A stretch of 64,000 nucleotides of DNA from an uncultured Flavobacteriales bacterium. GTDB taxonomy: Bacteria; Bacteroidota; Bacteroidia; Flavobacteriales; BACL11. The stretch spans positions 1 through 64,000 of the forward strand of contig CAJXYM010000006.1 in NCBI GenBank assembly GCA_913063045.1, given 5' to 3'. Both the position numbers and the translations under genes were made by a program. The notes under the pieces were generated by a model. It saw only the letters and a list, made by a program, of their open reading frames with translations, did not search any database and was not told the origin of the DNA. Below, one piece after another: positions 1 to 64,000 of this stretch; position 1 is the first letter of the stretch, and each line of letters starts with the position of its first letter.

Positions 1-497
1 ATAAAACCCATATCTAACATTCTATCTGCTTCATCTAAAACAAAATAAGAAATATCTGATAACGAAATAAAACCTTGCCCCATTAGGTCTAATAATCTTC
101 CAGGAGTTGCTATCAATATATCTACTCCATTCTTAAGTATTTTCGTCTGAGCTCCTTGACTTACTCCTCCATAAATCACAGTATTTTTAATATTAGTATA
201 TTTTGAATATGCTTTAAAGTTTTCATCAATTTGTATAGCAAGCTCTCTCGTTGGAGTGACGACTAGTGCTTTTACTTTTCTTTTTTTTTGATCTATATTT
301 TGATGTATAAGATGATGTATGATAGGTAGAGCAAAGGCAGCTGTTTTACCAGTTCCTGTTTGGGCACTTCCAAGCACATCTTTTTTTTCTAGAATTATAG
401 GGATAGCTTTTTTTTGTATATCAGTAGGGTGTTTGTAGTTCTGATCTTTTATAGCTTTATTTAGGCTAGAATGTAGCCCTAGGTCTTTAAACTCCAC
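1..497 (-). CDS. DEAD-box RNA helicase (RhlE-like), N-terminal part, truncated by window edge; GTG start
   Basis: Reverse-strand translation VEFKDLGLHSSLNKAIKDQNYKHPT...GSAQTGTGKTAAFALP...VVTPTRELAIQ...ATPGRLLDL...FVLDEADRMLDMGF: Q motif, Walker A, PTREL and DEAD box. Not in the ORF track because it runs off the edge. Confidence 0.93.
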   Translation of the reverse strand, partial: MEFKDLGLHSSLNKAIKDQNYKHPTDIQKKAIPIILEKKDVLGSAQTGTGKTAAFALPIIHHLIHQNIDQKKRKVKALVVTPTRELAIQIDENFKAYSKYTNIKNTVIYGGVSQGAQTKILKNGVDILIATPGRLLDLMGQGFISLSDISYFVLDEADRMLDMGF

Positions 498-740
498 AGT
501 TATTTTTTTTAAATTGATTATATCAAAGGTATTAATCTTTATTTAACATAAATTATAAAAAAAATGAAATAGTTATAATTTATTTGACTTTGATTTATTT
601 TTTGTGTGAACATAAATACGTATTTATACTTATTATTTATTTGCTTTTAGTCTTTTTTACACATATTTTTTTTTTATATAAGATAAAATTTAATTATTTA
701 TATTATATTTAGGTTATAATAATAATTTTAAAACAAAATC

Positions 741-3200
741 ATGTCACTATTTCTCTCTATATCGTCTTCATTAACAGACCTTTCTGAATTATTTGGTCTT
801 TTTTTATTTTTAATTCCTATAGCTGTACTTGGCTTCATATTTGCGAAACATAAAGATGAAGAGCCTTCCTTTTTATTGCATATTGATAGAATGAAAGGTC
901 TTGAAGATGGATGGACTCCGGTTGTAGTTTTGACTGCACCTTTTATATTTATATTCAATATTTTTGTTTGGGTAGGGTATGCTTTTGTTGTTTTTACTTC
1001 ATTTCTTGCTTGGCTCTTTAAAACAATTTTTGATTTTGTTGTCAAATGGGTTGTGCTGCCAATTTTTAATGCAATTAGGTGGGTTTTCGTAACAATTTTT
1101 TGGGTACCAATCAAAATAATTGCAAAAATATTATATCATTACTGTTTAGTTTGGATGTGGGATCTTTATAAAACATCTTTTTTTGCTATAAATCATTCTT
1201 ATAACTCGAGTAGACTACGAATTGGTTTTATTGGTTCTTTCTATGCTTTAATGATTGTCGGATTAGGAATCTATCTATCAATTTTAACAGATATGGAATT
1301 TTTCTCATTATTCGCTCTTGGTGTTTCAATACTTCCTGTACTCAAATCTGTGGGCGCAATTACTTCAATGATTCATTTTAATGATAATAGAGATCATAAT
1401 GAACACGGATCTAAAGTTATGAAATCAGCTATAAGATATGTTTTAATGGCTTTAGTGTCTGTTGCTATAATTCAAATACTTTTATATTTGAGTTTAGTCC
1501 CTGACTTAGGCTTAGTTATTTTAGGTATTGCAATTAGTACAAACGTATTATTATCTTTTCTTTCAATAATTGCAATTTTTATTTCCTTTTTTGCGCAAGC
1601 TATATTTCCAAATTATTTATTAGATAATGATGATAAAATATCTGCTTTAGATTCAGTAAAGTCTTATATCCATCAAATTAAAGATAAAGGTGTGCAATTG
1701 TTATTTTCTACAATACCACTATCTTTATTTTCTGTCGTAGTTTTAGCAGTTCCCGTATTTTTAGTTTACTTATCTATTTCTGTTGCTGATAATTCTAAAT
1801 TAAAAATATACGAGAACAAAAAGGAAAGTCTTTCTGAAGATATTATTACAGCTAATAAAGACTTAGCTGTACTATTAAATAATTTTGATTCTAATAATAA
1901 AGATTCAGTAAAGTTAGCATTTGAAAAAGCTATTGAATTTGATATTAGATCTCAGCAAATTTCTTTTGGAAATGATTTCCCGAATAACCTTATTGATAAA
2001 CCTAATAGTATTTGTGATACTCATATTACATCATTTACAAGCGAGTTGCCGCAATTTTTTGAGAATTCTAAATTAGACTCTTTTAATATTTCTGAAAATA
2101 TTGCAGAAATCGAACTGCTTTTAGAAAATTTAAATGAACGCTTTACTGAGTTCAATGATCAATCATGGTCTTTTATTGTTCAAAGAAGAAATTCTAAGGA
2201 ATCTAAAGACGACTGGGTTAACCTTAAAGAAGGAACGGATATTTCTAGATATGTTGATAAATCTGTTTTAGAGGGAGAGACTTATCTTTACCGTGTCAAA
2301 GTTAAGAACTCTAATGGTCAGTCTAAGTGGAGTCCAGTAATCACAAAAAAAATAGATAATTCAGATTTAGTATCTCCCTCTTACTTAAGAGTTACCTCTG
2401 AATTAAATTTCAGAAATGTTCTTAGCTGGAATGATAATTCAAATAATGAAACAGGATTTGTAGTTGAAAGAAAAGTTGAGGATGACGATTGGAGTATTTA
2501 TGCTGAAGTAGATTCTGATATTTCTCAATATGTTGATAAAGGTATTATTGCGGGTAAAGTCTATTACTATAGAATTAAATCTAAGCAGAAGGAAACTATT
2601 TCTGTTGCAAGTAATATTGCGTCTGTAGATGTTTATTTAGCACCTTCATACAGTCTTAAGTCAACAGCAAATTTAAAAAGTTTGTTGCTTGATTGGTCTT
2701 ATAAATATAAGTTTAATGCTTTTGGTTGGACTTATAATAATAAAAGAAAAGCTGGATCAATCACTGCTAACGAGGAAAGTGGTTTTATAAAAAACTCAGA
2801 ACTTTCATTTGCTGATGAAATCACCAAAATGATAGATGAGCAAAATAAACTTTTGACAGAAAAGAATGCAGAATTAGAGTTTACTATTAATAAGATGCAA
2901 ATGTTTGATGATCTAATTAATTATGATAATTCTCAAAGAACATCCTTGCTTATATTCAAAAACATATCATTTTTATTTTTATTAATATTTATTGCGCTTT
3001 TTGGAGGTCTATTACTTAGTATTTACTTATCATATTCTTCAAATTTATTTTATCAAGTATTTAAAATACGACACAATCAAGAATGGTTTGTAATAAAATT
3101 ATTAAATGAAGAGAAAAGTGAAAATAATAATCAACCATTATTAGGCTTTACTCTACTAATATTATTTTGTTCATTTATTGTTTATGTAAATAACCTTTAA
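741..3200 (+). CDS. Large multi-pass membrane protein of unknown function with two fibronectin type III-like segments
   Basis: Many hydrophobic segments at both ends. Two similar internal blocks: W.V.....DISRYVDKSVLEGETYLYRVKV and FVVERKVEDDDWSIYAEVDSDISQYVDKGIIAGKVYYYRIKS. Confidence 0.7.
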   Translation: MSLFLSISSSLTDLSELFGLFLFLIPIAVLGFIFAKHKDEEPSFLLHIDRMKGLEDGWTPVVVLTAPFIFIFNIFVWVGYAFVVFTSFLAWLFKTIFDFVVKWVVLPIFNAIRWVFVTIFWVPIKIIAKILYHYCLVWMWDLYKTSFFAINHSYNSSRLRIGFIGSFYALMIVGLGIYLSILTDMEFFSLFALGVSILPVLKSVGAITSMIHFNDNRDHNEHGSKVMKSAIRYVLMALVSVAIIQILLYLSLVPDLGLVILGIAISTNVLLSFLSIIAIFISFFAQAIFPNYLLDNDDKISALDSVKSYIHQIKDKGVQLLFSTIPLSLFSVVVLAVPVFLVYLSISVADNSKLKIYENKKESLSEDIITANKDLAVLLNNFDSNNKDSVKLAFEKAIEFDIRSQQISFGNDFPNNLIDKPNSICDTHITSFTSELPQFFENSKLDSFNISENIAEIELLLENLNERFTEFNDQSWSFIVQRRNSKESKDDWVNLKEGTDISRYVDKSVLEGETYLYRVKVKNSNGQSKWSPVITKKIDNSDLVSPSYLRVTSELNFRNVLSWNDNSNNETGFVVERKVEDDDWSIYAEVDSDISQYVDKGIIAGKVYYYRIKSKQKETISVASNIASVDVYLAPSYSLKSTANLKSLLLDWSYKYKFNAFGWTYNNKRKAGSITANEESGFIKNSELSFADEITKMIDEQNKLLTEKNAELEFTINKMQMFDDLINYDNSQRTSLLIFKNISFLFLLIFIALFGGLLLSIYLSYSSNLFYQVFKIRHNQEWFVIKLLNEEKSENNNQPLLGFTLLILFCSFIVYVNNL

Positions 3201-3205
3201 TTTAT

Positions 3206-4159
3206 ATGAACAATAATATTATAATTTTAATTATTTGTATTGGAGCTTTTTTTGTTATAAATCTTCCTACATCTGATATTACGGATAAAGAACAAAAAGG
3301 TATTTTTGAATATGTAGTTATACCAGATTTTAATTTTTTTAAAAAAACAGAAATTAATGTATTTAAAATTCATACTAATTTTATTACCAATAAGTTAAAT
3401 CAATATATTAATGCTAATTCATTGGTAACAGCCTCATCTTCTGAGATTGGATTTGAATTATTTGTTAATGCTTTAAATGAAGATTTAGAATTTTATGAAA
3501 ATAAACCTCTTGATAATAAAAGTGTAAATCAAACTAAAGGATTAGAAAATAATTCAATTGAGTCATTAAAGATACTTGCTACAAAAAATAAAAATCTTAT
3601 TGTAAAATCTAAAAATATTGAGTTAAAATCGGAAGATTTAGTAACTGAAATAAGAATAAATCCTACTCTATTTTTAAAAGAACCTAATACAATTGATGAA
3701 GATGTGAGTTTAGAAATATTTGACAAAGTAGACAATGAGTATGATGGAAGAGCAATTGTTAATCAAGCCAAAGAAGCAAATGATAATAACGAAGAAATTA
3801 TCTTAAAACAAGATAATCTAGTATTAGAGAATATTATAAACTATAATTCTGATGCGGAAAAGCTTGTCGATAGTATGCTAAATTCACCATCATATGAAAC
3901 ATCTGATAATAATTATTCCGATAAGAAAGAAATAGTTAAAGAAGAAATTAATTATATTGAATTGATGGATAATTTGATTAAGATTTACTCTCTTAAAAAC
4001 AAACCTCCAGGTTTTAAGAAAGAAGCGAAAATTTTTATTACTCAAAATATGATTGTTGGACTCATTACTAAAAATGATGTCATAAGTATCTTTACAGAAA
4101 ATGCTAAACGTTCAATCTCAAAGAAAGATATTAAAAAATATATTAAAAATAACAAGTAA
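3206..4159 (+). CDS. Hypothetical membrane-anchored/exported protein, probably co-transcribed with the upstream 819-aa protein
   Basis: Starts 5 bp after the preceding stop; one N-terminal hydrophobic segment (NNNIIILIICIGAFFVINL) followed by a hydrophilic body. Confidence 0.6.
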   Translation: MNNNIIILIICIGAFFVINLPTSDITDKEQKGIFEYVVIPDFNFFKKTEINVFKIHTNFITNKLNQYINANSLVTASSSEIGFELFVNALNEDLEFYENKPLDNKSVNQTKGLENNSIESLKILATKNKNLIVKSKNIELKSEDLVTEIRINPTLFLKEPNTIDEDVSLEIFDKVDNEYDGRAIVNQAKEANDNNEEIILKQDNLVLENIINYNSDAEKLVDSMLNSPSYETSDNNYSDKKEIVKEEINYIELMDNLIKIYSLKNKPPGFKKEAKIFITQNMIVGLITKNDVISIFTENAKRSISKKDIKKYIKNNK

Positions 4160-4214
4160 ATTAAACCTTGAATTCTAAATTTTTAGTTTTAATAACATGC
4201 TGATTTAATTAAAT

Positions 4215-5663
4215 TTATTTGCTACGAACATGAATAGATAAAAGTCTTTTTGATTCTTTTTTTACTAATTCATTTTTTCGAAGATCCCATAGTTTTTTTA
4301 TTACTTCTGTTCGAGCTAATTTAGCTGAAATTATGGGCTGTTTATAAATTTCAGGAATGATTTTATCAATCAAATCAATTTCTGTGAGTTTCCAAGGTTC
4401 ATGTATTAAGGCATTATCAATGCTAGATAGTTCAGGTATCCACTTTTTTAAAAACATTGCATCAGGGTCTTTATCAATGGATTGCTTCACTGGATTATAT
4501 ACTCGAATAGAATTTATGCCTGTAACTCCAGCTTGCATTTGAAATTGTGTAAAGTGAATTCCAGGCTCATAGTCTAGAAAAAGTTTTGCTAAATGATAAA
4601 CACCTCTCTTCCAGTCTTGTTCTAGATGATGGCAAAGAAAAGAAACTAACATTGCACGCATTCTAAAATTAAGCCATCCATTATTTATCAAGCAACGCAT
4701 GCTTGCATCTACCATTGGAAAGCCTGTTTGTCCTTTTAGCCACTTACTAAGAAATATGTCATTATTGGTATATTTCATTTGCTCATAGCCCAAATTAATA
4801 CAGGTGTGCTCATAACTACATTCGACCTCAAACTTTTGAATAAAATGTGAACGCCACTTAATCCTTGAAAGAAAAGAGTCAAAAGCTCTTTTATGTATTT
4901 TATAATTACTAGATTTTTTAACAGTTTGAAATACTTGCCTTACACTAATGTTTCCCCATGCCAGATATGTTGAAAGACGACCACATGAATACCTGCTTTT
5001 TTCTGGTTGTGAAATATTGCGATTATAGTCTTTCCCTCTATCTTTCACGAAAGAGTTTAAATATTTGTGTGCGAATTGTTCTCCAGCTGGCTGAAATTCT
5101 AGTGGGTATTTTTTTATAAATGGGAAATCATTAATGTAAAAGTCAAATGGAGATTTTAGTAATTTAAAATTATTAAAACTATAAACATTTCTAATTATTG
5201 TTGAATTGGCATAAGTAAACCAATATTTGTCCCAACCTTTACGATTTTTAGAGCCTCTAATCACTGCCTGATTTTCAAACTCTATCCATTTTGCTTTTTT
5301 ATCTTTAAGTATTTTAGCTACTTTTTTATCTCGAATCCAACTATTATTTGTGCCGCTTTCTTGATAAGATAGTACATTTTTTATGTTATAAGTTGTCGTT
5401 AAATACTCAAAAAAAGTATCCGCATTAGTATGAAAAATATGTACTTCCCTATTATGAATTTTAAGAGTTTTGTTAAGAGCTTTAACTGAGTGATAAATAA
5501 ACTGTTGGTGCCTCAAACTATAGTCGGGATGTTTCATTTGAAGTGGCTCAAAAAGATAGACAATAATATAATTTTCCCCCAGTTGTTCTGCCTCAAATAA
5601 AGGATCATGATCAAACGTCCGTAAATCTCTTTTTAACCATACTATATTTAAATTTTCATGCAT
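4215..5663 (-). CDS. Cryptochrome/photolyase family FAD-binding protein
   Basis: N-terminal IVWLKRDLRTFDHDPLFEA; FAD-domain motifs KGQTGFPMVDASMRCLINNGWLNFRMRAMLVSFLCHHLEQDW and IRVYNPVKQSIDKDP. Confidence 0.9.
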   Translation of the reverse strand: MHENLNIVWLKRDLRTFDHDPLFEAEQLGENYIIVYLFEPLQMKHPDYSLRHQQFIYHSVKALNKTLKIHNREVHIFHTNADTFFEYLTTTYNIKNVLSYQESGTNNSWIRDKKVAKILKDKKAKWIEFENQAVIRGSKNRKGWDKYWFTYANSTIIRNVYSFNNFKLLKSPFDFYINDFPFIKKYPLEFQPAGEQFAHKYLNSFVKDRGKDYNRNISQPEKSRYSCGRLSTYLAWGNISVRQVFQTVKKSSNYKIHKRAFDSFLSRIKWRSHFIQKFEVECSYEHTCINLGYEQMKYTNNDIFLSKWLKGQTGFPMVDASMRCLINNGWLNFRMRAMLVSFLCHHLEQDWKRGVYHLAKLFLDYEPGIHFTQFQMQAGVTGINSIRVYNPVKQSIDKDPDAMFLKKWIPELSSIDNALIHEPWKLTEIDLIDKIIPEIYKQPIISAKLARTEVIKKLWDLRKNELVKKESKRLLSIHVRSK

Positions 5664-5717
5664 AATAAATAGATTTACTAAGATAAATATCTCACAAGAA
5701 ATATACGATTATTGAAT

Positions 5718-5748
5718 AAAAAAAACCACTCATTTGAGTGGTTTTTTT
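5718..5748. terminator. Intrinsic terminator hairpin; probably the ancestral terminator of tRNA-Val on the - strand before element insertion
   Basis: AAAAAAACCACTCA-TT-TGAGTGGTTTTTTT; perfect stem with A and T tracts on both sides. Confidence 0.8.
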
Positions 5749-5749
5749 G

Positions 5750-5771
5750 GTGGGCAATGAGGGACTTGAAC
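5750..5771 (-). repeat. att site, photolyase side: fragment of the tRNA-Val 3' end, followed outward by an encoded CCA
   Basis: gtgggcaatgagggact at 5750-5766 is identical to 12775-12791; identity resumes after one mismatch (gaac). Confidence 0.88.
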
Positions 5772-5821
5772 TTTCTCATTAATATACTGATATTCAGCAG
5801 TTTAAAATCTTAATTCTTAAT

Positions 5822-5843
5822 AGGACACCTAATAGGACACCTT
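5822..5843 (+). repeat. Arm-type repeat pair (two AGGACACCT units 12 bp apart), left end of element
   Basis: aggacacctaataggacacctt identical to 12643-12664. Confidence 0.8.
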
Positions 5844-5966
5844 ATTGGAATCTTTTAGCAAGAGTGTAAAGTTATTTTCACCCTGCGTGGCAAATGTATT
5901 AAATTTTATATGATTTTGAACTTTTAAAACTTCTAAATTAATTAGTAAGTTGTTAATATAGCTTGG

Positions 5967-6038
5967 TTTACGTAATCACCTTTGTGTTAAAAGGTAGTCT
6001 GATATACACACTAGATTTTGGTATTTTGAGTTATTATA
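5967..6038 (+). repeat. Imperfect direct repeat, copy 1 (left of cargo)
   Basis: tttacgtaat-N16-ggtagtctgatatacacactagattttggtattttgagttattat. The copy at 8981-9052 has the same spacing and about 40/45 identity in the distal block (hand count). Confidence 0.75.
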
Positions 6039-6477
6039 CACTAAAATTGTATTCAAAATAAGTATTAATGATTTACAAGGGTTTTCTTTTTTATGTTGTC
6101 AGATTTGATGTCGTTTTAGTGCTAATACATAGCTTTATTCCTCTTCTTTAGTATCTGTAAAGGTAATGTTGATGGCAATTAACTCTCTTACAAGCTTAGT
6201 AGTCGCACTTACCGAACCTTTAGAGCTTCCTGTAAGGTTTTCGCTTATACCTTTCTTAAATGGCACATTATATAATAGAAATTATGCACTTTTGTTTTAC
6301 TCAACAACAATCTTTTTCTCTACTGTCTGTTGTTTTTCTACTTTTCATCTTCTTTATTAAACTTTAATCCTATTTTTTGAGGTGTCCATTTTGCTTCAAA
6401 CAGTCTTATTATAATTCACCTATTTACAGTATATTGATTATATAATAATTAATTGTATAAATATATATAAGTATTTT

Positions 6478-7581
6478 TTAATAAAAAATGGAATTGATAA
6501 ACTCACTAGGATTCTCTTCCTTTAGCTTGTCTATAATAAATTCTTTGTGTGTTATTTTAAGATTATTCAAAGCATCAATAAGCTCCTTATCCGTAAAGCC
6601 TTCCTTTATCCTATATAAATCAACTAATTTTGCTGATATTGAATAATAAAAATCCTGAAAATCACCTCCAACTCTTTTACCCTCAACAAGGAATTTAATA
6701 AAATCCTCTCTTTCTTCTGCAGTTATTTTATTACTTACATTTTCTAATTTCTTTTGATAAGTTTGACCACCACTACCTCCATAAATAGTTGCTATTCCTT
6801 CATTTATAAAAGTACGAAACTTATATTCTCCATTTAGGATATAATGAATCATTTCATGTTTGTTTGATAAATATTCAGGAGAAAGAAGAAGGTTTTCATC
6901 AGGTATAGTTATTCCAGTCTGCATTAAAGCATAATCAAAACCGATAAAGTGTAAACTGCTTAAATAATTAATATTAATTATTTTTAATGGCTGAGTTTTT
7001 TTCTTTACCTCAAATCGTTTATACATCTCAAAATAAAAGGACACATCCTTTACTAATTCCTTTTTCTCTAATTCAGTAAAAGGTTCTAGTTGGTAAAAGG
7101 TAATATTTTCAATTGAATATGTATTATAATCAGTATAATCAGGACTAATATCTAGGTATGTTTCACCTTCTTTCTTAATGAAATTCAAATTAAAAATGGC
7201 ATTATAGAAATCATCATATTTCAAATTAAATGCTTCTGAGTTTAATTTGTAGATAACCTTAAAGTTTGTTTTCTCTGCATCTTGCTTAGAAGATAAAATT
7301 ACATATTCATTATCTTTATTTTTATAATATTTAGAGGAATAAAAATTTAAACTATATTTTTTAAATTGTTCTGAACTATTACTTTGAATATTAATTGAAT
7401 CATATTTTTTATTTAAAAAATAGTCAACTAATTCTAATTCCTTATTTAGAGTACTATCTTGCTCTAGCTGTATTCTAAAAATTTCAGAATGTTTTATTAA
7501 AGCAGAAGTGGTATCTGAGTTTTGAGCATAAATAATTGCTGCATAAAATTGTAGGACTGAAAGTATTATAATTAATCTCAT
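6478..7581 (-). CDS. Exported putative zinc metallopeptidase-like protein (HExxH...E)
   Basis: Signal peptide MRLIIILSVLQFYAAIIYAQ; HEMIHYIL...FINEGIATIYGG is a gluzincin-like arrangement. Confidence 0.6.
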   Translation of the reverse strand: MRLIIILSVLQFYAAIIYAQNSDTTSALIKHSEIFRIQLEQDSTLNKELELVDYFLNKKYDSINIQSNSSEQFKKYSLNFYSSKYYKNKDNEYVILSSKQDAEKTNFKVIYKLNSEAFNLKYDDFYNAIFNLNFIKKEGETYLDISPDYTDYNTYSIENITFYQLEPFTELEKKELVKDVSFYFEMYKRFEVKKKTQPLKIININYLSSLHFIGFDYALMQTGITIPDENLLLSPEYLSNKHEMIHYILNGEYKFRTFINEGIATIYGGSGGQTYQKKLENVSNKITAEEREDFIKFLVEGKRVGGDFQDFYYSISAKLVDLYRIKEGFTDKELIDALNNLKITHKEFIIDKLKEENPSEFINSIFY

Positions 7582-7750
7582 TTTTGTTTTTTCATGTTAA
7601 AATAAAGGTTTAACTGTACGTATTCTTTCCAAAGTGGTATAATTTGTAAATAGATTTCGCTTTTTATAAATAAGACTGTTTTCAAGCATTAGAGTTAATT
7701 TTACATCTCCTCTTTAAAATAGAAATTAAATCATTAAAAAAATGGAAACT

Positions 7751-8560
7751 TCATTTATTATTAAAAAAACTCGTGATATGATTGATATATAAATCTCCAA
7801 AATAATTTTTACTTAGTGAATGAAATCCTTGTAAATGCCCTCCATTAAATTCTATAATATTTATTTTTTTAATCTTTTTAAGTTCTGTGATTTCAGAAAA
7901 ATTATCTTCAGTTCCATGAAAAATAATTACATTTTTTGCATTTTGTAGATTTACAAAAAATAATTCATCATACTTCTTAGAAGATTTTGGGAGTAATATT
8001 TTACGATTTTTTAAATTTTCAACTTTTGTTGTGAAGTTACTTGTATTACTGACAACTCCCTCTAAAATAATATAATCAAGAGTATGTGTTTTCAAATAAG
8101 AGTTTGTTATTATTGTTCCCATTGATAAAGCTAAAACTCCAATTTTCTTATCATTCCATTTTTCTTTTACTTTACTAATAACAGTTTCTAGGTCATCTGT
8201 AAATTCGTTATAATACAGTTGCTTTTGATTTATTTCAAAACTTGAACTTTTGCCAAACCCTCTGTAATCAAATAATACAACATTGTATCCGTTATAGCTT
8301 ATGGAGTAAGCATGGTTTAATAAATAAGACATATTTCCAGCATCACCTCCTGCAATTATTATAACATTATTGTTATTATCATTTTTAACCAATGGACTAA
8401 GCCACCAACTATTTATTTTAGCTTTATCTTTAGTTAGTAGTTGATACTCTTTAAAATCTAATCCTAAAGAATCAGGTTCATATAGGTATTCAATAACTGG
8501 ATTTATTGATAATGCATTTACAAAGCTAAATAGTAATAATCCAAATAGTATTTTTTTCAT
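7751..8560 (-). CDS. Alpha/beta hydrolase with N-terminal signal peptide
   Basis: NVVLFDYRGFGKSS, nucleophile elbow LALSMGT, VIIFHGTEDNF, FNGGHLQGF; N-terminus MKKILFGLLLFSFVNALS. Confidence 0.85.
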   Translation of the reverse strand: MKKILFGLLLFSFVNALSINPVIEYLYEPDSLGLDFKEYQLLTKDKAKINSWWLSPLVKNDNNNNVIIIAGGDAGNMSYLLNHAYSISYNGYNVVLFDYRGFGKSSSFEINQKQLYYNEFTDDLETVISKVKEKWNDKKIGVLALSMGTIITNSYLKTHTLDYIILEGVVSNTSNFTTKVENLKNRKILLPKSSKKYDELFFVNLQNAKNVIIFHGTEDNFSEITELKKIKKINIIEFNGGHLQGFHSLSKNYFGDLYINHITSFFNNK

Positions 8561-8980
8561 AATCTTATTTTATTGTTAATCTATTGTTTTAAACTCCCCA
8601 AACTTAGTTATAATATATCTATTTTCAATAGTTTGAGTTTATTTATATAGGTTAAGAACTAAATACCGTAAGCAACACCTCAACTACCACTTGAAGAAAC
8701 ACACTTAAACAGCCACATTTAAAGTTCAATTTTATAACTATCTATATGCTCAATTTACAGGATGTAGAGTTGTTAATTATTCTCTTTTTAAGCCTTAAAA
8801 ACCTTAAAATACTTCAATATAATAAATAACTAACTTTTATTAATTAATCATTGATAGGTTTGTTTGAGTTCGGAACTGCTGGGTAGATGTAAGTCTTAAT
8901 AACAATACTTTGCCAGACATTATTTTACACTAATAAGGGTAATTCCAATAGTATAATTGTAAATAATTGATTAGTAGTTA

Positions 8981-9052
8981 TTTACGTAATTATGATGCTA
9001 TTTATAGGTAGTCAGATATATACATTAGATTCTGGCATTTTGAGTTATTATT
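8981..9052 (+). repeat. Imperfect direct repeat, copy 2 (right of cargo)
   Basis: tttacgtaat-N16-ggtagtcagatatatacattagattctggcattttgagttattat; pairs with 5967-6038. Confidence 0.75.
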
Positions 9053-9110
9053 TTCCTAATTTAAGAGGGAGAATACATGATTTTATTATACACATGATTA
9101 GTAATGATAA

Positions 9111-9305
9111 CTAAAAATTATAAGCCATAATATGAAAGCCTGTTATATCCTGCAAAGAAGCTACTTGAAACAGCTTTAGAGCCCTTGTAGAGCTATCTAA
9201 TGATACTTCTGCAATGTTACGGCTGTCTATGGGGTAAGAGAGATAAATCCCTCTGCTATCAATATAAGTTTGAACACCATTTTTGTTTATGAAATATGTA
9301 TGCAT
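9111..9305 (-). CDS. Small hypothetical protein, overlapping the end of the polymerase-like gene
   Basis: 64-aa ORF whose start overlaps the stop of the upstream gene at 9305, consistent with translational coupling. Confidence 0.45.
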   Translation of the reverse strand: MHTYFINKNGVQTYIDSRGIYLSYPIDSRNIAEVSLDSSTRALKLFQVASLQDITGFHIMAYNF

Positions 9306-10837
9306 TATGCTGTTTTTTTAATTGTTATAGGATTATCAGCTGACCAATAATCCACTTTAAAAGATGGTTCAAGACCTATTGCTATTATCATTTCTTCCCG
9401 CATTACTTGCTCTACATAATCCTCATTACCTAATGTAGTAGCAACAGAATCGTGAATAGTAGTAATAAATAAGTTGGGTCTTTCAATAGAAATACGCTTT
9501 GCCACTCTATTCAAAATAATAGTACTTTCAATAATTTGTAGGGTAATAGGAAGGACTGTGCTATCATTACGCTTAATATGAAAGAGTATATCATAAACAG
9601 ATGGGAATAATTCCTTAAATATTCTTTTAGGTTTAGCGTCAGCTTGTCCTAAGAACCTGTTATCAGTAAACAACACTTGAAATACTGCTGCCTTAACACC
9701 CCTACCATCAATATCAGCTATACCCTGTTGTTCTAACTGCATTTCTTTTGATAGAAACTTGTACAAATCCCCACTCTGGCAAAGGTCAATATACCTTTGA
9801 ATATCAACAGGAACAGCTATACTTACAGGTGGAATACCTGTTTTTGTAAACATAATATAAGAAGTATAGCTAAAGGGATTACAAGACATTGTTATAATAT
9901 CACTGAAAACACTGGGTAATATGTCTGAATTATTAAGAATATTAGGTTTTAAACCTTTTTTTAGAATTTTCTCCTCCATTTCTGCAGTTGCTGTGGCGTC
10001 AGTATTCCAAAACACTGGACTTAACAGTGTAGTACTAAGCATTGGCTGTGAATTTGCAAAATCAACTGATACTATTGGCTGACCATTATAAGTAACATAA
10101 TTCCTAAGCTCACTTTTAATATTAGTAAGGTTAGTATGCACCCTATATGCAGTTGAATCTTGTGTAAAACCAAAATCTTTGTTATCAATCCTATCTATAT
10201 TATCTAAACCAACAGTCAACCTAACTGTAGGATTTGCAGGTTTTTTTAATGATTTACTTTTATAAGTGGCACTAGCTACCTTTAACTCATATTTAGCTAA
10301 CTTACTAGAGTATTCTAATTTATCTTGCTTATACATACTCCAAGCACATTCAGAAGCCCCCTCTACATCAATTTCTAAGCCATCTAAATATTTATATAAG
10401 AAGCCATACTTTTTTTCAGTAGCATAAGATGAATTAGATTTTTTAGAAAGCTTCCTTACTAAAGAACCCTTACAAATGGTTACTTTCTTAGGAGTAGCAT
10501 CCGCATAACTATCTGTAAAACTAAACCCCTTACATTTTTTACCATTGATATATTGATTATCTGTTTTGAAAACATCAGCTTTAACCAACCAATCAACAGT
10601 TGCCTTATAATCATTACCAAATAAGTGTTTCAATTTAGTAGCACTTATATAGGTATAATCCCCATACAAAAGCCTTTGGTTCTCCTGCATTGGGTATAGC
10701 TCGTTAATCATTGCTAAGAGCTGATAAACCTTATATTCTTTAGGTTTATAATCCTCCTTATTAGGAGAATGAATTTTCAGTAAAATACTGTGGTTATAGT
10801 TTTTGGGTATGTATTTGTTCTTAACTTCTTTACTCAT
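9305..10837 (-). CDS. Putative replication protein with family-A polymerase-like palm motifs
   Basis: GQPIVSVDFANSQPMLST (motif A-like), RGVKAAVFQVLFTDNRFLG (motif B/O-helix-like), PNLFITTIHDSVATTLG (motif C-like HD). Located between HTH gene and element end. Confidence 0.5.
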   Translation of the reverse strand: MSKEVKNKYIPKNYNHSILLKIHSPNKEDYKPKEYKVYQLLAMINELYPMQENQRLLYGDYTYISATKLKHLFGNDYKATVDWLVKADVFKTDNQYINGKKCKGFSFTDSYADATPKKVTICKGSLVRKLSKKSNSSYATEKKYGFLYKYLDGLEIDVEGASECAWSMYKQDKLEYSSKLAKYELKVASATYKSKSLKKPANPTVRLTVGLDNIDRIDNKDFGFTQDSTAYRVHTNLTNIKSELRNYVTYNGQPIVSVDFANSQPMLSTTLLSPVFWNTDATATAEMEEKILKKGLKPNILNNSDILPSVFSDIITMSCNPFSYTSYIMFTKTGIPPVSIAVPVDIQRYIDLCQSGDLYKFLSKEMQLEQQGIADIDGRGVKAAVFQVLFTDNRFLGQADAKPKRIFKELFPSVYDILFHIKRNDSTVLPITLQIIESTIILNRVAKRISIERPNLFITTIHDSVATTLGNEDYVEQVMREEMIIAIGLEPSFKVDYWSADNPITIKKTA

Positions 10838-11145
10838 TAGGCAGCTCTCTTATTATCGTTAAGCACTTTAAGTATTGCTTTACGCTCATAATAAAGAGTG
10901 CCCCCTATCCTAGTGTAAGGGATTTTTCCATTGATTCTATGATTCTGTAGTGTACCTGTGGAAAGGGTTAGCATCTTCATTACCTCTGCTGACCTTAGCC
11001 ACTCCTTTTGAGTAGTTGTTTTTTCTGTTATTAGTGCTATTTCACTAATAATTTCTTCTTTCATTTTTTGAAGGTCTTGTACTGTAACTAAGTTGTTTTT
11101 ATCCATATTTAATATGTATTGATTTGTATTAATATCATATAACAA
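10837..11145 (-). CDS. Helix-turn-helix DNA-binding protein (excisionase/MerR-type HTH)
   Basis: EWLRSAEVMKMLTLSTGTLQNHRINGKIPYTRIGGTLYYERKAILKVL, typical of Bacteroidota HTH proteins on integrative elements. Confidence 0.85.
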   Translation of the reverse strand: MLYDINTNQYILNMDKNNLVTVQDLQKMKEEIISEIALITEKTTTQKEWLRSAEVMKMLTLSTGTLQNHRINGKIPYTRIGGTLYYERKAILKVLNDNKRAA

Positions 11146-11275
11146 ATTTTAATTGAATAATTAGTCAAAATTAAGTATTATCTCTAATTTGCTTTTCAAC
11201 ATAATGTGAGTAACTAACCATTATGAGGGTCTATTTATACACCATGGTTTGTCGTATATAGGATTAAATATTTTT

Positions 11276-12505
11276 TTATGAGGCTTTCTGTGTTCCTTTT
11301 AAATTTATATTCATCAGTTTCTTCATGTCATCAGCTATTTTACTGTCAATTATCTTGGCATAAATCTGTGTGGTTTTTAAATCTTTATGCCCTAGAATTT
11401 TTGCAACAGTTTCAATAGGAACTCCTTTAGTGAGTGCATAAGTTGCAAAAGTATGTCTTGCAGTATGCATAGTTAGATTTTTGGTTATCCCACACAAATC
11501 AGCTATTTCTTTTAGATAGGCGTTCATATTTTGGTTTGAAAGGACTGGCAGAACACTGCCTTTATTAACTGCTAAGGGGTGGCCTTTGTATTTGTTAATT
11601 ATTTTAAGAGCTTGTGGTATCAAAGGAATGTGAGATGCTGTATTTGTTTTTTGCCTTCTGATATGTATCCACAGGTTGCCATCAATACCTGTATGTAAAT
11701 TATCAGGATTAAGTTTTTCTACATCAACAAATGCTAAGCCAGTAAGACAACAGAAAGCAAATATATCTCTGACTAGCTCCAAACGTTTTATTGTAAATTC
11801 TTTGCTAAGTAAAATCTGAATCTCATTTTCTGTTAAGAACTCTTTTACTACCTCTTTGTTTTTCATCTTAAACTTACGGAATGGGTTTTTATCTATCCAT
11901 TCATTGTCTAGAGCAATATTAATCATCTTTATTAAGTGTGATAGGTATTTATTGGTTGTGTTTCTGCTGATGTTTTTTACACTTAAAAGATAATGCTCAA
12001 AATCTGTGATGAAACCGAAAATTACTTCACCTAAATGTATATCATCTGCTTTATAGTTAAACTTAATAAACTCCTTTAAATGTTTGTAGGAAAGCTCATA
12101 TTTACCAACAGTAGCAATTGCATAACCTTTGCCTATGAGCTGATTGATTTTTTTGTTATGGTTCTCAAAAACCCCAAGAAGTGTTTTTTTATCAGGATTA
12201 ATGTCTAATACAGCATTTTTAAGAGTCCCTGCTGTAATTGATTTATTCTTTTGCATTAACTCTTGTTGATTTTCATAAACCTTAGCTTGTATAGTGTCTA
12301 GGTATTTGTTCAGTGATTTTGTTTGTTCGTTAGAGCCTTTTGCTCTGCCCTTAGTATTGTTCCATTTGTTAGGGTCAATTGTTCTTTTGGCAGAAAATTC
12401 AGCTCTTTTTCCATTGATAGTTATGCGTACATAGATTGGTACAGTACCATTTGATTTTGTTTTACTTGTTCTGATGTAGAAAAGTAGTGAGAAAGTATTT
12501 GTCAT
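11276..12505 (-). CDS. Tyrosine recombinase/integrase, Bacteroidota type
   Basis: N-terminal arm-binding-like domain FSLLFYIRTSKTKSNGTVPIYVRITINGKRAEFSAKRTIDPNKWN; catalytic block HTARHTFATYALTKGVPIETVAKILGHKDLKTTQIYAKI. Confidence 0.96.
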   Translation of the reverse strand: MTNTFSLLFYIRTSKTKSNGTVPIYVRITINGKRAEFSAKRTIDPNKWNNTKGRAKGSNEQTKSLNKYLDTIQAKVYENQQELMQKNKSITAGTLKNAVLDINPDKKTLLGVFENHNKKINQLIGKGYAIATVGKYELSYKHLKEFIKFNYKADDIHLGEVIFGFITDFEHYLLSVKNISRNTTNKYLSHLIKMINIALDNEWIDKNPFRKFKMKNKEVVKEFLTENEIQILLSKEFTIKRLELVRDIFAFCCLTGLAFVDVEKLNPDNLHTGIDGNLWIHIRRQKTNTASHIPLIPQALKIINKYKGHPLAVNKGSVLPVLSNQNMNAYLKEIADLCGITKNLTMHTARHTFATYALTKGVPIETVAKILGHKDLKTTQIYAKIIDSKIADDMKKLMNINLKGTQKAS

Positions 12506-12642
12506 TTTAAAGTATTTTAGACTCCTATTTATTGCTTACAATATACATAATTTTAAGTTAATATGCAACAGAATAAACTATATAATTCACATATTATCAA
12601 CACTTTACACTCTTTCTGGTGTCCCATTTCAAAACTTAAAAA

Positions 12643-12664
12643 AGGACACCTAATAGGACACCTT
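12643..12664 (+). repeat. Arm-type repeat pair, right end of element
   Basis: aggacacctaataggacacctt identical to 5822-5843. Confidence 0.8.
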
Positions 12665-12705
12665 TAATATGGGATTTAATAGTGTTATTTGGTGATGTTG
12701 GAAAA

Positions 12706-12737
12706 CAAAAAACCCCATAAACACTTAGTTTACAGGG
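12706..12737 (-). terminator. Intrinsic terminator supplied by the element, directly downstream of tRNA-Val
   Basis: - strand CCCTGTAAAC-TAAGT-GTTTATGGGG-TTTTTTG; 10-bp stem including two G-T wobbles, then a T tract. Confidence 0.75.
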
Positions 12738-12775
12738 TTGTTGCTAAAATTTGGATTCTTTTGGTAGAATATCTG

Positions 12776-12850
12776 TGGGCAATGAGGGACTCGAACCCCC
12801 GACTTCCTCCTTGTAAGGGAGGCACTCTGAACCAACTGAGTTAATCGCCC
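12776..12850 (-). tRNA. tRNA-Val (anticodon TAC)
   Basis: GGGCGATTAACTCAGTTGGTTCAGAGTGCCTCCCTTACAAGGAGGAAGTCGGGGGTTCGAGTCCCTCATTGCCCA folds as a cloverleaf with anticodon loop CTTACAA. Confidence 0.95.
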
Positions 12851-12906
12851 TGAATTGTTTGCAAATATATATGAATTCTTTAATAATTAGGTTTTTTATG
12901 CAATTA

Positions 12907-14112
12907 TTATAATACTTCTGCTACTATAAAAGTACTTCCTCCAATGAAAATTAAATCATCCTTACTAGCATTTTCTTTTGCATTAATATAAGCCTGATTA
13001 ACTGAGCTAAATTCATCACCATAGAGATTAAATTCTTCAGCTCTTTGCTTAAGGATGTTAGTTTGAAGTGCACGGTCTATTTTTGCTGCACAAAAATAAT
13101 ATTTTGCTTTTTTGGGAAGTAATTTGAATACGTTTGTTAAAACTTTGTCATTTACACTACCAAAAATAAAATGCAACTTATTAAATTTTGTTTTTTCAAT
13201 TTGACGTAAAATATTTTTAATTCCATCTTCATTATGACCGACATCACAAATGGTTAGAGGATTCTCTGATAGTTTTTGCCATCTTCCTTCTAATCCTGTG
13301 TTTTTTAAAATATTATTTATTCCCTTATTAATCTGTTCATTGCTTATATTCCAATTTAATACTTCAATAGCTTTAATCGCTGTGCCAATATTCTCGTTTT
13401 GATAATCACCTTTCACATCAGTTGTAATATTTTTAGGATTATCATTATAATATAATTTAGCATTTTTTTCTTTTGCAATACTCTTGAAAATTTCCTTTGT
13501 TTTATCCTGTTTTTTTCCAATAATTATTGGAGTATTTTTTTTGATAATTCCTGCTTTTTCAAATGCAATTTTTTCAATGGTATTACCTAATAAGTTTGTA
13601 TGATCTAATCCAATATTCGTTATTATTGAAAGTTCAGGATTAATAATATTAGTGCTATCTAGTCTTCCGCCTAAACCAGTTTCAATAATTGCTATGTCTA
13701 CTTTTGATTCTGTAAAATAATTAAATGCCATTGCAACAGTAAATTCGAAAAATGACATATTTATTTTTTCAAATTCTAATTGATTTTCTTTTATAAAATT
13801 TATGATATATTTCTTATCTATTGTCTTGCCATTAATTTTAATTCTTTCTCTAAAATCTTTTAAATGAGGAGATGTATAAAGTCCAGTTTTATAGCCTGCT
13901 TCTTGAAGTATTGATGCTAGCATATGAGCAGTAGAGCCTTTGCCATTTGTGCCTGCAATATGAATAGTTTTTATTTTTTTTTGAGGATTATTAAGAATTT
14001 TACATGCTTTTATTATGTTCCCAATATCTTTTTTGTATGCTGCAATGCCACTTCTTTGATACATAGGTAGTCTTTGAAAGAGATACTCTACACTTCTCTT
14101 ATAATCCATCAA
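12907..14112 (-). CDS. folC: Bifunctional folylpolyglutamate synthase/dihydrofolate synthase
   Basis: IHIAGTNGKGSTAHMLASILQEAGYKTGLYTSPHL...ETGLGGRLDSTN. Confidence 0.95.
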   Translation of the reverse strand: MMDYKRSVEYLFQRLPMYQRSGIAAYKKDIGNIIKACKILNNPQKKIKTIHIAGTNGKGSTAHMLASILQEAGYKTGLYTSPHLKDFRERIKINGKTIDKKYIINFIKENQLEFEKINMSFFEFTVAMAFNYFTESKVDIAIIETGLGGRLDSTNIINPELSIITNIGLDHTNLLGNTIEKIAFEKAGIIKKNTPIIIGKKQDKTKEIFKSIAKEKNAKLYYNDNPKNITTDVKGDYQNENIGTAIKAIEVLNWNISNEQINKGINNILKNTGLEGRWQKLSENPLTICDVGHNEDGIKNILRQIEKTKFNKLHFIFGSVNDKVLTNVFKLLPKKAKYYFCAAKIDRALQTNILKQRAEEFNLYGDEFSSVNQAYINAKENASKDDLIFIGGSTFIVAEVL

Positions 14113-14897
14113 TTTAATTGGAAATTATAGATGATTTTTCCTTGTTGTCTGCTAGGAGCAGATTCTTTTGCAGTAAATTTAGTTTTTAGAGCTGCTTCTT
14201 TTGCTCTTTTTAATAATTGAGGATCTAATGTTGTTGATCCCTTAACTCCAGAAACAGCACTTATAACATTACCTAATTGGTCAACTGTAATTTCTACTAC
14301 TACCTTCCCTTGAGTTTGAATTTTATATATTGGTTTTGCTTTAAAAGAAACATTCCTTCCCGATAGCTGGTAGGCTAAACCATCAATACCTATTCCTCCT
14401 CCTTCATATTCGGTTGAGTTTTGATTTCCTTCTACTGAACCCTGGTTTCCTTTATATTCTTTATTACCATCTGAATCCTCTGGGCTTGTTTTTTTACCGG
14501 TGTAAAGTGCTTTTTTATTTACTATTGGTTCTGCTTTCTCGATAACTATTTCTTCTTGTTTTTCTTCTGGTTCTTTTTGGGTCTCCTTCTTTGTCTCTTT
14601 TGGAGCTTCTATTATTTCTGTTTTAACAAGATCTTGCGTAATAACTTCTTGTTCAATTTCAGCGACTTCTTTTATTATCTCCTCAATTTTAGGGTCAGAT
14701 TCAACGGCATTATCTTCTGGTTGAACGTCTTGATTCCCTTCATCAGTAAATCCAAAATTAATAGTAATTCCCTCTTCAGGTGGTGGAGGGATTCGATATG
14801 TTAGCCCCATAAAAATAAAACAAATAGCTAACAGAGAATGGAAAATTATTGTTCCTGCTATTCCTTTTATTTTATTGTTCTTTTCAGAAGAACTCAT
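14109..14897 (-). CDS. TonB-like energy transducer
   Basis: N-terminal TM, Glu/Pro-rich linker, C-terminal GKVVVEITVDQLGNVISA; next to exbD/exbB. Confidence 0.85.
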   Translation of the reverse strand: MSSSEKNNKIKGIAGTIIFHSLLAICFIFMGLTYRIPPPPEEGITINFGFTDEGNQDVQPEDNAVESDPKIEEIIKEVAEIEQEVITQDLVKTEIIEAPKETKKETQKEPEEKQEEIVIEKAEPIVNKKALYTGKKTSPEDSDGNKEYKGNQGSVEGNQNSTEYEGGGIGIDGLAYQLSGRNVSFKAKPIYKIQTQGKVVVEITVDQLGNVISAVSGVKGSTTLDPQLLKRAKEAALKTKFTAKESAPSRQQGKIIYNFQLN

Positions 14898-14898
14898 T

Positions 14899-15291
14899 TT
14901 AATTAGGTTTTGTAGCTAGTACTATTTTGTATTTATTTCTGTAAGCAATATCCATTACTTTTACTACATGCTCGATTGCAACAGTTTTATCGGCATGTAA
15001 AATAATAGCAGGCTCTATTTCTGCGCCAATTAATTTTCTTAATTCATTTTCTAGATTTGATTCTAAAACAATATCTTCATTTATATAGAAATCAATTTCT
15101 TTATTAATTGATATGGAAATGGTTTGTTTCTCTAAAGTTTTAGATTTACTATTTGGAAGAAGTAATTTAAGAGCATTAGGACTAACCAGGGTAGAGGTTA
15201 GCATGAAAAATATAAGCAATAAGAAAACAATATCTGTCATTGAAGACATATTAAAGTTTGGACTAACTTTATTTCTGCTTTTTAATGCCAT
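14899..15291 (-). CDS. exbD: ExbD/TolR family biopolymer transport protein
   Basis: NMSSMTDIVFLLLIFFMLTSTLV. Confidence 0.93.
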   Translation of the reverse strand: MALKSRNKVSPNFNMSSMTDIVFLLLIFFMLTSTLVSPNALKLLLPNSKSKTLEKQTISISINKEIDFYINEDIVLESNLENELRKLIGAEIEPAIILHADKTVAIEHVVKVMDIAYRNKYKIVLATKPN

Positions 15292-15989
15292 TATTCATTA
15301 AGGTGTAAAACATCTAAAAACTCCGTTGTTCTTGCTTCTAAAAGAAAGATCACTTTATCTACTTTAGTTACTAGATAATTGTAAGCAATATAAGCTATGA
15401 TCCCAACTACTAAACCACCAACAGTTGTTACCATGGCGGTATATATTCCTTTTGATAACATTTCAACATCAATATTACCTCCTGCACTAGCCATTTCATG
15501 AAAAGCTACAATCATTCCAATAACAGTACCAAGAAAACCAATCATTGGTGCAGCACCAGCAATAGTAGCTAGATTTGCTAAATTATTTTCCATTTTATAT
15601 ACTTCAAGTTTTCCTTGGTTTTCGATTGCCGCAGAGATATCTGTCATTGGTTTATCAATTCTATCAATACCTTTCTCAATCATTCTAGAAACAGCATTAT
15701 CTGTATTTTGACATAATGTTTTAGCTGCTTGCATATCTTTTTGCTCAACAAAGTTTTTTATGCTTTTAAGAAAACTTTCATCCTCTTCACTTGCTTTGTT
15801 TATAGTAGAATATCTTTCAAAAAGAATATAAATTGCATAAATGGATAATAACCCCAGTGCACTCATGATAATATTCCCCCCTAAACCTCCAGAACTAATT
15901 AGCTCTACAACAGAAAGTGTTTTTTCTTCAACTATAATATTTGTTAGCGAATCTCCAGTAATTGGTATTTGAATTAAAAGTATCTTCAT
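15291..15989 (-). CDS. exbB: MotA/TolQ/ExbB proton channel family protein
   Basis: APMIGFLGTVIGMIVAFHEMA...GIYTAMVTTVGGLVVGIIAYIAYN. Confidence 0.95.
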   Translation of the reverse strand: MKILLIQIPITGDSLTNIIVEEKTLSVVELISSGGLGGNIIMSALGLLSIYAIYILFERYSTINKASEEDESFLKSIKNFVEQKDMQAAKTLCQNTDNAVSRMIEKGIDRIDKPMTDISAAIENQGKLEVYKMENNLANLATIAGAAPMIGFLGTVIGMIVAFHEMASAGGNIDVEMLSKGIYTAMVTTVGGLVVGIIAYIAYNYLVTKVDKVIFLLEARTTEFLDVLHLNE

Positions 15990-16024
15990 TATTTAAGTTT
16001 TTAATAGAACGTTTAATTTGAAAA

Positions 16025-17314
16025 TTATTGTAATAAAATATAAGTTACTGCTCCTGCAGCATATCCAATTAGAGCTAAAAAAGATATGTTTTTAACATAC
16101 CAGATAAAGTCAATTTTTAAAATACCCATTACAGCTACTCCAGCTGCAGATCCAATTATTAATACCGATCCTCCTGTTCCAGCACAATATGCAAGGAATT
16201 CCCAGAATTTACCATCTACAGCAAAGTTTCCTGTTTCTGTTACTTCATACATCCCCATCGCTCCTGCTACTAATGGGACATTATCTACTATTGAAGAAAG
16301 TAGTCCAATTATAATGTTTATCAAGTAAATATCTCCATTAAAAGAGTTGTCAAGAAAAGTAGCAACTATACCTAAGTGCCCAGCACTTTGAAGACTTGCT
16401 ACTGCTAATAGTATTCCTAAGAAAAAGAAAATTGTTGGAACATCTATTTTTTTTAGCACACCTATAACGGATAATTGTGATTTTTGTTCATGGTTTTTAC
16501 TCCTATGAATAATTTCTGTAACTAACCACAAAACTCCTAAAGAAAGTAGCATCCCTACATATGGAGGAAGATGTGTGATGGTTTTAAATATTGGAACAAA
16601 TAGCAAGCCAATAACGCCTAAAGTAAAAATCAAATTTCTTTCAAATGAAGTTGTCGGATTTAATTCATGTTCTGCATTTTGAGTTTTTACTGGTCTCGTA
16701 ATACTTCCCTTCATTCTAAAAGATAAGTATATCAGTGGAACTAATGCACATACAACGCTAGGTAAGAAGATTGATGTTATAATATTTGCTGCTGTTACCT
16801 GGCCTCCAATCCATAGCATTATTGTTGTTATATCACCAATTGGTGACCATGCTCCACCTGCATTTGCTGAAAGTATAACCATTCCAGCAAACATCCATAA
16901 ATCTTCTTTGTCTTTAATAAGTTTAGTTAACAAGGCAGACATAACTATTGCTGTTGTTAAATTATCTAGAGCTGCAGAGAAGAAAAATGTAATTACGCAT
17001 AAAATCCACATTAACTTTACTTTATTACTGGTTGTAATTTTATTTGTAATAATTGAAAATCCCTCATGAGCATCAATCAGTTCAACTATAGTCATTGCTC
17101 CAAGTAGAAAGAATAATATCTCAGCAATATCTACAATATGATGCTGTATTTCATGAGTTAAATCGTGCTGATTAACTCCAGAAAAAGCAAATAGTGCCCA
17201 GCCAAGTCCACCAATGAGTAGTGCAGATGCAGCCTTGTCAATTTTAATAGAGTGTTCTAAGGCAATTGCTGCATATCCAATAACAAAGACAACAATCATT
17301 AATGTGAAAATCAT
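16025..17314 (-). CDS. nhaD: Sodium:proton antiporter NhaD
   Basis: ALDNLTTAIVMSALLTKL, NAGGAWSPIGDITTIMLWIGGQ, SSIVDNVPLVAGAMGMY. Confidence 0.93.
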   Translation of the reverse strand: MIFTLMIVVFVIGYAAIALEHSIKIDKAASALLIGGLGWALFAFSGVNQHDLTHEIQHHIVDIAEILFFLLGAMTIVELIDAHEGFSIITNKITTSNKVKLMWILCVITFFFSAALDNLTTAIVMSALLTKLIKDKEDLWMFAGMVILSANAGGAWSPIGDITTIMLWIGGQVTAANIITSIFLPSVVCALVPLIYLSFRMKGSITRPVKTQNAEHELNPTTSFERNLIFTLGVIGLLFVPIFKTITHLPPYVGMLLSLGVLWLVTEIIHRSKNHEQKSQLSVIGVLKKIDVPTIFFFLGILLAVASLQSAGHLGIVATFLDNSFNGDIYLINIIIGLLSSIVDNVPLVAGAMGMYEVTETGNFAVDGKFWEFLAYCAGTGGSVLIIGSAAGVAVMGILKIDFIWYVKNISFLALIGYAAGAVTYILLQ

Positions 17315-17327
17315 AGTTTTTTAAATT

Positions 17328-18428
17328 TTAATTATTTTGCTGCAAATATACTGATGTAGATGGGAAGGCGAAATCACTATTATGTTTTTTTACTATGTCC
17401 ATTATTTTGAAATTGATATCTTGTTTTGCATTTATTAAATCCTCCCATTTTGGGCTATCAACATAATAAATAACTAGAATGTCTAGAGAGCTTGCTCCAA
17501 ATTCTTGAAACCTAACTCTTCCGTCAGCATTTGTTTTAGGATGAATGTTTACCATCTCCTGCAGATCTTCAACAATGTTTTTAATTTGTTCTGGGCTAGT
17601 TGAGTACGTTAGTCCAATATGAAATTTCACTCTTCGTACTGGTCTAAGACCAAGATTGTCTAACTCAGCATCAACCATCTTTTTGTTTGGAACTGTTACA
17701 ATACTGCGATCAAATGTAATTATTCTAGTACTTCTAAAACCTACTTTTTCAACTTTGCCGGTAACTGTCCCTACCTGAACGATATCACCAACAGTAAAGG
17801 GTCTGTCAAAGAAAATTGTAAACGAGCCTAAAAGGTTTTCAAGACTTTCTTTAGATGCCATTGCTATTGCGAGTCCTCCAATCCCAAGACCTGTGGCAAG
17901 CGCAGTAATATTAATACCAAAAACATTTCCGAGAATTATGAAAACAGCAAATATGACTATAATAATCTTACCCAATTCTGTTGCAAAAGGAATTAATTGG
18001 TCATCCATTTTATTTTCAGTTAACTCCGCTTTTTGTTTAAGTATTAAACCCACATAGTCCACAACCTTAAGAAGAATATTAAACATTGCGTATATATAAA
18101 CTAAAGAAAAACATTTTGAGATAATATTTTGAACGCTTAAATCTTTACCTGAACCGATATCTAAAAAAGAAGGCAATTGAAGATGAGTAGAACCTATAAA
18201 TATTATACTTAACATTATAAAGAGTCCAATTGGTTTAGTCAATAGTTGATCAAATTTATCAACACCTACATTAGAACCTTTTTGACCAATTACTTTGTAG
18301 AGCATATGACTGAGATATTTTGACAGTAATTTCTTAAACAATAGACCAACTACTACTGTAGAGAAAAAGAAAATATAGTCCTCTAAAGTATTTCCAAAAA
18401 ATATTGATTGTAAAATTTGTTCTTTCAT
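17328..18428 (-). CDS. Small-conductance mechanosensitive (MscS) family channel
   Basis: LATGLGIGGLAIAMASKESLENLLGSFTIFFDRPFTVGDIVQV. Confidence 0.94.
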   Translation of the reverse strand: MKEQILQSIFFGNTLEDYIFFFSTVVVGLLFKKLLSKYLSHMLYKVIGQKGSNVGVDKFDQLLTKPIGLFIMLSIIFIGSTHLQLPSFLDIGSGKDLSVQNIISKCFSLVYIYAMFNILLKVVDYVGLILKQKAELTENKMDDQLIPFATELGKIIIVIFAVFIILGNVFGINITALATGLGIGGLAIAMASKESLENLLGSFTIFFDRPFTVGDIVQVGTVTGKVEKVGFRSTRIITFDRSIVTVPNKKMVDAELDNLGLRPVRRVKFHIGLTYSTSPEQIKNIVEDLQEMVNIHPKTNADGRVRFQEFGASSLDILVIYYVDSPKWEDLINAKQDINFKIMDIVKKHNSDFAFPSTSVYLQQNN

Positions 18429-18429
18429 T

Positions 18430-19656
18430 TTATAAAAGTTTTTTTAATGCAATTTCAAAAGATGTTTTTGCAATATTGTTTTTATTTGGGTTTTTATCAT
18501 ATGATTCTTTTAGTGCACAATAAATTGTTTTTGATACTGCACTAAATATTTTAACATCATCCATTTTTGCGTTTTCCTCCATAAAATATGAAAATGCTCG
18601 AGCCATTCCACAATTTGAAATAAAATCAGGAATAACGCTTACGTTATTATCTGCTTTTTCAGCAATTGGTCCGAAGAATATTTCTTTATCTGCAAATGGA
18701 ACATTTGCTCCAGAAGAGATTACTTCTAAATTATTCTTTATCATAGTATCTATCTGCTTTTCTGTAACTAACCTTGACGCTGCAGCAGGTATGAAAATTT
18801 CAGCTCCAATACTCCATATTTTATTATTCACCTCATTAAAAGAAAGAATATTTTCATCTTCAAGAAAGTTAGATTTTCTTTGTTCCAGCAGTTTACATAT
18901 TTCTTTAAATGAATAGCCTCTTTCATTTAATAAACCTCCGTTTTTATCAATAATTCCAACTATTAAAGCTCCAGCTTGAGATAAGTAATATGCTGCTGTA
19001 GCAGCAACATTTCCCCATCCTTGTATAATTACTCTTTTGTTTTTAAGATTTCCTCCAAAAATATCATAAAAATGAAGTACAGATTCACTAACACCATATC
19101 CAGTTATTAAATCTCCTACAGAATAATCTTTTGCTGATTCAGGTGCTAAGTTTTTATTAGTTACTATTAAAGGTACCCCACTACTTAGTTGATTAATAAT
19201 TATATTTTTATTAACACCCTCAAGCTGAAGATGCCCATTAATAATTCCTTCAAGTGGAAATAAAATACCTTCATCTTTACAGAAAGGAATAACTTCGTGA
19301 ACTTCATCAACATTCATATCTCCTCCTGTTCCGTAGTATTCTTTAAGTAAAGGCTTAGCAGCTTTGTACCATCTTCTTAAAACATCTTTTTTTCTAGGAT
19401 CTCTAGGGTCAAAATTAATTCCTGACTTACCTCCGCCAATTGGAGGGCCTGCAACAGTGAACTTGACTTCCATAGTTTTTGCTAAAGCAAGCACTTCATC
19501 TTTAGTTACCCCTTTTCTCATTCTTGTTCCTCCAGCTGCAGCGCCACCTCTAAGAGAGTTTATTACAATCCATCCTTCCGCATCAGTTTCTTTATCTTTC
19601 CATTCAAAGATTATTTCAGCTGGTTTTTCTTCAAATTCTCTCATCAATTTATTCAT
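18430..19656 (-). CDS. Glu/Leu/Phe/Val dehydrogenase; start proposed at internal Met20 (ORF track: 19713)
   Basis: WIVINSLRGGAAAGGTRMRKG...GPPIGGGKSGINFDPRDPRK...VIIQGWGNVAATAAYYL. The upstream extension overlaps the anmK stop and a promoter-like element. Confidence 0.9.
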   Translation of the reverse strand: MNKLMREFEEKPAEIIFEWKDKETDAEGWIVINSLRGGAAAGGTRMRKGVTKDEVLALAKTMEVKFTVAGPPIGGGKSGINFDPRDPRKKDVLRRWYKAAKPLLKEYYGTGGDMNVDEVHEVIPFCKDEGILFPLEGIINGHLQLEGVNKNIIINQLSSGVPLIVTNKNLAPESAKDYSVGDLITGYGVSESVLHFYDIFGGNLKNKRVIIQGWGNVAATAAYYLSQAGALIVGIIDKNGGLLNERGYSFKEICKLLEQRKSNFLEDENILSFNEVNNKIWSIGAEIFIPAAASRLVTEKQIDTMIKNNLEVISSGANVPFADKEIFFGPIAEKADNNVSVIPDFISNCGMARAFSYFMEENAKMDDVKIFSAVSKTIYCALKESYDKNPNKNNIAKTSFEIALKKLL

Positions 19657-19676
19657 GGCTTGTCTATAGTTTTTTG

Positions 19677-19684
19677 CAAATATA
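19677..19684 (-). promoter_or_regulatory. Candidate Bacteroidota -7 promoter element TATATTTG for the Glu/Leu dehydrogenase gene
   Basis: Reverse complement of caaatata matches TAnnTTTG; 20 nt separate it from the proposed ATG. Confidence 0.45.
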
Positions 19685-19687
19685 ATG

Positions 19688-20755
19688 TTAATTAATTGCT
19701 GGTAAATATTCATGAATTTCTCCAGCAGAACAATCCCTTATTGCGCCAGTGACTTGGCTCAAGCAATTTACTTCTGATCTGATTTTTAATACACCTAAGA
19801 AGCCAAATATTAGAGCTTCTTTAAAGTTAATTATTTGTGTGTCTCCAAGACTAATTTTTACTTTTGAATACTTACTAATTTTTTCTATTAAAAATGAATT
19901 TAAACTACCTCCCCCTGTAACTAACACAGATTCTTCTGTTAATAATTTTCCTATTTGAAAACCAATATGTTCATAGAAAGTTGCTAGTAAATCTTCAGTT
20001 TTAAGAATCGAGACTTCTTTTATAGATAAAATGTTTTCTTTTAACCATTCCCTAGATAAGGATTTAGGGTATTTTTTTTGATAATATTTTAATGAATTTA
20101 GTTTTTGTAATAACTCAAAATTTATTTTCCCTTTTTTGCCTAATTCTCCATCAAAGTCATATTCTAGATCTTTTTTTGAGGCTAAATAGTTAAGAATTAT
20201 ATTTACGGGGCATACATCAAAAGCAATTATTCCATTTTTTTCCTTAGAAGAAATATTAGCAAAACCTCCTAAATTAAGACAAAATTTATATTCTTCAAAA
20301 AGTTGAAGATCTCCTATTGGAACAAGTGGCGCGCCCTGACCATTAAGACTAACATCTAGATTTCTAAAATTAGTAATTGTACATGTTTTAGTCTCTTGTG
20401 CTATTGTTTTACCATCTCCAATTTGTAGAGTAATTTTTTTTTCTGGCTGATGAAAAATTGTATGTCCATGTGATGCAATAAAGTCAACAGTAGTATTTTT
20501 ATCTTTAAATTTATTTATTTCTTTACCGATAAATTTTCCAAAGTCTTTATTTGTTTCGCTAATTATTTGTTGATTTTTAAATGGTAGATTTTCCAGCGTA
20601 CTTTTCCATTTTTTGGAATACTGAATTGTTGCACATTTTTGTATTTCAAATTGCCAATGTTTAGATTTATTAAAAGTACATTGTACAAGATCTAATCCAT
20701 CTAAAGAAGTTCCTGACATAACTCCAATTACCGAATAGTTACTTATCTGATTCAT
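19688..20755 (-). CDS. anmK: Anhydro-N-acetylmuramic acid kinase; start proposed at Met18 (ORF track: 20806)
   Basis: SVIGVMSGTSLDGLDLVQC, ASHGHTIFHQP, LQIGDG, NLGGFANIS, LVTGGGSLN. Confidence 0.92.
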   Translation of the reverse strand: MNQISNYSVIGVMSGTSLDGLDLVQCTFNKSKHWQFEIQKCATIQYSKKWKSTLENLPFKNQQIISETNKDFGKFIGKEINKFKDKNTTVDFIASHGHTIFHQPEKKITLQIGDGKTIAQETKTCTITNFRNLDVSLNGQGAPLVPIGDLQLFEEYKFCLNLGGFANISSKEKNGIIAFDVCPVNIILNYLASKKDLEYDFDGELGKKGKINFELLQKLNSLKYYQKKYPKSLSREWLKENILSIKEVSILKTEDLLATFYEHIGFQIGKLLTEESVLVTGGGSLNSFLIEKISKYSKVKISLGDTQIINFKEALIFGFLGVLKIRSEVNCLSQVTGAIRDCSAGEIHEYLPAIN

Positions 20756-20821
20756 TAAATTCAAAGATAGTTGAAAATGTGTATTTTTGTTACTACGAAA
20801 TAACAAAATATATCATAAGAA

Positions 20822-21961
20822 ATGGATTTTAAATTGACGGAAGAGCATAAGATGATTAGAGATGCGGCAAGGGATTTTGCTAATTCAGAACTTTTAGCTG
20901 GAGTTATAGATAGAGATGAAGGACAAATTTTTCCTAAAGAGCAGATTAAGAAAATGGGTGATCTTGGTTTCTTAGGTATGATGGTTAGTCCAAAGTATGG
21001 TGGAGGTGGAATGGATACAGTTTCTTATGTTTTAGCTATGGAGGAAATTTCAAAAATTGATGCATCTGCAGCTGTTGTAATGTCAGTAAATAACTCATTA
21101 GTATGTTGGGGATTAGAAACTTATGGTAGTGAGCAGCAAAAAGAAAAATATCTAAAAAGATTAGCTACTGGTGAAATACTTGGAGCCTTTTGTTTATCTG
21201 AGCCAGAAGCAGGAAGTGATGCTACTTCACAAAGAACTACAGCTATTGATAAAGGAGATCATTACTTACTAAATGGAACAAAAAACTGGATAACTAATGG
21301 TAATTCTGCATCTGTTCATTTAGTTATTGCTCAAACTGATGTTGAAAAAGGTCATAAAGGTATTAATGCTTTTATTGTTGAAAAAGATACTCCTGGTTTT
21401 ATTGTTGGTCAAAAAGAAAATAAGTTAGGTATAAGAGGTTCTGACACTCATTCTATAATGTTTACAGATGTTAAAGTTCCTAAAGAAAATAGAATTGGTG
21501 AAGATGGTTTTGGTTTTAAATTCGCTATGAAAACACTATCGGGAGGAAGGATTGGTATTGCTGCTCAAGCCTTAGGAATAGCTTCTGGAGCTTATGAATT
21601 AGCACTTGCTTATTCCAAAGAACGAAAAGCTTTTGGTAAAGAGATCTCCAAACATCAAGCTATTGCATTTAAATTAGCGGATATGGCTACTGAGATTGAA
21701 GCTGCTAGATTACTGTGCATTAAAGCAGCATGGTTAAAAGATAATGATAAAAATTATGACAAGTTAGGAGCAATGGCTAAAGTTTTTGCTTCCGAGACAG
21801 CAATGAAAACAACAACAGAGGCCGTACAGGTTCATGGAGGCTATGGTTTTGTGAAGGAATATCATGTTGAGAGATTAATGAGAGATGCAAAAATTACACA
21901 GATATATGAAGGAACTTCAGAGATTCAAAGGATTGTGATTTCTCGATTCATATTAAAATAA
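20822..21961 (+). CDS. Acyl-CoA dehydrogenase
   Basis: FCLSEPEAGSDATSQRTTA, ERKAFGKEISKHQAIAFKLADMA, QVHGGYGFVKEYHVERLMRDAKITQIYEGTSEIQRIVISR. Confidence 0.97.
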   Translation: MDFKLTEEHKMIRDAARDFANSELLAGVIDRDEGQIFPKEQIKKMGDLGFLGMMVSPKYGGGGMDTVSYVLAMEEISKIDASAAVVMSVNNSLVCWGLETYGSEQQKEKYLKRLATGEILGAFCLSEPEAGSDATSQRTTAIDKGDHYLLNGTKNWITNGNSASVHLVIAQTDVEKGHKGINAFIVEKDTPGFIVGQKENKLGIRGSDTHSIMFTDVKVPKENRIGEDGFGFKFAMKTLSGGRIGIAAQALGIASGAYELALAYSKERKAFGKEISKHQAIAFKLADMATEIEAARLLCIKAAWLKDNDKNYDKLGAMAKVFASETAMKTTTEAVQVHGGYGFVKEYHVERLMRDAKITQIYEGTSEIQRIVISRFILK

Positions 21962-21966
21962 ATTTT

Positions 21967-24492
21967 ATGAAAAAATATATTCTTTTACTATTTATATTTA
22001 GTTTTAGTTCAATTGTTAGTGCTCAAAATAAATTTGATAGCAGTAAAATTAATAGTTCGTTTCTCAAGTTTTTACCTTCCAATCAAAACCCTGAAGATTT
22101 ACGTCCTAGCGATATTCCAAGTAAACAAGTTCTTAAACAAATAGGGTTGTCAGATAGTGAAATAAAACAGGCCTTAGATTTTAAGTATAGTAGGGGAGAG
22201 TTTCAAACATCTAAATCAGATACAATAGAAAATTTTTCAAAACTTAAAAAATTATATTCTTCATTTGATGACACTTTAGTACTAGACACCACGTCTTATC
22301 CAAAAGGAAGAATATTTGGTCAAGATATTTTTAGAAATCAAAACATATCTTTTTTTCAGAAAGCTTTAGATGCGAAAGCTCCTGAAAATTATAAAGTAGG
22401 CTCTGGTGATGAGATAAGTATTTCTGTTTGGGGTTATAATGATTTCTCTGAAACACTTGAAGTAGATGAGAGAGGATATATTTCACCTAGCTCCTATGGT
22501 AGAATATATGTTAAAGGAATTACTTTTAAGAATATGCGTTCCATACTAAAGAAAAAATTTAGTTCATTTTTTGATATGCAAAACTCTGAAATTGATGTTG
22601 CATTATCATACTCAAGAGTTATTACTGTAAATATTATAGGAGAAGTATATAATCCTGGTTCTTATACTATACCAGCAATAAATACTGCTTTTAATGCTTT
22701 AATAGCAGCAGGAGGTCCAAATCAGCTAGGATCAGTGAGAAATATTTACATTAAAAGAGACGGCGTCACTATTGATTCTCTAGATATTTATAAATTTCTT
22801 TTTGATCCTCTGAAAACAAATGACATATATCTGCAGGATGGTGATTATTTATTTATTCCGCCAGCAAATAATGTTGTGGAAATGAGCGGGGCGATTAACA
22901 GGCCATATACTTATGAGGCAAAAAAGGGTGAGAGTGTTGGAGATTTAATTAAATATGCTGGAGGCTTTATATCAACTGCTTTCAAAGACATAATTACTTT
23001 AAAACGATTAGATTATAATAATATAAAAGTTTATGATATAAAACAATCAGATTTATTTATTGAAAACATTCAAGATGGAGATCAAATAATTGTGAACCAA
23101 ATTTCTAATAAATTATCTAACGTAGTAACTGTTAATGGTGATGTAGGTGTTTCGGGAGAGTACGAGTTTACGGAAAATGAAACTTTACTCGAGCTTTTAA
23201 AAAGGTCTAAATGTATTACCAATAAGACATTTTTAGAAAAAGTATATATAATTAGAGTAAATGATGATAGGACTAAGACACACCTATCTATTAATTTAAA
23301 AGCTATAATTGATAATCCTTCCCATAAAGATAATATTCAATTAAAAGAGTTTGATGTTATTAGAGTTTTATCTATTGATGACTTTGATGATGATTTTAAT
23401 ATTGTTGTTAAAGGCGCAGTAAGGAATGCAGGTAAGTTTGATTTTGGTAGTGGAATGAATCTGCAAGCTGCATTAATACTATCAGGAGGTCTTACTCAGC
23501 AAGCTCAAGGAAGTAGAGTAGAAGTGTCAAGAATTATGGAGTATGATATTGAGACAAATAAGCTTAAACCTCGCAGGACAGTAGTTAAAAACATTAAAAT
23601 AGGTGATGATCTAGTTTTAAGTAGTGATGCTGAAGAATTTATTTTACAGCCTTTTGATCAGGTTTTTGTAAGATCTAATCCTGATTTCGAGCCTGCTGTA
23701 AATGTTACTATCTTAGGTGAAGTTAAATATCCAGGTACATATTCTATACTGAGAAAAAATGAAAAGGTTTCATCATTAATTAATAGAGCTGGAGGTTTAA
23801 CTAATTATGCGTATTTAGATGGAGTAAAAATGTTTAGATCCTTCGATATTGAAATGAGTATAGATAATGAATTCCAAGAAATGAATCTTTCTAATGAATT
23901 AAAAGAATCAATATTAAATTCTCCTGATGTTGCTAATATTTACGCGGAGGAACTTCAGAGAAAAAATGAAGAATTTTTTAATCAAGAAAATAATGAGAAG
24001 ACTTTATTTAAAAGTATAGATATGGTTTATTTAAATCTTGATAAAGCTTTAAAAAATAGTCAATCGAGATTTAATTTAGTTTTAAATGAAGGTGATAGTA
24101 TTATTATTCCAAAGACTATGGATGTTGTGCATATCACTGGAGAATTAATGAATTTAGAAGGGAACTCAATAAGTGCTCCATTTTTTCAAAGGAAAAGAGC
24201 ACATTATTATGTTAAGAACTTTGCTGGAGGTTTTAATAGAGGAAATGACAGATCTAATACAGTAGTTATTTATCCTAATGGAATTGCAAAAAAATCTAGA
24301 GACTTTGTACTTTTTAAAGTTTCTCCTAAAGTTTCAAAAGGTTCTACAATAAGGGTCGCAAGTAAAAAAGCTAAGCAGAAAAAAAGAAAAGAAAGTAAAG
24401 TCGATTGGAATAAACAGATTGAAAATGCGATGCTTAAAATTTCTGCAGTTTTAACTTTATGGGTTTTAGTTGATAGGGTAACTCCACAATAA
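21967..24492 (+). CDS. Polysaccharide export outer-membrane protein (Wza/SLBB family)
   Basis: Signal peptide; YKVGSGDEISISVWGYNDFSETLEVDERGYISPSSYGRIYVKG; repeated SLBB blocks (GEVYNPGSYTI, GEVKYPGTYSILR). Confidence 0.9.
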   Translation: MKKYILLLFIFSFSSIVSAQNKFDSSKINSSFLKFLPSNQNPEDLRPSDIPSKQVLKQIGLSDSEIKQALDFKYSRGEFQTSKSDTIENFSKLKKLYSSFDDTLVLDTTSYPKGRIFGQDIFRNQNISFFQKALDAKAPENYKVGSGDEISISVWGYNDFSETLEVDERGYISPSSYGRIYVKGITFKNMRSILKKKFSSFFDMQNSEIDVALSYSRVITVNIIGEVYNPGSYTIPAINTAFNALIAAGGPNQLGSVRNIYIKRDGVTIDSLDIYKFLFDPLKTNDIYLQDGDYLFIPPANNVVEMSGAINRPYTYEAKKGESVGDLIKYAGGFISTAFKDIITLKRLDYNNIKVYDIKQSDLFIENIQDGDQIIVNQISNKLSNVVTVNGDVGVSGEYEFTENETLLELLKRSKCITNKTFLEKVYIIRVNDDRTKTHLSINLKAIIDNPSHKDNIQLKEFDVIRVLSIDDFDDDFNIVVKGAVRNAGKFDFGSGMNLQAALILSGGLTQQAQGSRVEVSRIMEYDIETNKLKPRRTVVKNIKIGDDLVLSSDAEEFILQPFDQVFVRSNPDFEPAVNVTILGEVKYPGTYSILRKNEKVSSLINRAGGLTNYAYLDGVKMFRSFDIEMSIDNEFQEMNLSNELKESILNSPDVANIYAEELQRKNEEFFNQENNEKTLFKSIDMVYLNLDKALKNSQSRFNLVLNEGDSIIIPKTMDVVHITGELMNLEGNSISAPFFQRKRAHYYVKNFAGGFNRGNDRSNTVVIYPNGIAKKSRDFVLFKVSPKVSKGSTIRVASKKAKQKKRKESKVDWNKQIENAMLKISAVLTLWVLVDRVTPQ

Positions 24493-24494
24493 TT

Positions 24495-25535
24495 ATGACT
24501 GATAAAGACGAAATAGAATTAAAAGATATTCTCTTTATAACTAAAGATTATATTAATGAACTTTATAAAAAAAAGTTTCGAATTATTATATTTTCTTTTG
24601 TTGTTGTTGGGATATCTCTTTCACTCACATTATTTCAAAATCCTAATTATAAAGCAGAACTAACTTTTGTTGTTGAAGATGAAAAAGTTGCAAATCCATT
24701 ATCTTCTATGTCTGGAATTGCAAGTCAATTTGGATTTGATGTATTTGGTGGAGGTACCTCTACTTTTAGTCAGCAAAACATTATGCATCTATTAAAATCA
24801 AGAGGTGTGCTTTCTAAAACACTATTAGAAGAGATTATACTAGATGACAATAAAAATCAAATTATTGAACATTATATTTCTATTTATAATCTAAGAGAGA
24901 AATGGAATGATAATGTTATTTTATATAATCTAGATTTTGACAATCCTATGACCTTAACTCATGATAGTATTGTAAGTGTTATTTGGAGGGAAATCATTGA
25001 AGATAAATTAAATGTTGAAATTAAAAATGATGAAACCAATATTATATCATTATCTTTTACTTCATCCAACGAGGTGTTTTCTAAATTATTTTCGGAAAGA
25101 TTGATTCGTCAAATGAGTAGAATGTATATCTCTCACCAAACAAAGCAAGCAACAAATACTATTGAATTTTTACAAAATAGAGCTGATTCTGTATTTTTTG
25201 AATTAAAAAATTCTGAACGAGAATATGCAAGAACTAAAGATATAAACCAAAGAATTATTAAAGCTTCTGGAAGATTAAAAGAATTGCAGCTTATGCGGAA
25301 TGTTGAAGTGTTAAATACTATGTATTTAGAAATCATTAAAAACCTAGAGATAGCCAAAATGACTCTGTTAAATCAAACTCCTATAATTCAAGTTATTGAT
25401 CAGCCAATTTTACCTTTGAAGGACATTAATATATCTAGTTTATTGGTTTTTTTAATTGCTTCTTTTGGATCAATATTTTTGTCATTAATATATTTTATTT
25501 TAGCTAAGCTTTTTAGAGATAGTCTAAAGAATTAG
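24495..25535 (+). CDS. Wzz/chain-length determinant family protein
   Basis: N- and C-terminal TM segments, coiled-coil body, YKAELTFVVEDEK and SQFGFDVFGGG; starts 2 bp after the wza-like gene. Confidence 0.85.
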   Translation: MTDKDEIELKDILFITKDYINELYKKKFRIIIFSFVVVGISLSLTLFQNPNYKAELTFVVEDEKVANPLSSMSGIASQFGFDVFGGGTSTFSQQNIMHLLKSRGVLSKTLLEEIILDDNKNQIIEHYISIYNLREKWNDNVILYNLDFDNPMTLTHDSIVSVIWREIIEDKLNVEIKNDETNIISLSFTSSNEVFSKLFSERLIRQMSRMYISHQTKQATNTIEFLQNRADSVFFELKNSEREYARTKDINQRIIKASGRLKELQLMRNVEVLNTMYLEIIKNLEIAKMTLLNQTPIIQVIDQPILPLKDINISSLLVFLIASFGSIFLSLIYFILAKLFRDSLKN

Positions 25536-26795
25536 TTATAAATATTTTACTAATTTTTCTAGCGTAATCCCTCTTGATCCTTTAATAAATATAAAACAAT
25601 CTATTATTGGATTCTCTTCTAAGTTTTTAATGAAATTTTCAATTGTATCATAGCTGTTTTCTGTATTGTGATATTTGAAATTCTTACCAATAAAAAAGCT
25701 CTTTATTTTTGTTCGTTTAGCTAACTCTACAATTTTTTTATGTTCCTCAGAACTATAATCTCCTAATTCAAACATGTCTCCTAGAATAAGTATTTTATTA
25801 GAATTCTTATCACTTGCAAATGAATCTATGGAGGCTTTCATGCTTGAAGGATTCGCATTATAAGCATCTAGCAATATTTTATTATTGCTTGTTTTTATAA
25901 TTTGAGATCTGTTATTTGATGGGGTGTATTCTGAGATTGCTTTAACTATATCAACATATTTAATTTGAAAATATTCAGCGATACAAATACTAAGCATAAT
26001 ATTGTCAAATTGATAATTACCTGATAAATTAGAGTTTATTATCGTGCCTTTATAATTAATATTAATAAAAGGAATGGAAGATGCTATATTTCCTGCAACA
26101 TCACCTGACTTCCCATAACTTATCCTTTTAATATCTGTAGATATTGTATTTAAAAATTTATCTTCATTATTAATAAAAATGCTACCATTACTTAATTTAA
26201 TATAGTCATATAATTCTTTCTTAGCTCGTTGGATTCCTTCTAATGATTTGAACCCTTCTAGATGAGCTAGGCCAATATTAGTTATAACCCCATAATTAGG
26301 TTGTGTGATTTCGCAAAGTAATTTAATTTCACCTATGTGATTTGCACCCATTTCAATTATTGCAATTTGATGTGCTTTGGTGATAGTTAATATTGTTAGC
26401 GGAACACCTATATGATTATTTAAATTACCTTTAGTATAGCCGGTAGATAAGCCTTTTTGCAAGCAATTATAAATTAATTCTTTAGATGTAGTTTTGCCAT
26501 TTGTTCCAGTAATAGCTATGAAAGGAATCTTTAATTTTTTTCTATGAAATTTAGCTAAATCTTGTAATGTTGTTAGAGTGTTTTCTACAACTATATATTT
26601 ATTATTTAAAGCATATTTTTTATTACTAACTATTGCATATAATGCTCCTTTATCCAGTGCTTGTTTAGCGAATTTATTACCATCAAAATTAGGTCCTGAT
26701 AAACTAAAAAATATGCAGTCTTTATCTATGTTTCTAGAGTCTGTTGAAACTTTAGGGTATTTTAAAAATATTTTATATAAATCTGATATTTTCAT
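25536..26795 (-). CDS. murF: UDP-N-acetylmuramoyl-tripeptide--D-alanyl-D-alanine ligase
   Basis: FIAITGTNGKTTSKELI, IIEMGANHIGEIKLLCEITQPNYGVITNIGLAHLEGFKS, LLDAYNANPSSMKAS. Confidence 0.95.
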   Translation of the reverse strand: MKISDLYKIFLKYPKVSTDSRNIDKDCIFFSLSGPNFDGNKFAKQALDKGALYAIVSNKKYALNNKYIVVENTLTTLQDLAKFHRKKLKIPFIAITGTNGKTTSKELIYNCLQKGLSTGYTKGNLNNHIGVPLTILTITKAHQIAIIEMGANHIGEIKLLCEITQPNYGVITNIGLAHLEGFKSLEGIQRAKKELYDYIKLSNGSIFINNEDKFLNTISTDIKRISYGKSGDVAGNIASSIPFININYKGTIINSNLSGNYQFDNIMLSICIAEYFQIKYVDIVKAISEYTPSNNRSQIIKTSNNKILLDAYNANPSSMKASIDSFASDKNSNKILILGDMFELGDYSSEEHKKIVELAKRTKIKSFFIGKNFKYHNTENSYDTIENFIKNLEENPIIDCFIFIKGSRGITLEKLVKYL

Positions 26796-26800
26796 ATGTA

Positions 26801-26830
26801 AAAAAAAACCCCATTTTAATGGGGTTTTTT
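26801..26830. terminator. Intrinsic terminator between gldJ and murF
   Basis: AAAAAAAACCCCATTTTAATGGGGTTTTTT. Confidence 0.8.
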
Positions 26831-26849
26831 ATCTAATTTTTTAAAAGAA

Positions 26850-28454
26850 TTATCTTTTTTTATTATAGTCTGTACCTTTACGTTGATTTTCACCAAGTTT
26901 ACTTTTAGGGTCGCCAACTCTATCCATTGCACATCTAAAACCAATTGCATCAGTAGCCTGAGATTGATCTAAATATCTTCTTGTTCCAGGATTAAGCCAA
27001 TATGCTCTATCTTCCCAAGAACCACCTTTATAAACTCTTGTTCTATCAGTAATTAAGGATGAACTTCCATAATCATACATTTCACTACTATTTCCTGTTT
27101 TTGCTTCATCTTGATATTTGCTCGCTTGTTGATTCCATTTATCTATTTTCACTCTTGAAGTATCTTTATCTGAAGTTTCACTTAAAAAGTTATTCCAGTC
27201 AATACCCATTTGAGATTCAATATCTCCATCAAGATAGTTAATATTATCAGATTTTTTGTAATTTCTTCTATACGCGTTATCTTTAACATCTACGTCAACC
27301 ATAATAAGTCTACCTAAACTATCTTTTTCAGCAATAAAACCATCTTCATCTGTAAGTGGAGTTTGGAAAACATTTCCTCTAAAAGGTCTATGGTCTGTAG
27401 TAGTAGTTTGCTCTGTTACTGGTCTATAAACATCCATTACCCATTCAGAAACATTACCCGCCATATCAAATAAACCATAATCATTTGGCCAGTAAGTGCT
27501 AACTGGAGCTGTAACATCGGCTTGGTCGTTTAAATTTCCAGCAACTCCCATGTTATCTCCTCTTCCTCTTTTAAAGTTTGCCATTATTTGCCCTTGATTC
27601 TTGCTGCTTCCATTTCTTAAAGATGAACCATTCCAAGGAAATATTTTTCTTTCATTAATATTTTCACTATTTGTATTTCCAACATAGCCTAAAGCTGCAA
27701 ACTCCCATTCAGCTTCTGTAGGTAGTCTATATTTAGGAAGTAATAAACCATCTGTTCTTTTAACCTTTCTAAATTTTTCACCAGTAGACGGGTCTAGATT
27801 TCTAAGTAACCTTCCTTCAATACCATCATACTGTCCAGCTAAATAAGCTTCAGTATTAAAAGTATTATCATCAACTTGCTCAGCATCTTCTTTTAAAATA
27901 CCAGCGTTTATTAAAATTCTTTCATTTACTCTGTCTGTTCTCCAAGTACAAAAATCATTTGCTTGATCCCAACTAACTCCCACTACTGGATAGTTTTTGT
28001 ATGCAGGATGTCTTAGATAGTTATCTACGAATGGTTCATTATATCCTAATTTATCTCTCCATACAAGTGTATCTGGAAGACTTTTTAAGTATACTTCTGG
28101 ATATGAACTATTATAAACTCTTTTAATCCAAAATAAATATTCCATGTAGTCAACATTCCTTACTTCTGTTTCGTCAAGGTAGAATGATGAAACCGTTACT
28201 TTCTTTGGAACATTATTCCAGTCGTAATGAACGTCTTGCTCTACTCTTCCTTGAACAAATGAACCTCCTTCAACGAAAGTTAGACCTGGTCCGGTAACTT
28301 GTTCTTTAAAGTTTGTGTTTACTTCATACCCGCCGTTTTTAGAGTTGTTATATGACCAACCTGTAATAGATGAGTTTTGTTTTGAGCAAGAAGCAAATAT
28401 CATTATTGTACTTAGTGCTAAAATTATTTTATTTGTTTTCATTATTAAATGCAA
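26850..28454 (-). CDS. gldJ: Gliding motility lipoprotein GldJ (SUMF1/formylglycine-generating-like domain)
   Basis: Lipobox ...MIFASCSKQ; TGWSYNNSKNGGYE; FVEGGSFVQGRVE, YRLPTEAEWEFAALG, DMAGNVSEWVMDVY, RVYKGGSWEDRAYWLNPGTRRYLD; upstream of murF. Confidence 0.92.
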   Translation of the reverse strand: MHLIMKTNKIILALSTIMIFASCSKQNSSITGWSYNNSKNGGYEVNTNFKEQVTGPGLTFVEGGSFVQGRVEQDVHYDWNNVPKKVTVSSFYLDETEVRNVDYMEYLFWIKRVYNSSYPEVYLKSLPDTLVWRDKLGYNEPFVDNYLRHPAYKNYPVVGVSWDQANDFCTWRTDRVNERILINAGILKEDAEQVDDNTFNTEAYLAGQYDGIEGRLLRNLDPSTGEKFRKVKRTDGLLLPKYRLPTEAEWEFAALGYVGNTNSENINERKIFPWNGSSLRNGSSKNQGQIMANFKRGRGDNMGVAGNLNDQADVTAPVSTYWPNDYGLFDMAGNVSEWVMDVYRPVTEQTTTTDHRPFRGNVFQTPLTDEDGFIAEKDSLGRLIMVDVDVKDNAYRRNYKKSDNINYLDGDIESQMGIDWNNFLSETSDKDTSRVKIDKWNQQASKYQDEAKTGNSSEMYDYGSSSLITDRTRVYKGGSWEDRAYWLNPGTRRYLDQSQATDAIGFRCAMDRVGDPKSKLGENQRKGTDYNKKR

Positions 28455-28466
28455 TTAGGTTAATAA

Positions 28467-29456
28467 TTAGAATTGTGGACAACTGATTGTGTTAAATGAT
28501 TTAGATCTAGATTGACGAGGCATGAAATAAGTAAATGATATTTCATGAGCACCCATTGTATTACTGTTTTTTAAGTTACTTACAGTAATATCGTAGCTAT
28601 ATCCAAATTTAAAGGTTTCTTGAATTACTCCAAACATTAAAATAAATGAGTCAAAGTTTTCTAAACTGTTTCTTGCCCATAATCCACCAACAAGAGGTCC
28701 TCTATAGATATAAACTCCATAATTAAATTGTTGGAAATCTTGTTGCTTCTGGTAAAGAAAGTTGGGAGAAATAGTTGTAACATTATTTTTATATTTACTT
28801 AATGGGAAATTTCCTCCCATATGAGCTGTAAATTTACTTGGCAGCTGACTCTCACTAATAAAACCTTGTTCAGGCTGTGTCATATGGTGAAACGCCATTC
28901 CAAAAAATAAATTTTGTGTGTATCCAATAACACCAGATGAGAAATCTATGTGGGCTACACTTGAAGGGTTATTAGCTATATCCTCTTGTGTTGGGTATAT
29001 GAATCCATATTTTTGATCAATCATATCACCAAATGTTAGCTGACTCCAATCAAGATCCAGCATTCTAAATGAAGCTTCGAATCCTGCTTTTAGAGCAAAT
29101 CCTCTATTTACCTGTAAATGGTATGAGTACAATGCAGAAAGTGAGTTTAGTTGAATATTCCCATCTCCACTTCGGTCATTTAAAACAATAAATCCTAGAC
29201 CTCCATTTACGGCGTCTACAGGAGCATCAAATGAAGCAGATGTTGTTATAAAAGTCCTTCCAATTCCAGGCCACTGGTCTCTGTAGTTTAATGCCATTCT
29301 TGGCCCTCCATGAGCGCTAGCTCCTGTAAATGCAGGATTTAGGTATATAGGGTTAGCATAGAACTGACTAAATGCAGGGTCTTGCGCACTAGATTGTAAG
29401 CTAATCAGTAGACTTGCTCCAAAAACTAGTATAAATTTTGATATATTATTAATCAT
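28467..29456 (-). CDS. PorP/SprF family type IX secretion membrane protein
   Basis: QDPAFSQFYANPIYLNPAFTGASAHGGPRMALNYRDQWPG. Confidence 0.93.
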   Translation of the reverse strand: MINNISKFILVFGASLLISLQSSAQDPAFSQFYANPIYLNPAFTGASAHGGPRMALNYRDQWPGIGRTFITTSASFDAPVDAVNGGLGFIVLNDRSGDGNIQLNSLSALYSYHLQVNRGFALKAGFEASFRMLDLDWSQLTFGDMIDQKYGFIYPTQEDIANNPSSVAHIDFSSGVIGYTQNLFFGMAFHHMTQPEQGFISESQLPSKFTAHMGGNFPLSKYKNNVTTISPNFLYQKQQDFQQFNYGVYIYRGPLVGGLWARNSLENFDSFILMFGVIQETFKFGYSYDITVSNLKNSNTMGAHEISFTYFMPRQSRSKSFNTISCPQF

Positions 29457-29599
29457 ATAATTAGTGATTTCATGATTTAAACCTCACAAAAATAAACATT
29501 TTATTTGTTTTTACCCTGAAACTAATCTAAAAAAGTGAAATAATGATTTATTAATAACGTTATGTAAATGATTTTAAAATCTTAACTAACTTTGCAATA

Positions 29600-32500
29600 A
29601 TGATTAGAAGACTCTTATTTATTTTAGTTTGTTGTTTACTTGTGTTTGTTTCAAGTGCTCAGCAAAACTCCGTTTTAAATAACGGTAAATGGTTTAAGGT
29701 TAGTGTCGAAAATGATGGTATTTATAAAATTAATTATACTGATTTAAATGCTATGAATTTGAGTGAAAATGTAATTTCTATAAACTCAATAAAACTTTAT
29801 GGTAATGGTGGCAGTATGTTGCCAAATATAAATTCAGAACCTAGATATTCTGACTTACAAGAAAACGCTATTTTTATTGAAGATATTAATAATAATAATA
29901 TTTTTGATTCAGAAGATTTTATTTTGTTTTATGGTCAATCAACAGACACTTGGAAATATAATAGCTCATCTAATTTATTTGAACATCAAAATCATTTTTT
30001 TAGTGATGAAAATTATTATTTTATAACCATAGAGGAATCATTATCTAATGCAAATGGTAAAAGAGTAACTAATAAAAACTTAGTAGGCTCATTTGATTTA
30101 ACTATAAACACCTTTAATGATTATCAATTTCATGAACAAGATATAGAAAACCTAATTCAATCTGGTAGTAGGTGGTTCGGCGAGAGGTTTGAAATTCAAA
30201 ATACATATTCATTTGATTATAATTTTCCTAATTTAAAAAATAATGTGCCTGTTTATATTAAAGCGTCTGTTGCTGCAAGATCAATAAATAGCTCTTCATT
30301 TTCCATTAAAGCAAATTCAAATTATTTAAATTCCATTGGAGTTGCTAATATTATTTATCAATATGCTTCTGAGTATGCTAAATCTTCAGATGCTACTAGA
30401 TCTTTCCTCTCAGATAATGATATTATTGATATTACTTTAAACTATAGTTCTTCAGAGAATAACGCAATTGGTTGGTTAGATTATTTAGAGTTAAATGTTA
30501 CTAGAGACTTAACAATGACTAATGATTTTATGTTATTTAGGTATTCTAATTTGTCTAATGACCTTACTGCTCAATATGAAATATCTAATGCAAATTCAAA
30601 TACTATTATTTGGGATATAACTGACCCCATTAATATTCAAAATTTGCAAAAATCATACTTGAATTCAAAGTTGATTTTTAATGATTCAATAAATATATTA
30701 AAGCAGTACTGTATGTTTAACGGAAATAATTTTAATAGTCCAAATTTTGTGGGATTAATTGAGAATCAAAATTTGCAAGCTCTTCCATCCACTATAGAAT
30801 ATGTGATAATATCTCATCCTAATTTTTTGAATGCAGCTAATCGACTAGCAAATTTTCACAAGGAGAATGATGGTTTATCATCTTTTGTTGTAACTCCTCA
30901 GCAAATATATAATGAGTTTTCTTCTGGAGTAGAAGATGTTACTGCTATTAGAGATTTTATTAAGATGTTATATGATAGAGATAACGCATCAATTGAATAT
31001 GTACTATTGATGGGTGATGGTTCATATGATCATAAAAACAGGATATCACCAAATCATAATTTTATTCCTACTTTTCAATCACCAAATTCTTTACACCCTA
31101 CATTAAGTTATGTTACCGATGATTATTTTACATTATTAGATATTGACGATGGTGACTTTAATAATGATATTGTTGATATTTGTTTGGGTAGGATACCTGT
31201 TGTTTCTCTAACTCAAGCTAATCAAGTTGTTGATAAGATTGAGGCTTATTATGATGAGAGATCTTTAGGAGATTGGAGAAACAACATCACTTTTGTTGCT
31301 GATGACGGAGATAATGGTACACCACCAGATGGAAATCTTCATATGCGTGATGCTGATAAATTAGCAGAAAATTTAGATACTGTATATGCTAATTTAAATT
31401 TAAAAAAAATATATTTAGATAACTTTTTACAAGAATCAACTCCCGGAGGGCCTAGAAGTCCTCAAACTCAAAGTGCTATAAATAAATGTATTGAAAAAGG
31501 AACATTTTTAATTAATTACACTGGCCATGGAGGACCTTTAGGATGGACTCAAGAGAGAATATTGGAGATTGATCAAATCCAAAATTGGGATAATTTATAT
31601 AAGCTTCCTTTATTTATGACTGCAACATGTAAATTCTCAAATTTTGATGATCCAGAAAAAACTTCAGCAGGAGAATTAGCTTTATTGAACCCCAAAGGAG
31701 GTGCTATTGCACTTTTAACAACAACTCGCCTTGTTTATGCTGCACCAAATTATACGCTTAATAAAAATTTTGTTAGTGTATTCTATGAAAAAAATAATGG
31801 TCAATTTCCAACTTTGGGTCAGCTTTTTAAGAAAACTAAAGTATTAAGTGGCTCCAACACGAATACAAGAAATTTTACGCTCCTCGGTGATCCAGCATTA
31901 AGACTTTCTTATCCAGAATATAATATTAGCTCAACAACAAATATCGATACAATGAAAGCATTAGAAGAAGTAATAGTTTCAGGAGAAATTCTTGATAATA
32001 ACGGATTACTAATGAATAATTTTAACGGTATTGTTTATCCTACAGTTTTCGATAAAGAAGTCGTTTCTCTAACATTAGGTCAAGAATCTTGCACCCCAAT
32101 GCCATATAGGAATCAAGATAATATTATTTATAAAGGTTTAGCAACAGTCAACGCAGGACAGTTTACATTTTCTTTTGTTGTTCCCAAGGATATTGAGAAT
32201 AATTTTGCTAATGGAAAAATAAGTTATTATGCTAAAAGTGATGATGGAGATGATGCTAGCGGGCATGATGATTCTTTTTTGATAGGTGGTTTGTCTGATA
32301 ATATAAATTACGATTTTGAAGGTCCATCTTTATCGTTATTTATGAATAATAGAAATTTTTTAGATGGAGGTATTACAAATAGTAGCCCTAGCTTATTAGT
32401 TGATATTGAAGATTTAAATGGAGTGAATACAGTTGGTAATGGTATCGGGCATGATATTATTGCATATTTAGATAATAACACTTCGGAACCAATCAATTTG

Positions 32501-32980
32501 AATGATTATTATACTTCTGAAATTGATAATTATAAAAAGGGTGAGGTGCTATTTCCTTTTCAAGATTTAGATTTAGGTGAGCATATAATAACGATAAAAG
32601 TTTGGGATGTCTTTAATAATTCATCTCAACAATCTCTTGCTTTTAATGTAGTTGAAGATGATAATATAATAATTTCAAACTTTAAATGTTATCCAAACCC
32701 TGTTAGCTCATCAGCAGAATTCTTTTTTGAATATAACAAGAGTGAAAATATTTCTGATTTTTCTTTTGAAATATTCTCTACCACAGGACAATTAATTAGA
32801 ACAATTAATAAGAATATGTTTATTGACGGTTACAGAATTGGTCCTATAATCTGGGATGGGAAAAATAGTTATGGCAATTCCTTAAGTCCTGGAATATATA
32901 TAGTCAAGTTAAATATTTCATCAGAAGATGGTATGCTTAGTTCAGAATCTATACCTATTGCAATAACTCCAAATTATTAA
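29600..32980 (+). CDS. porU: Type IX secretion system sortase PorU (C25 gingipain-like)
   Basis: INYTGHGGPLGWTQERIL...PLFMTATCKFSNFDDPEKTSAGELALLNPKGGAIALLTTTRLVYA; C-terminal KCYPNPV...LSPGIYIVKL. Confidence 0.93.
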   Translation: MIRRLLFILVCCLLVFVSSAQQNSVLNNGKWFKVSVENDGIYKINYTDLNAMNLSENVISINSIKLYGNGGSMLPNINSEPRYSDLQENAIFIEDINNNNIFDSEDFILFYGQSTDTWKYNSSSNLFEHQNHFFSDENYYFITIEESLSNANGKRVTNKNLVGSFDLTINTFNDYQFHEQDIENLIQSGSRWFGERFEIQNTYSFDYNFPNLKNNVPVYIKASVAARSINSSSFSIKANSNYLNSIGVANIIYQYASEYAKSSDATRSFLSDNDIIDITLNYSSSENNAIGWLDYLELNVTRDLTMTNDFMLFRYSNLSNDLTAQYEISNANSNTIIWDITDPINIQNLQKSYLNSKLIFNDSINILKQYCMFNGNNFNSPNFVGLIENQNLQALPSTIEYVIISHPNFLNAANRLANFHKENDGLSSFVVTPQQIYNEFSSGVEDVTAIRDFIKMLYDRDNASIEYVLLMGDGSYDHKNRISPNHNFIPTFQSPNSLHPTLSYVTDDYFTLLDIDDGDFNNDIVDICLGRIPVVSLTQANQVVDKIEAYYDERSLGDWRNNITFVADDGDNGTPPDGNLHMRDADKLAENLDTVYANLNLKKIYLDNFLQESTPGGPRSPQTQSAINKCIEKGTFLINYTGHGGPLGWTQERILEIDQIQNWDNLYKLPLFMTATCKFSNFDDPEKTSAGELALLNPKGGAIALLTTTRLVYAAPNYTLNKNFVSVFYEKNNGQFPTLGQLFKKTKVLSGSNTNTRNFTLLGDPALRLSYPEYNISSTTNIDTMKALEEVIVSGEILDNNGLLMNNFNGIVYPTVFDKEVVSLTLGQESCTPMPYRNQDNIIYKGLATVNAGQFTFSFVVPKDIENNFANGKISYYAKSDDGDDASGHDDSFLIGGLSDNINYDFEGPSLSLFMNNRNFLDGGITNSSPSLLVDIEDLNGVNTVGNGIGHDIIAYLDNNTSEPINLNDYYTSEIDNYKKGEVLFPFQDLDLGEHIITIKVWDVFNNSSQQSLAFNVVEDDNIIISNFKCYPNPVSSSAEFFFEYNKSENISDFSFEIFSTTGQLIRTINKNMFIDGYRIGPIIWDGKNSYGNSLSPGIYIVKLNISSEDGMLSSESIPIAITPNY

Positions 32981-33002
32981 CGTTATTTAAAAAGTAATTA
33001 TT

Positions 33003-33236
33003 ATGATTATTAAAATGTATAGTGCTTTATGGTGTCCAGCTTGCGTAAGTGCAAGAAAATTTTTAGATGAAAAAGAAATAAATTATGAGTATATAGATAT
33101 TACTAATAATACCGAAGCAATAGACTTTATTAAGAAAGTAAATAATGGAAAACGAATTATTCCAACTTTTGTAATTAATAATCAGATTTATGCCAATCCT
33201 GGAATAAGTAAATTAAATAATTTATTACAACAATAA
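33003..33236 (+). CDS. Glutaredoxin-like protein (CPAC active site)
   Basis: MYSALWCPACVSARKFLDEKEINYEYIDI...RIIPTFVINNQIYANPG. Confidence 0.88.
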   Translation: MIIKMYSALWCPACVSARKFLDEKEINYEYIDITNNTEAIDFIKKVNNGKRIIPTFVINNQIYANPGISKLNNLLQQ

Positions 33237-33265
33237 TCACTAATTTTGTAAATCAATAATATAGT

Positions 33266-34450
33266 ATGAATAAAAGTATTTTAGTATTAATCTTTTTTGT
33301 TTTTGCAATTAAATTATTTGCTCAAGACCCTTCTCTTGAAGAATTGTCTGGCGGTAATTTAAATACAATTACTACAGCTGTCCCATTTCTCCTTATTTCT
33401 CCAGATTCAAAAGCTGGTGCTATGGGTGATGTGGGTGTAGCAACTTCTCCAGATGCCAATTCTTTACATTGGAATCCTGCAAAGTATTCTTTTGTTGAAG
33501 ATGAGGTAGGGTTTTCTGTTTCTTATGTTCCATGGCTACGAGCTCTAGTTCCAGATATAAACTTATCCTATCTTTCAGGATATAAGAAAATTAATGATAA
33601 CGAAACTGTAGCAATGGAGCTAAGGTATTTTACATTAGGTGATATTACTTTTACAGATGTAATTGGAAATACAATCGGACAATATAAGCCAAGTGAATTT
33701 GCTTTAGGTACTGCATATTCTAGAAAACTGTCTGATAATTTTTCTTTAGCAATTGCAGCAAGATACATTTATTCTAATCTTACTGGTGGACAATCTGCAG
33801 GAGGAATTAATACAAATGCAGGTCAGTCTGTAGCTGCTGATGTTGCTGGGTTTTATCAGAAATCTATTAGAATAGCTCAAAAAGATTTAAACCTTGCTTT
33901 TGGTGGAAATATTTCAAATATTGGAAATAAAATTTCATATACAGAAACATCTACAAGAGATTTTATTCCTATTAATCTAAGATTAGGTACAGCAGTTTCT
34001 ATGGATTTTGATGAATATAATAGAATGTCTTTTGCTTTTGATATTAATAAGCTACTTGTTCCTACTCCTCCAATATATAACGATACCATTCAGGGTCAAA
34101 TTGATTATGGTAAAGATCCAAATGTTTCAGTTGTAAGTGGGATTTTTCAATCATTTGGAGATGCTCCAAATGGTTTTAAAGAGGAGATGAGAGAAATAAA
34201 TTTCTCATTAGGAACAGAATATTGGTATGCAGATCAATTTGCTTTAAGAGCAGGTTATTTTTATGAACATGACACCAAGGGTGGGAGGAAGTTTTTTACA
34301 TTTGGTTCTGGTGTTAAGTATAATGTTTTTGCTCTTGATTTTTCCTATTTAATAAATGCAAGTAGATCAATCAACGGAAATAACCCATTAGCTAATACCA
34401 TGAGATTTACTCTAGTATTTGATTTTGGGGAAATGGAAATTTTGAATTAA
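33266..34450 (+). CDS. porV: Type IX secretion outer-membrane protein PorV
   Basis: TAVPFLLISPDSKAGAMGDVGVATSPDANSLHWNPAKYSF; follows porU. Confidence 0.93.
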   Translation: MNKSILVLIFFVFAIKLFAQDPSLEELSGGNLNTITTAVPFLLISPDSKAGAMGDVGVATSPDANSLHWNPAKYSFVEDEVGFSVSYVPWLRALVPDINLSYLSGYKKINDNETVAMELRYFTLGDITFTDVIGNTIGQYKPSEFALGTAYSRKLSDNFSLAIAARYIYSNLTGGQSAGGINTNAGQSVAADVAGFYQKSIRIAQKDLNLAFGGNISNIGNKISYTETSTRDFIPINLRLGTAVSMDFDEYNRMSFAFDINKLLVPTPPIYNDTIQGQIDYGKDPNVSVVSGIFQSFGDAPNGFKEEMREINFSLGTEYWYADQFALRAGYFYEHDTKGGRKFFTFGSGVKYNVFALDFSYLINASRSINGNNPLANTMRFTLVFDFGEMEILN

Positions 34451-34452
34451 TT

Positions 34453-34941
34453 ATGAATTTTAGAATTGGTTTTGGTTTTGATGTGCATCAGTTGACTGAA
34501 ACTAGAGATTTTTGGCTAGGCGGTATTATGATACCTCATTATAAAGGTGGTCTGGGTCATTCTGATGCTGATGTTTTAATTCATGTCATATGTGATGCTT
34601 TACTTGGAGCTGCGAATATGGGGGATATTGGAATGCACTTCCCTGACACCTCAGATAAGTATAAAAATATAGATAGTAAAATTTTGCTAAAAAAAGTAAT
34701 GTTGTTAGTTAGAGAAAAAGGTTTTGAAATTGGTAATATTGATTCTACAATTTGTTTGCAAACTCCAAAGCTTTCTCCATACATTAAACAAATGCAAGAT
34801 ACTTTGGCCGAATGTATTCAGATTGATACTGAGCTTATTTCTATTAAAGCAACGACAACTGAGAAGTTAAGCTTTGTGGGTAGAGAAGAGGGAGTTTCGG
34901 CTTACGCTACTGTATTAATTAATAAAGTTAGGATCTCTTAA
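34453..34941 (+). CDS. ispF: 2-C-methyl-D-erythritol 2,4-cyclodiphosphate synthase
   Basis: RIGFGFDVHQL, HSDADVLIHVICDALLGAANMGDIGMHFPDT, KATTTEKLSFVGREEGVSAYA. Confidence 0.97.
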   Translation: MNFRIGFGFDVHQLTETRDFWLGGIMIPHYKGGLGHSDADVLIHVICDALLGAANMGDIGMHFPDTSDKYKNIDSKILLKKVMLLVREKGFEIGNIDSTICLQTPKLSPYIKQMQDTLAECIQIDTELISIKATTTEKLSFVGREEGVSAYATVLINKVRIS

Positions 34942-35397
34942 ATATGTCGTAATTTGAGCATTAGCACAAATTACTTGTTTTTTGTTTAAAGCATTAACCT
35001 CGTTTTTTACTTCATATTTCCCATGTAATTTTAATCCCTTTTCTATGTCCTTTATTTGGGATTCATTAATTTTAAATTCAAGTAATAGGGAAGTATCTGC
35101 AGGCTGTAAATAATTAATCTCTGCATTTTTCACCCATATAATTAAATTACAATTTTTATTTTTAAAAATGTAATAATACATGGTAGGAAAGAAAGGGTCA
35201 CAAGCTGAGAATATTGTTCCTCCAAAGATAGTTTTATGAAAATTAATATTGAAAATTGTTTTTTTTATAACAACAGTCATCTTTCTGTAATCTGCAGATA
35301 TTTTTTTTAAAATAATTCTATTAAAAAATAAAGGAGGGTATAAGTTAAATAAGATCTTAAGACTCAGTCTTGAAGATAAATATTCTTTGATTTTCAT
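34915..35397 (-). CDS. DUF4442-like hotdog-fold thioesterase family protein
   Basis: FNINFHKTIFGGTIFSACDPFFPTMYYYIFKNKN; size and motif fit a hotdog-fold protein. Confidence 0.7.
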   Translation of the reverse strand: MKIKEYLSSRLSLKILFNLYPPLFFNRIILKKISADYRKMTVVIKKTIFNINFHKTIFGGTIFSACDPFFPTMYYYIFKNKNCNLIIWVKNAEINYLQPADTSLLLEFKINESQIKDIEKGLKLHGKYEVKNEVNALNKKQVICANAQITTYLRDPNFIN

Positions 35398-35416
35398 TTC
35401 TGCTTTTTTAGAGCAA

Positions 35417-35986
35417 CTACTTTTTTACTGGACAGAATTCTCCATTTTTTTCAAAATAAATAAGCGCATCAACAGTTCTCAATTCTTCACTTACATTCCT
35501 AACTAGAGTAAAAAAATTGATTAATTGATGTTGCACAATACCACTTTTATCAATTAGAAATAAACCTCTGTAGGGAATCATTGGTCCAGTAGCAATAAGT
35601 TGATCATCTTCATCCATTTCATATTCTCCAGCTAATGTGCCATAATTTGCACTAATAGTTTTAGACATATCTGATATAAGAGGATATTTTATTCCTTTTA
35701 TGCCTCCTTTATCTTTAGCTAAATCTAGCCAGTTTAAATGGGACTCTTCTGAATCAGTAGAGCACCCAATTACTTCTACATTTCTTGATTGAAAATCAGA
35801 TAATTTTTCTTGAAAATCATGTAGCTCAGATGGGCAAATTCCTGAAAAATCTTTTGTGTAAAAAAATAATAAAACATATTTTTTATCAATAAATTGATCT
35901 AGTGAAAAATTATTTATTACTTCATTGCCATTAACTACCGCAGTAGCATTAAATGATGGTGCTTTTTTTCCTACTAGTGATCCCAT
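35417..35986 (-). CDS. 2-Cys peroxiredoxin (AhpC/TSA)
   Basis: MGSLVGKKAPSFNA, FFYTKDFSGICPSELHDF, VIGCSTDSEESHLNWL, RGLFLIDKSGIVQH, EFCPVKK. Confidence 0.93.
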   Translation of the reverse strand: MGSLVGKKAPSFNATAVVNGNEVINNFSLDQFIDKKYVLLFFYTKDFSGICPSELHDFQEKLSDFQSRNVEVIGCSTDSEESHLNWLDLAKDKGGIKGIKYPLISDMSKTISANYGTLAGEYEMDEDDQLIATGPMIPYRGLFLIDKSGIVQHQLINFFTLVRNVSEELRTVDALIYFEKNGEFCPVKK

Positions 35987-36046
35987 ATTAATTATATTTA
36001 AGTTAAACCCAAAATTAAACTAATAACTTTAATTAAAAAAAATAAT

Positions 36047-38254
36047 TTAAAATTTATCTAAATTCATAATCTTAGTCCATACGTTTACAAAGTCGTTAAT
36101 GAATTTTTCATTTGCATTGTCACATGCATAAACTTCTGCAATTGCTCTTAGTTGAGAATTTGAACCAAAAATTAGATCTGCTCGTGAAGCCATCCATTTG
36201 ATATCTCCACTTTTTCTATCTATTCCCTCGTAAAGTTTTGGGTTATCATGTGATACTTGCCATTCTGTATTCATGTCCAATAAATTTAGAAAAAAGTCAT
36301 TAGATAAAACACCTGGATTTTTTGTTAAGACTCCCGTAGATAATCCTCTTATATTTATATTTAAAACTCTCATTCCAGCTAAAAGAACTGTCATTTCAGG
36401 AGCAGTTAATGAAAGAAGGTGTGCTTGGTCAAGAAGCAACTCTTCAGCTTTGACTGATACTCCTTTTTTAACATAATTTCTAAAAGCATCTGATTTTGGT
36501 TCTAAAAATCCAAATGATTCTTCATCAGTTTCCATTTGAATAGCATCATTTCTCCAAGGAATAAAATTATTTATAATTTTATTATTTGATAAATTTGCTG
36601 CTTTTTCAACTCCCACATATCCTGCAAGTACTATTAAATCTGACAATGAAATCTCTCTAGAGGATTGAGAGTTGTTAAATTTCAATCGTATTTCTTTAAG
36701 GGTATCTAAAACATTTCTGATTTTTTTTGGTTGATTAACCTCCCAATTAATTTGCGGTAATAAGGCAAGTCTGGCTCCGTTAGCTCCACCTCTTTTATCT
36801 GTAGCTCTAAAAGTTGATGCAGATGCCCACGCTGTAGAAATTAGTTGAGAATTTGACAAATCAGATTCCTGTATTTTTTGTTTAAGTATTTGAATATCAT
36901 CGCTATTAACAAGGTTGTAGTTAATAGTTGGAATTGGGTCTTGCCAAATTAACGTTTGAGCTGGTACTTCTTTTCCTAAGTATCTGCTTTTTGGTCCCAT
37001 ATCTCTATGAGTTAATTTATACCATGCTTTTGCGAATACATCTTCTAATTCATCTATATTTTCATAAAATCTTTTTGAAATTTTTGCATATTCAGGGTCA
37101 TATATAAGTGCAAGGTCAGTTGTTGCCATCATTGGAGCATGTCTAATTGATTTGTCGTGTGCATCTGGAACAGTATTTATTCCCTTAGAGTTTTTAGGAG
37201 TCCATTGTTGAGCTCCAGCAGGACTTTTTGTTAACTCCCATTCATAACCAAATAATGTTTCAAAATAACTATTATCCCACTTAATAGGTGTTGGGGTCCA
37301 AGCGCCTTCTAAGCCACTTGTAATTGTATCAATGCCTTTTCCCGTTTTAAAGCTATTTTTCCATCCAAAACCCATTTCTTCAATGTTCGCTCCTTCTGGT
37401 TCTGCCCCTACATTTGAAGGGTCTCCAGCTCCATGAGTTTTACCAAAGGTATGCCCGCCTGCAATTAAAGCTACTGTTTCTTCATCATTCATTGCCATTC
37501 TAGCAAATGTTTCTCTAATATCTTTAGCGGATGCTAATGGGTCTGGCTTACTATTAGGGCCTTCTGGATTTACATAAATTAATCCCATTTGAACAGCTCC
37601 TAATGGGTTTTCTAAATCTCTATCTCCTGAATATCTTTCATCCTCTAGCCAATCAGATTCTGGCCCCCAGTAGATGTCTCCTTCAGGCTCCCAGATATCT
37701 ACTCTTCCTCCACCAAAACCAAAAGTTTTAAACCCCATTGATTCTAAAGCGCAATTTCCTGTAAGAATCATAAGATCTGCCCAAGAAATTTTATTACCAT
37801 ATTTCTGCTTGATAGGCCACAATAATCTGCGGGCTTTATCTAGGTTTCCATTATCAGGCCAGCTATTTAAAGGTGCAAAACGAAGTGTCCCTGAACAAGC
37901 TCCACCACGACCATCACCAACTCTGTATGTCCCAGCACTATGCCACGCCATTCTAATAAAAAAAGGTCCGTAATGTCCATAATCTGCAGGCCACCAGTCT
38001 TGTGAATCAGTCATTAAACTGTATAGATCAGATTTAAGAGCATCTAAATCAAGACTTTTAAACTCATTTGCATAACTAAAACCCTTATTCATTGGGTTTG
38101 TCATGTCAGAATTCTGATGTAGAATTTTAAGATTTAATTGATTAGGCCACCATGTGGAATTGGAAAATGCTTTTTTTGATGTTTCTTTTTTATCTCCAAA
38201 TCCAAAAGGACATTTTTCTTCATTATCTTTTTGAGTATTGTTTTCGTCTTTCAT
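36047..38254 (-). CDS. katG: Catalase-peroxidase
   Basis: [75 protein letters not shown]. Confidence 0.97.
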
Positions 38255-38482
38255 TTTTTGATTTTTATATGGTAATTTAGATATGACAGCTATATAAACA
38301 AATTTAGTAAAAGTGTTTTTTTAAAAAAACTTAAAATCATGTAAATATTTTAATATTCTTTAATTTAGAAGTGTTCTAAATATGACAGGATTGAAAATTT
38401 TATTACAATTGTGATTACTAAAAAAAACAATTTATGTGATATTTTTTAGTATTAATATCAGTAAAGATCTGTTTCTCTTTAT

Positions 38483-39175
38483 TTAGATAGATAAAATAGA
38501 GACTATCAGACCTAAAATGATTGTTATTATTTTAGGTCTTGTAAACTTATGACTATTGCTTGATTCAAATATAATTGTTGTTGATATATGAAGAAGTATT
38601 CCTATTACAATTGCCATAATCTGATTTTGAAATTCTAATATCCCATTAAAAAAATGACTTGTAATTAATCCTAAAGGTGCCATTAAAGCAAATATGAAGA
38701 GATAGAAGTAAGCTTTTGTTTTTGAAAATCCATTATCTAAGAAAATAGTTAGTAAAACAATTGAAACTGGTAGTTTGTGCATTACTATCGCAGTTAATAA
38801 ATTATTATGTGAATGATGTTCAAGATGGCCTGAAAGTGGGATTCCTTCAATAAATGCATGAATACATAAGCTAATAAGAATAGTTAATGGAATAGATTTT
38901 TTTTTATGATAATGACCATGCTCAATACCTTCAGAAAAGTATTCAAGAAGAATCTGAAAAATAAAGCCTAGTAATATAAAAACACCAATACTGTGACTTT
39001 TACTGTGTAAAAAAAGTTCAGGTAACAGATGTTGGGTAATTGTTCCGAGCAGGTAGGCTCCACTAAATGTTATAAGTAATGATAGATTGTTTTTTTTTGT
39101 TTTTTTAAAAATCTCGACAATAATTATTGCTAAAAACACTGAGGCAAATAAAATAGTTTGAGTAGTTATATTCAT
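38483..39175 (-). CDS. ZIP family metal transporter
   Basis: ISLCIHAFIEGIPLSGHLEHHSHNNLLTAIVMHKLPVSIVLLT; multiple TM segments. Confidence 0.87.
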   Translation of the reverse strand: MNITTQTILFASVFLAIIIVEIFKKTKKNNLSLLITFSGAYLLGTITQHLLPELFLHSKSHSIGVFILLGFIFQILLEYFSEGIEHGHYHKKKSIPLTILISLCIHAFIEGIPLSGHLEHHSHNNLLTAIVMHKLPVSIVLLTIFLDNGFSKTKAYFYLFIFALMAPLGLITSHFFNGILEFQNQIMAIVIGILLHISTTIIFESSNSHKFTRPKIITIILGLIVSILSI

Positions 39176-39891
39176 TTTTGAACAATTAGTATTAAACGAT
39201 CTGAAGTTAAAGCGTCAAATTTTTCAAGATTATAGTTTCCAAAGACTTGAAGGATTTTCATCTCATTTTCTTCAAATAATTCAGTAAAGTTATATAAGTC
39301 TAAAGCATGAACTTTTTCTTGAAAATTATAAGTTTTTCCATTATCAATAATCTCAATATCTTTAATTATAAAATTATCAATAACAGATCTATTGATTCTG
39401 AAATTAATATTATTTATTTCTAAATGTTCTTTTTTTACAAGATTAGCTATTGTTTTTTTACTGTTGAGGAAATCGAAAATTAACAATCCATCCTTTTTTA
39501 GATTATTTCTAATTGCAAGAATAGTTTTTTGTTCATCTTTGATGTTTTTGAAGTAACCAAAAGATGTGAATAGGTTGGTAGCAATATCAAATGTGTTGTT
39601 TGAAAAAACCTTTCTCATGTCGTGAACGAAGAATTTTAAATTTTTATTTTCAAACTTTTTAGCATGAGAAATACTATTTTCTGATAAATCAATTCCCACA
39701 ACATTAAACCCTAAAGTATTTAGAAAATTAGCATGCCTGCCTTTACCGCAAGCAATATCGATGATTTTGTGATCTTTTAGCTTTAGTTTAGAGACTAGAT
39801 TTTCAATAAAATTCTTAGCTTCATTATGATTTCTGTTCTTATAAAGAATATGATAATACTCAGAATCAAACCAATTTTTATACCAGGTCAT
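39172..39891 (-). CDS. Class I SAM-dependent methyltransferase
   Basis: KIIDIACGKGRHANFLNTLGFNVVGIDLSENSI. Confidence 0.92.
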   Translation of the reverse strand: MTWYKNWFDSEYYHILYKNRNHNEAKNFIENLVSKLKLKDHKIIDIACGKGRHANFLNTLGFNVVGIDLSENSISHAKKFENKNLKFFVHDMRKVFSNNTFDIATNLFTSFGYFKNIKDEQKTILAIRNNLKKDGLLIFDFLNSKKTIANLVKKEHLEINNINFRINRSVIDNFIIKDIEIIDNGKTYNFQEKVHALDLYNFTELFEENEMKILQVFGNYNLEKFDALTSDRLILIVQK

Positions 39892-39893
39892 TA

Positions 39894-40634
39894 CTAGTTT
39901 CTTTGTCTTAGAGCTTCATAGCAAATTACTCCTGTAGCAACCGAAACATTTAAAGAAGATATTTTTCCATTTAATGGGATTTTTGTTTTTAAATCACACA
40001 TCTTTAAATATTCAGGAGAAACTCCATCTTCTTCAGAGCCAAGTATTATTGCAGTTGGTTTTGTGAAATCTGCTTGATAAATATTACTTTGTGTCTTTTC
40101 AGTACAAGCAATAATTTGAATTCCAGAATCTTTTAAAAACTGAATACTTAATCTTAAATTCCATGTCCTGCATATATTCATTTTATGAAGCGCCCCTGCT
40201 GATGTCTTAACAGCATCTGCATTTACAGCTGCGCTATTTTGCTCAGGAATTAATATGGTATCTGCCCCTACACATTCACAGGTTCTTGCAATTGCACCAA
40301 AGTTTCTAACATCTGTAATACGATCTAATATTATAATCAAAGGGTTTTTTCCTTCTTCAAAAATTTTTGGGACAACATCCTCAATATTATGGAAATCAAT
40401 AGGAGAGATAAATGCAAATACACCTTGATGATTTTTTCTAGTTAACCTATTAATCTTTTCAAGAGGGACATGCTTGTAATTGATTCTTCTTACTCTCACC
40501 AGCTTCCAGAGTTCCGCAAATAAATCATTGTGAAGTCCTTTCTGAATAAATAATTTGTCTATAGTTTTTCCTGATTTTATAGCTTCTATAATTGGTCTTA
40601 TTCCAAATATGAAATTCTTTTCTTCTATTTCCAT
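39894..40634 (-). CDS. rlmB: TrmH-family rRNA 2'-O-methyltransferase (RlmB-like)
   Basis: FGIRPIIEAIKSGK, LDRITDVRNFGAIARTCECVGAD, AIILGSEEDGVSPEYLKMCD, KIPLNGKISSLNVSVATGVICYEALRQR. Confidence 0.95.
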   Translation of the reverse strand: MEIEEKNFIFGIRPIIEAIKSGKTIDKLFIQKGLHNDLFAELWKLVRVRRINYKHVPLEKINRLTRKNHQGVFAFISPIDFHNIEDVVPKIFEEGKNPLIIILDRITDVRNFGAIARTCECVGADTILIPEQNSAAVNADAVKTSAGALHKMNICRTWNLRLSIQFLKDSGIQIIACTEKTQSNIYQADFTKPTAIILGSEEDGVSPEYLKMCDLKTKIPLNGKISSLNVSVATGVICYEALRQRN

Positions 40635-40637
40635 GTA

Positions 40638-41801
40638 TTAATCTTTAAACTCAATCTTAGTAGTTATTTCAGGTATTTCTCTCATTTCTATTTCTTTTTT
40701 TAGTTGCTCTGATTTTTCTTTCAAGTCTTTTGTAAGAATTTCTTTATTTCTTTTTTCCATAGGAGGATTAAGTTTATCTGCATTTTCAAATTGTATAACG
40801 CTTTCTAAGATTTCTCTTGGTAATTGTTTGGCTTTACTTAACGTGTCAAGAAACTCTTCTGCAAAAAACTGATCAATTTGAATTCTTCTTTTTGTAGTGT
40901 GAGCAAATTTACCAATGATTCTACAGATATTATCTCTCTCTTCAGGGCTAAGTTTATCAGCGAACTCATATTCCTCAATTTTTTTTAAGCTTAATATTAT
41001 TGGCTCTAAAGCATCCTTGGTAATTATATATACATTATAGTCACCAATGTTGTATGTAAACTGTTTTATTACACTTAAAGTATTAGAGGGTATGACTAAG
41101 AAAAGGTCATTCTTGACATTATCATGCTTGGCATATTTTTTAAGATTCTCTGTCTGTAATTTAATGTATTTAGGGAAATTAGTTAGATCATTATTAGCAG
41201 GACTTTTTGCGTCAAAAATTATTAACTGATCCATTATCTCTATTGAATTATCTGGCTTATTTCTGGGGTGAGGAAAGTCTTCTTGACTAATATAATTGAT
41301 AATATTATTTCTGCAAATTAATTTTAAATGACTTTCTACATCTTTTTCATGATTCCCCCAGGTTAATTTCATCTTTTCAAAATACTCTTCACTTTCTTTA
41401 ACTCTTTCGTCATTTAATCTTTCTTTTTCTTTTTCTAATGATTCTTGAAGAGTAACTGTAGCGTTAAGAGATTTTCTGATATTCTCATTTCTAACTTCTT
41501 CAGCTTTATTTAAAGAAATATTTGAGTTTTTAAGAGAGTTTCTCTCATTTTCAACATTTTTTAATCTTTCTTCAATTTGTGTTTTTTCTGATTTTACCTG
41601 CTCAAATGAAGTAGTTTTGGCATTTGCAATGTCAATTTTTTGTTGTTGTTGTTTTACTTCAGATTCTGTTGTAGCTAGTTTTATTTCTAATTCTGAAATT
41701 CTTGTTTTATCTTCTTCTGAATTATCCTCAACAACTGCTTGTTTCTTAAAATAAAGAGCTGCCAATCCGCTAATAATTATTAGATAAAATACATATTCCA
41801 T
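40638..41801 (-). CDS. rmuC: DNA recombination protein RmuC-like
   Basis: N-terminal TM plus long coiled coil; nuclease-like segment IEIMDQLIIFDAKSPANNDL. Confidence 0.8.
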   Translation of the reverse strand: MEYVFYLIIISGLAALYFKKQAVVEDNSEEDKTRISELEIKLATTESEVKQQQQKIDIANAKTTSFEQVKSEKTQIEERLKNVENERNSLKNSNISLNKAEEVRNENIRKSLNATVTLQESLEKEKERLNDERVKESEEYFEKMKLTWGNHEKDVESHLKLICRNNIINYISQEDFPHPRNKPDNSIEIMDQLIIFDAKSPANNDLTNFPKYIKLQTENLKKYAKHDNVKNDLFLVIPSNTLSVIKQFTYNIGDYNVYIITKDALEPIILSLKKIEEYEFADKLSPEERDNICRIIGKFAHTTKRRIQIDQFFAEEFLDTLSKAKQLPREILESVIQFENADKLNPPMEKRNKEILTKDLKEKSEQLKKEIEMREIPEITTKIEFKD

Positions 41802-41816
41802 TTGAAAAATTTTGAA

Positions 41817-42407
41817 TTATAAAATGAGGACCAAAGTACCAATTGCAACATCTTTATACAAATCAATTACATCTTTATTTTTTAATCTTATACATCCATG
41901 AGAAGCTGGTTGACCAATTAACCCTTCCTCAGAGGTGCCATGTATGTAAATATATCTTTTAAAAGAATCTATATTTTCTCCTTTATTAATTTCATCTTCT
42001 TCTCCTTGAAGCCAAAGAATTCTCGATGTTATATCATCAGTTTTACTTCTTGAACCATCTAAGTAAATAATTGATGTTTCGCCAGTGAAAACTCTAGCTA
42101 TCATTCTTCCATTTATTGGTGTTTTTTCGCCAATTTTTCGCGCTATTGTATGTAGGCCTAGAGGGGTCTTGTTACTTCCATTTTTATTGCCAATTCCATA
42201 TTCAGATGATGAAATGCTATAAGATTTTATTATAATATTCTTTTTAATCAAATATAGTTTTTGAGCATCTATTGAAACAAAAATAATTGTTTTGTTTTCT
42301 ATGTTAATGTTCAAATAATCGGTGATGGAAGATAAGATCAGTTCATCATTTGAGGTATACATAAAGCTTGAAATTAAAAGTAGTGTTGTGATTAGTGTTT
42401 TTACCAT
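41817..42407 (-). CDS. L,D-transpeptidase (YkuD) family protein
   Basis: TPLGLHTIARKIG...YIHGTSEEGLIGQPASHGCIRLKNKDVIDLY. Confidence 0.92.
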   Translation of the reverse strand: MVKTLITTLLLISSFMYTSNDELILSSITDYLNINIENKTIIFVSIDAQKLYLIKKNIIIKSYSISSSEYGIGNKNGSNKTPLGLHTIARKIGEKTPINGRMIARVFTGETSIIYLDGSRSKTDDITSRILWLQGEEDEINKGENIDSFKRYIYIHGTSEEGLIGQPASHGCIRLKNKDVIDLYKDVAIGTLVLIL

Positions 42408-43090
42408 TTTATCTGGTTATGATTTAAGTTTTTAAGTATGTAATTAACCTTTAAGAAATGCTTACATCCAAAAAAACCTCTGTATGCGGATAGAGGCGAT
42501 GGATGCGGAGCTTTTAATATATGATGTTTTTTTTCATTAATTAAAGATTGTTTATCAAGTGCATGTTTCCCCCAAAGCAAAAAGATAATATTACTTTTAT
42601 TATCTGATAAGGATTTAATAATAAAACTGGTAAGTTCTTCCCACCCCATATTTTGGTGAGATCCAGCCTTCTTTTCTCTTACTGTTAATACACTATTCAA
42701 AAGTAGAACGCCTTGCTGCGCCCAACTTTCTAACGAACTATCAAACTCATTTTTGTGTGGATAATTATCTGATAATTCTTTAAAAATATTTCTGAGAGAT
42801 GGTGGGATTTTCTCTCTGTCATTCACTGCAAAGCTCAGACCATTTGCTTGACCATTATTGTGATAAGGGTCTTGTCCAATAATTACAACTTTTGTTTCTG
42901 AAAATGATGTTAGGTTTAAAGCTCTAAAAATATTTTTTTTATTTGGATAAACTGTTGTAATCAAATCTTCTTTAGAAAGAAATTTATTTAATTTAAAGAT
43001 ATATTTTTTACTAAATTCTTTTTTTAAAAATTTAGACCAGTCATTATTTATTTTATTGATGTTAATTATCATAATAGATTTGAACATCAA
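42401..43090 (-). CDS. ung: Uracil-DNA glycosylase
   Basis: VVIIGQDPYHNNGQANGLSFAV, GVLLLNSVLTVREKKAGSHQNMGWE, FLLWGKHA, APHPSPLSAYRGFFGCKHF. Confidence 0.97.
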   Translation of the reverse strand: MMFKSIMIININKINNDWSKFLKKEFSKKYIFKLNKFLSKEDLITTVYPNKKNIFRALNLTSFSETKVVIIGQDPYHNNGQANGLSFAVNDREKIPPSLRNIFKELSDNYPHKNEFDSSLESWAQQGVLLLNSVLTVREKKAGSHQNMGWEELTSFIIKSLSDNKSNIIFLLWGKHALDKQSLINEKKHHILKAPHPSPLSAYRGFFGCKHFLKVNYILKNLNHNQIKW

Positions 43091-43158
43091 ATATATAGAA
43101 CTATCATAAGTTAGGTCTAATTATAAAAAACAAAAATGTATTTTTGCATAAAAAAAAC

Positions 43159-43281
43159 ATGAAAAATCTATTAATATTTGCAGCTTTTCTTTTTATTTTT
43201 TCTCTTTTAAGTTCATGTAATATGTACAAAGCTCCATGTGAGGGCGTCTCTAGTATTGAATCTCCAAAAATTAAAATATAA
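43159..43281 (+). CDS. Small (40 aa) putative lipoprotein, absent from the ORF track
   Basis: MKNLLIFAAFLFIFSLLSSCNMYKAPCEGVSSIESPKIKI: lipoprotein signal peptide with LSSC lipobox. Confidence 0.65.
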   Translation: MKNLLIFAAFLFIFSLLSSCNMYKAPCEGVSSIESPKIKI

Positions 43282-43287
43282 GTTCTC

Positions 43288-44223
43288 TTGTCAGTGATCG
43301 AAAAAGGAAATACACAAAAATGGTCTAGTGTTAGCATTAGACCAGTGAAAAATAGTGGTACTGATTTAGTTAAAGAGAAATCTCTCAAAATTAGAAAGCC
43401 TAAATGGTTGAAAGTAAAACTTCCAACTGGTCAGGCCTATAAAAGTGTAAGAGAGATTACTAAATCCAAAAATTTACATACAATCTGTGAAAGTGGTAAT
43501 TGCCCCAACATGGGGGAATGTTGGGGGGCAGGTACAGCTACATTTATGATTCTGGGAAATATTTGTACAAGATCTTGTGGTTTTTGTAATGTTATGACGG
43601 GTCGCCCATTGGAAGTTGATATTTTAGAGCCTCTTAAAGTAGCACGTTCTGTTAAATTAATGAAAGTAAAACATGCGGTTATAACATCAGTTGATAGAGA
43701 TGATTTGCGAGATGGAGGAGCAAGTATATGGGTTGAAACAATACATGCTATTAGAAAACTTAACCCTACAACTACAATGGAAACTTTAATTCCTGATTTT
43801 AAAGGTAAAGAAAAACATATTCAAAAAATAATTGAAGCCAAGCCAGAGGTTGTTTCTCATAATTTAGAAACTGTTCGAAGCTTGACAAAGCGAGTAAGGA
43901 TTCAGGCTAAATATGATACAAGTCTAAATACACTTCAAACTCTTTTCAAGGGAGGGATACGAACTAAGTCAGGAATTATGCTTGGTCTTGGTGAGAAAGA
44001 ATCTGAGGTAATAGAAGCCATGAAAGACTTAAGAAATGTTGGTGTAAAAATTCTAACGCTTGGGCAATATTTACAGCCTTCTAAAAAACATCTTCCAGTG
44101 GTTGAATTTATAACTCCAGAGCAATTTTCTTATCTAAAAGAAGTTGGTTTGTCATTAGGCTTTGAACATGTTGAAAGTAGTCCTCTTGTTAGATCCTCAT
44201 ATCACGCAGAAAAACATATTTAA
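43288..44223 (+). CDS. lipA: Lipoyl synthase (TTG start in the ORF track)
   Basis: [41 protein letters not shown]; radical-SAM CxxxCxxC and N-terminal Cys motif. Confidence 0.96.
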
Positions 44224-44310
44224 ATATTATATAAACTTATTTTTTTTTAAGTTTAAAATAATAACAGAATTCTTATATTTGTTAACTTATAATGTATAAA
44301 AATATTTAAT

Positions 44311-46758
44311 ATGAATTCAAGATTTTTACCTACTATTTTCTTTTTCACTATACTGTCATTATTTATTACTGGTCCAGTAACACTTGTTGCTCAAGAGGTT
44401 TGTGGCACACATATTGGTTCACTTGAAGAGCAAATGAATAAATACCCTAGCTTTTATCAAGGATTAAATGAGAACAATATTAAATTAGAAGAACGAAATT
44501 CAAGATTAATTAAATCTCTTAATTCTAATAAGTCTAATACTGCTAAAAAAATAATTCCTGTTGTTGTACACGTTATTCATAATTTTGGAAATGAAAATGT
44601 AACAGATGCTCAGATTCATGAAGCTTTATCTCTTTTAAATAGAAATATAAATGGTCAAGATGATGATTTCTTATCCAGAACTCCAGATGTTTTTGCTGCT
44701 GTAGCTGGAAGTGCAAATATTGAATTTCGTTTAGCAACTATTGATCCTAATGGTAATCCATCATCTGGAATAAATAGAATAAGATCTGAACTAACTTCAG
44801 AGGCAGAACCAAGAGATTTAGTTAAGTCTGTTAGTTATTGGAACTCTTATCAATACCTTAATATCTGGGTAGTAAAAAAGTTTGTAGCTGAAGCTAACGG
44901 AGGTACATTGCTTGGATATGCTCAATTTCCTAATTCTGGTCAAATGTCTACTGATGGTGTTGCATTACTGGCAGGGCAATTTACTAGCTCTACATCTACT
45001 ACATTAACGCATGAAGTAGGGCATTGGCTTGGTTTACGTCATGTGTGGGGAGATGCGGTATGTGGAGATGATGGTGTTGCTGACACACCACCACAAAGAT
45101 ATTCTAATGGTTTTGGAGACAATCCAGGTCCATTACCTACAACAAATTCTTTTCCATATCATGTAGGTCTTCAAAATTTAGGATGTATTGCAGATTCTTT
45201 AAATTGGGCAGGTGAAATGTTTATGAATTATATGGATTATACCTCTGATGCTTATTGCACCATGTTTTCTAAAGGTCAAGTGGGAATCTTTAATGAAACA
45301 CTCGATGGCTTGGATGGAGAAATTGGTTACAGAGAATATATGTGGCAAGAAGAGAATCTAATTGCTACAGGAACATCTTATGGTGCTTTAGCTCCAACTT
45401 GCACAAGACAAGCAGATTTTTCTGAAGGCTTTAATAATTCTGCGATTTGCCTTGGTGAAGAGATGTGGTTGAAATCTAATAAATCAATGTTTGGTTCATC
45501 TATTACTTCTGTAACATGGGATCTTGGCGATGGAAATACTAGTAATGTAGAAAATAATTTATTAACAACATATTCAAGTGCTGGAACATATGATGTGTCA
45601 CTTACTATTGAATATGAAGAAGTAACAATGTCGCAGTCTGAAAATTTATCTGATCTAGACTTATCTTCAGCCTCATCATATGATTCTACAGTTACTGCTC
45701 ATATTATTCAAGGAACACAGTCAGAACTTCAAGCAATCAATGCTTCAAATATCTCATCAATATCTATTGATAGTTTAGGTGTTTTTTGGGGGTTACAGGA
45801 CTCTACATTCTACAGAGGCGAGATAGATAAAAAAGTTTATACTGCTTATTACACTAATAGCTGTATTTCTTCTAAGGTTAAATCAAATTTTATTACTGTT
45901 AATACCTTAACTGCTTCTAATACTTCTTCTTCTTATTCTTATATGTTTGATTCTGAGAGTGATTTAAATGATAAGTGGCGTGTGAAGACTTCTGAAGACG
46001 CAACAAATATATGGGCATTTAATACAGATGATGTTACTAGTTGGAAATGGTTCGCTGGTAATGATATTAATGACAATTCTTGTGTTATGATGTCTTCAAA
46101 AAATGGCAAATCAACTGTAAATGATGAATTAATTTCAGAAGCATATGATTTAAGTAATTTTACTAGCCCAGCAATAAGTTTTAAGTACACTGGGGCCTCG
46201 TACAATACTTTCCCTTCTAATGAAGTTAAAGTTTACTATTCAACAGATTGTGGAGAGAACTGGGCTAATCTAGGAGCTCTTTCTAATGTAGAAGTTTCAA
46301 GAGCCGGATTATATACAAATTCTTATACACCATCCTCTTTAGATTGGGCAGATACTGTAATGACAAAGTCAGGACTGAAAAACAATAACGTTAGATTTAA
46401 ATTTGAATATATTACAAATGGTCAGAGTAATAATTTTTATTTGGATAATATTATGATTGGAGAAGAATCTAGCCTATTACTAGAGCCTTCGAATTCTCTT
46501 CAAAGAATATCAGTTTTCCCAAACCCTACTGTGGATAATACTAACATAATTATAGAAAATGTTTTAGATAATAACTTAGATGTTAATATTGTTAATGTCT
46601 TAGGTAAAAAAGTTAAATCTTTATTTAGTGGAATAGTTTTAGATAATAGTCTTCAATTAAGTACTAATCTAACATATTTAGATAGAGGTATTTATTTCAT
46701 AAATGTTTATAGTGAGGGTGTTAACATTCTAACAGAAAAAGTAATTCTTAATAAATAG
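44311..46758 (+). CDS. Secreted M43-type (pappalysin/cytophagalysin-like) zinc metalloprotease with PKD-like domain and T9SS C-terminal signal
   Basis: TTLTHEVGHWLGLRHVWGD, FMNYMDYTSDAYCTMFSKGQ; VTWDLGDGNTSN...YSSAGTYDVSLTI; C-terminal VFPNPTVDNTNI...YLDRGIYFINVYSEG. Confidence 0.92.
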   Translation: MNSRFLPTIFFFTILSLFITGPVTLVAQEVCGTHIGSLEEQMNKYPSFYQGLNENNIKLEERNSRLIKSLNSNKSNTAKKIIPVVVHVIHNFGNENVTDAQIHEALSLLNRNINGQDDDFLSRTPDVFAAVAGSANIEFRLATIDPNGNPSSGINRIRSELTSEAEPRDLVKSVSYWNSYQYLNIWVVKKFVAEANGGTLLGYAQFPNSGQMSTDGVALLAGQFTSSTSTTLTHEVGHWLGLRHVWGDAVCGDDGVADTPPQRYSNGFGDNPGPLPTTNSFPYHVGLQNLGCIADSLNWAGEMFMNYMDYTSDAYCTMFSKGQVGIFNETLDGLDGEIGYREYMWQEENLIATGTSYGALAPTCTRQADFSEGFNNSAICLGEEMWLKSNKSMFGSSITSVTWDLGDGNTSNVENNLLTTYSSAGTYDVSLTIEYEEVTMSQSENLSDLDLSSASSYDSTVTAHIIQGTQSELQAINASNISSISIDSLGVFWGLQDSTFYRGEIDKKVYTAYYTNSCISSKVKSNFITVNTLTASNTSSSYSYMFDSESDLNDKWRVKTSEDATNIWAFNTDDVTSWKWFAGNDINDNSCVMMSSKNGKSTVNDELISEAYDLSNFTSPAISFKYTGASYNTFPSNEVKVYYSTDCGENWANLGALSNVEVSRAGLYTNSYTPSSLDWADTVMTKSGLKNNNVRFKFEYITNGQSNNFYLDNIMIGEESSLLLEPSNSLQRISVFPNPTVDNTNIIIENVLDNNLDVNIVNVLGKKVKSLFSGIVLDNSLQLSTNLTYLDRGIYFINVYSEGVNILTEKVILNK

Positions 46759-46778
46759 GGATCTACTTAATATTAAAT

Positions 46779-46813
46779 AAAAAAAGGAGCGAAAATTTTC
46801 GCTCCTTTTTTTA
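46779..46813. terminator. Bidirectional intrinsic terminator between convergent genes
   Basis: AAAAAAAGGAGCGAAAATTTTCGCTCCTTTTTTT. Confidence 0.85.
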
Positions 46814-47551
46814 TTTAAAAGTTTTAAGTTTTAATGATTTTTGATAAAGAACAGCGTATGTATTATAGTTGATCCAATCTCCTAAGTTGACATATTTGTA
46901 CTCACTATCAATATCTATTTCTAAGGGGCTATGGGTATGTCCAAAAATATAATAATCTACTTTATTAAGTTTTTGTTGTTGTTTGCTATAATTAATAAGT
47001 TGATTATTTTTGAGTTTATTTATGTTTTGATTATTTTGACTTTTACTACTGCTTAACGACCATTTTTGTCCAATTAATAATCCTAAATTTGGATGTATCC
47101 TAGAAAATAACCAATTACAAACTTTTGATTTAAAAATATTTTTTAATATTTTGTATTTATTGTCTCCATTTCCTAAGCCATCTCCATGACCAATAAATAA
47201 CTTAACCCCACTAATACTTACTATACATTCTTTTTTTATGACAGATATTCCAAGTTCTTTCTGAAAGTAATCGCTAACCCACATATCATGATTGCCAGTG
47301 AAAAATATAATATCAATACCTTTATCAGTTAATTCAGCAATTTTTCCAAATAACCGAACAAACCCTTTTGGAACTACCTTCTTGTATTCAAACCAAAAAT
47401 CAAATATATCCCCCATAAGATAAATAGATTTAGCATCTTTTTCTATAGTATTTAACCATCGAATTATCTTTTTCTCTCTATTTAGACTAGCTTGAAAATT
47501 TGGTGATCCTAGATGAAAGTCTGAAGCAAAGTAAATTTTATCTTTTATCAT
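46811..47551 (-). CDS. lpxH: UDP-2,3-diacylglucosamine diphosphatase (LpxH-like metallophosphoesterase)
   Basis: YFASDFHLGSPN, YLMGDIFDFWFEYK, FFTGNHDMWVSDYF, LFIGHGDGLG, YYIFGHTHSPLEI. Confidence 0.9.
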   Translation of the reverse strand: MIKDKIYFASDFHLGSPNFQASLNREKKIIRWLNTIEKDAKSIYLMGDIFDFWFEYKKVVPKGFVRLFGKIAELTDKGIDIIFFTGNHDMWVSDYFQKELGISVIKKECIVSISGVKLFIGHGDGLGNGDNKYKILKNIFKSKVCNWLFSRIHPNLGLLIGQKWSLSSSKSQNNQNINKLKNNQLINYSKQQQKLNKVDYYIFGHTHSPLEIDIDSEYKYVNLGDWINYNTYAVLYQKSLKLKTFK

Positions 47552-48996
47552 ATTTCTAGCTGATCTCTTAGTAAAATATTTGTAATCTTTGGATCTGCCT
47601 TTCCTTTAGATAGTTTCATCACTTCACCCATAAACATGCCTATAAGACCTTTCTTACCATTTCTATACTCCTCAACTTTTTGAGGAAATTTTGCCAATAC
47701 GTCTTTAATTAATTCTTTTAAAACTTTATCGTCACTTTCTTGAATCCAATTATTCTCAATAGCAATCATTTCTGCAGTTTGATTTGAATTCAATAAAATT
47801 GGAAATATTTTTGATGTCGCCACTGAATTGCTGATTTTCTTGTCATCTATTAATCTGATTAAATCAGATATTTCTACTGGCTTTATATTTAACTCAGTAA
47901 TATTTAGTGCTTTTTCATTAAGGTGTGACTTTATTACTCCGTTAATGAAATTTGCTGCAGCCTTGTAGTTATTAGTTAATTTACATAGCTGATTAAAATA
48001 TGATGCAATATTTTTGTCTTCTATAATTAATGAAGCGTCATAATCAGATAATTTATATTGTTCTGTATATGTTACAAAAAGCTCTTTTGGAAGTAAAGGC
48101 ATATTTTCTTTTACCTTACTAATATACTCCGTTGTTATTTCTATTGGTTGTAAATCTGGCTCAGGAAAATATCTGTAATCATTCGCTTCTTCTTTATGTC
48201 TTTGAGATAAAGTTACTCCTTTACTCGCGTCAAAACCTCTTGTTTCATGAACAATACTACCACCTTTTTCAATTATATCTATTTGACGTTTTATTTCAAA
48301 ATCTATCGCATTTCTAACATTTCTAGAGGAATTCATATTTTTTACTTCCACTTTAGTTCCAAATGTTTTAGCTCCTTTAATCATGACAGATATATTAGCA
48401 TCACACCTTAAACTTCCTTCTTCCATATTACCATCACAAATACCCAAGTGTCTCACTAGTTTCCTTACCTCCATAATATAATCAAATGCTTCTTCTCCAC
48501 TTTTTATTTCTGGTTCTGAAACAATCTCTAATAGAGGAACCCCAGCTCTATTAAGGTCAATGAGAGTATTAAAAGGATCAAGATCATGAATGCTTTTTCC
48601 AGCATCTTCCTCCATATGAATTCTTGTGATATTTATTTTTCTAGTTTTATTTTTCTTACACGGAATTTCTATAAACCCACCATTACAAATTGGGGTGTCA
48701 TCTTGAGTGATTTGATATCCTTTAGGAAGGTCAGCATAGAAATAGTTTTTTCTAGCATATCTATTTACTTTTCTAATTTCTGCGCCCACTGCAATGCCTA
48801 GCTTTACTGCATACTCAATAACTTTTTTATTACTAACAGGAAGTGTTCCTGGGTGGCCTAAGGTTATTGCAGATGTTTTTGTGTTAGGAATTGCTCCATA
48901 AATATTTTCATCACTAGAGTAGGCTTTGGTGTTTGTAAGTAATTGAGCATGAACTTCAAGGCCTATTACTGCTTCATATTTATTATTATTCTCCAT
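47548..48996 (-). CDS. gatB: Asp-tRNA(Asn)/Glu-tRNA(Gln) amidotransferase subunit B
   Basis: YEAVIGLEVHAQLLTNTKAYSSD, LGHPGTLPVSNKK, KNYFYADLPKGYQITQ, CDANISV. Confidence 0.97.
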   Translation of the reverse strand: MENNNKYEAVIGLEVHAQLLTNTKAYSSDENIYGAIPNTKTSAITLGHPGTLPVSNKKVIEYAVKLGIAVGAEIRKVNRYARKNYFYADLPKGYQITQDDTPICNGGFIEIPCKKNKTRKINITRIHMEEDAGKSIHDLDPFNTLIDLNRAGVPLLEIVSEPEIKSGEEAFDYIMEVRKLVRHLGICDGNMEEGSLRCDANISVMIKGAKTFGTKVEVKNMNSSRNVRNAIDFEIKRQIDIIEKGGSIVHETRGFDASKGVTLSQRHKEEANDYRYFPEPDLQPIEITTEYISKVKENMPLLPKELFVTYTEQYKLSDYDASLIIEDKNIASYFNQLCKLTNNYKAAANFINGVIKSHLNEKALNITELNIKPVEISDLIRLIDDKKISNSVATSKIFPILLNSNQTAEMIAIENNWIQESDDKVLKELIKDVLAKFPQKVEEYRNGKKGLIGMFMGEVMKLSKGKADPKITNILLRDQLEI

Positions 48997-48998
48997 AT

Positions 48999-50345
48999 TT
49001 ATTCAAAAATAATTTTTCCATTTGAAATGGTTTGATTATTGTTAGATAATTCATAAAAATAAAGACCACTCCTTAGATTTTTTATATTTAAGGTGACTAA
49101 CTCTTGATTCAAATTCCTTTCAGTTACTTTCCTTCCAAAACTGTCAAATAACTTAATTTTATCTGCTTGCTTTGAGATTATATTTAACACGTTTGAGGCA
49201 GGGTTTGGGTAAATCTTGTGATTCTTTGACAATATATTTATAGTTTGTGTTGAGTTACTCGTCATCTCTAAAACATACAGCCCAGATTGCATATCAGAGA
49301 CTAAAATATTTCCTGAATTTAAATTAGGGTATACTCCCCATGCTCCTTTATATGATGTATGATTGTTAGGAGCATATGTGTCATAATTATTTACTTGAAC
49401 AGGGCTACTTGGGTCACTTATGTCAAAAATTCTTAAACCATCATGATAATAGGCGACATATAAAAGGTCGTCTTTAATAATTCCATTATGAGCCATAGAT
49501 TGTCCGTCAACTCCAGAATTTAATGTGGCAATGACGCTTATATTGTTGAAATCACTTACATCTAGTATTTTCATGTCATAGCCGTGATTTTCATCTTGCA
49601 TTGCATAAACTGTTCCATCATCACTTAGCCATCCTGAATGATTATATCCTGCATCAGGATATGACGTTAATGAAGCTAATTGAGTAGGTTGATCTCCCAT
49701 ATTATTAACCATAGAAAAATCCATTATTCTTAAGCCTTGATTACCACAATTCAGAAAAGCTGTATCGTTCCTTACATAGGCATCATGGACATGTCCTACT
49801 GCACTGTAACTATAAATTAATTCTGGCGCAGTGGGTATGTGTAAGCTGTAAACATCCATTGCATTATTAGAAGCACAAGCATATAGTTTAGCTGTAGCAG
49901 TATCAATAAAAATATTATGAGATTTTGTAAATAAATTATTTGAATCATACACTGTGTTTATCGATGTTGGTAAGTTACTTATGTCTACAATTTGCAAAGT
50001 AGATGTACTTCCTTCATCGCAAACAATATAAAGATATCCATTAAAATCATGATAATCTCTGTGAATAACGCCAGTACCAGTATAGGCTCCTGCTAAAAAA
50101 GCTACTTCAAGACTATTAATTGGATTGGTTACATCAAAGAAATGTGTACCCGCAGTAGATCCAATAATTGCAATTTCTGAGCTATTAATGTTTAAACCCC
50201 AGATTTCATTGTAAGTATTATTATACGCAGATGATCCTACTAATGATGTGTCATTCCAATTAAATAAAAGGCTAGTATTAAGTTGTCCATAAGAGGTGAA
50301 TTGGAATATAAATAAGATTATTGTAATTAAAATATATTTTTTCAT
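48999..50345 (-). CDS. Choice-of-anchor-B/LVIVD-repeat-type secreted protein with T9SS C-terminal signal
   Basis: Signal peptide; repeated FDVTNPI, LQIVDISNL, LRIMDFS, LRIFDISDPSSPV; C-terminal KIYPNPASNVLNI...NLRSGLYFYELSN. Confidence 0.87.
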   Translation of the reverse strand: MKKYILITIILFIFQFTSYGQLNTSLLFNWNDTSLVGSSAYNNTYNEIWGLNINSSEIAIIGSTAGTHFFDVTNPINSLEVAFLAGAYTGTGVIHRDYHDFNGYLYIVCDEGSTSTLQIVDISNLPTSINTVYDSNNLFTKSHNIFIDTATAKLYACASNNAMDVYSLHIPTAPELIYSYSAVGHVHDAYVRNDTAFLNCGNQGLRIMDFSMVNNMGDQPTQLASLTSYPDAGYNHSGWLSDDGTVYAMQDENHGYDMKILDVSDFNNISVIATLNSGVDGQSMAHNGIIKDDLLYVAYYHDGLRIFDISDPSSPVQVNNYDTYAPNNHTSYKGAWGVYPNLNSGNILVSDMQSGLYVLEMTSNSTQTINILSKNHKIYPNPASNVLNIISKQADKIKLFDSFGRKVTERNLNQELVTLNIKNLRSGLYFYELSNNNQTISNGKIIFE

Positions 50346-50347
50346 TT

Positions 50348-51157
50348 TTAAATATTAGATATTAGTTCTTTAATAATTAAAGTTAGTTTAGGCTCAGCTA
50401 TTTCAGCAACTGACTGAACATCTTCATGAGTTATTTTCTGTATTTTTCCAGGGACACCTAAATCTGTTATGACAGAAATTGCAAAGCAGTCAATATTCAT
50501 ATGTCGAGCTATTATGACTTCTGGTACTGTTGACATTCCAACAGTATCCCCTCCAATAAAACGAAAATAGGAGTATTCTGCCGGAGTTTCTAAAGTTGGA
50601 CCAGTAACCCCTACATAAGTACCTACATGGTTTTTAATATTATTGTCATTGGCAATCTTAGTTGCAAGTTGAATCATTGTAGGATTATATGGCTCACTCA
50701 TGTCAGGAAAACGTGGCCCCAGCTCATTTATGTTTCTACCTATTAACGGATTTGGTATTAAATTTATATGATCATCTAAAATCATTAAATCTCCAATTTC
50801 ATAATCAGGATTAATTCCTCCGCTAGCATTTGAAACTAAAAGTTTTTTTATTCCTAAAGCATTCATAACTCTAACCGGAAAAACAACGTCATGAATATGA
50901 TATCCTTCGTAAAAATGAAACCTTCCTTGCATAACAACAACTTGTTTTCCCTCAATCAATCCAAATATTAATTTTCCACTATGCCCTTCAACTGTAGATA
51001 AGCAGAAATTAGGAATATCTTTGTATGATATCGAGTGCTTAATATCAATTTCATTAACAAGCTTGCCAAGTCCAGTTCCTAGAACAATTCCAATATTTGG
51101 ATTGAAATTTGTTTTAGATTTTAAAAAATTAGCTGTTTCTTTTATTTTTTCTAACAT
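50348..51157 (-). CDS. Purine-nucleoside phosphorylase
   Basis: IGIVLGTGLGKLVNEI, GKQVVVMQGRFHFYEGY, LVSNASGGINPDYEIGDLMILDDHINL, GPTLETPAEYSYFRFIGGDTVGMSTVPEVI. Confidence 0.96.
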   Translation of the reverse strand: MLEKIKETANFLKSKTNFNPNIGIVLGTGLGKLVNEIDIKHSISYKDIPNFCLSTVEGHSGKLIFGLIEGKQVVVMQGRFHFYEGYHIHDVVFPVRVMNALGIKKLLVSNASGGINPDYEIGDLMILDDHINLIPNPLIGRNINELGPRFPDMSEPYNPTMIQLATKIANDNNIKNHVGTYVGVTGPTLETPAEYSYFRFIGGDTVGMSTVPEVIIARHMNIDCFAISVITDLGVPGKIQKITHEDVQSVAEIAEPKLTLIIKELISNI

Positions 51158-52163
51158 ATTCTGATATGAGTTTTTTAAATTTTACTTCTTCTTGAAATTT
51201 AATATTAATTGGTAAATAATAAATAGGTAAGTCTTTTAAAAGGCTTTCAAACTCTAAAAGTTTGACAGCATCTTTTTCGGTGGTCAATATAAGTCTTTTT
51301 GTTGTTTGGTTTATCTCAAAATGTTGGATAATTTTTCGGATATCTTTTTCATTATAATCATGATGATCTTTAAAAGTGATGTGCGTAAATCTGGTATTAC
51401 TACTCACTAAATATTCAATTAATGAATGAGTGTCAGCAATTCCTGTTACGAGTAAAACCTCTTCAGGTATTTTTTGTTTTGAGCTATTAAAAAGATGTAT
51501 GCATTTTTCATATTTAATCTCTGAAAAAAAACATTCATCCTCTTTATGGAACATGGCTTTTTTAGTTATTTCTTTTTTCTTTAATAAAGAAATTAGATTT
51601 GGACTTTTAGTGATGATTATATTATCTGCTCGTTTACTCTCATTTTTTCTATCTCTTAACGATCCAAATGGAAATAAATAATCATTAAAATACAGATTGT
51701 GATATGGTGTTAATAATATATTTAAACCAGCTTGAATTTTTCTATGCTGTAAGCCATCATCAAGAATAATGACATCTATATCCTTATGTTCCTGTATGAT
51801 TTTTGTGATTGCAAATTTTCTATTTTCACATACAATTACAAGTGAGTTTGTGTGTTTTCTTTTTAGTAAAAGGGGCTCATCTCCAACTCTTCTAAAACTA
51901 TCATTTATATTTACCTCAATAAAACCACTACTTTTCCTTTTATATCCCCTGCTTAGAATGGCCACTTTATATTTTTTCTTTAAAAAATTAACAATAAAGT
52001 CTGTATGGGGAGTTTTTCCTGAGCCTCCAAAAGATAAATTACCAATACATATCACAGGGATATTAAATTGAGTAGATTTTAGAATTCCAGAAATAAATAA
52101 AAAATTCTTAATATTTAAATAAATAAGGTAAATAATCGATAATGGTATTAAAAGAATCCTCAT
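51129..52163 (-). CDS. lpxK: Tetraacyldisaccharide 4'-kinase
   Basis: IPVICIGNLSFGGSGKTPHTDF, ILSRGYKRKSSGF, VIILDDGLQHRKIQAGLNILL, LILTTEKDAVKL. Confidence 0.95.
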   Translation of the reverse strand: MRILLIPLSIIYLIYLNIKNFLFISGILKSTQFNIPVICIGNLSFGGSGKTPHTDFIVNFLKKKYKVAILSRGYKRKSSGFIEVNINDSFRRVGDEPLLLKRKHTNSLVIVCENRKFAITKIIQEHKDIDVIILDDGLQHRKIQAGLNILLTPYHNLYFNDYLFPFGSLRDRKNESKRADNIIITKSPNLISLLKKKEITKKAMFHKEDECFFSEIKYEKCIHLFNSSKQKIPEEVLLVTGIADTHSLIEYLVSSNTRFTHITFKDHHDYNEKDIRKIIQHFEINQTTKRLILTTEKDAVKLLEFESLLKDLPIYYLPINIKFQEEVKFKKLISEYVRKNKRNS

Positions 52164-52224
52164 ATTACAAAGATAGAAATTTTAGAATTTACTTTGTTTT
52201 ATTCAAGTTTATTAAATTTGAAAA

Positions 52225-53319
52225 ATGAAAATACATAATATAACCAATATTCTTGAGGAATGGGCTCCACTTTCCTATCAAGAAAATTACGATAATTCAG
52301 GATTAATTGTTGGTAGTCTTAATGATAATTTAGAAGGAGTTTTAGTAACATTAGATTGCACAGAAAAGATTATTGACGAGGCTATTAAAAAGAAATGTAA
52401 TTTAATTATAGCTCATCATCCTATTTTATTTAATCCATTGAAAAAACTAAGTGGAGATACTTATGTTGAAAGAATAATTATAAAAGCCATTAAAAATAAT
52501 ATTTCGATTTATGCTATTCATACTAATCTAGATAATATTATTGACGGTGTTAATTCTTCTATAGCAAATAAGTTAGGTCTTTTAAATTGTAAGATTTTAC
52601 AACCTAAATATGATGTATTAAAACAACTTGTTGTTTATTGTCCTAAAGATCATGTAGAATTTTTAAGAGAAAATCTTTTTCAAATAGGAGCAGGGTCTAT
52701 TGGAGATTATGATAATTGTAGCTTTTCTTCAAAAGGAATAGGTACTTTTTTGCCAAAATCTGAGAGTAATCCTTTTGTAGGAGAAAAGGGAGTTCTACAT
52801 AAAGAAAAAGAAATAAAATTAGATTTAGTATTCCCGAAAAATATTGAGTCAAAAATTATTAAATGTTTAGAAGATATTCATCCTTATGAGGAAGTTGCAT
52901 ATCAAATTTTCTCTTTAAATATTAAATTTAAATCTGTTGGTGCTGGCTTAATAGGTGAATTAAATGAATCTATTGATCCTGCAAAGTTTATATCAAGTTT
53001 AAAAATTAAAATGAATACAAGTTGTGTTCGCTACACAGAGTTAATTGATAAAAAGATTAAAACTGTAGCAGTATGTGGAGGTTCGGGAAGTTTTCTCCTA
53101 TCAACTGCTATTAATAGTCATGCAGATATTTTTATCTCTAGTGATTTCAAATATCATGAGTTTTTTGATGCAGATAATAAGATAATTATAGCTGATATTG
53201 GACACTTTGAAAGCGAACAATATACAAAGGACTTGATTTATGATTTCCTTAGAAAAAAAATCACTAAATTCGCCGTCCATTTATCACAAGTTAAAACGAA
53301 TCCTATAAATTATATATAA
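52225..53319 (+). CDS. Nif3-like dinuclear metal center protein
   Basis: NITNILEEWAPLSYQENYDNSGLIVGS, NLIIAHHPILFNPLKKL, AIHTNLDN, DIGHFESEQY. Confidence 0.94.
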   Translation: MKIHNITNILEEWAPLSYQENYDNSGLIVGSLNDNLEGVLVTLDCTEKIIDEAIKKKCNLIIAHHPILFNPLKKLSGDTYVERIIIKAIKNNISIYAIHTNLDNIIDGVNSSIANKLGLLNCKILQPKYDVLKQLVVYCPKDHVEFLRENLFQIGAGSIGDYDNCSFSSKGIGTFLPKSESNPFVGEKGVLHKEKEIKLDLVFPKNIESKIIKCLEDIHPYEEVAYQIFSLNIKFKSVGAGLIGELNESIDPAKFISSLKIKMNTSCVRYTELIDKKIKTVAVCGGSGSFLLSTAINSHADIFISSDFKYHEFFDADNKIIIADIGHFESEQYTKDLIYDFLRKKITKFAVHLSQVKTNPINYI

Positions 53320-53320
53320 G

Positions 53321-54070
53321 ATGGCTAAAAAAGAAAAATTATCAGTAACAGTTGAAGATAGATTAAGAGCATTACATCAGCTTCAAATCATTGATTCAGA
53401 AGTTGACAAAATTAGAATTGTTAGAGGAGAGCTTCCTCTTGAAATAGAAGATTTAGAAGATTTAATTGAAGGATTAAAAACTCGCTTAGAAAAACTTTCT
53501 AATGAACTTGAAGAAGTTAATTCAAATTTAACAGCTAAGAACAATAATATTTTAGAAGCTACAGAACTTATAAAAAAGTATGAAAAGCAACTAAAAAATA
53601 TAAAAAATAATAGAGAGTTTTCTTCTTTAACTAAAGAGCTAGAATATAAAAATCTTGAGATTCAATTAAGCGAAAAAAATATTATTGAACTTAAGGCTAA
53701 GGTGCTTCATAAAACAGAAATAATTGATGCTTCTAAACTGCAAATAGCTGATAGGGAAGAAGAATTAAAATTAAAGAAGGAAGAGTTAGATGCTATTGTA
53801 AAAGAGACAGAGAAAGAGGAGAAAGTATTAATGAAGAAATCTGAAAAAGCTCAGAAAGTAATTGAAGATAGACTCTTAGGATCTTACACTAGAATTCGTA
53901 ACAAGGTTAAGAATGGTTTAGCTGTTGTTTCTGTTGACAGAGATGCTTGTGGGGGATGTTTTAATCAAGTACCACCACAACGTCAATTAGATATTCAAAT
54001 GCATAAAAAAGTAATTGTTTGTGAGCATTGTGGTAGAATTTTAGTTGATTCAAATTTTCTTGAACAATAA
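53321..54070 (+). CDS. Coiled-coil protein with C-terminal C4 zinc ribbon
   Basis: Long coiled coil; VDRDACGGCFNQVPPQRQLDIQMHKKVIVCEHCGRILVD. Confidence 0.92.
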   Translation: MAKKEKLSVTVEDRLRALHQLQIIDSEVDKIRIVRGELPLEIEDLEDLIEGLKTRLEKLSNELEEVNSNLTAKNNNILEATELIKKYEKQLKNIKNNREFSSLTKELEYKNLEIQLSEKNIIELKAKVLHKTEIIDASKLQIADREEELKLKKEELDAIVKETEKEEKVLMKKSEKAQKVIEDRLLGSYTRIRNKVKNGLAVVSVDRDACGGCFNQVPPQRQLDIQMHKKVIVCEHCGRILVDSNFLEQ

Positions 54071-54100
54071 TTAGAGCGTCTTCTTTGTAAATTATTTAGA

Positions 54101-54135
54101 TGGGATTTCATATTTTTGAAATCCCATTTTTATTT
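54101..54135 (+). terminator. Intrinsic terminator after the zinc-ribbon gene
   Basis: TGGGATTTCA-TATTTT-TGAAATCCCA-TTTTTATTTT. Confidence 0.8.
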
Positions 54136-54136
54136 T

Positions 54137-55621
54137 ATGAGAATCTTAACATTTCTTTTCCTTTTTATTTCTAACACTTGTTTTGCATCATTTGAGATGA
54201 ATAGTAATATGCATAAAGCTTATAAGCATATTATGAATCTTGAATTTAGTCAAGCACAAAATTATATTAATTTAGAAAAGAAAAATAATTCCTCTAACGG
54301 TCTTATTATTATAAATGAAAATTATATAGATTTCTTAAAAATTATAGTAGGCGAAGAGCAGTTATATTTTTTAGAAGCAAAAAAAAATAAATCTAATAGG
54401 CTGTATGCGTTATATAACTGTGATAGAGAATCTCCTTATTATCTTTTTTCTCAGGCAGAATTGCACTTGCAATGGGCTTTTGCTAGAATAAAATTTAAAG
54501 AATATGTTCAAGCAGCTTATGAACTTCAAAAAGCATATAGACTGTTGCAGAAAAATTCAAAAAAATTTCCTGAATTTATTCTTAATCAAAAAAGTCTAGG
54601 TGTATTACAAATATTAATAGGATCTGTACCAAAATCTTATAGTTGGATTATAGATGTTATAGGATTGAAGGGGAGTATTAACTCCGGTTTCATACAATTA
54701 TATTCCTTTTTAGAATCTACAGAGATTTCTGAAGATTATAAGATATACAAATTAGAAACATTATTTCTAATTTCATTTTTAGAAATGAATATGAATAATG
54801 ATAATAGTTCTTATGAAAAGTTAATTGAAACAATTGGAGATGCATATTTAAGCAGTGATTTGATGAAGTTTTGTGTTGCTCGCTTACATAGCAAATTAGG
54901 CCAGAATGATTTATGTATCCAAATTTTAGAATCAGATTCAAAAGCTTATGAAGCATATCCATTTCCTTATCTAAAATATTTGTCTGCAATGTCAAAAATG
55001 TATAAACTTGATTTTAAAGATTCAAAAAAATATTTTAATGCTTTTATAAATGAGTTTAAAGGTAGAAATTATATAAAATCAGCATATAATAAATTATCGC
55101 TTATTTCATTTTTAGAAGAAGATTCAATAAAAGAATATCTATATGATAGTCTAACCCTCTCTAAAGGATATATTGTAATTGACGAAGATAAACAAGCTTT
55201 AAATTACGCTGTAAATGATGCTATATTAGATAAAGAAATTTTAAAATCTAGATTGCTTTACGATGGGGGGTATTTTACAGAGTCAAAGAAAATATTAGGC
55301 CTTATAAATATATCTGATTTTCGTGATTCTATCCATTTTATTGAATACTATTATAGGTATGCAAGAGTATCCCAGAAACTAGATAAGAGTTCGGAAATTA
55401 CTATAAATTTATACAATAAAGTATTGAGCTTGAGTGATGAAGATAATCTTTACTATTTACCTATGTCAGCTCTTCAAATCGGCTTGATTTATGAAAAAAA
55501 TAATTCTCTAAAATTAGCAAAGAAATATTTTCATAAATGTTTAGAGTTTCAAAATTTTAATTATTCTAATGGCATTCATCAAAGCGCAACTTCTGGATTA
55601 AATAGAATAGCTAGTATCTAA
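54137..55621 (+). CDS. Exported TPR-like hypothetical protein (start moved to internal ATG; ORF track: 54116)
   Basis: MRILTFLFLFISNTCFA signal peptide; alpha-helical repeat-rich body. The track's TTG start lies inside the terminator hairpin. Confidence 0.65.
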   Translation: MRILTFLFLFISNTCFASFEMNSNMHKAYKHIMNLEFSQAQNYINLEKKNNSSNGLIIINENYIDFLKIIVGEEQLYFLEAKKNKSNRLYALYNCDRESPYYLFSQAELHLQWAFARIKFKEYVQAAYELQKAYRLLQKNSKKFPEFILNQKSLGVLQILIGSVPKSYSWIIDVIGLKGSINSGFIQLYSFLESTEISEDYKIYKLETLFLISFLEMNMNNDNSSYEKLIETIGDAYLSSDLMKFCVARLHSKLGQNDLCIQILESDSKAYEAYPFPYLKYLSAMSKMYKLDFKDSKKYFNAFINEFKGRNYIKSAYNKLSLISFLEEDSIKEYLYDSLTLSKGYIVIDEDKQALNYAVNDAILDKEILKSRLLYDGGYFTESKKILGLINISDFRDSIHFIEYYYRYARVSQKLDKSSEITINLYNKVLSLSDEDNLYYLPMSALQIGLIYEKNNSLKLAKKYFHKCLEFQNFNYSNGIHQSATSGLNRIASI

Positions 55622-57098
55622 ATCCTAAAGTGACAAGCAAGTTGTGATTTGTGTGTATAAGATCTTTAGAGGCTATAAATTCTTCATTATACATCTGATA
55701 ATTTTCTTTATATTGTGATAAAACATATGCAAAGTCGATATAATAACCACCATTATTAACTCCTAACCCAAATGAAAAGTTTTCTCTGTTTAGAGATTCA
55801 TCATTATCGTTTTTATATGGGCTTCCATAAAGCGCATATCCTGCTCTTAGATTTAATTTTTTAAATTTAGTCTCGGCTCCAAATCTAATATTCTCAGTTT
55901 TAATAAATGTATTATTTATAGCATTGTTTTCATCATAGAAAACTTGACTACCATCATCCATATAATAATTTTCTATATCAAATGAAGCAGTGGAATAATC
56001 AATTATTTCATATTCAATACTAATTATCGAGCTACTGAAATTAGCCGAAACGCTAGCAATTGCTTTCCAAGGAGTAATTAAATTGTATTCGAAAAAATTA
56101 TTTGGTGAATATTCATTGTAACTTGTATCGTTAAATCTTGTTGTTGTAAGTGTTTGAAATTCTTCTTGAATTGTGAAATATGTTGGGGAATGAAGAGCTC
56201 CTCCAATTTTTATTTGATCATTTAATCTATATATCCCTCCTAATTTTAGATTTATTCCTGTACCGCTAGCTATAAGATCTTGAGTATATGAAAACGCCTC
56301 TAAATTATTAATGGTGTCTTCAAACCCGCTCTCAGTATGTTTAGTGGATTCGCTGTAGTTAAGGCTAGGGAAACCTAATGTTGCTCCTATATAAAACTTC
56401 TCTTGATAAGAAGAGCCTATAGATAAAACAAATTCATTCATACCTCCATTTGCATTAACCATATGAATCTGATTTTTGTTACTGTTACTAGCAACATGTG
56501 AAATATAATTTCCATTATCATATATATAGCCATTAGAATCAGTAGAATTATCTGACAAGTCAATAATGTCAGTCCAAAATGCAGGTGCAGCAAAAAATGA
56601 ATTTAGATTATTAATTGTATTGCCTTGCGCTATTGATAGAAAATTATCAGCTAAGCTGGATGTTTGATTTTGATTATATATGTAAATATTTTTATTGTAG
56701 TCTGCAAGTTGATTCCAACCTATTCCAAAGTTAACTCTTTTCCAGTCTGGGTCATCTTTTGCATAGGAAAGTACTAAGCCAATATTTCCTATTCTCCCAT
56801 CTGAACTTTCTTCTTCAAATGATAAGTTGTTATAGTATGATGTTGTATTATTAGAAATCAAATGAGGGGTAAATGTTACTTCTGTAAATTGATACATACC
56901 TAAACCAGCTGGGTTACTACTTAGTCCTGAAAAATCGCCTCCTAATGAACCGAATGCTCCAGACATTGATGAATATTTTGCTGTCCCGGAGATATTCATT
57001 TGTGAATATCTTAAGGCATCAAATTCATTTTGAGCCTTACATTCTATAATGCTAAGAAAAGATAATATTACGATAGATATTTTGTAGTATATTTTCAT
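55611..57098 (-). CDS. Outer-membrane beta-barrel protein (OmpP1/FadL-like)
   Basis: Signal peptide; SQMNISGTAKYSSMSGAFGSLGGDFSGLSSNPAGLGMYQFTEVTFTP; C-terminal NHNLLVTLGFRY. Confidence 0.85.
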   Translation of the reverse strand: MKIYYKISIVILSFLSIIECKAQNEFDALRYSQMNISGTAKYSSMSGAFGSLGGDFSGLSSNPAGLGMYQFTEVTFTPHLISNNTTSYYNNLSFEEESSDGRIGNIGLVLSYAKDDPDWKRVNFGIGWNQLADYNKNIYIYNQNQTSSLADNFLSIAQGNTINNLNSFFAAPAFWTDIIDLSDNSTDSNGYIYDNGNYISHVASNSNKNQIHMVNANGGMNEFVLSIGSSYQEKFYIGATLGFPSLNYSESTKHTESGFEDTINNLEAFSYTQDLIASGTGINLKLGGIYRLNDQIKIGGALHSPTYFTIQEEFQTLTTTRFNDTSYNEYSPNNFFEYNLITPWKAIASVSANFSSSIISIEYEIIDYSTASFDIENYYMDDGSQVFYDENNAINNTFIKTENIRFGAETKFKKLNLRAGYALYGSPYKNDNDESLNRENFSFGLGVNNGGYYIDFAYVLSQYKENYQMYNEEFIASKDLIHTNHNLLVTLGFRY

Positions 57099-57121
57099 TA
57101 TTAAAATATTATAAGCCTAAT

Positions 57122-57997
57122 TTATTTTTTAGGCTTTGTTCTTCCTGATCCTCCACCTGAAGGCCTAGAATTAGATCGGTTATTTGATTTAAATGAATTA
57201 GATCGGTTGTTTGATTTGAATGAATTTGATTTATCATTTGATCGATTATTAGATTTGTAAGAATTATTTTTTTTGAAAGTTTTATTAGATTTTGTTTTAG
57301 TCTCTGAAGGACTATTGATAGAATTATTATTATTATTATTTACGTTGTTGTTATTCCAAGGTCTTTTAACAGTAGATCTGGAATTATTATTAAAGCTATT
57401 CTGTTGTATATTTTGAAATGATTTATTGTTAAGGGTGTTGTATTTGACTCCTGTTTTACTCGAGCCTGAGACTAAAGATCCTCTTGGTCCAAAAGAAGAA
57501 TTGCTATTTTCACCGTATTGATTATTGGTGTAATTATTATACCCATAGTAGTTGTTATACATGCCGTGATGCCCATTATAACCGTAGTGATTATAGTATG
57601 AGTTATATCCAAAAGGAGAATATGAGTAATATGGGCTAAATCCATTATGTCCAAAATAAATACTTGATCCATAATAAAAAGGGTCTTGATTATACCAGTA
57701 ATAATCTGTATAAATTCCAGAGTAAAACCCTGTAGAATACATCATTGGCGAATGAAATCTCCTTATTCTTGAAGAATAACTGAAATCATAATAATTATTT
57801 GCTTCAAATCTATTATCTTCATAATAAGTAATTGTGTCTTCATTATTTTCAGTATTTAGATTATATGCTTCCTCTAAAGTCGCAATTGAACTAAACTCAT
57901 TGCTTGATAAATAATTAGGGTCAGAAAAAAAACTCTGGTTAGTTGAGATGCATGAGGTGAAGGAAATCACAACTATTAATATTAAATAATTTTTCAT
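57122..57997 (-). CDS. Low-complexity Asn/Ser/Tyr-rich putative lipoprotein
   Basis: MKNYLILIVVISFTSCISTNQ lipobox; N/Y/G-rich middle; C-terminal SFKSNNRSN repeats. Confidence 0.65.
   Translation of the reverse strand: MKNYLILIVVISFTSCISTNQSFFSDPNYLSSNEFSSIATLEEAYNLNTENNEDTITYYEDNRFEANNYYDFSYSSRIRRFHSPMMYSTGFYSGIYTDYYWYNQDPFYYGSSIYFGHNGFSPYYSYSPFGYNSYYNHYGYNGHHGMYNNYYGYNNYTNNQYGENSNSSFGPRGSLVSGSSKTGVKYNTLNNKSFQNIQQNSFNNNSRSTVKRPWNNNNVNNNNNNSINSPSETKTKSNKTFKKNNSYKSNNRSNDKSNSFKSNNRSNSFKSNNRSNSRPSGGGSGRTKPKK
57174..57227 (-). repeat. Two 27-bp tandem repeats encoding SNSFKSNNR-type units
   Basis: gatcggttatttgatttaaatgaatta / gatcggttgtttgatttgaatgaattt. Confidence 0.8.
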
Positions 57998-58107
57998 GAT
58001 GATATTGTTTATTAGACAGCTTTACTATATTAAAAGTTTAATTAGATTTGTAGGTGCTTAATTATTAAACGTATTTAATATTACAAAATTACATTATTTA
58101 AGATAAA

Positions 58108-59580
58108 ATGTCAAAAAAAATAACACCTAGAGAAAAAGATTATTCAATATGGTATAATGATATTGTTCAACATGCTGATTTAGCAGAAAATTCCGGAGTG
58201 AGGGGATGCATGGTAATTAAGCCTTATGGCTATGCAATATGGGAGAAAATGCAAGCAGAACTTGATAAGAAATTTAAAGAGACTGGACACCTTAATGCTT
58301 ATTTCCCTCTATTTATACCTAAATCATATTTTAGTAAAGAAGCAAGTCATGTTGATGGGTTTGCTAAAGAATGTGCTGTTGTTACTCATTATAGATTAAA
58401 AACATCTGAAGATGGTAAAGAAATAGTTGTTGATGAGACTGCTAAATTAGAAGAGGAGTTAATTGTTCGCCCTACTTCGGAAACAATAATTTGGGATACT
58501 TACAGGAAATGGGTGCAATCATATAGAGATTTGCCATTACTTATAAATCAATGGGCAAATGTTGTAAGGTGGGAAATGAGAACAAGACTGTTTTTAAGAA
58601 CAACAGAGTTTTTATGGCAAGAAGGACACACTGCTCATGCTACAAAAGAAGAGGCAATTATTGAAACAGAAAAGATGATTAATGTTTACGCTGATTTTTC
58701 ACAGGATTTTATGGCAATGCCGGTTGTTATTGGATTAAAGTCAGAAAATGAAAGATTTGCAGGTGCACTTGAGACTTATTGCATAGAGGCACTTATGCAA
58801 GATGGTAAAGCACTTCAAGCTGGAACATCGCATTTTTTAGGTCAGAATTTTGCAAAAGCCTTTGACGTTAAGTATGCTAATAAAGAAGGGAAAAAAGAAT
58901 ATGTTTGGGCAACTTCTTGGGGGGTTTCTACGAGATTGATGGGGGCTTTAGTTATGACGCATTCTGATGATAAAGGTTTAGTTCTTCCTCCAAAACTTGC
59001 TCCATATCAAGTTGTTATTGTTCCTATTTATAAAGGAGCTGAGCAATTAGAGGAAATTACAATATCTGTTTTAAAAGTTAAGTCTGACCTTGAAAAAAGA
59101 GGAATTTCAGTTAAATTTGATAATAGAGATACTCATAAGCCAGGATGGAAGTTTGCTGAATATGAATTAAAAGGAGTTCCTGTAAGATTAGCTATAGGAA
59201 TGAGAGATTTAGAAAATGGAACTATAGAGGTGGCAAGAAGAGACACTCTTGAAAAGGAAACTTTGCAAATCATAGATATTGATTTGAAGATAGATAGCTT
59301 ATTAATAAATATTCAAGAAAATTTATTTAATAAAGCAAGTAATTTTCGTGATGCTAACACATTTAAGGCTAGTTCTTATGATGAATTTAAAAAATTAATT
59401 AAAAAGGGAGGATTTGTTTATGCGCATTGGGATGGGACAAGTGAGTCAGAATTAAAAATTAAAAACGATACTAAAGCAACTATAAGATGTATTCCTCAAA
59501 TTAATACTGATGAAGAAGGAACTTGTATTATTAGTGGAAAACTATCTAAGCAAAGAGTGTTATTTGCTAAATCATATTAA
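58108..59580 (+). CDS. proS: Prolyl-tRNA synthetase (archaeal/eukaryal-type architecture)
   Basis: [78 protein letters not shown]. Confidence 0.97.
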
Positions 59581-59586
59581 ATAATT

Positions 59587-60258
59587 ATGAGTAAAAGTAA
59601 TAAAATAGTAGAATTATTAAAAGAAAAGTCTGCAACTAAGCAATTGATTTATAGAAATACAAAAGAAGTTTTTGAAAATTTAGTTATTTCGTTAAAGGCA
59701 AAAGAAAAATCTTTATCTAAGTTATTAAAAAAAGAAGAAAATGCTGTTAAATTAGAGTTTAAATCAAATGGAATATTTGATGTGCAGCTTAAATTTGCTG
59801 GAGACACACTTCTTTTTCATATGCACTCTAATGTTTTTGATTTCCCTCCAGATCATAATATTTTTAAGTCTAAATATGTAAAGAAAGATAATTCAAGAAG
59901 TTTCTGTGGCGTTATTAATATTTATAATTTTCTTTCAGATTCATTAAAATATAATCGCTTAAATGATGAGGGAGTATTAATTGGTAGAGTTTTTATTAAT
60001 AAAGAAAAAAAATTCTTTGTTGAGGGCGACGAAGATTTAGGGTCTTTATTTAAAGATTTCTCTAAAAAAGAAATTAATGCTGAATCTATAGATGAGATTA
60101 TAAATACATGTATGATTTTTACTTTAAATTTTGATTTATGTTCTCCTAATTTTAATGATGTGAGATTAGTTTCTGTTCATAATTTGTTAGCAATGAGTAT
60201 GAATCAAAAAATCAAAACTTCTAAAAGACTAGGATATAAGTTGTCGCATGAAAATTAA
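59587..60258 (+). CDS. Conserved-looking hypothetical protein downstream of proS
   Basis: Intact 223-aa ORF 6 bp after the proS stop; no motif recognised. Confidence 0.6.
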   Translation: MSKSNKIVELLKEKSATKQLIYRNTKEVFENLVISLKAKEKSLSKLLKKEENAVKLEFKSNGIFDVQLKFAGDTLLFHMHSNVFDFPPDHNIFKSKYVKKDNSRSFCGVINIYNFLSDSLKYNRLNDEGVLIGRVFINKEKKFFVEGDEDLGSLFKDFSKKEINAESIDEIINTCMIFTLNFDLCSPNFNDVRLVSVHNLLAMSMNQKIKTSKRLGYKLSHEN

Positions 60259-60470
60259 TTTTTTCAGATGGAAATTTGAACTACATAATAATTTATAAGA
60301 TAATTCTTAGTTGTTAAAACCAAAATGGTTTTAGAAAAAATATGAATATTTATAGACTAATCTTAGCGACAATTTTGTATTAATTTATTTTATCATAATT
60401 ATTAATTATTAAATATTTGCTAGGTTTTAAAAAAAGTATAAATTTGCAGCCTCGATTTGAGAATCATTAT

Positions 60471-60542
60471 GGCCCGGTCGTCTAGTGGTTAGGACGCCAG
60501 GTTTTCATCCTGGTAACCGGGGTTCGATTCCCCGTCGGGCTA
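60471..60542 (+). tRNA. tRNA-Glu (anticodon TTC)
   Basis: GGCCCGGTCGTCTAGTGGTTAGGACGCCAGGTTTTCATCCTGGTAACCGGGGTTCGATTCCCCGTCGGGCTA; anticodon loop TTTTCAT. Confidence 0.96.
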
Positions 60543-60557
60543 CAAAAAAACAAAAAT

Positions 60558-60812
60558 ATGGCAAATCATAAATCAGCATTAAAAAGAATAAGACAGTCTG
60601 AAACACGTAGACTTCTTAATAAATATAAACATAAAACAGCTCGTAATTCTGTAAGAGAGCTGCGCGCATTAACAGATAAGAAGGCAGCAGGTACTATGTT
60701 GCCTAAAGTTGTCTCAATGCTTGATAAATTAACTAAAGTTAATATTATTCATAGAAATAAGGCATCTAATCTCAAGACAAGTCTTACCAAGCATGTTAAC
60801 GCATTAGCTTAA
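60558..60812 (+). CDS. rpsT: 30S ribosomal protein S20
   Basis: [51 protein letters not shown]. Confidence 0.97.
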
Positions 60813-60840
60813 ATCTTTATCCCTTTACAAAATAATTTGA

Positions 60841-60872
60841 AAAGGCTTATCATTTTGATAAGCCTTTTTTTG
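60841..60872 (+). terminator. Intrinsic terminator downstream of rpsT
   Basis: AAAAGGCTTATCATTTTGATAAGCCTTTTTTT. Confidence 0.88.
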
Positions 60873-60913
60873 GTTAAAAATTTAACTTTACAAAAAATAA
60901 TTTATAATTTTCA

Positions 60914-61606
60914 ATGAAAATAACGCATGTTTTTTTTGATTTGGACAGAACACTTTGGGACTTTGATCTTAACTCATACAACACCTTATTAGATATTTTT
61001 CATGATTTTTCTCTAAAAGATAAAGGAATTAAAGATCCTGTTTTTTTTATTGAACAGTATATCAAGATAAACGAATCTCTTTGGGGTCTTTACAGGGATG
61101 ATTTAATAACTAAAGAAGACTTAAGATCTAGGAGGTTTTATCAAACATTACAGGAATATTCAATTCAAGATCTTCAATTAGCAAAAGATATTGGTGATGC
61201 ATATGTTAAAAATTCTCCATTACAAACAGTATTGTTTCCTCATACAATAGAAATTTTAACTTATCTTAAAAAAAAATACTCTCTGAGTATTATTACTAAT
61301 GGGTTTGAAGAAGTTCAGCATATTAAATTAAAGGCATCTGCTATTGATCATTTTTTCGACCATGTTGTAACATCTGAAGCGGTTGATGTTAAAAAACCAA
61401 ATCCTATTATATTTCAATATGCTCTGGATAAAGCAAAAGTCAGTGCCAAAAGTAGTATAATGATTGGTGATGACTTGCCTGTCGATATTCTTGGAGCAAA
61501 ATCAATGGGTATGTCTCATGTGTTTTTTAACCCCAAAAAGAATAGTCATTCTCAAAAAATAGATTTTGAGATTTCATGTCTTAGTGATTTGAAAAATATT
61601 TTATAG
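60914..61606 (+). CDS. HAD-family hydrolase, YjjG-type pyrimidine nucleotidase-like
   Basis: HVFFDLDRTLWDFDLNS, LSIITNGFEEVQHIKLKAS, KKPNPIIFQYAL, MIGDDLPVDILGAKSMG. Confidence 0.92.
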   Translation: MKITHVFFDLDRTLWDFDLNSYNTLLDIFHDFSLKDKGIKDPVFFIEQYIKINESLWGLYRDDLITKEDLRSRRFYQTLQEYSIQDLQLAKDIGDAYVKNSPLQTVLFPHTIEILTYLKKKYSLSIITNGFEEVQHIKLKASAIDHFFDHVVTSEAVDVKKPNPIIFQYALDKAKVSAKSSIMIGDDLPVDILGAKSMGMSHVFFNPKKNSHSQKIDFEISCLSDLKNIL

Positions 61607-61609
61607 AAA

Positions 61610-63196
61610 TTATTTAATAATTTCCGTTAGTGGATTTCCAGAACATCCGTTGGGAAATGAAATGCCTAGTATAGAGCTTACGGTTGGCGCAATATCTTTT
61701 ATATTAACTCTGTTGTATGTTTTTCCTTGTTCAACCTCCCCACCCCAAAATATTAAAGGGACATGCGTATCATAATTATGTGAAGACCCATGAGTTGTAC
61801 CGCCCTTCTCGTAACTTTTACTAATCCACCCGGGCTGAAGAGCTACTATTACATCTCCGGATCTTTTTTGATTAAAACCTCTTTGTATTTTAGCATGTTG
61901 AGAGTTATTATATTCATAATTGTGCATTTGATATGCTGTATATGAATTTTTCACCCAACTATATTTAAGTAGAAATTTAGCGCAAATTTCTTGAATTTCT
62001 CTTATTTCAATATCTAAATTTTCTGCTATTAAATCATGATTTAAAAATACTTGATTGTTCGAATAACTTAAAATATAATTATTTTCATCAGTAATCTGTG
62101 CTGGCCAATTGAAGTAATCTTTCAAATAAAGATTTAATTCATTTTTCATTTGTAAACTTGAGAAATAACCTGATGGTATTTTATTTTCTTGTAGTTTATG
62201 AGGCTCAGATACTACACCATGATCTGCTGTTAAAAAAACTAAAGTATTTTCAAAGCCTATGTGCTCCTCAACATATTTAAGAATTCTTGAAATTTCTTGA
62301 TCAAGCTTTACATAAGTATCTAAGATTTCGAATGAATGAGGTCCATATTGATGTCCAATATAATCTGTAGATGAAAAACTAATTGATAGAAAATCAGTTG
62401 ATTTTTGTTGTCCTAATTTTTCATTTTTAAGAATTTCCAAGGAAAGGTCTGCAAGAATTGTATTTCCTTGAGGGGTGCTTTTAATAATGCCGGCTCCATT
62501 AGCGTCAAATAATGAGTCTAAGTTATGTTTAAAGTGGTTTTTAAGACTCCATTCTCCTTTTAGGTAACTTGAGGCTGAGGTGTTGTTTTGATGCGTTATA
62601 AGCCATTGTGGTAGTTGATTCATATAAAAGCTACTTGTGATCCATTGACCATTTTTATCCATCCAATATGCAGCGTCAGCAGAATGGCCTGCTGAGAGAA
62701 TTGCTCCTCTATCTTTTAATGATATTCCAATTACCTTAGATTCTGGGTTGAATAACTGAATTTCGTCTCCAATAGTTGTTGTTAGCATATGATGAGGAGA
62801 CATTTTTCCATCTGATGATTCTATATCTTCAATATTCTCATTACAATTACATACGGTATGCATATCACCATTACCTGCACAGTAAACTGATTTTTTTTTG
62901 TTTTTATCATACCAGTTATTAGCAATAATTCCATGAGAAGATGGAGTTGTTCCTGTAAATATACTTGCATGACCAGGGCCTGTATATGTTGGTACATAAC
63001 TAAAGTGAGTATTTCTGAAAAAATAACCATCATTTACAAGTTTTTTAAATCCATTTTTTTCAAATTTTTCCCAAAAACGGTCTATATAATCATATCTCAT
63101 TTGATCTACCACAATACCAATTACTAATTTTGGTTTTTTTGCATTTAAATTAATAGATGTCATAAATATTAATGTAATCAAAAGAATTTTTTTCAT
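61610..63196 (-). CDS. PafA-type alkaline phosphatase family protein
   Basis: VIGIVVDQMRYDYIDRFWEKF, YVPTYTGPGHASIFTGTTPSSHGIIANNWYD, FLTADHGVV, GGTTHGSSHNYDTHVPLIFWG. Confidence 0.92.
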   Translation of the reverse strand: MKKILLITLIFMTSINLNAKKPKLVIGIVVDQMRYDYIDRFWEKFEKNGFKKLVNDGYFFRNTHFSYVPTYTGPGHASIFTGTTPSSHGIIANNWYDKNKKKSVYCAGNGDMHTVCNCNENIEDIESSDGKMSPHHMLTTTIGDEIQLFNPESKVIGISLKDRGAILSAGHSADAAYWMDKNGQWITSSFYMNQLPQWLITHQNNTSASSYLKGEWSLKNHFKHNLDSLFDANGAGIIKSTPQGNTILADLSLEILKNEKLGQQKSTDFLSISFSSTDYIGHQYGPHSFEILDTYVKLDQEISRILKYVEEHIGFENTLVFLTADHGVVSEPHKLQENKIPSGYFSSLQMKNELNLYLKDYFNWPAQITDENNYILSYSNNQVFLNHDLIAENLDIEIREIQEICAKFLLKYSWVKNSYTAYQMHNYEYNNSQHAKIQRGFNQKRSGDVIVALQPGWISKSYEKGGTTHGSSHNYDTHVPLIFWGGEVEQGKTYNRVNIKDIAPTVSSILGISFPNGCSGNPLTEIIK

Positions 63197-63197
63197 T

Positions 63198-63341
63198 TTA
63201 TTTTTTTTTAAATTTATAGACTATAATTGATAGTACTACCGCAACAATAACATCATAGATAGGCTTGACTTCAGGCCAGCCAAAATTCCAAAGAATAACC
63301 ATTAATAACCAAAAAAACCAAATTTTATTAAACTGTTGCAT
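63198..63341 (-). CDS. Small (47 aa) putative membrane protein, absent from the ORF track
   Basis: MQQFNKIWFFWLLMVILWNFGWPEVKPIYDVIVAVVLSIIVYKFKKK; starts inside the PAP2 gene end and stops 1 bp before the PafA-like start codon. Confidence 0.65.
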   Translation of the reverse strand: MQQFNKIWFFWLLMVILWNFGWPEVKPIYDVIVAVVLSIIVYKFKKK

Positions 63342-63879
63342 TAAGTTTAATTTTAAGTGTTTTATATGAGATTATACTTACTAATATTCCCCAAAACATT
63401 CCTCCTAAAATATCAAGAGGGAAGTGAACTCCTAAATATATTCTACTAAAGCCAACAAGGCTAGCCAGAGTAAATAAGCTTATAAAAAGTTTTAGATCTT
63501 TTAATATTAAACTAATAAAGAAAGAAATTGAGAACATATTAGCTGCATGAGATGAAATAAATCCATATTGTCCACCACAATCGCCAATAAGACGAATTTC
63601 ATTCAAGTTTAAAAGATGACATGGTCTAAGTCTTTGTATCATATTTTTGAATAGATGAACGCTGCCAAAGTCTGCCAAAAAAATTAACACTGCTATTGAC
63701 AATAATATCCAGAAAAATTTCTTTGGATTAAAATTATAAAGTTTATATAATAGAAATAAATAAAGAGGAATAAAAATAATTTTATTACTCAACAAAATCA
63801 TTATATTATCTATGCTCTCAAAGCCACTATCATTAATGAGCTTAAATAAAAATATATCTATATTAACTAATGTTTCCAT
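63328..63879 (-). CDS. PAP2-family phosphatase
   Basis: KNMIQRLRPCHL, GFISSHAANMFSISFFISL, SRIYLGVHFPLDILGGMFWG. Confidence 0.93.
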   Translation of the reverse strand: METLVNIDIFLFKLINDSGFESIDNIMILLSNKIIFIPLYLFLLYKLYNFNPKKFFWILLSIAVLIFLADFGSVHLFKNMIQRLRPCHLLNLNEIRLIGDCGGQYGFISSHAANMFSISFFISLILKDLKLFISLFTLASLVGFSRIYLGVHFPLDILGGMFWGILVSIISYKTLKIKLNATV

Positions 63880-63882
63880 TCT

Positions 63883-64000
63883 TTAATTTAATTTATCCCA
63901 GATAAGATCTTTTAGTTCTGTTATTCCTTTTAATGTAATTGATGATATGAAAATATGGGGAATATTTGCAGGAAGTTGCTCTGTAATTTCATCTATTAGC
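63883..64000 (-). CDS. obgE: Obg family GTPase, C-terminal end only (truncated by window edge)
   Basis: Reverse-strand translation LIDEITEQLPANIPHIFISSITLKGITELKDLIWDKLN*, typical of the Obg G-domain end. Confidence 0.75.
   Translation of the reverse strand, partial: LIDEITEQLPANIPHIFISSITLKGITELKDLIWDKLN

Follow-up and report, generated by a model that had tools for sequence, protein, structure and literature searches.

A probable family-A-like polymerase in the replication position of a tRNA-integrating element from a Flavobacteriales genome

A 510-aa open reading frame in the genome of an uncultured Flavobacteriales bacterium raises the question of whether a small integrative element can supply a polymerase of its own, and what kind of synthesis such a protein would carry out. 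The window examined is a stretch of 64,000 nucleotides, and the features relevant to this question are collected in Table 1. The first-pass annotation, which was made from the sequence alone, had placed a possible undescribed replicase or primase-type polymerase at 9305-10837. Its coordinates and length are correct. The reading frame, however, runs on the minus strand, whose translation gives the peptides quoted earlier; read in the plus direction, the same stretch contains many stop codons.

Table 1. Coordinates of the integrative element, its genes and the predicted domains and motifs of the polymerase within the window.
Feature	Position	Strand	Evidence or remark
Integrative element including both att cores	5750..12791		7,025 bp core to core; 17-bp direct repeat
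att core copy, distal end, GTGGGCAATGAGGGACT	5750..5766		Exact repeat of tRNA-Val 3′ end
12-bp tandem pair with AGGACACC, probable integrase arm-type sites	5818..5842		Tandem repeat
Cargo: 367-aa secreted-looking protein with HEMIH (HExxH-like) motif	6478..7581	-	No Pfam match
Cargo: alpha/beta hydrolase, signal-like N-terminus	7751..8560	-	Pfam Hydrolase_4 1.1e-12
64-aa ORF, one-base overlap with the polymerase stop	9111..9305	-	No Pfam or PHROG match
Pol A/ssRNAP-like element polymerase	9305..10837	-	510 aa; motif conservation and fold
C-terminal palm/fingers region, residues 223-510	9305..10171	-	Motif conservation, fold match
Motif C HDS, residues 462-464	9446..9454	-	H462 and D463 invariant
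Motif B region GRGVKAAVFQVLF, residues 378-390	9668..9706	-	K382 invariant; profile alignment
Motif A region DFANSQ, residues 259-264	10046..10063	-	Positions derived from the ORF start, 10837
N-terminal domain, residues 1-222	10172..10837	-	Winged-helix-like part (about 34-121) and long helices
HTH_17 protein, 102 aa from TTG	10837..11145	-	Pfam HTH_17 1e-08
Tyrosine recombinase (integrase), 409 aa	11276..12505	-	Pfam Arm-DNA-bind_5 3.5e-22, Phage_int_SAM_5 1e-17, Phage_integrase 1.5e-17
Second AGGACACC tandem pair, probable integrase arm-type sites	12643..12662		Also in sister element L258 at 9571/9583
att core copy within tRNA-Val 3′ end	12775..12791		17-bp repeat
tRNA-Val (tac), integration target	12775..12850	-	ARAGORN; Rfam tRNA 68 bits

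The open reading frame is part of a DNA segment that combines a recombinase, att repeats, a tRNA target and evidence of transfer, as expected of a tRNA-targeting integrative element. Downstream of the tRNA-Val gene, the minus strand carries the recombinase, the HTH_17 gene, the polymerase, the 64-aa ORF and two cargo genes, in that order. One-base TAATG overlaps link the HTH gene to the polymerase gene and the latter to the 64-aa ORF, which bears out the earlier pairing of the polymerase with an HTH gene. The part of the HTH_17 protein that is common to the sister element described below begins at residue 14, an ATG. The sequence AGGACACC occurs four times in the 64 kb, compared with 0.35 occurrences expected, and forms two 12-bp tandem pairs just within both ends of the element; from their sequence and arrangement, these pairs are probable integrase arm-type sites. 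No relaxase or conjugation genes are found within 5744-12810, either in the list of open reading frames or among the Pfam matches of its genes, and no replication origin was identified in the element. A second att repeat of at least 13 bp was sought in 35 other loci and none was detected within the DNA covered; both ends are therefore defined only for the window element and its identical copy.

The larger of the two cargo proteins, with its HEMIH...NEG residues and signal-like start, resembles a zinc metallopeptidase. The cargo genes are flanked by a 71-bp imperfect direct repeat (80%; 5967-6037 and 8981-9051), which is also present in another locus, L260, at 12887-12942 (96% over 56 bp). A role for this repeat as a polymerase-specific origin was rejected, since no polymerase gene is seen in L260.

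The evidence of transfer comes from a genome of another genus of the same family (G171; locus L041), in which 7,067 bp, corresponding to window positions 5744-12810, are 100% identical. The flanks of the two copies are about 70% identical on the tRNA (right) side and unrelated on the left side. Identical DNA between such unlike flanks indicates recent transfer. A chimeric assembly could possibly place the same stretch in two genera, but each genome has its own junctions, which makes this explanation the less likely one. Near-identical polymerases accompanied by the same cargo are also found in Winogradskyella, Lacinutrix and Arcticimaribacter. At three loci from different genera (L046, L048 and L062), the same TonB-receptor and Fur-type cargo lies beside near-identical polymerases, which likewise points to recent transfer.

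Residue conservation was assessed in an alignment of 68 homologues of the window polymerase, including distant viral copies. R232, which lies upstream of motif A, and D259, N262, Q264, Y359, K382, E437, T460, H462 and D463 are invariant in all 68, so that the polymerase-like motifs A, B and C noticed by eye are real. Among them are the metal-binding Asp residues of motifs A and C (D259 and D463) and the Lys of motif B (K382), as in the family-A superfamily. S464 of motif C is kept in 62 of the 68. For motif B, the earlier assignment holds for the region around K382 and fails for the spacing of its Arg: an R or K stands four residues before K382 in 66/68 homologues, whereas the window protein has R379, only three residues before, a shift of one position that is possibly compensated. 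An aromatic residue occupies the fourth position after K382 in 50/68 homologues (F in 48, Y in 2), and F is found at the eighth position in 55/68. The dN/dS ratio of the polymerase, computed for 24 close pairs, is 0.06-0.18 (about 0.1), and its close relatives are under purifying selection.

The palm/fingers fold suggested by the order and spacing of these motifs agrees with structure prediction. An AlphaFold model of the 510-aa protein, made from the 68-protein alignment (pLDDT 85.5, pTM 0.85), is of the palm type. With a cut-off of 0.001, Foldseek returned 70 PDB matches. The best 50 of these 70 comprise 49 family-A DNA polymerases (Pol I, Pol theta and related enzymes; E from 3.4e-5, probability 0.99-1.00) and the mitochondrial RNA polymerase 6ymv. 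TM-scores are low (0.22-0.37) and the rmsd is large over the full length, probably because the domains are placed differently. The best matches in BFVD are A0A516L5C2 (4e-21) and A0A8D9FR19, a “Putative DNA polymerase I” (4.8e-18), and a Barba “DNA polymerase” is also among the BFVD fold matches (4.2e-6). A separate domain is predicted for residues 1-222 (pLDDT 88.9) and has no significant match in the PDB; its weak matches are often winged-helix proteins, replication initiators among them. As had been noted previously, there is no 3′-5′ exonuclease domain, judging from the length of the protein, its model and the PDB search with the N-terminal domain.

Sequence profiles are much weaker than the fold. 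The window protein itself matches no family in Pfam, PHROG or NCBIfam: PF00476 (DNA_pol_A) is not reached at E<=10, nor are PF00940 (T7-like ssRNAP) or the AEP/PriCT families of primase-polymerases in Pfam. Searches of PDB sequences with phmmer and hmmsearch gave nothing useful for the polymerase, PADLOC gave no defence match, and the profile and sequence searches linked the protein to no different replication-initiator family. Across the 68 relatives, PF00476 is absent from the 25 most-matched Pfam families, PF00940 is weakly matched by three members (best 0.003), and PHROG “RNA polymerase” families are matched by four and three members. Profile-profile comparison with bacterial Pol I gave a score of 25.2 (P 0.019), weak at every setting tried; the alignment is collinear over motifs B and C and puts K382/F386/F390 on the K..F..Y of Pol I. 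Comparison with ssRNAPs gave a score of 35.9 (P 6.6e-4) over motif C only. This best score, together with the weak RNA polymerase matches of a few relatives, agrees with the first-pass annotation, in which motif C had been considered closer to the T7-like RNA polymerase form. A control comparison of Pol I with ssRNAPs, which are known relatives, scored weaker still (20.2, P 0.18), and the method is therefore underpowered here. It is thus the fold that decides the superfamily, and sequence cannot settle between DNA and RNA polymerase. On the basis of the model, the protein is best regarded as a divergent, exonuclease-less member of the Pol A/single-subunit RNA polymerase superfamily. The host also encodes a normal Pol I.

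The best functional evidence is a gene exchange which indicates that the polymerase occupies the replication slot of the element. A sister element in genome G201 (L258) is located at the same tRNA-Val, and its recombinase and HTH protein are each 85% identical to those in the window. Homology between the two elements is lost where the HTH gene ends; it restarts at window positions 8547-8910. The window element has 1,886 bp in between, containing the polymerase gene and the 64-aa ORF, whereas the sister element has 722 bp with a 232-aa gene in their place. The product of this gene matches a replication initiation protein family (phrog_4707, 3.7e-22) and a DnaD-like loader family (phrog_186, 1e-12). 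In other Flavobacteriales, related HTH genes are often followed by relatives of this initiator, in one locus (L282) with a DnaC-like helicase loader next. Since the polymerase gene adjoins the recombinase and HTH genes while the cargo varies, overlaps the HTH gene and is swapped for an initiator, it behaves as part of the core of the element and not of its cargo. The earlier suggestion of an element replication protein is supported by this context, with the activity itself being predicted. Elsewhere in the element group, a small gene of L260 (10487-10882), about 9 kb from a related pair of recombinase and HTH genes, matches REP_ORF2-G2P (2.6e-6) and perhaps represents another replication type.

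The polymerase family is widespread and unnamed, and occurs in Bacteroidota elements and giant phages. Homologues were found in 18 of 298 sampled genomes of the order, and a scan of 84,980 species genomes yielded 92 relatives; almost all of the 80 listed among these 92 are from Bacteroidota. Further homologues are encoded by huge uncultured phages, six viral contigs and one Hymenobacter plasmid. Viral contigs searched with the single window protein gave no relative, and tblastn with three family members retrieved uncultured huge phages only and no barbaviruses. The unannotated phage family phrog_4756, which matches 21/68 relatives (best 2.7e-11) and is not reached by the window protein, is probably a phage branch of the same family, judging from these profile matches. 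With no Pfam or NCBIfam model for the window protein and a PHROG that has no recorded function, members are likely to be held in databases as hypothetical proteins.

A tyrosine recombinase gene lies within 5.5 kb of the polymerase in 64/89 loci, and about 37 of the 50 loci scanned have a tRNA no more than roughly 0.4 kb from the recombinase. Two main layouts are found among the 89 loci. In 23, recombinase, HTH, polymerase and cargo follow one another; in 20, the recombinase is convergent to the polymerase, and divergent AAA_24 and DUF3871 genes are present. The AAA_24 ATPase is Sak4-like (phrog_124, 5.8e-9). The one-base overlap of HTH and polymerase genes is present in 13 of the 19 relatives measured. 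An O-like replication initiator is encoded between the two genes in L058. In a gut Bacteroidales element (L084, 3594-7293), the beginning of the polymerase gene is shared with a UvrD helicase gene, and AAA_24 and DUF3871 genes come next. The Hymenobacter plasmid has a separate replication initiator, and in the huge phage LR756511 (L038, 6010-8456) a gene whose product includes the C-terminal part of DNA_pol_A (1.2e-19) overlaps that of the homologue; the polymerase therefore need not be the only replication protein.

Cargo downstream of the polymerase includes DNA methylases (D12, N6_N4, HsdM) in L044, L049 and L058, and several elements thus probably carry restriction-modification systems. 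The arrangement of recombinase, HTH and polymerase genes was also encountered on a 4.9-kb contig of a Methanosarcinaceae MAG (L054), which is possibly misbinned Bacteroidota DNA. One genome of the same class (L150) encodes a second PF00476 protein of 529 aa (9.2e-32) beside a normal Pol I.

The open reading frame probably encodes a catalytic polymerase of the family-A/ssRNAP superfamily that replicates this small tRNA-integrating element, its catalysis being predicted. The recombinase would excise the element as a circle with the help of the HTH_17 protein, the N-terminal domain of the polymerase would bind the element or its origin, and the palm would synthesise element DNA, or a first stretch of it, alongside host factors. 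In motif B, the Klenow residues F762/Y766 have M635/Y639 as their counterparts in T7 RNA polymerase, so that the fourth position after the Lys is F in Pol I and M in T7 RNA polymerase; the Y639F form of the latter accepts dNTPs. From model and sequence, DNA synthesis appears likelier than RNA synthesis, being favoured by the ranking of the fold matches and by the aromatic residues at the fourth and eighth positions after K382, while RNA synthesis is favoured by the HDS form of motif C and the weak RNA polymerase-family matches. A T7-like RNA polymerase or primase-type enzyme, making RNA primers (or transcripts) from element DNA with the primers extended by the host replisome, has a real but minor chance of being the correct description. 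It would account for the higher profile score against ssRNAPs and for 6ymv among the fold matches, but that profile match is confined to motif C, the other 49 of the best 50 PDB matches are DNA polymerases, the motif B aromatics argue against it, and no repeats resembling promoters were noticed in the element.

The remaining alternatives concern whether the protein is needed, or active, in replication. An accessory repair or translesion polymerase, carried along and dispensable for replication of the element, would be in keeping with the repair or transcription role proposed for the phage protein divPolA2 (PMC11348598), with the initiator of the Hymenobacter plasmid and with the second polymerase gene in the huge phage. 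The constant position beside recombinase and HTH genes amid changing cargo, the overlap with the HTH gene and the exchange for an initiator in the sister element make such a role unlikely. Very improbable is a degenerate polymerase that has lost its activity and is retained because its winged-helix-like N-terminal part binds DNA and initiates replication. The weak resemblance of this part to winged-helix proteins, its collinear alignment with the sister-element initiator (P 0.042, not convincing) and the shifted Arg of motif B in the window copy are consistent with it, but the catalytic Asp residues and Lys are invariant even in distant viral copies, and the low dN/dS in close pairs also argues against loss of activity.

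A putative replicative family-A-like polymerase in an integrative element can be compared with several known systems. Bacterial A-family polymerases have been grouped as PolA1-3 and PolA1-like (PMC12926913). The window protein shares the palm/fingers fold and the order of motifs A, B and C with Pol I and PolA1-PolA3, but is without exonuclease domains and without a DNA_pol_A Pfam match, and the Pol I motifs DYSxxE (A) and HDE (C) contrast with DxxNSQP and HDS in its family. The HDS motif and the weak PF00940 matches of some relatives recall T7-like ssRNAPs, yet the protein is much shorter, has another N-terminal domain and finds mostly DNA polymerases in the PDB. A compact enzyme mixing motif features of Pol I and T7 RNA polymerase would be useful for understanding how DNA and RNA polymerases diverged within the superfamily. 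DivPolA2 of barbaviruses and related phages, for which a similar ambiguity between DNA and RNA synthesis was discussed (PMC11348598), is by its description also a PolA-like palm protein lacking an exonuclease, in which an unrelated globular domain at the N-terminus takes the place of a normal thumb, and it likewise has fold matches to both Pol I and mitochondrial RNA polymerase. It is, however, a phage accessory gene with a variable neighbourhood, whereas the family described here adjoins a recombinase in tRNA-integrating elements of Bacteroidota.

A parallel at the level of the whole element is provided by pipolins, which also combine tRNA integration, a tyrosine recombinase, att repeats, variable cargo and a polymerase of their own, and whose piPolB is reported to be primer-independent (PMC7385651). 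Family-A polymerases in tRNA-integrating elements were not found described in the open-access literature, and the present case would extend polymerase-encoding integrative elements, of which the family-B case is already known, by a family-A branch. The exchange of polymerase and initiator between elements that are otherwise about 85% identical offers a natural and directly testable comparison. It is conceivable, though rather doubtful, that these are self-synthesising elements found throughout Bacteroidota, in which one exonuclease-less family-A polymerase with a DNA-binding N-terminus would act as initiator, primase and replicase, as a family-A counterpart of pipolins. By analogy of the elements, the polymerase described here is best considered an analogue of pipolin PolB, with the difference that pipolins encode a family-B enzyme and the window element one with a predicted family-A fold.
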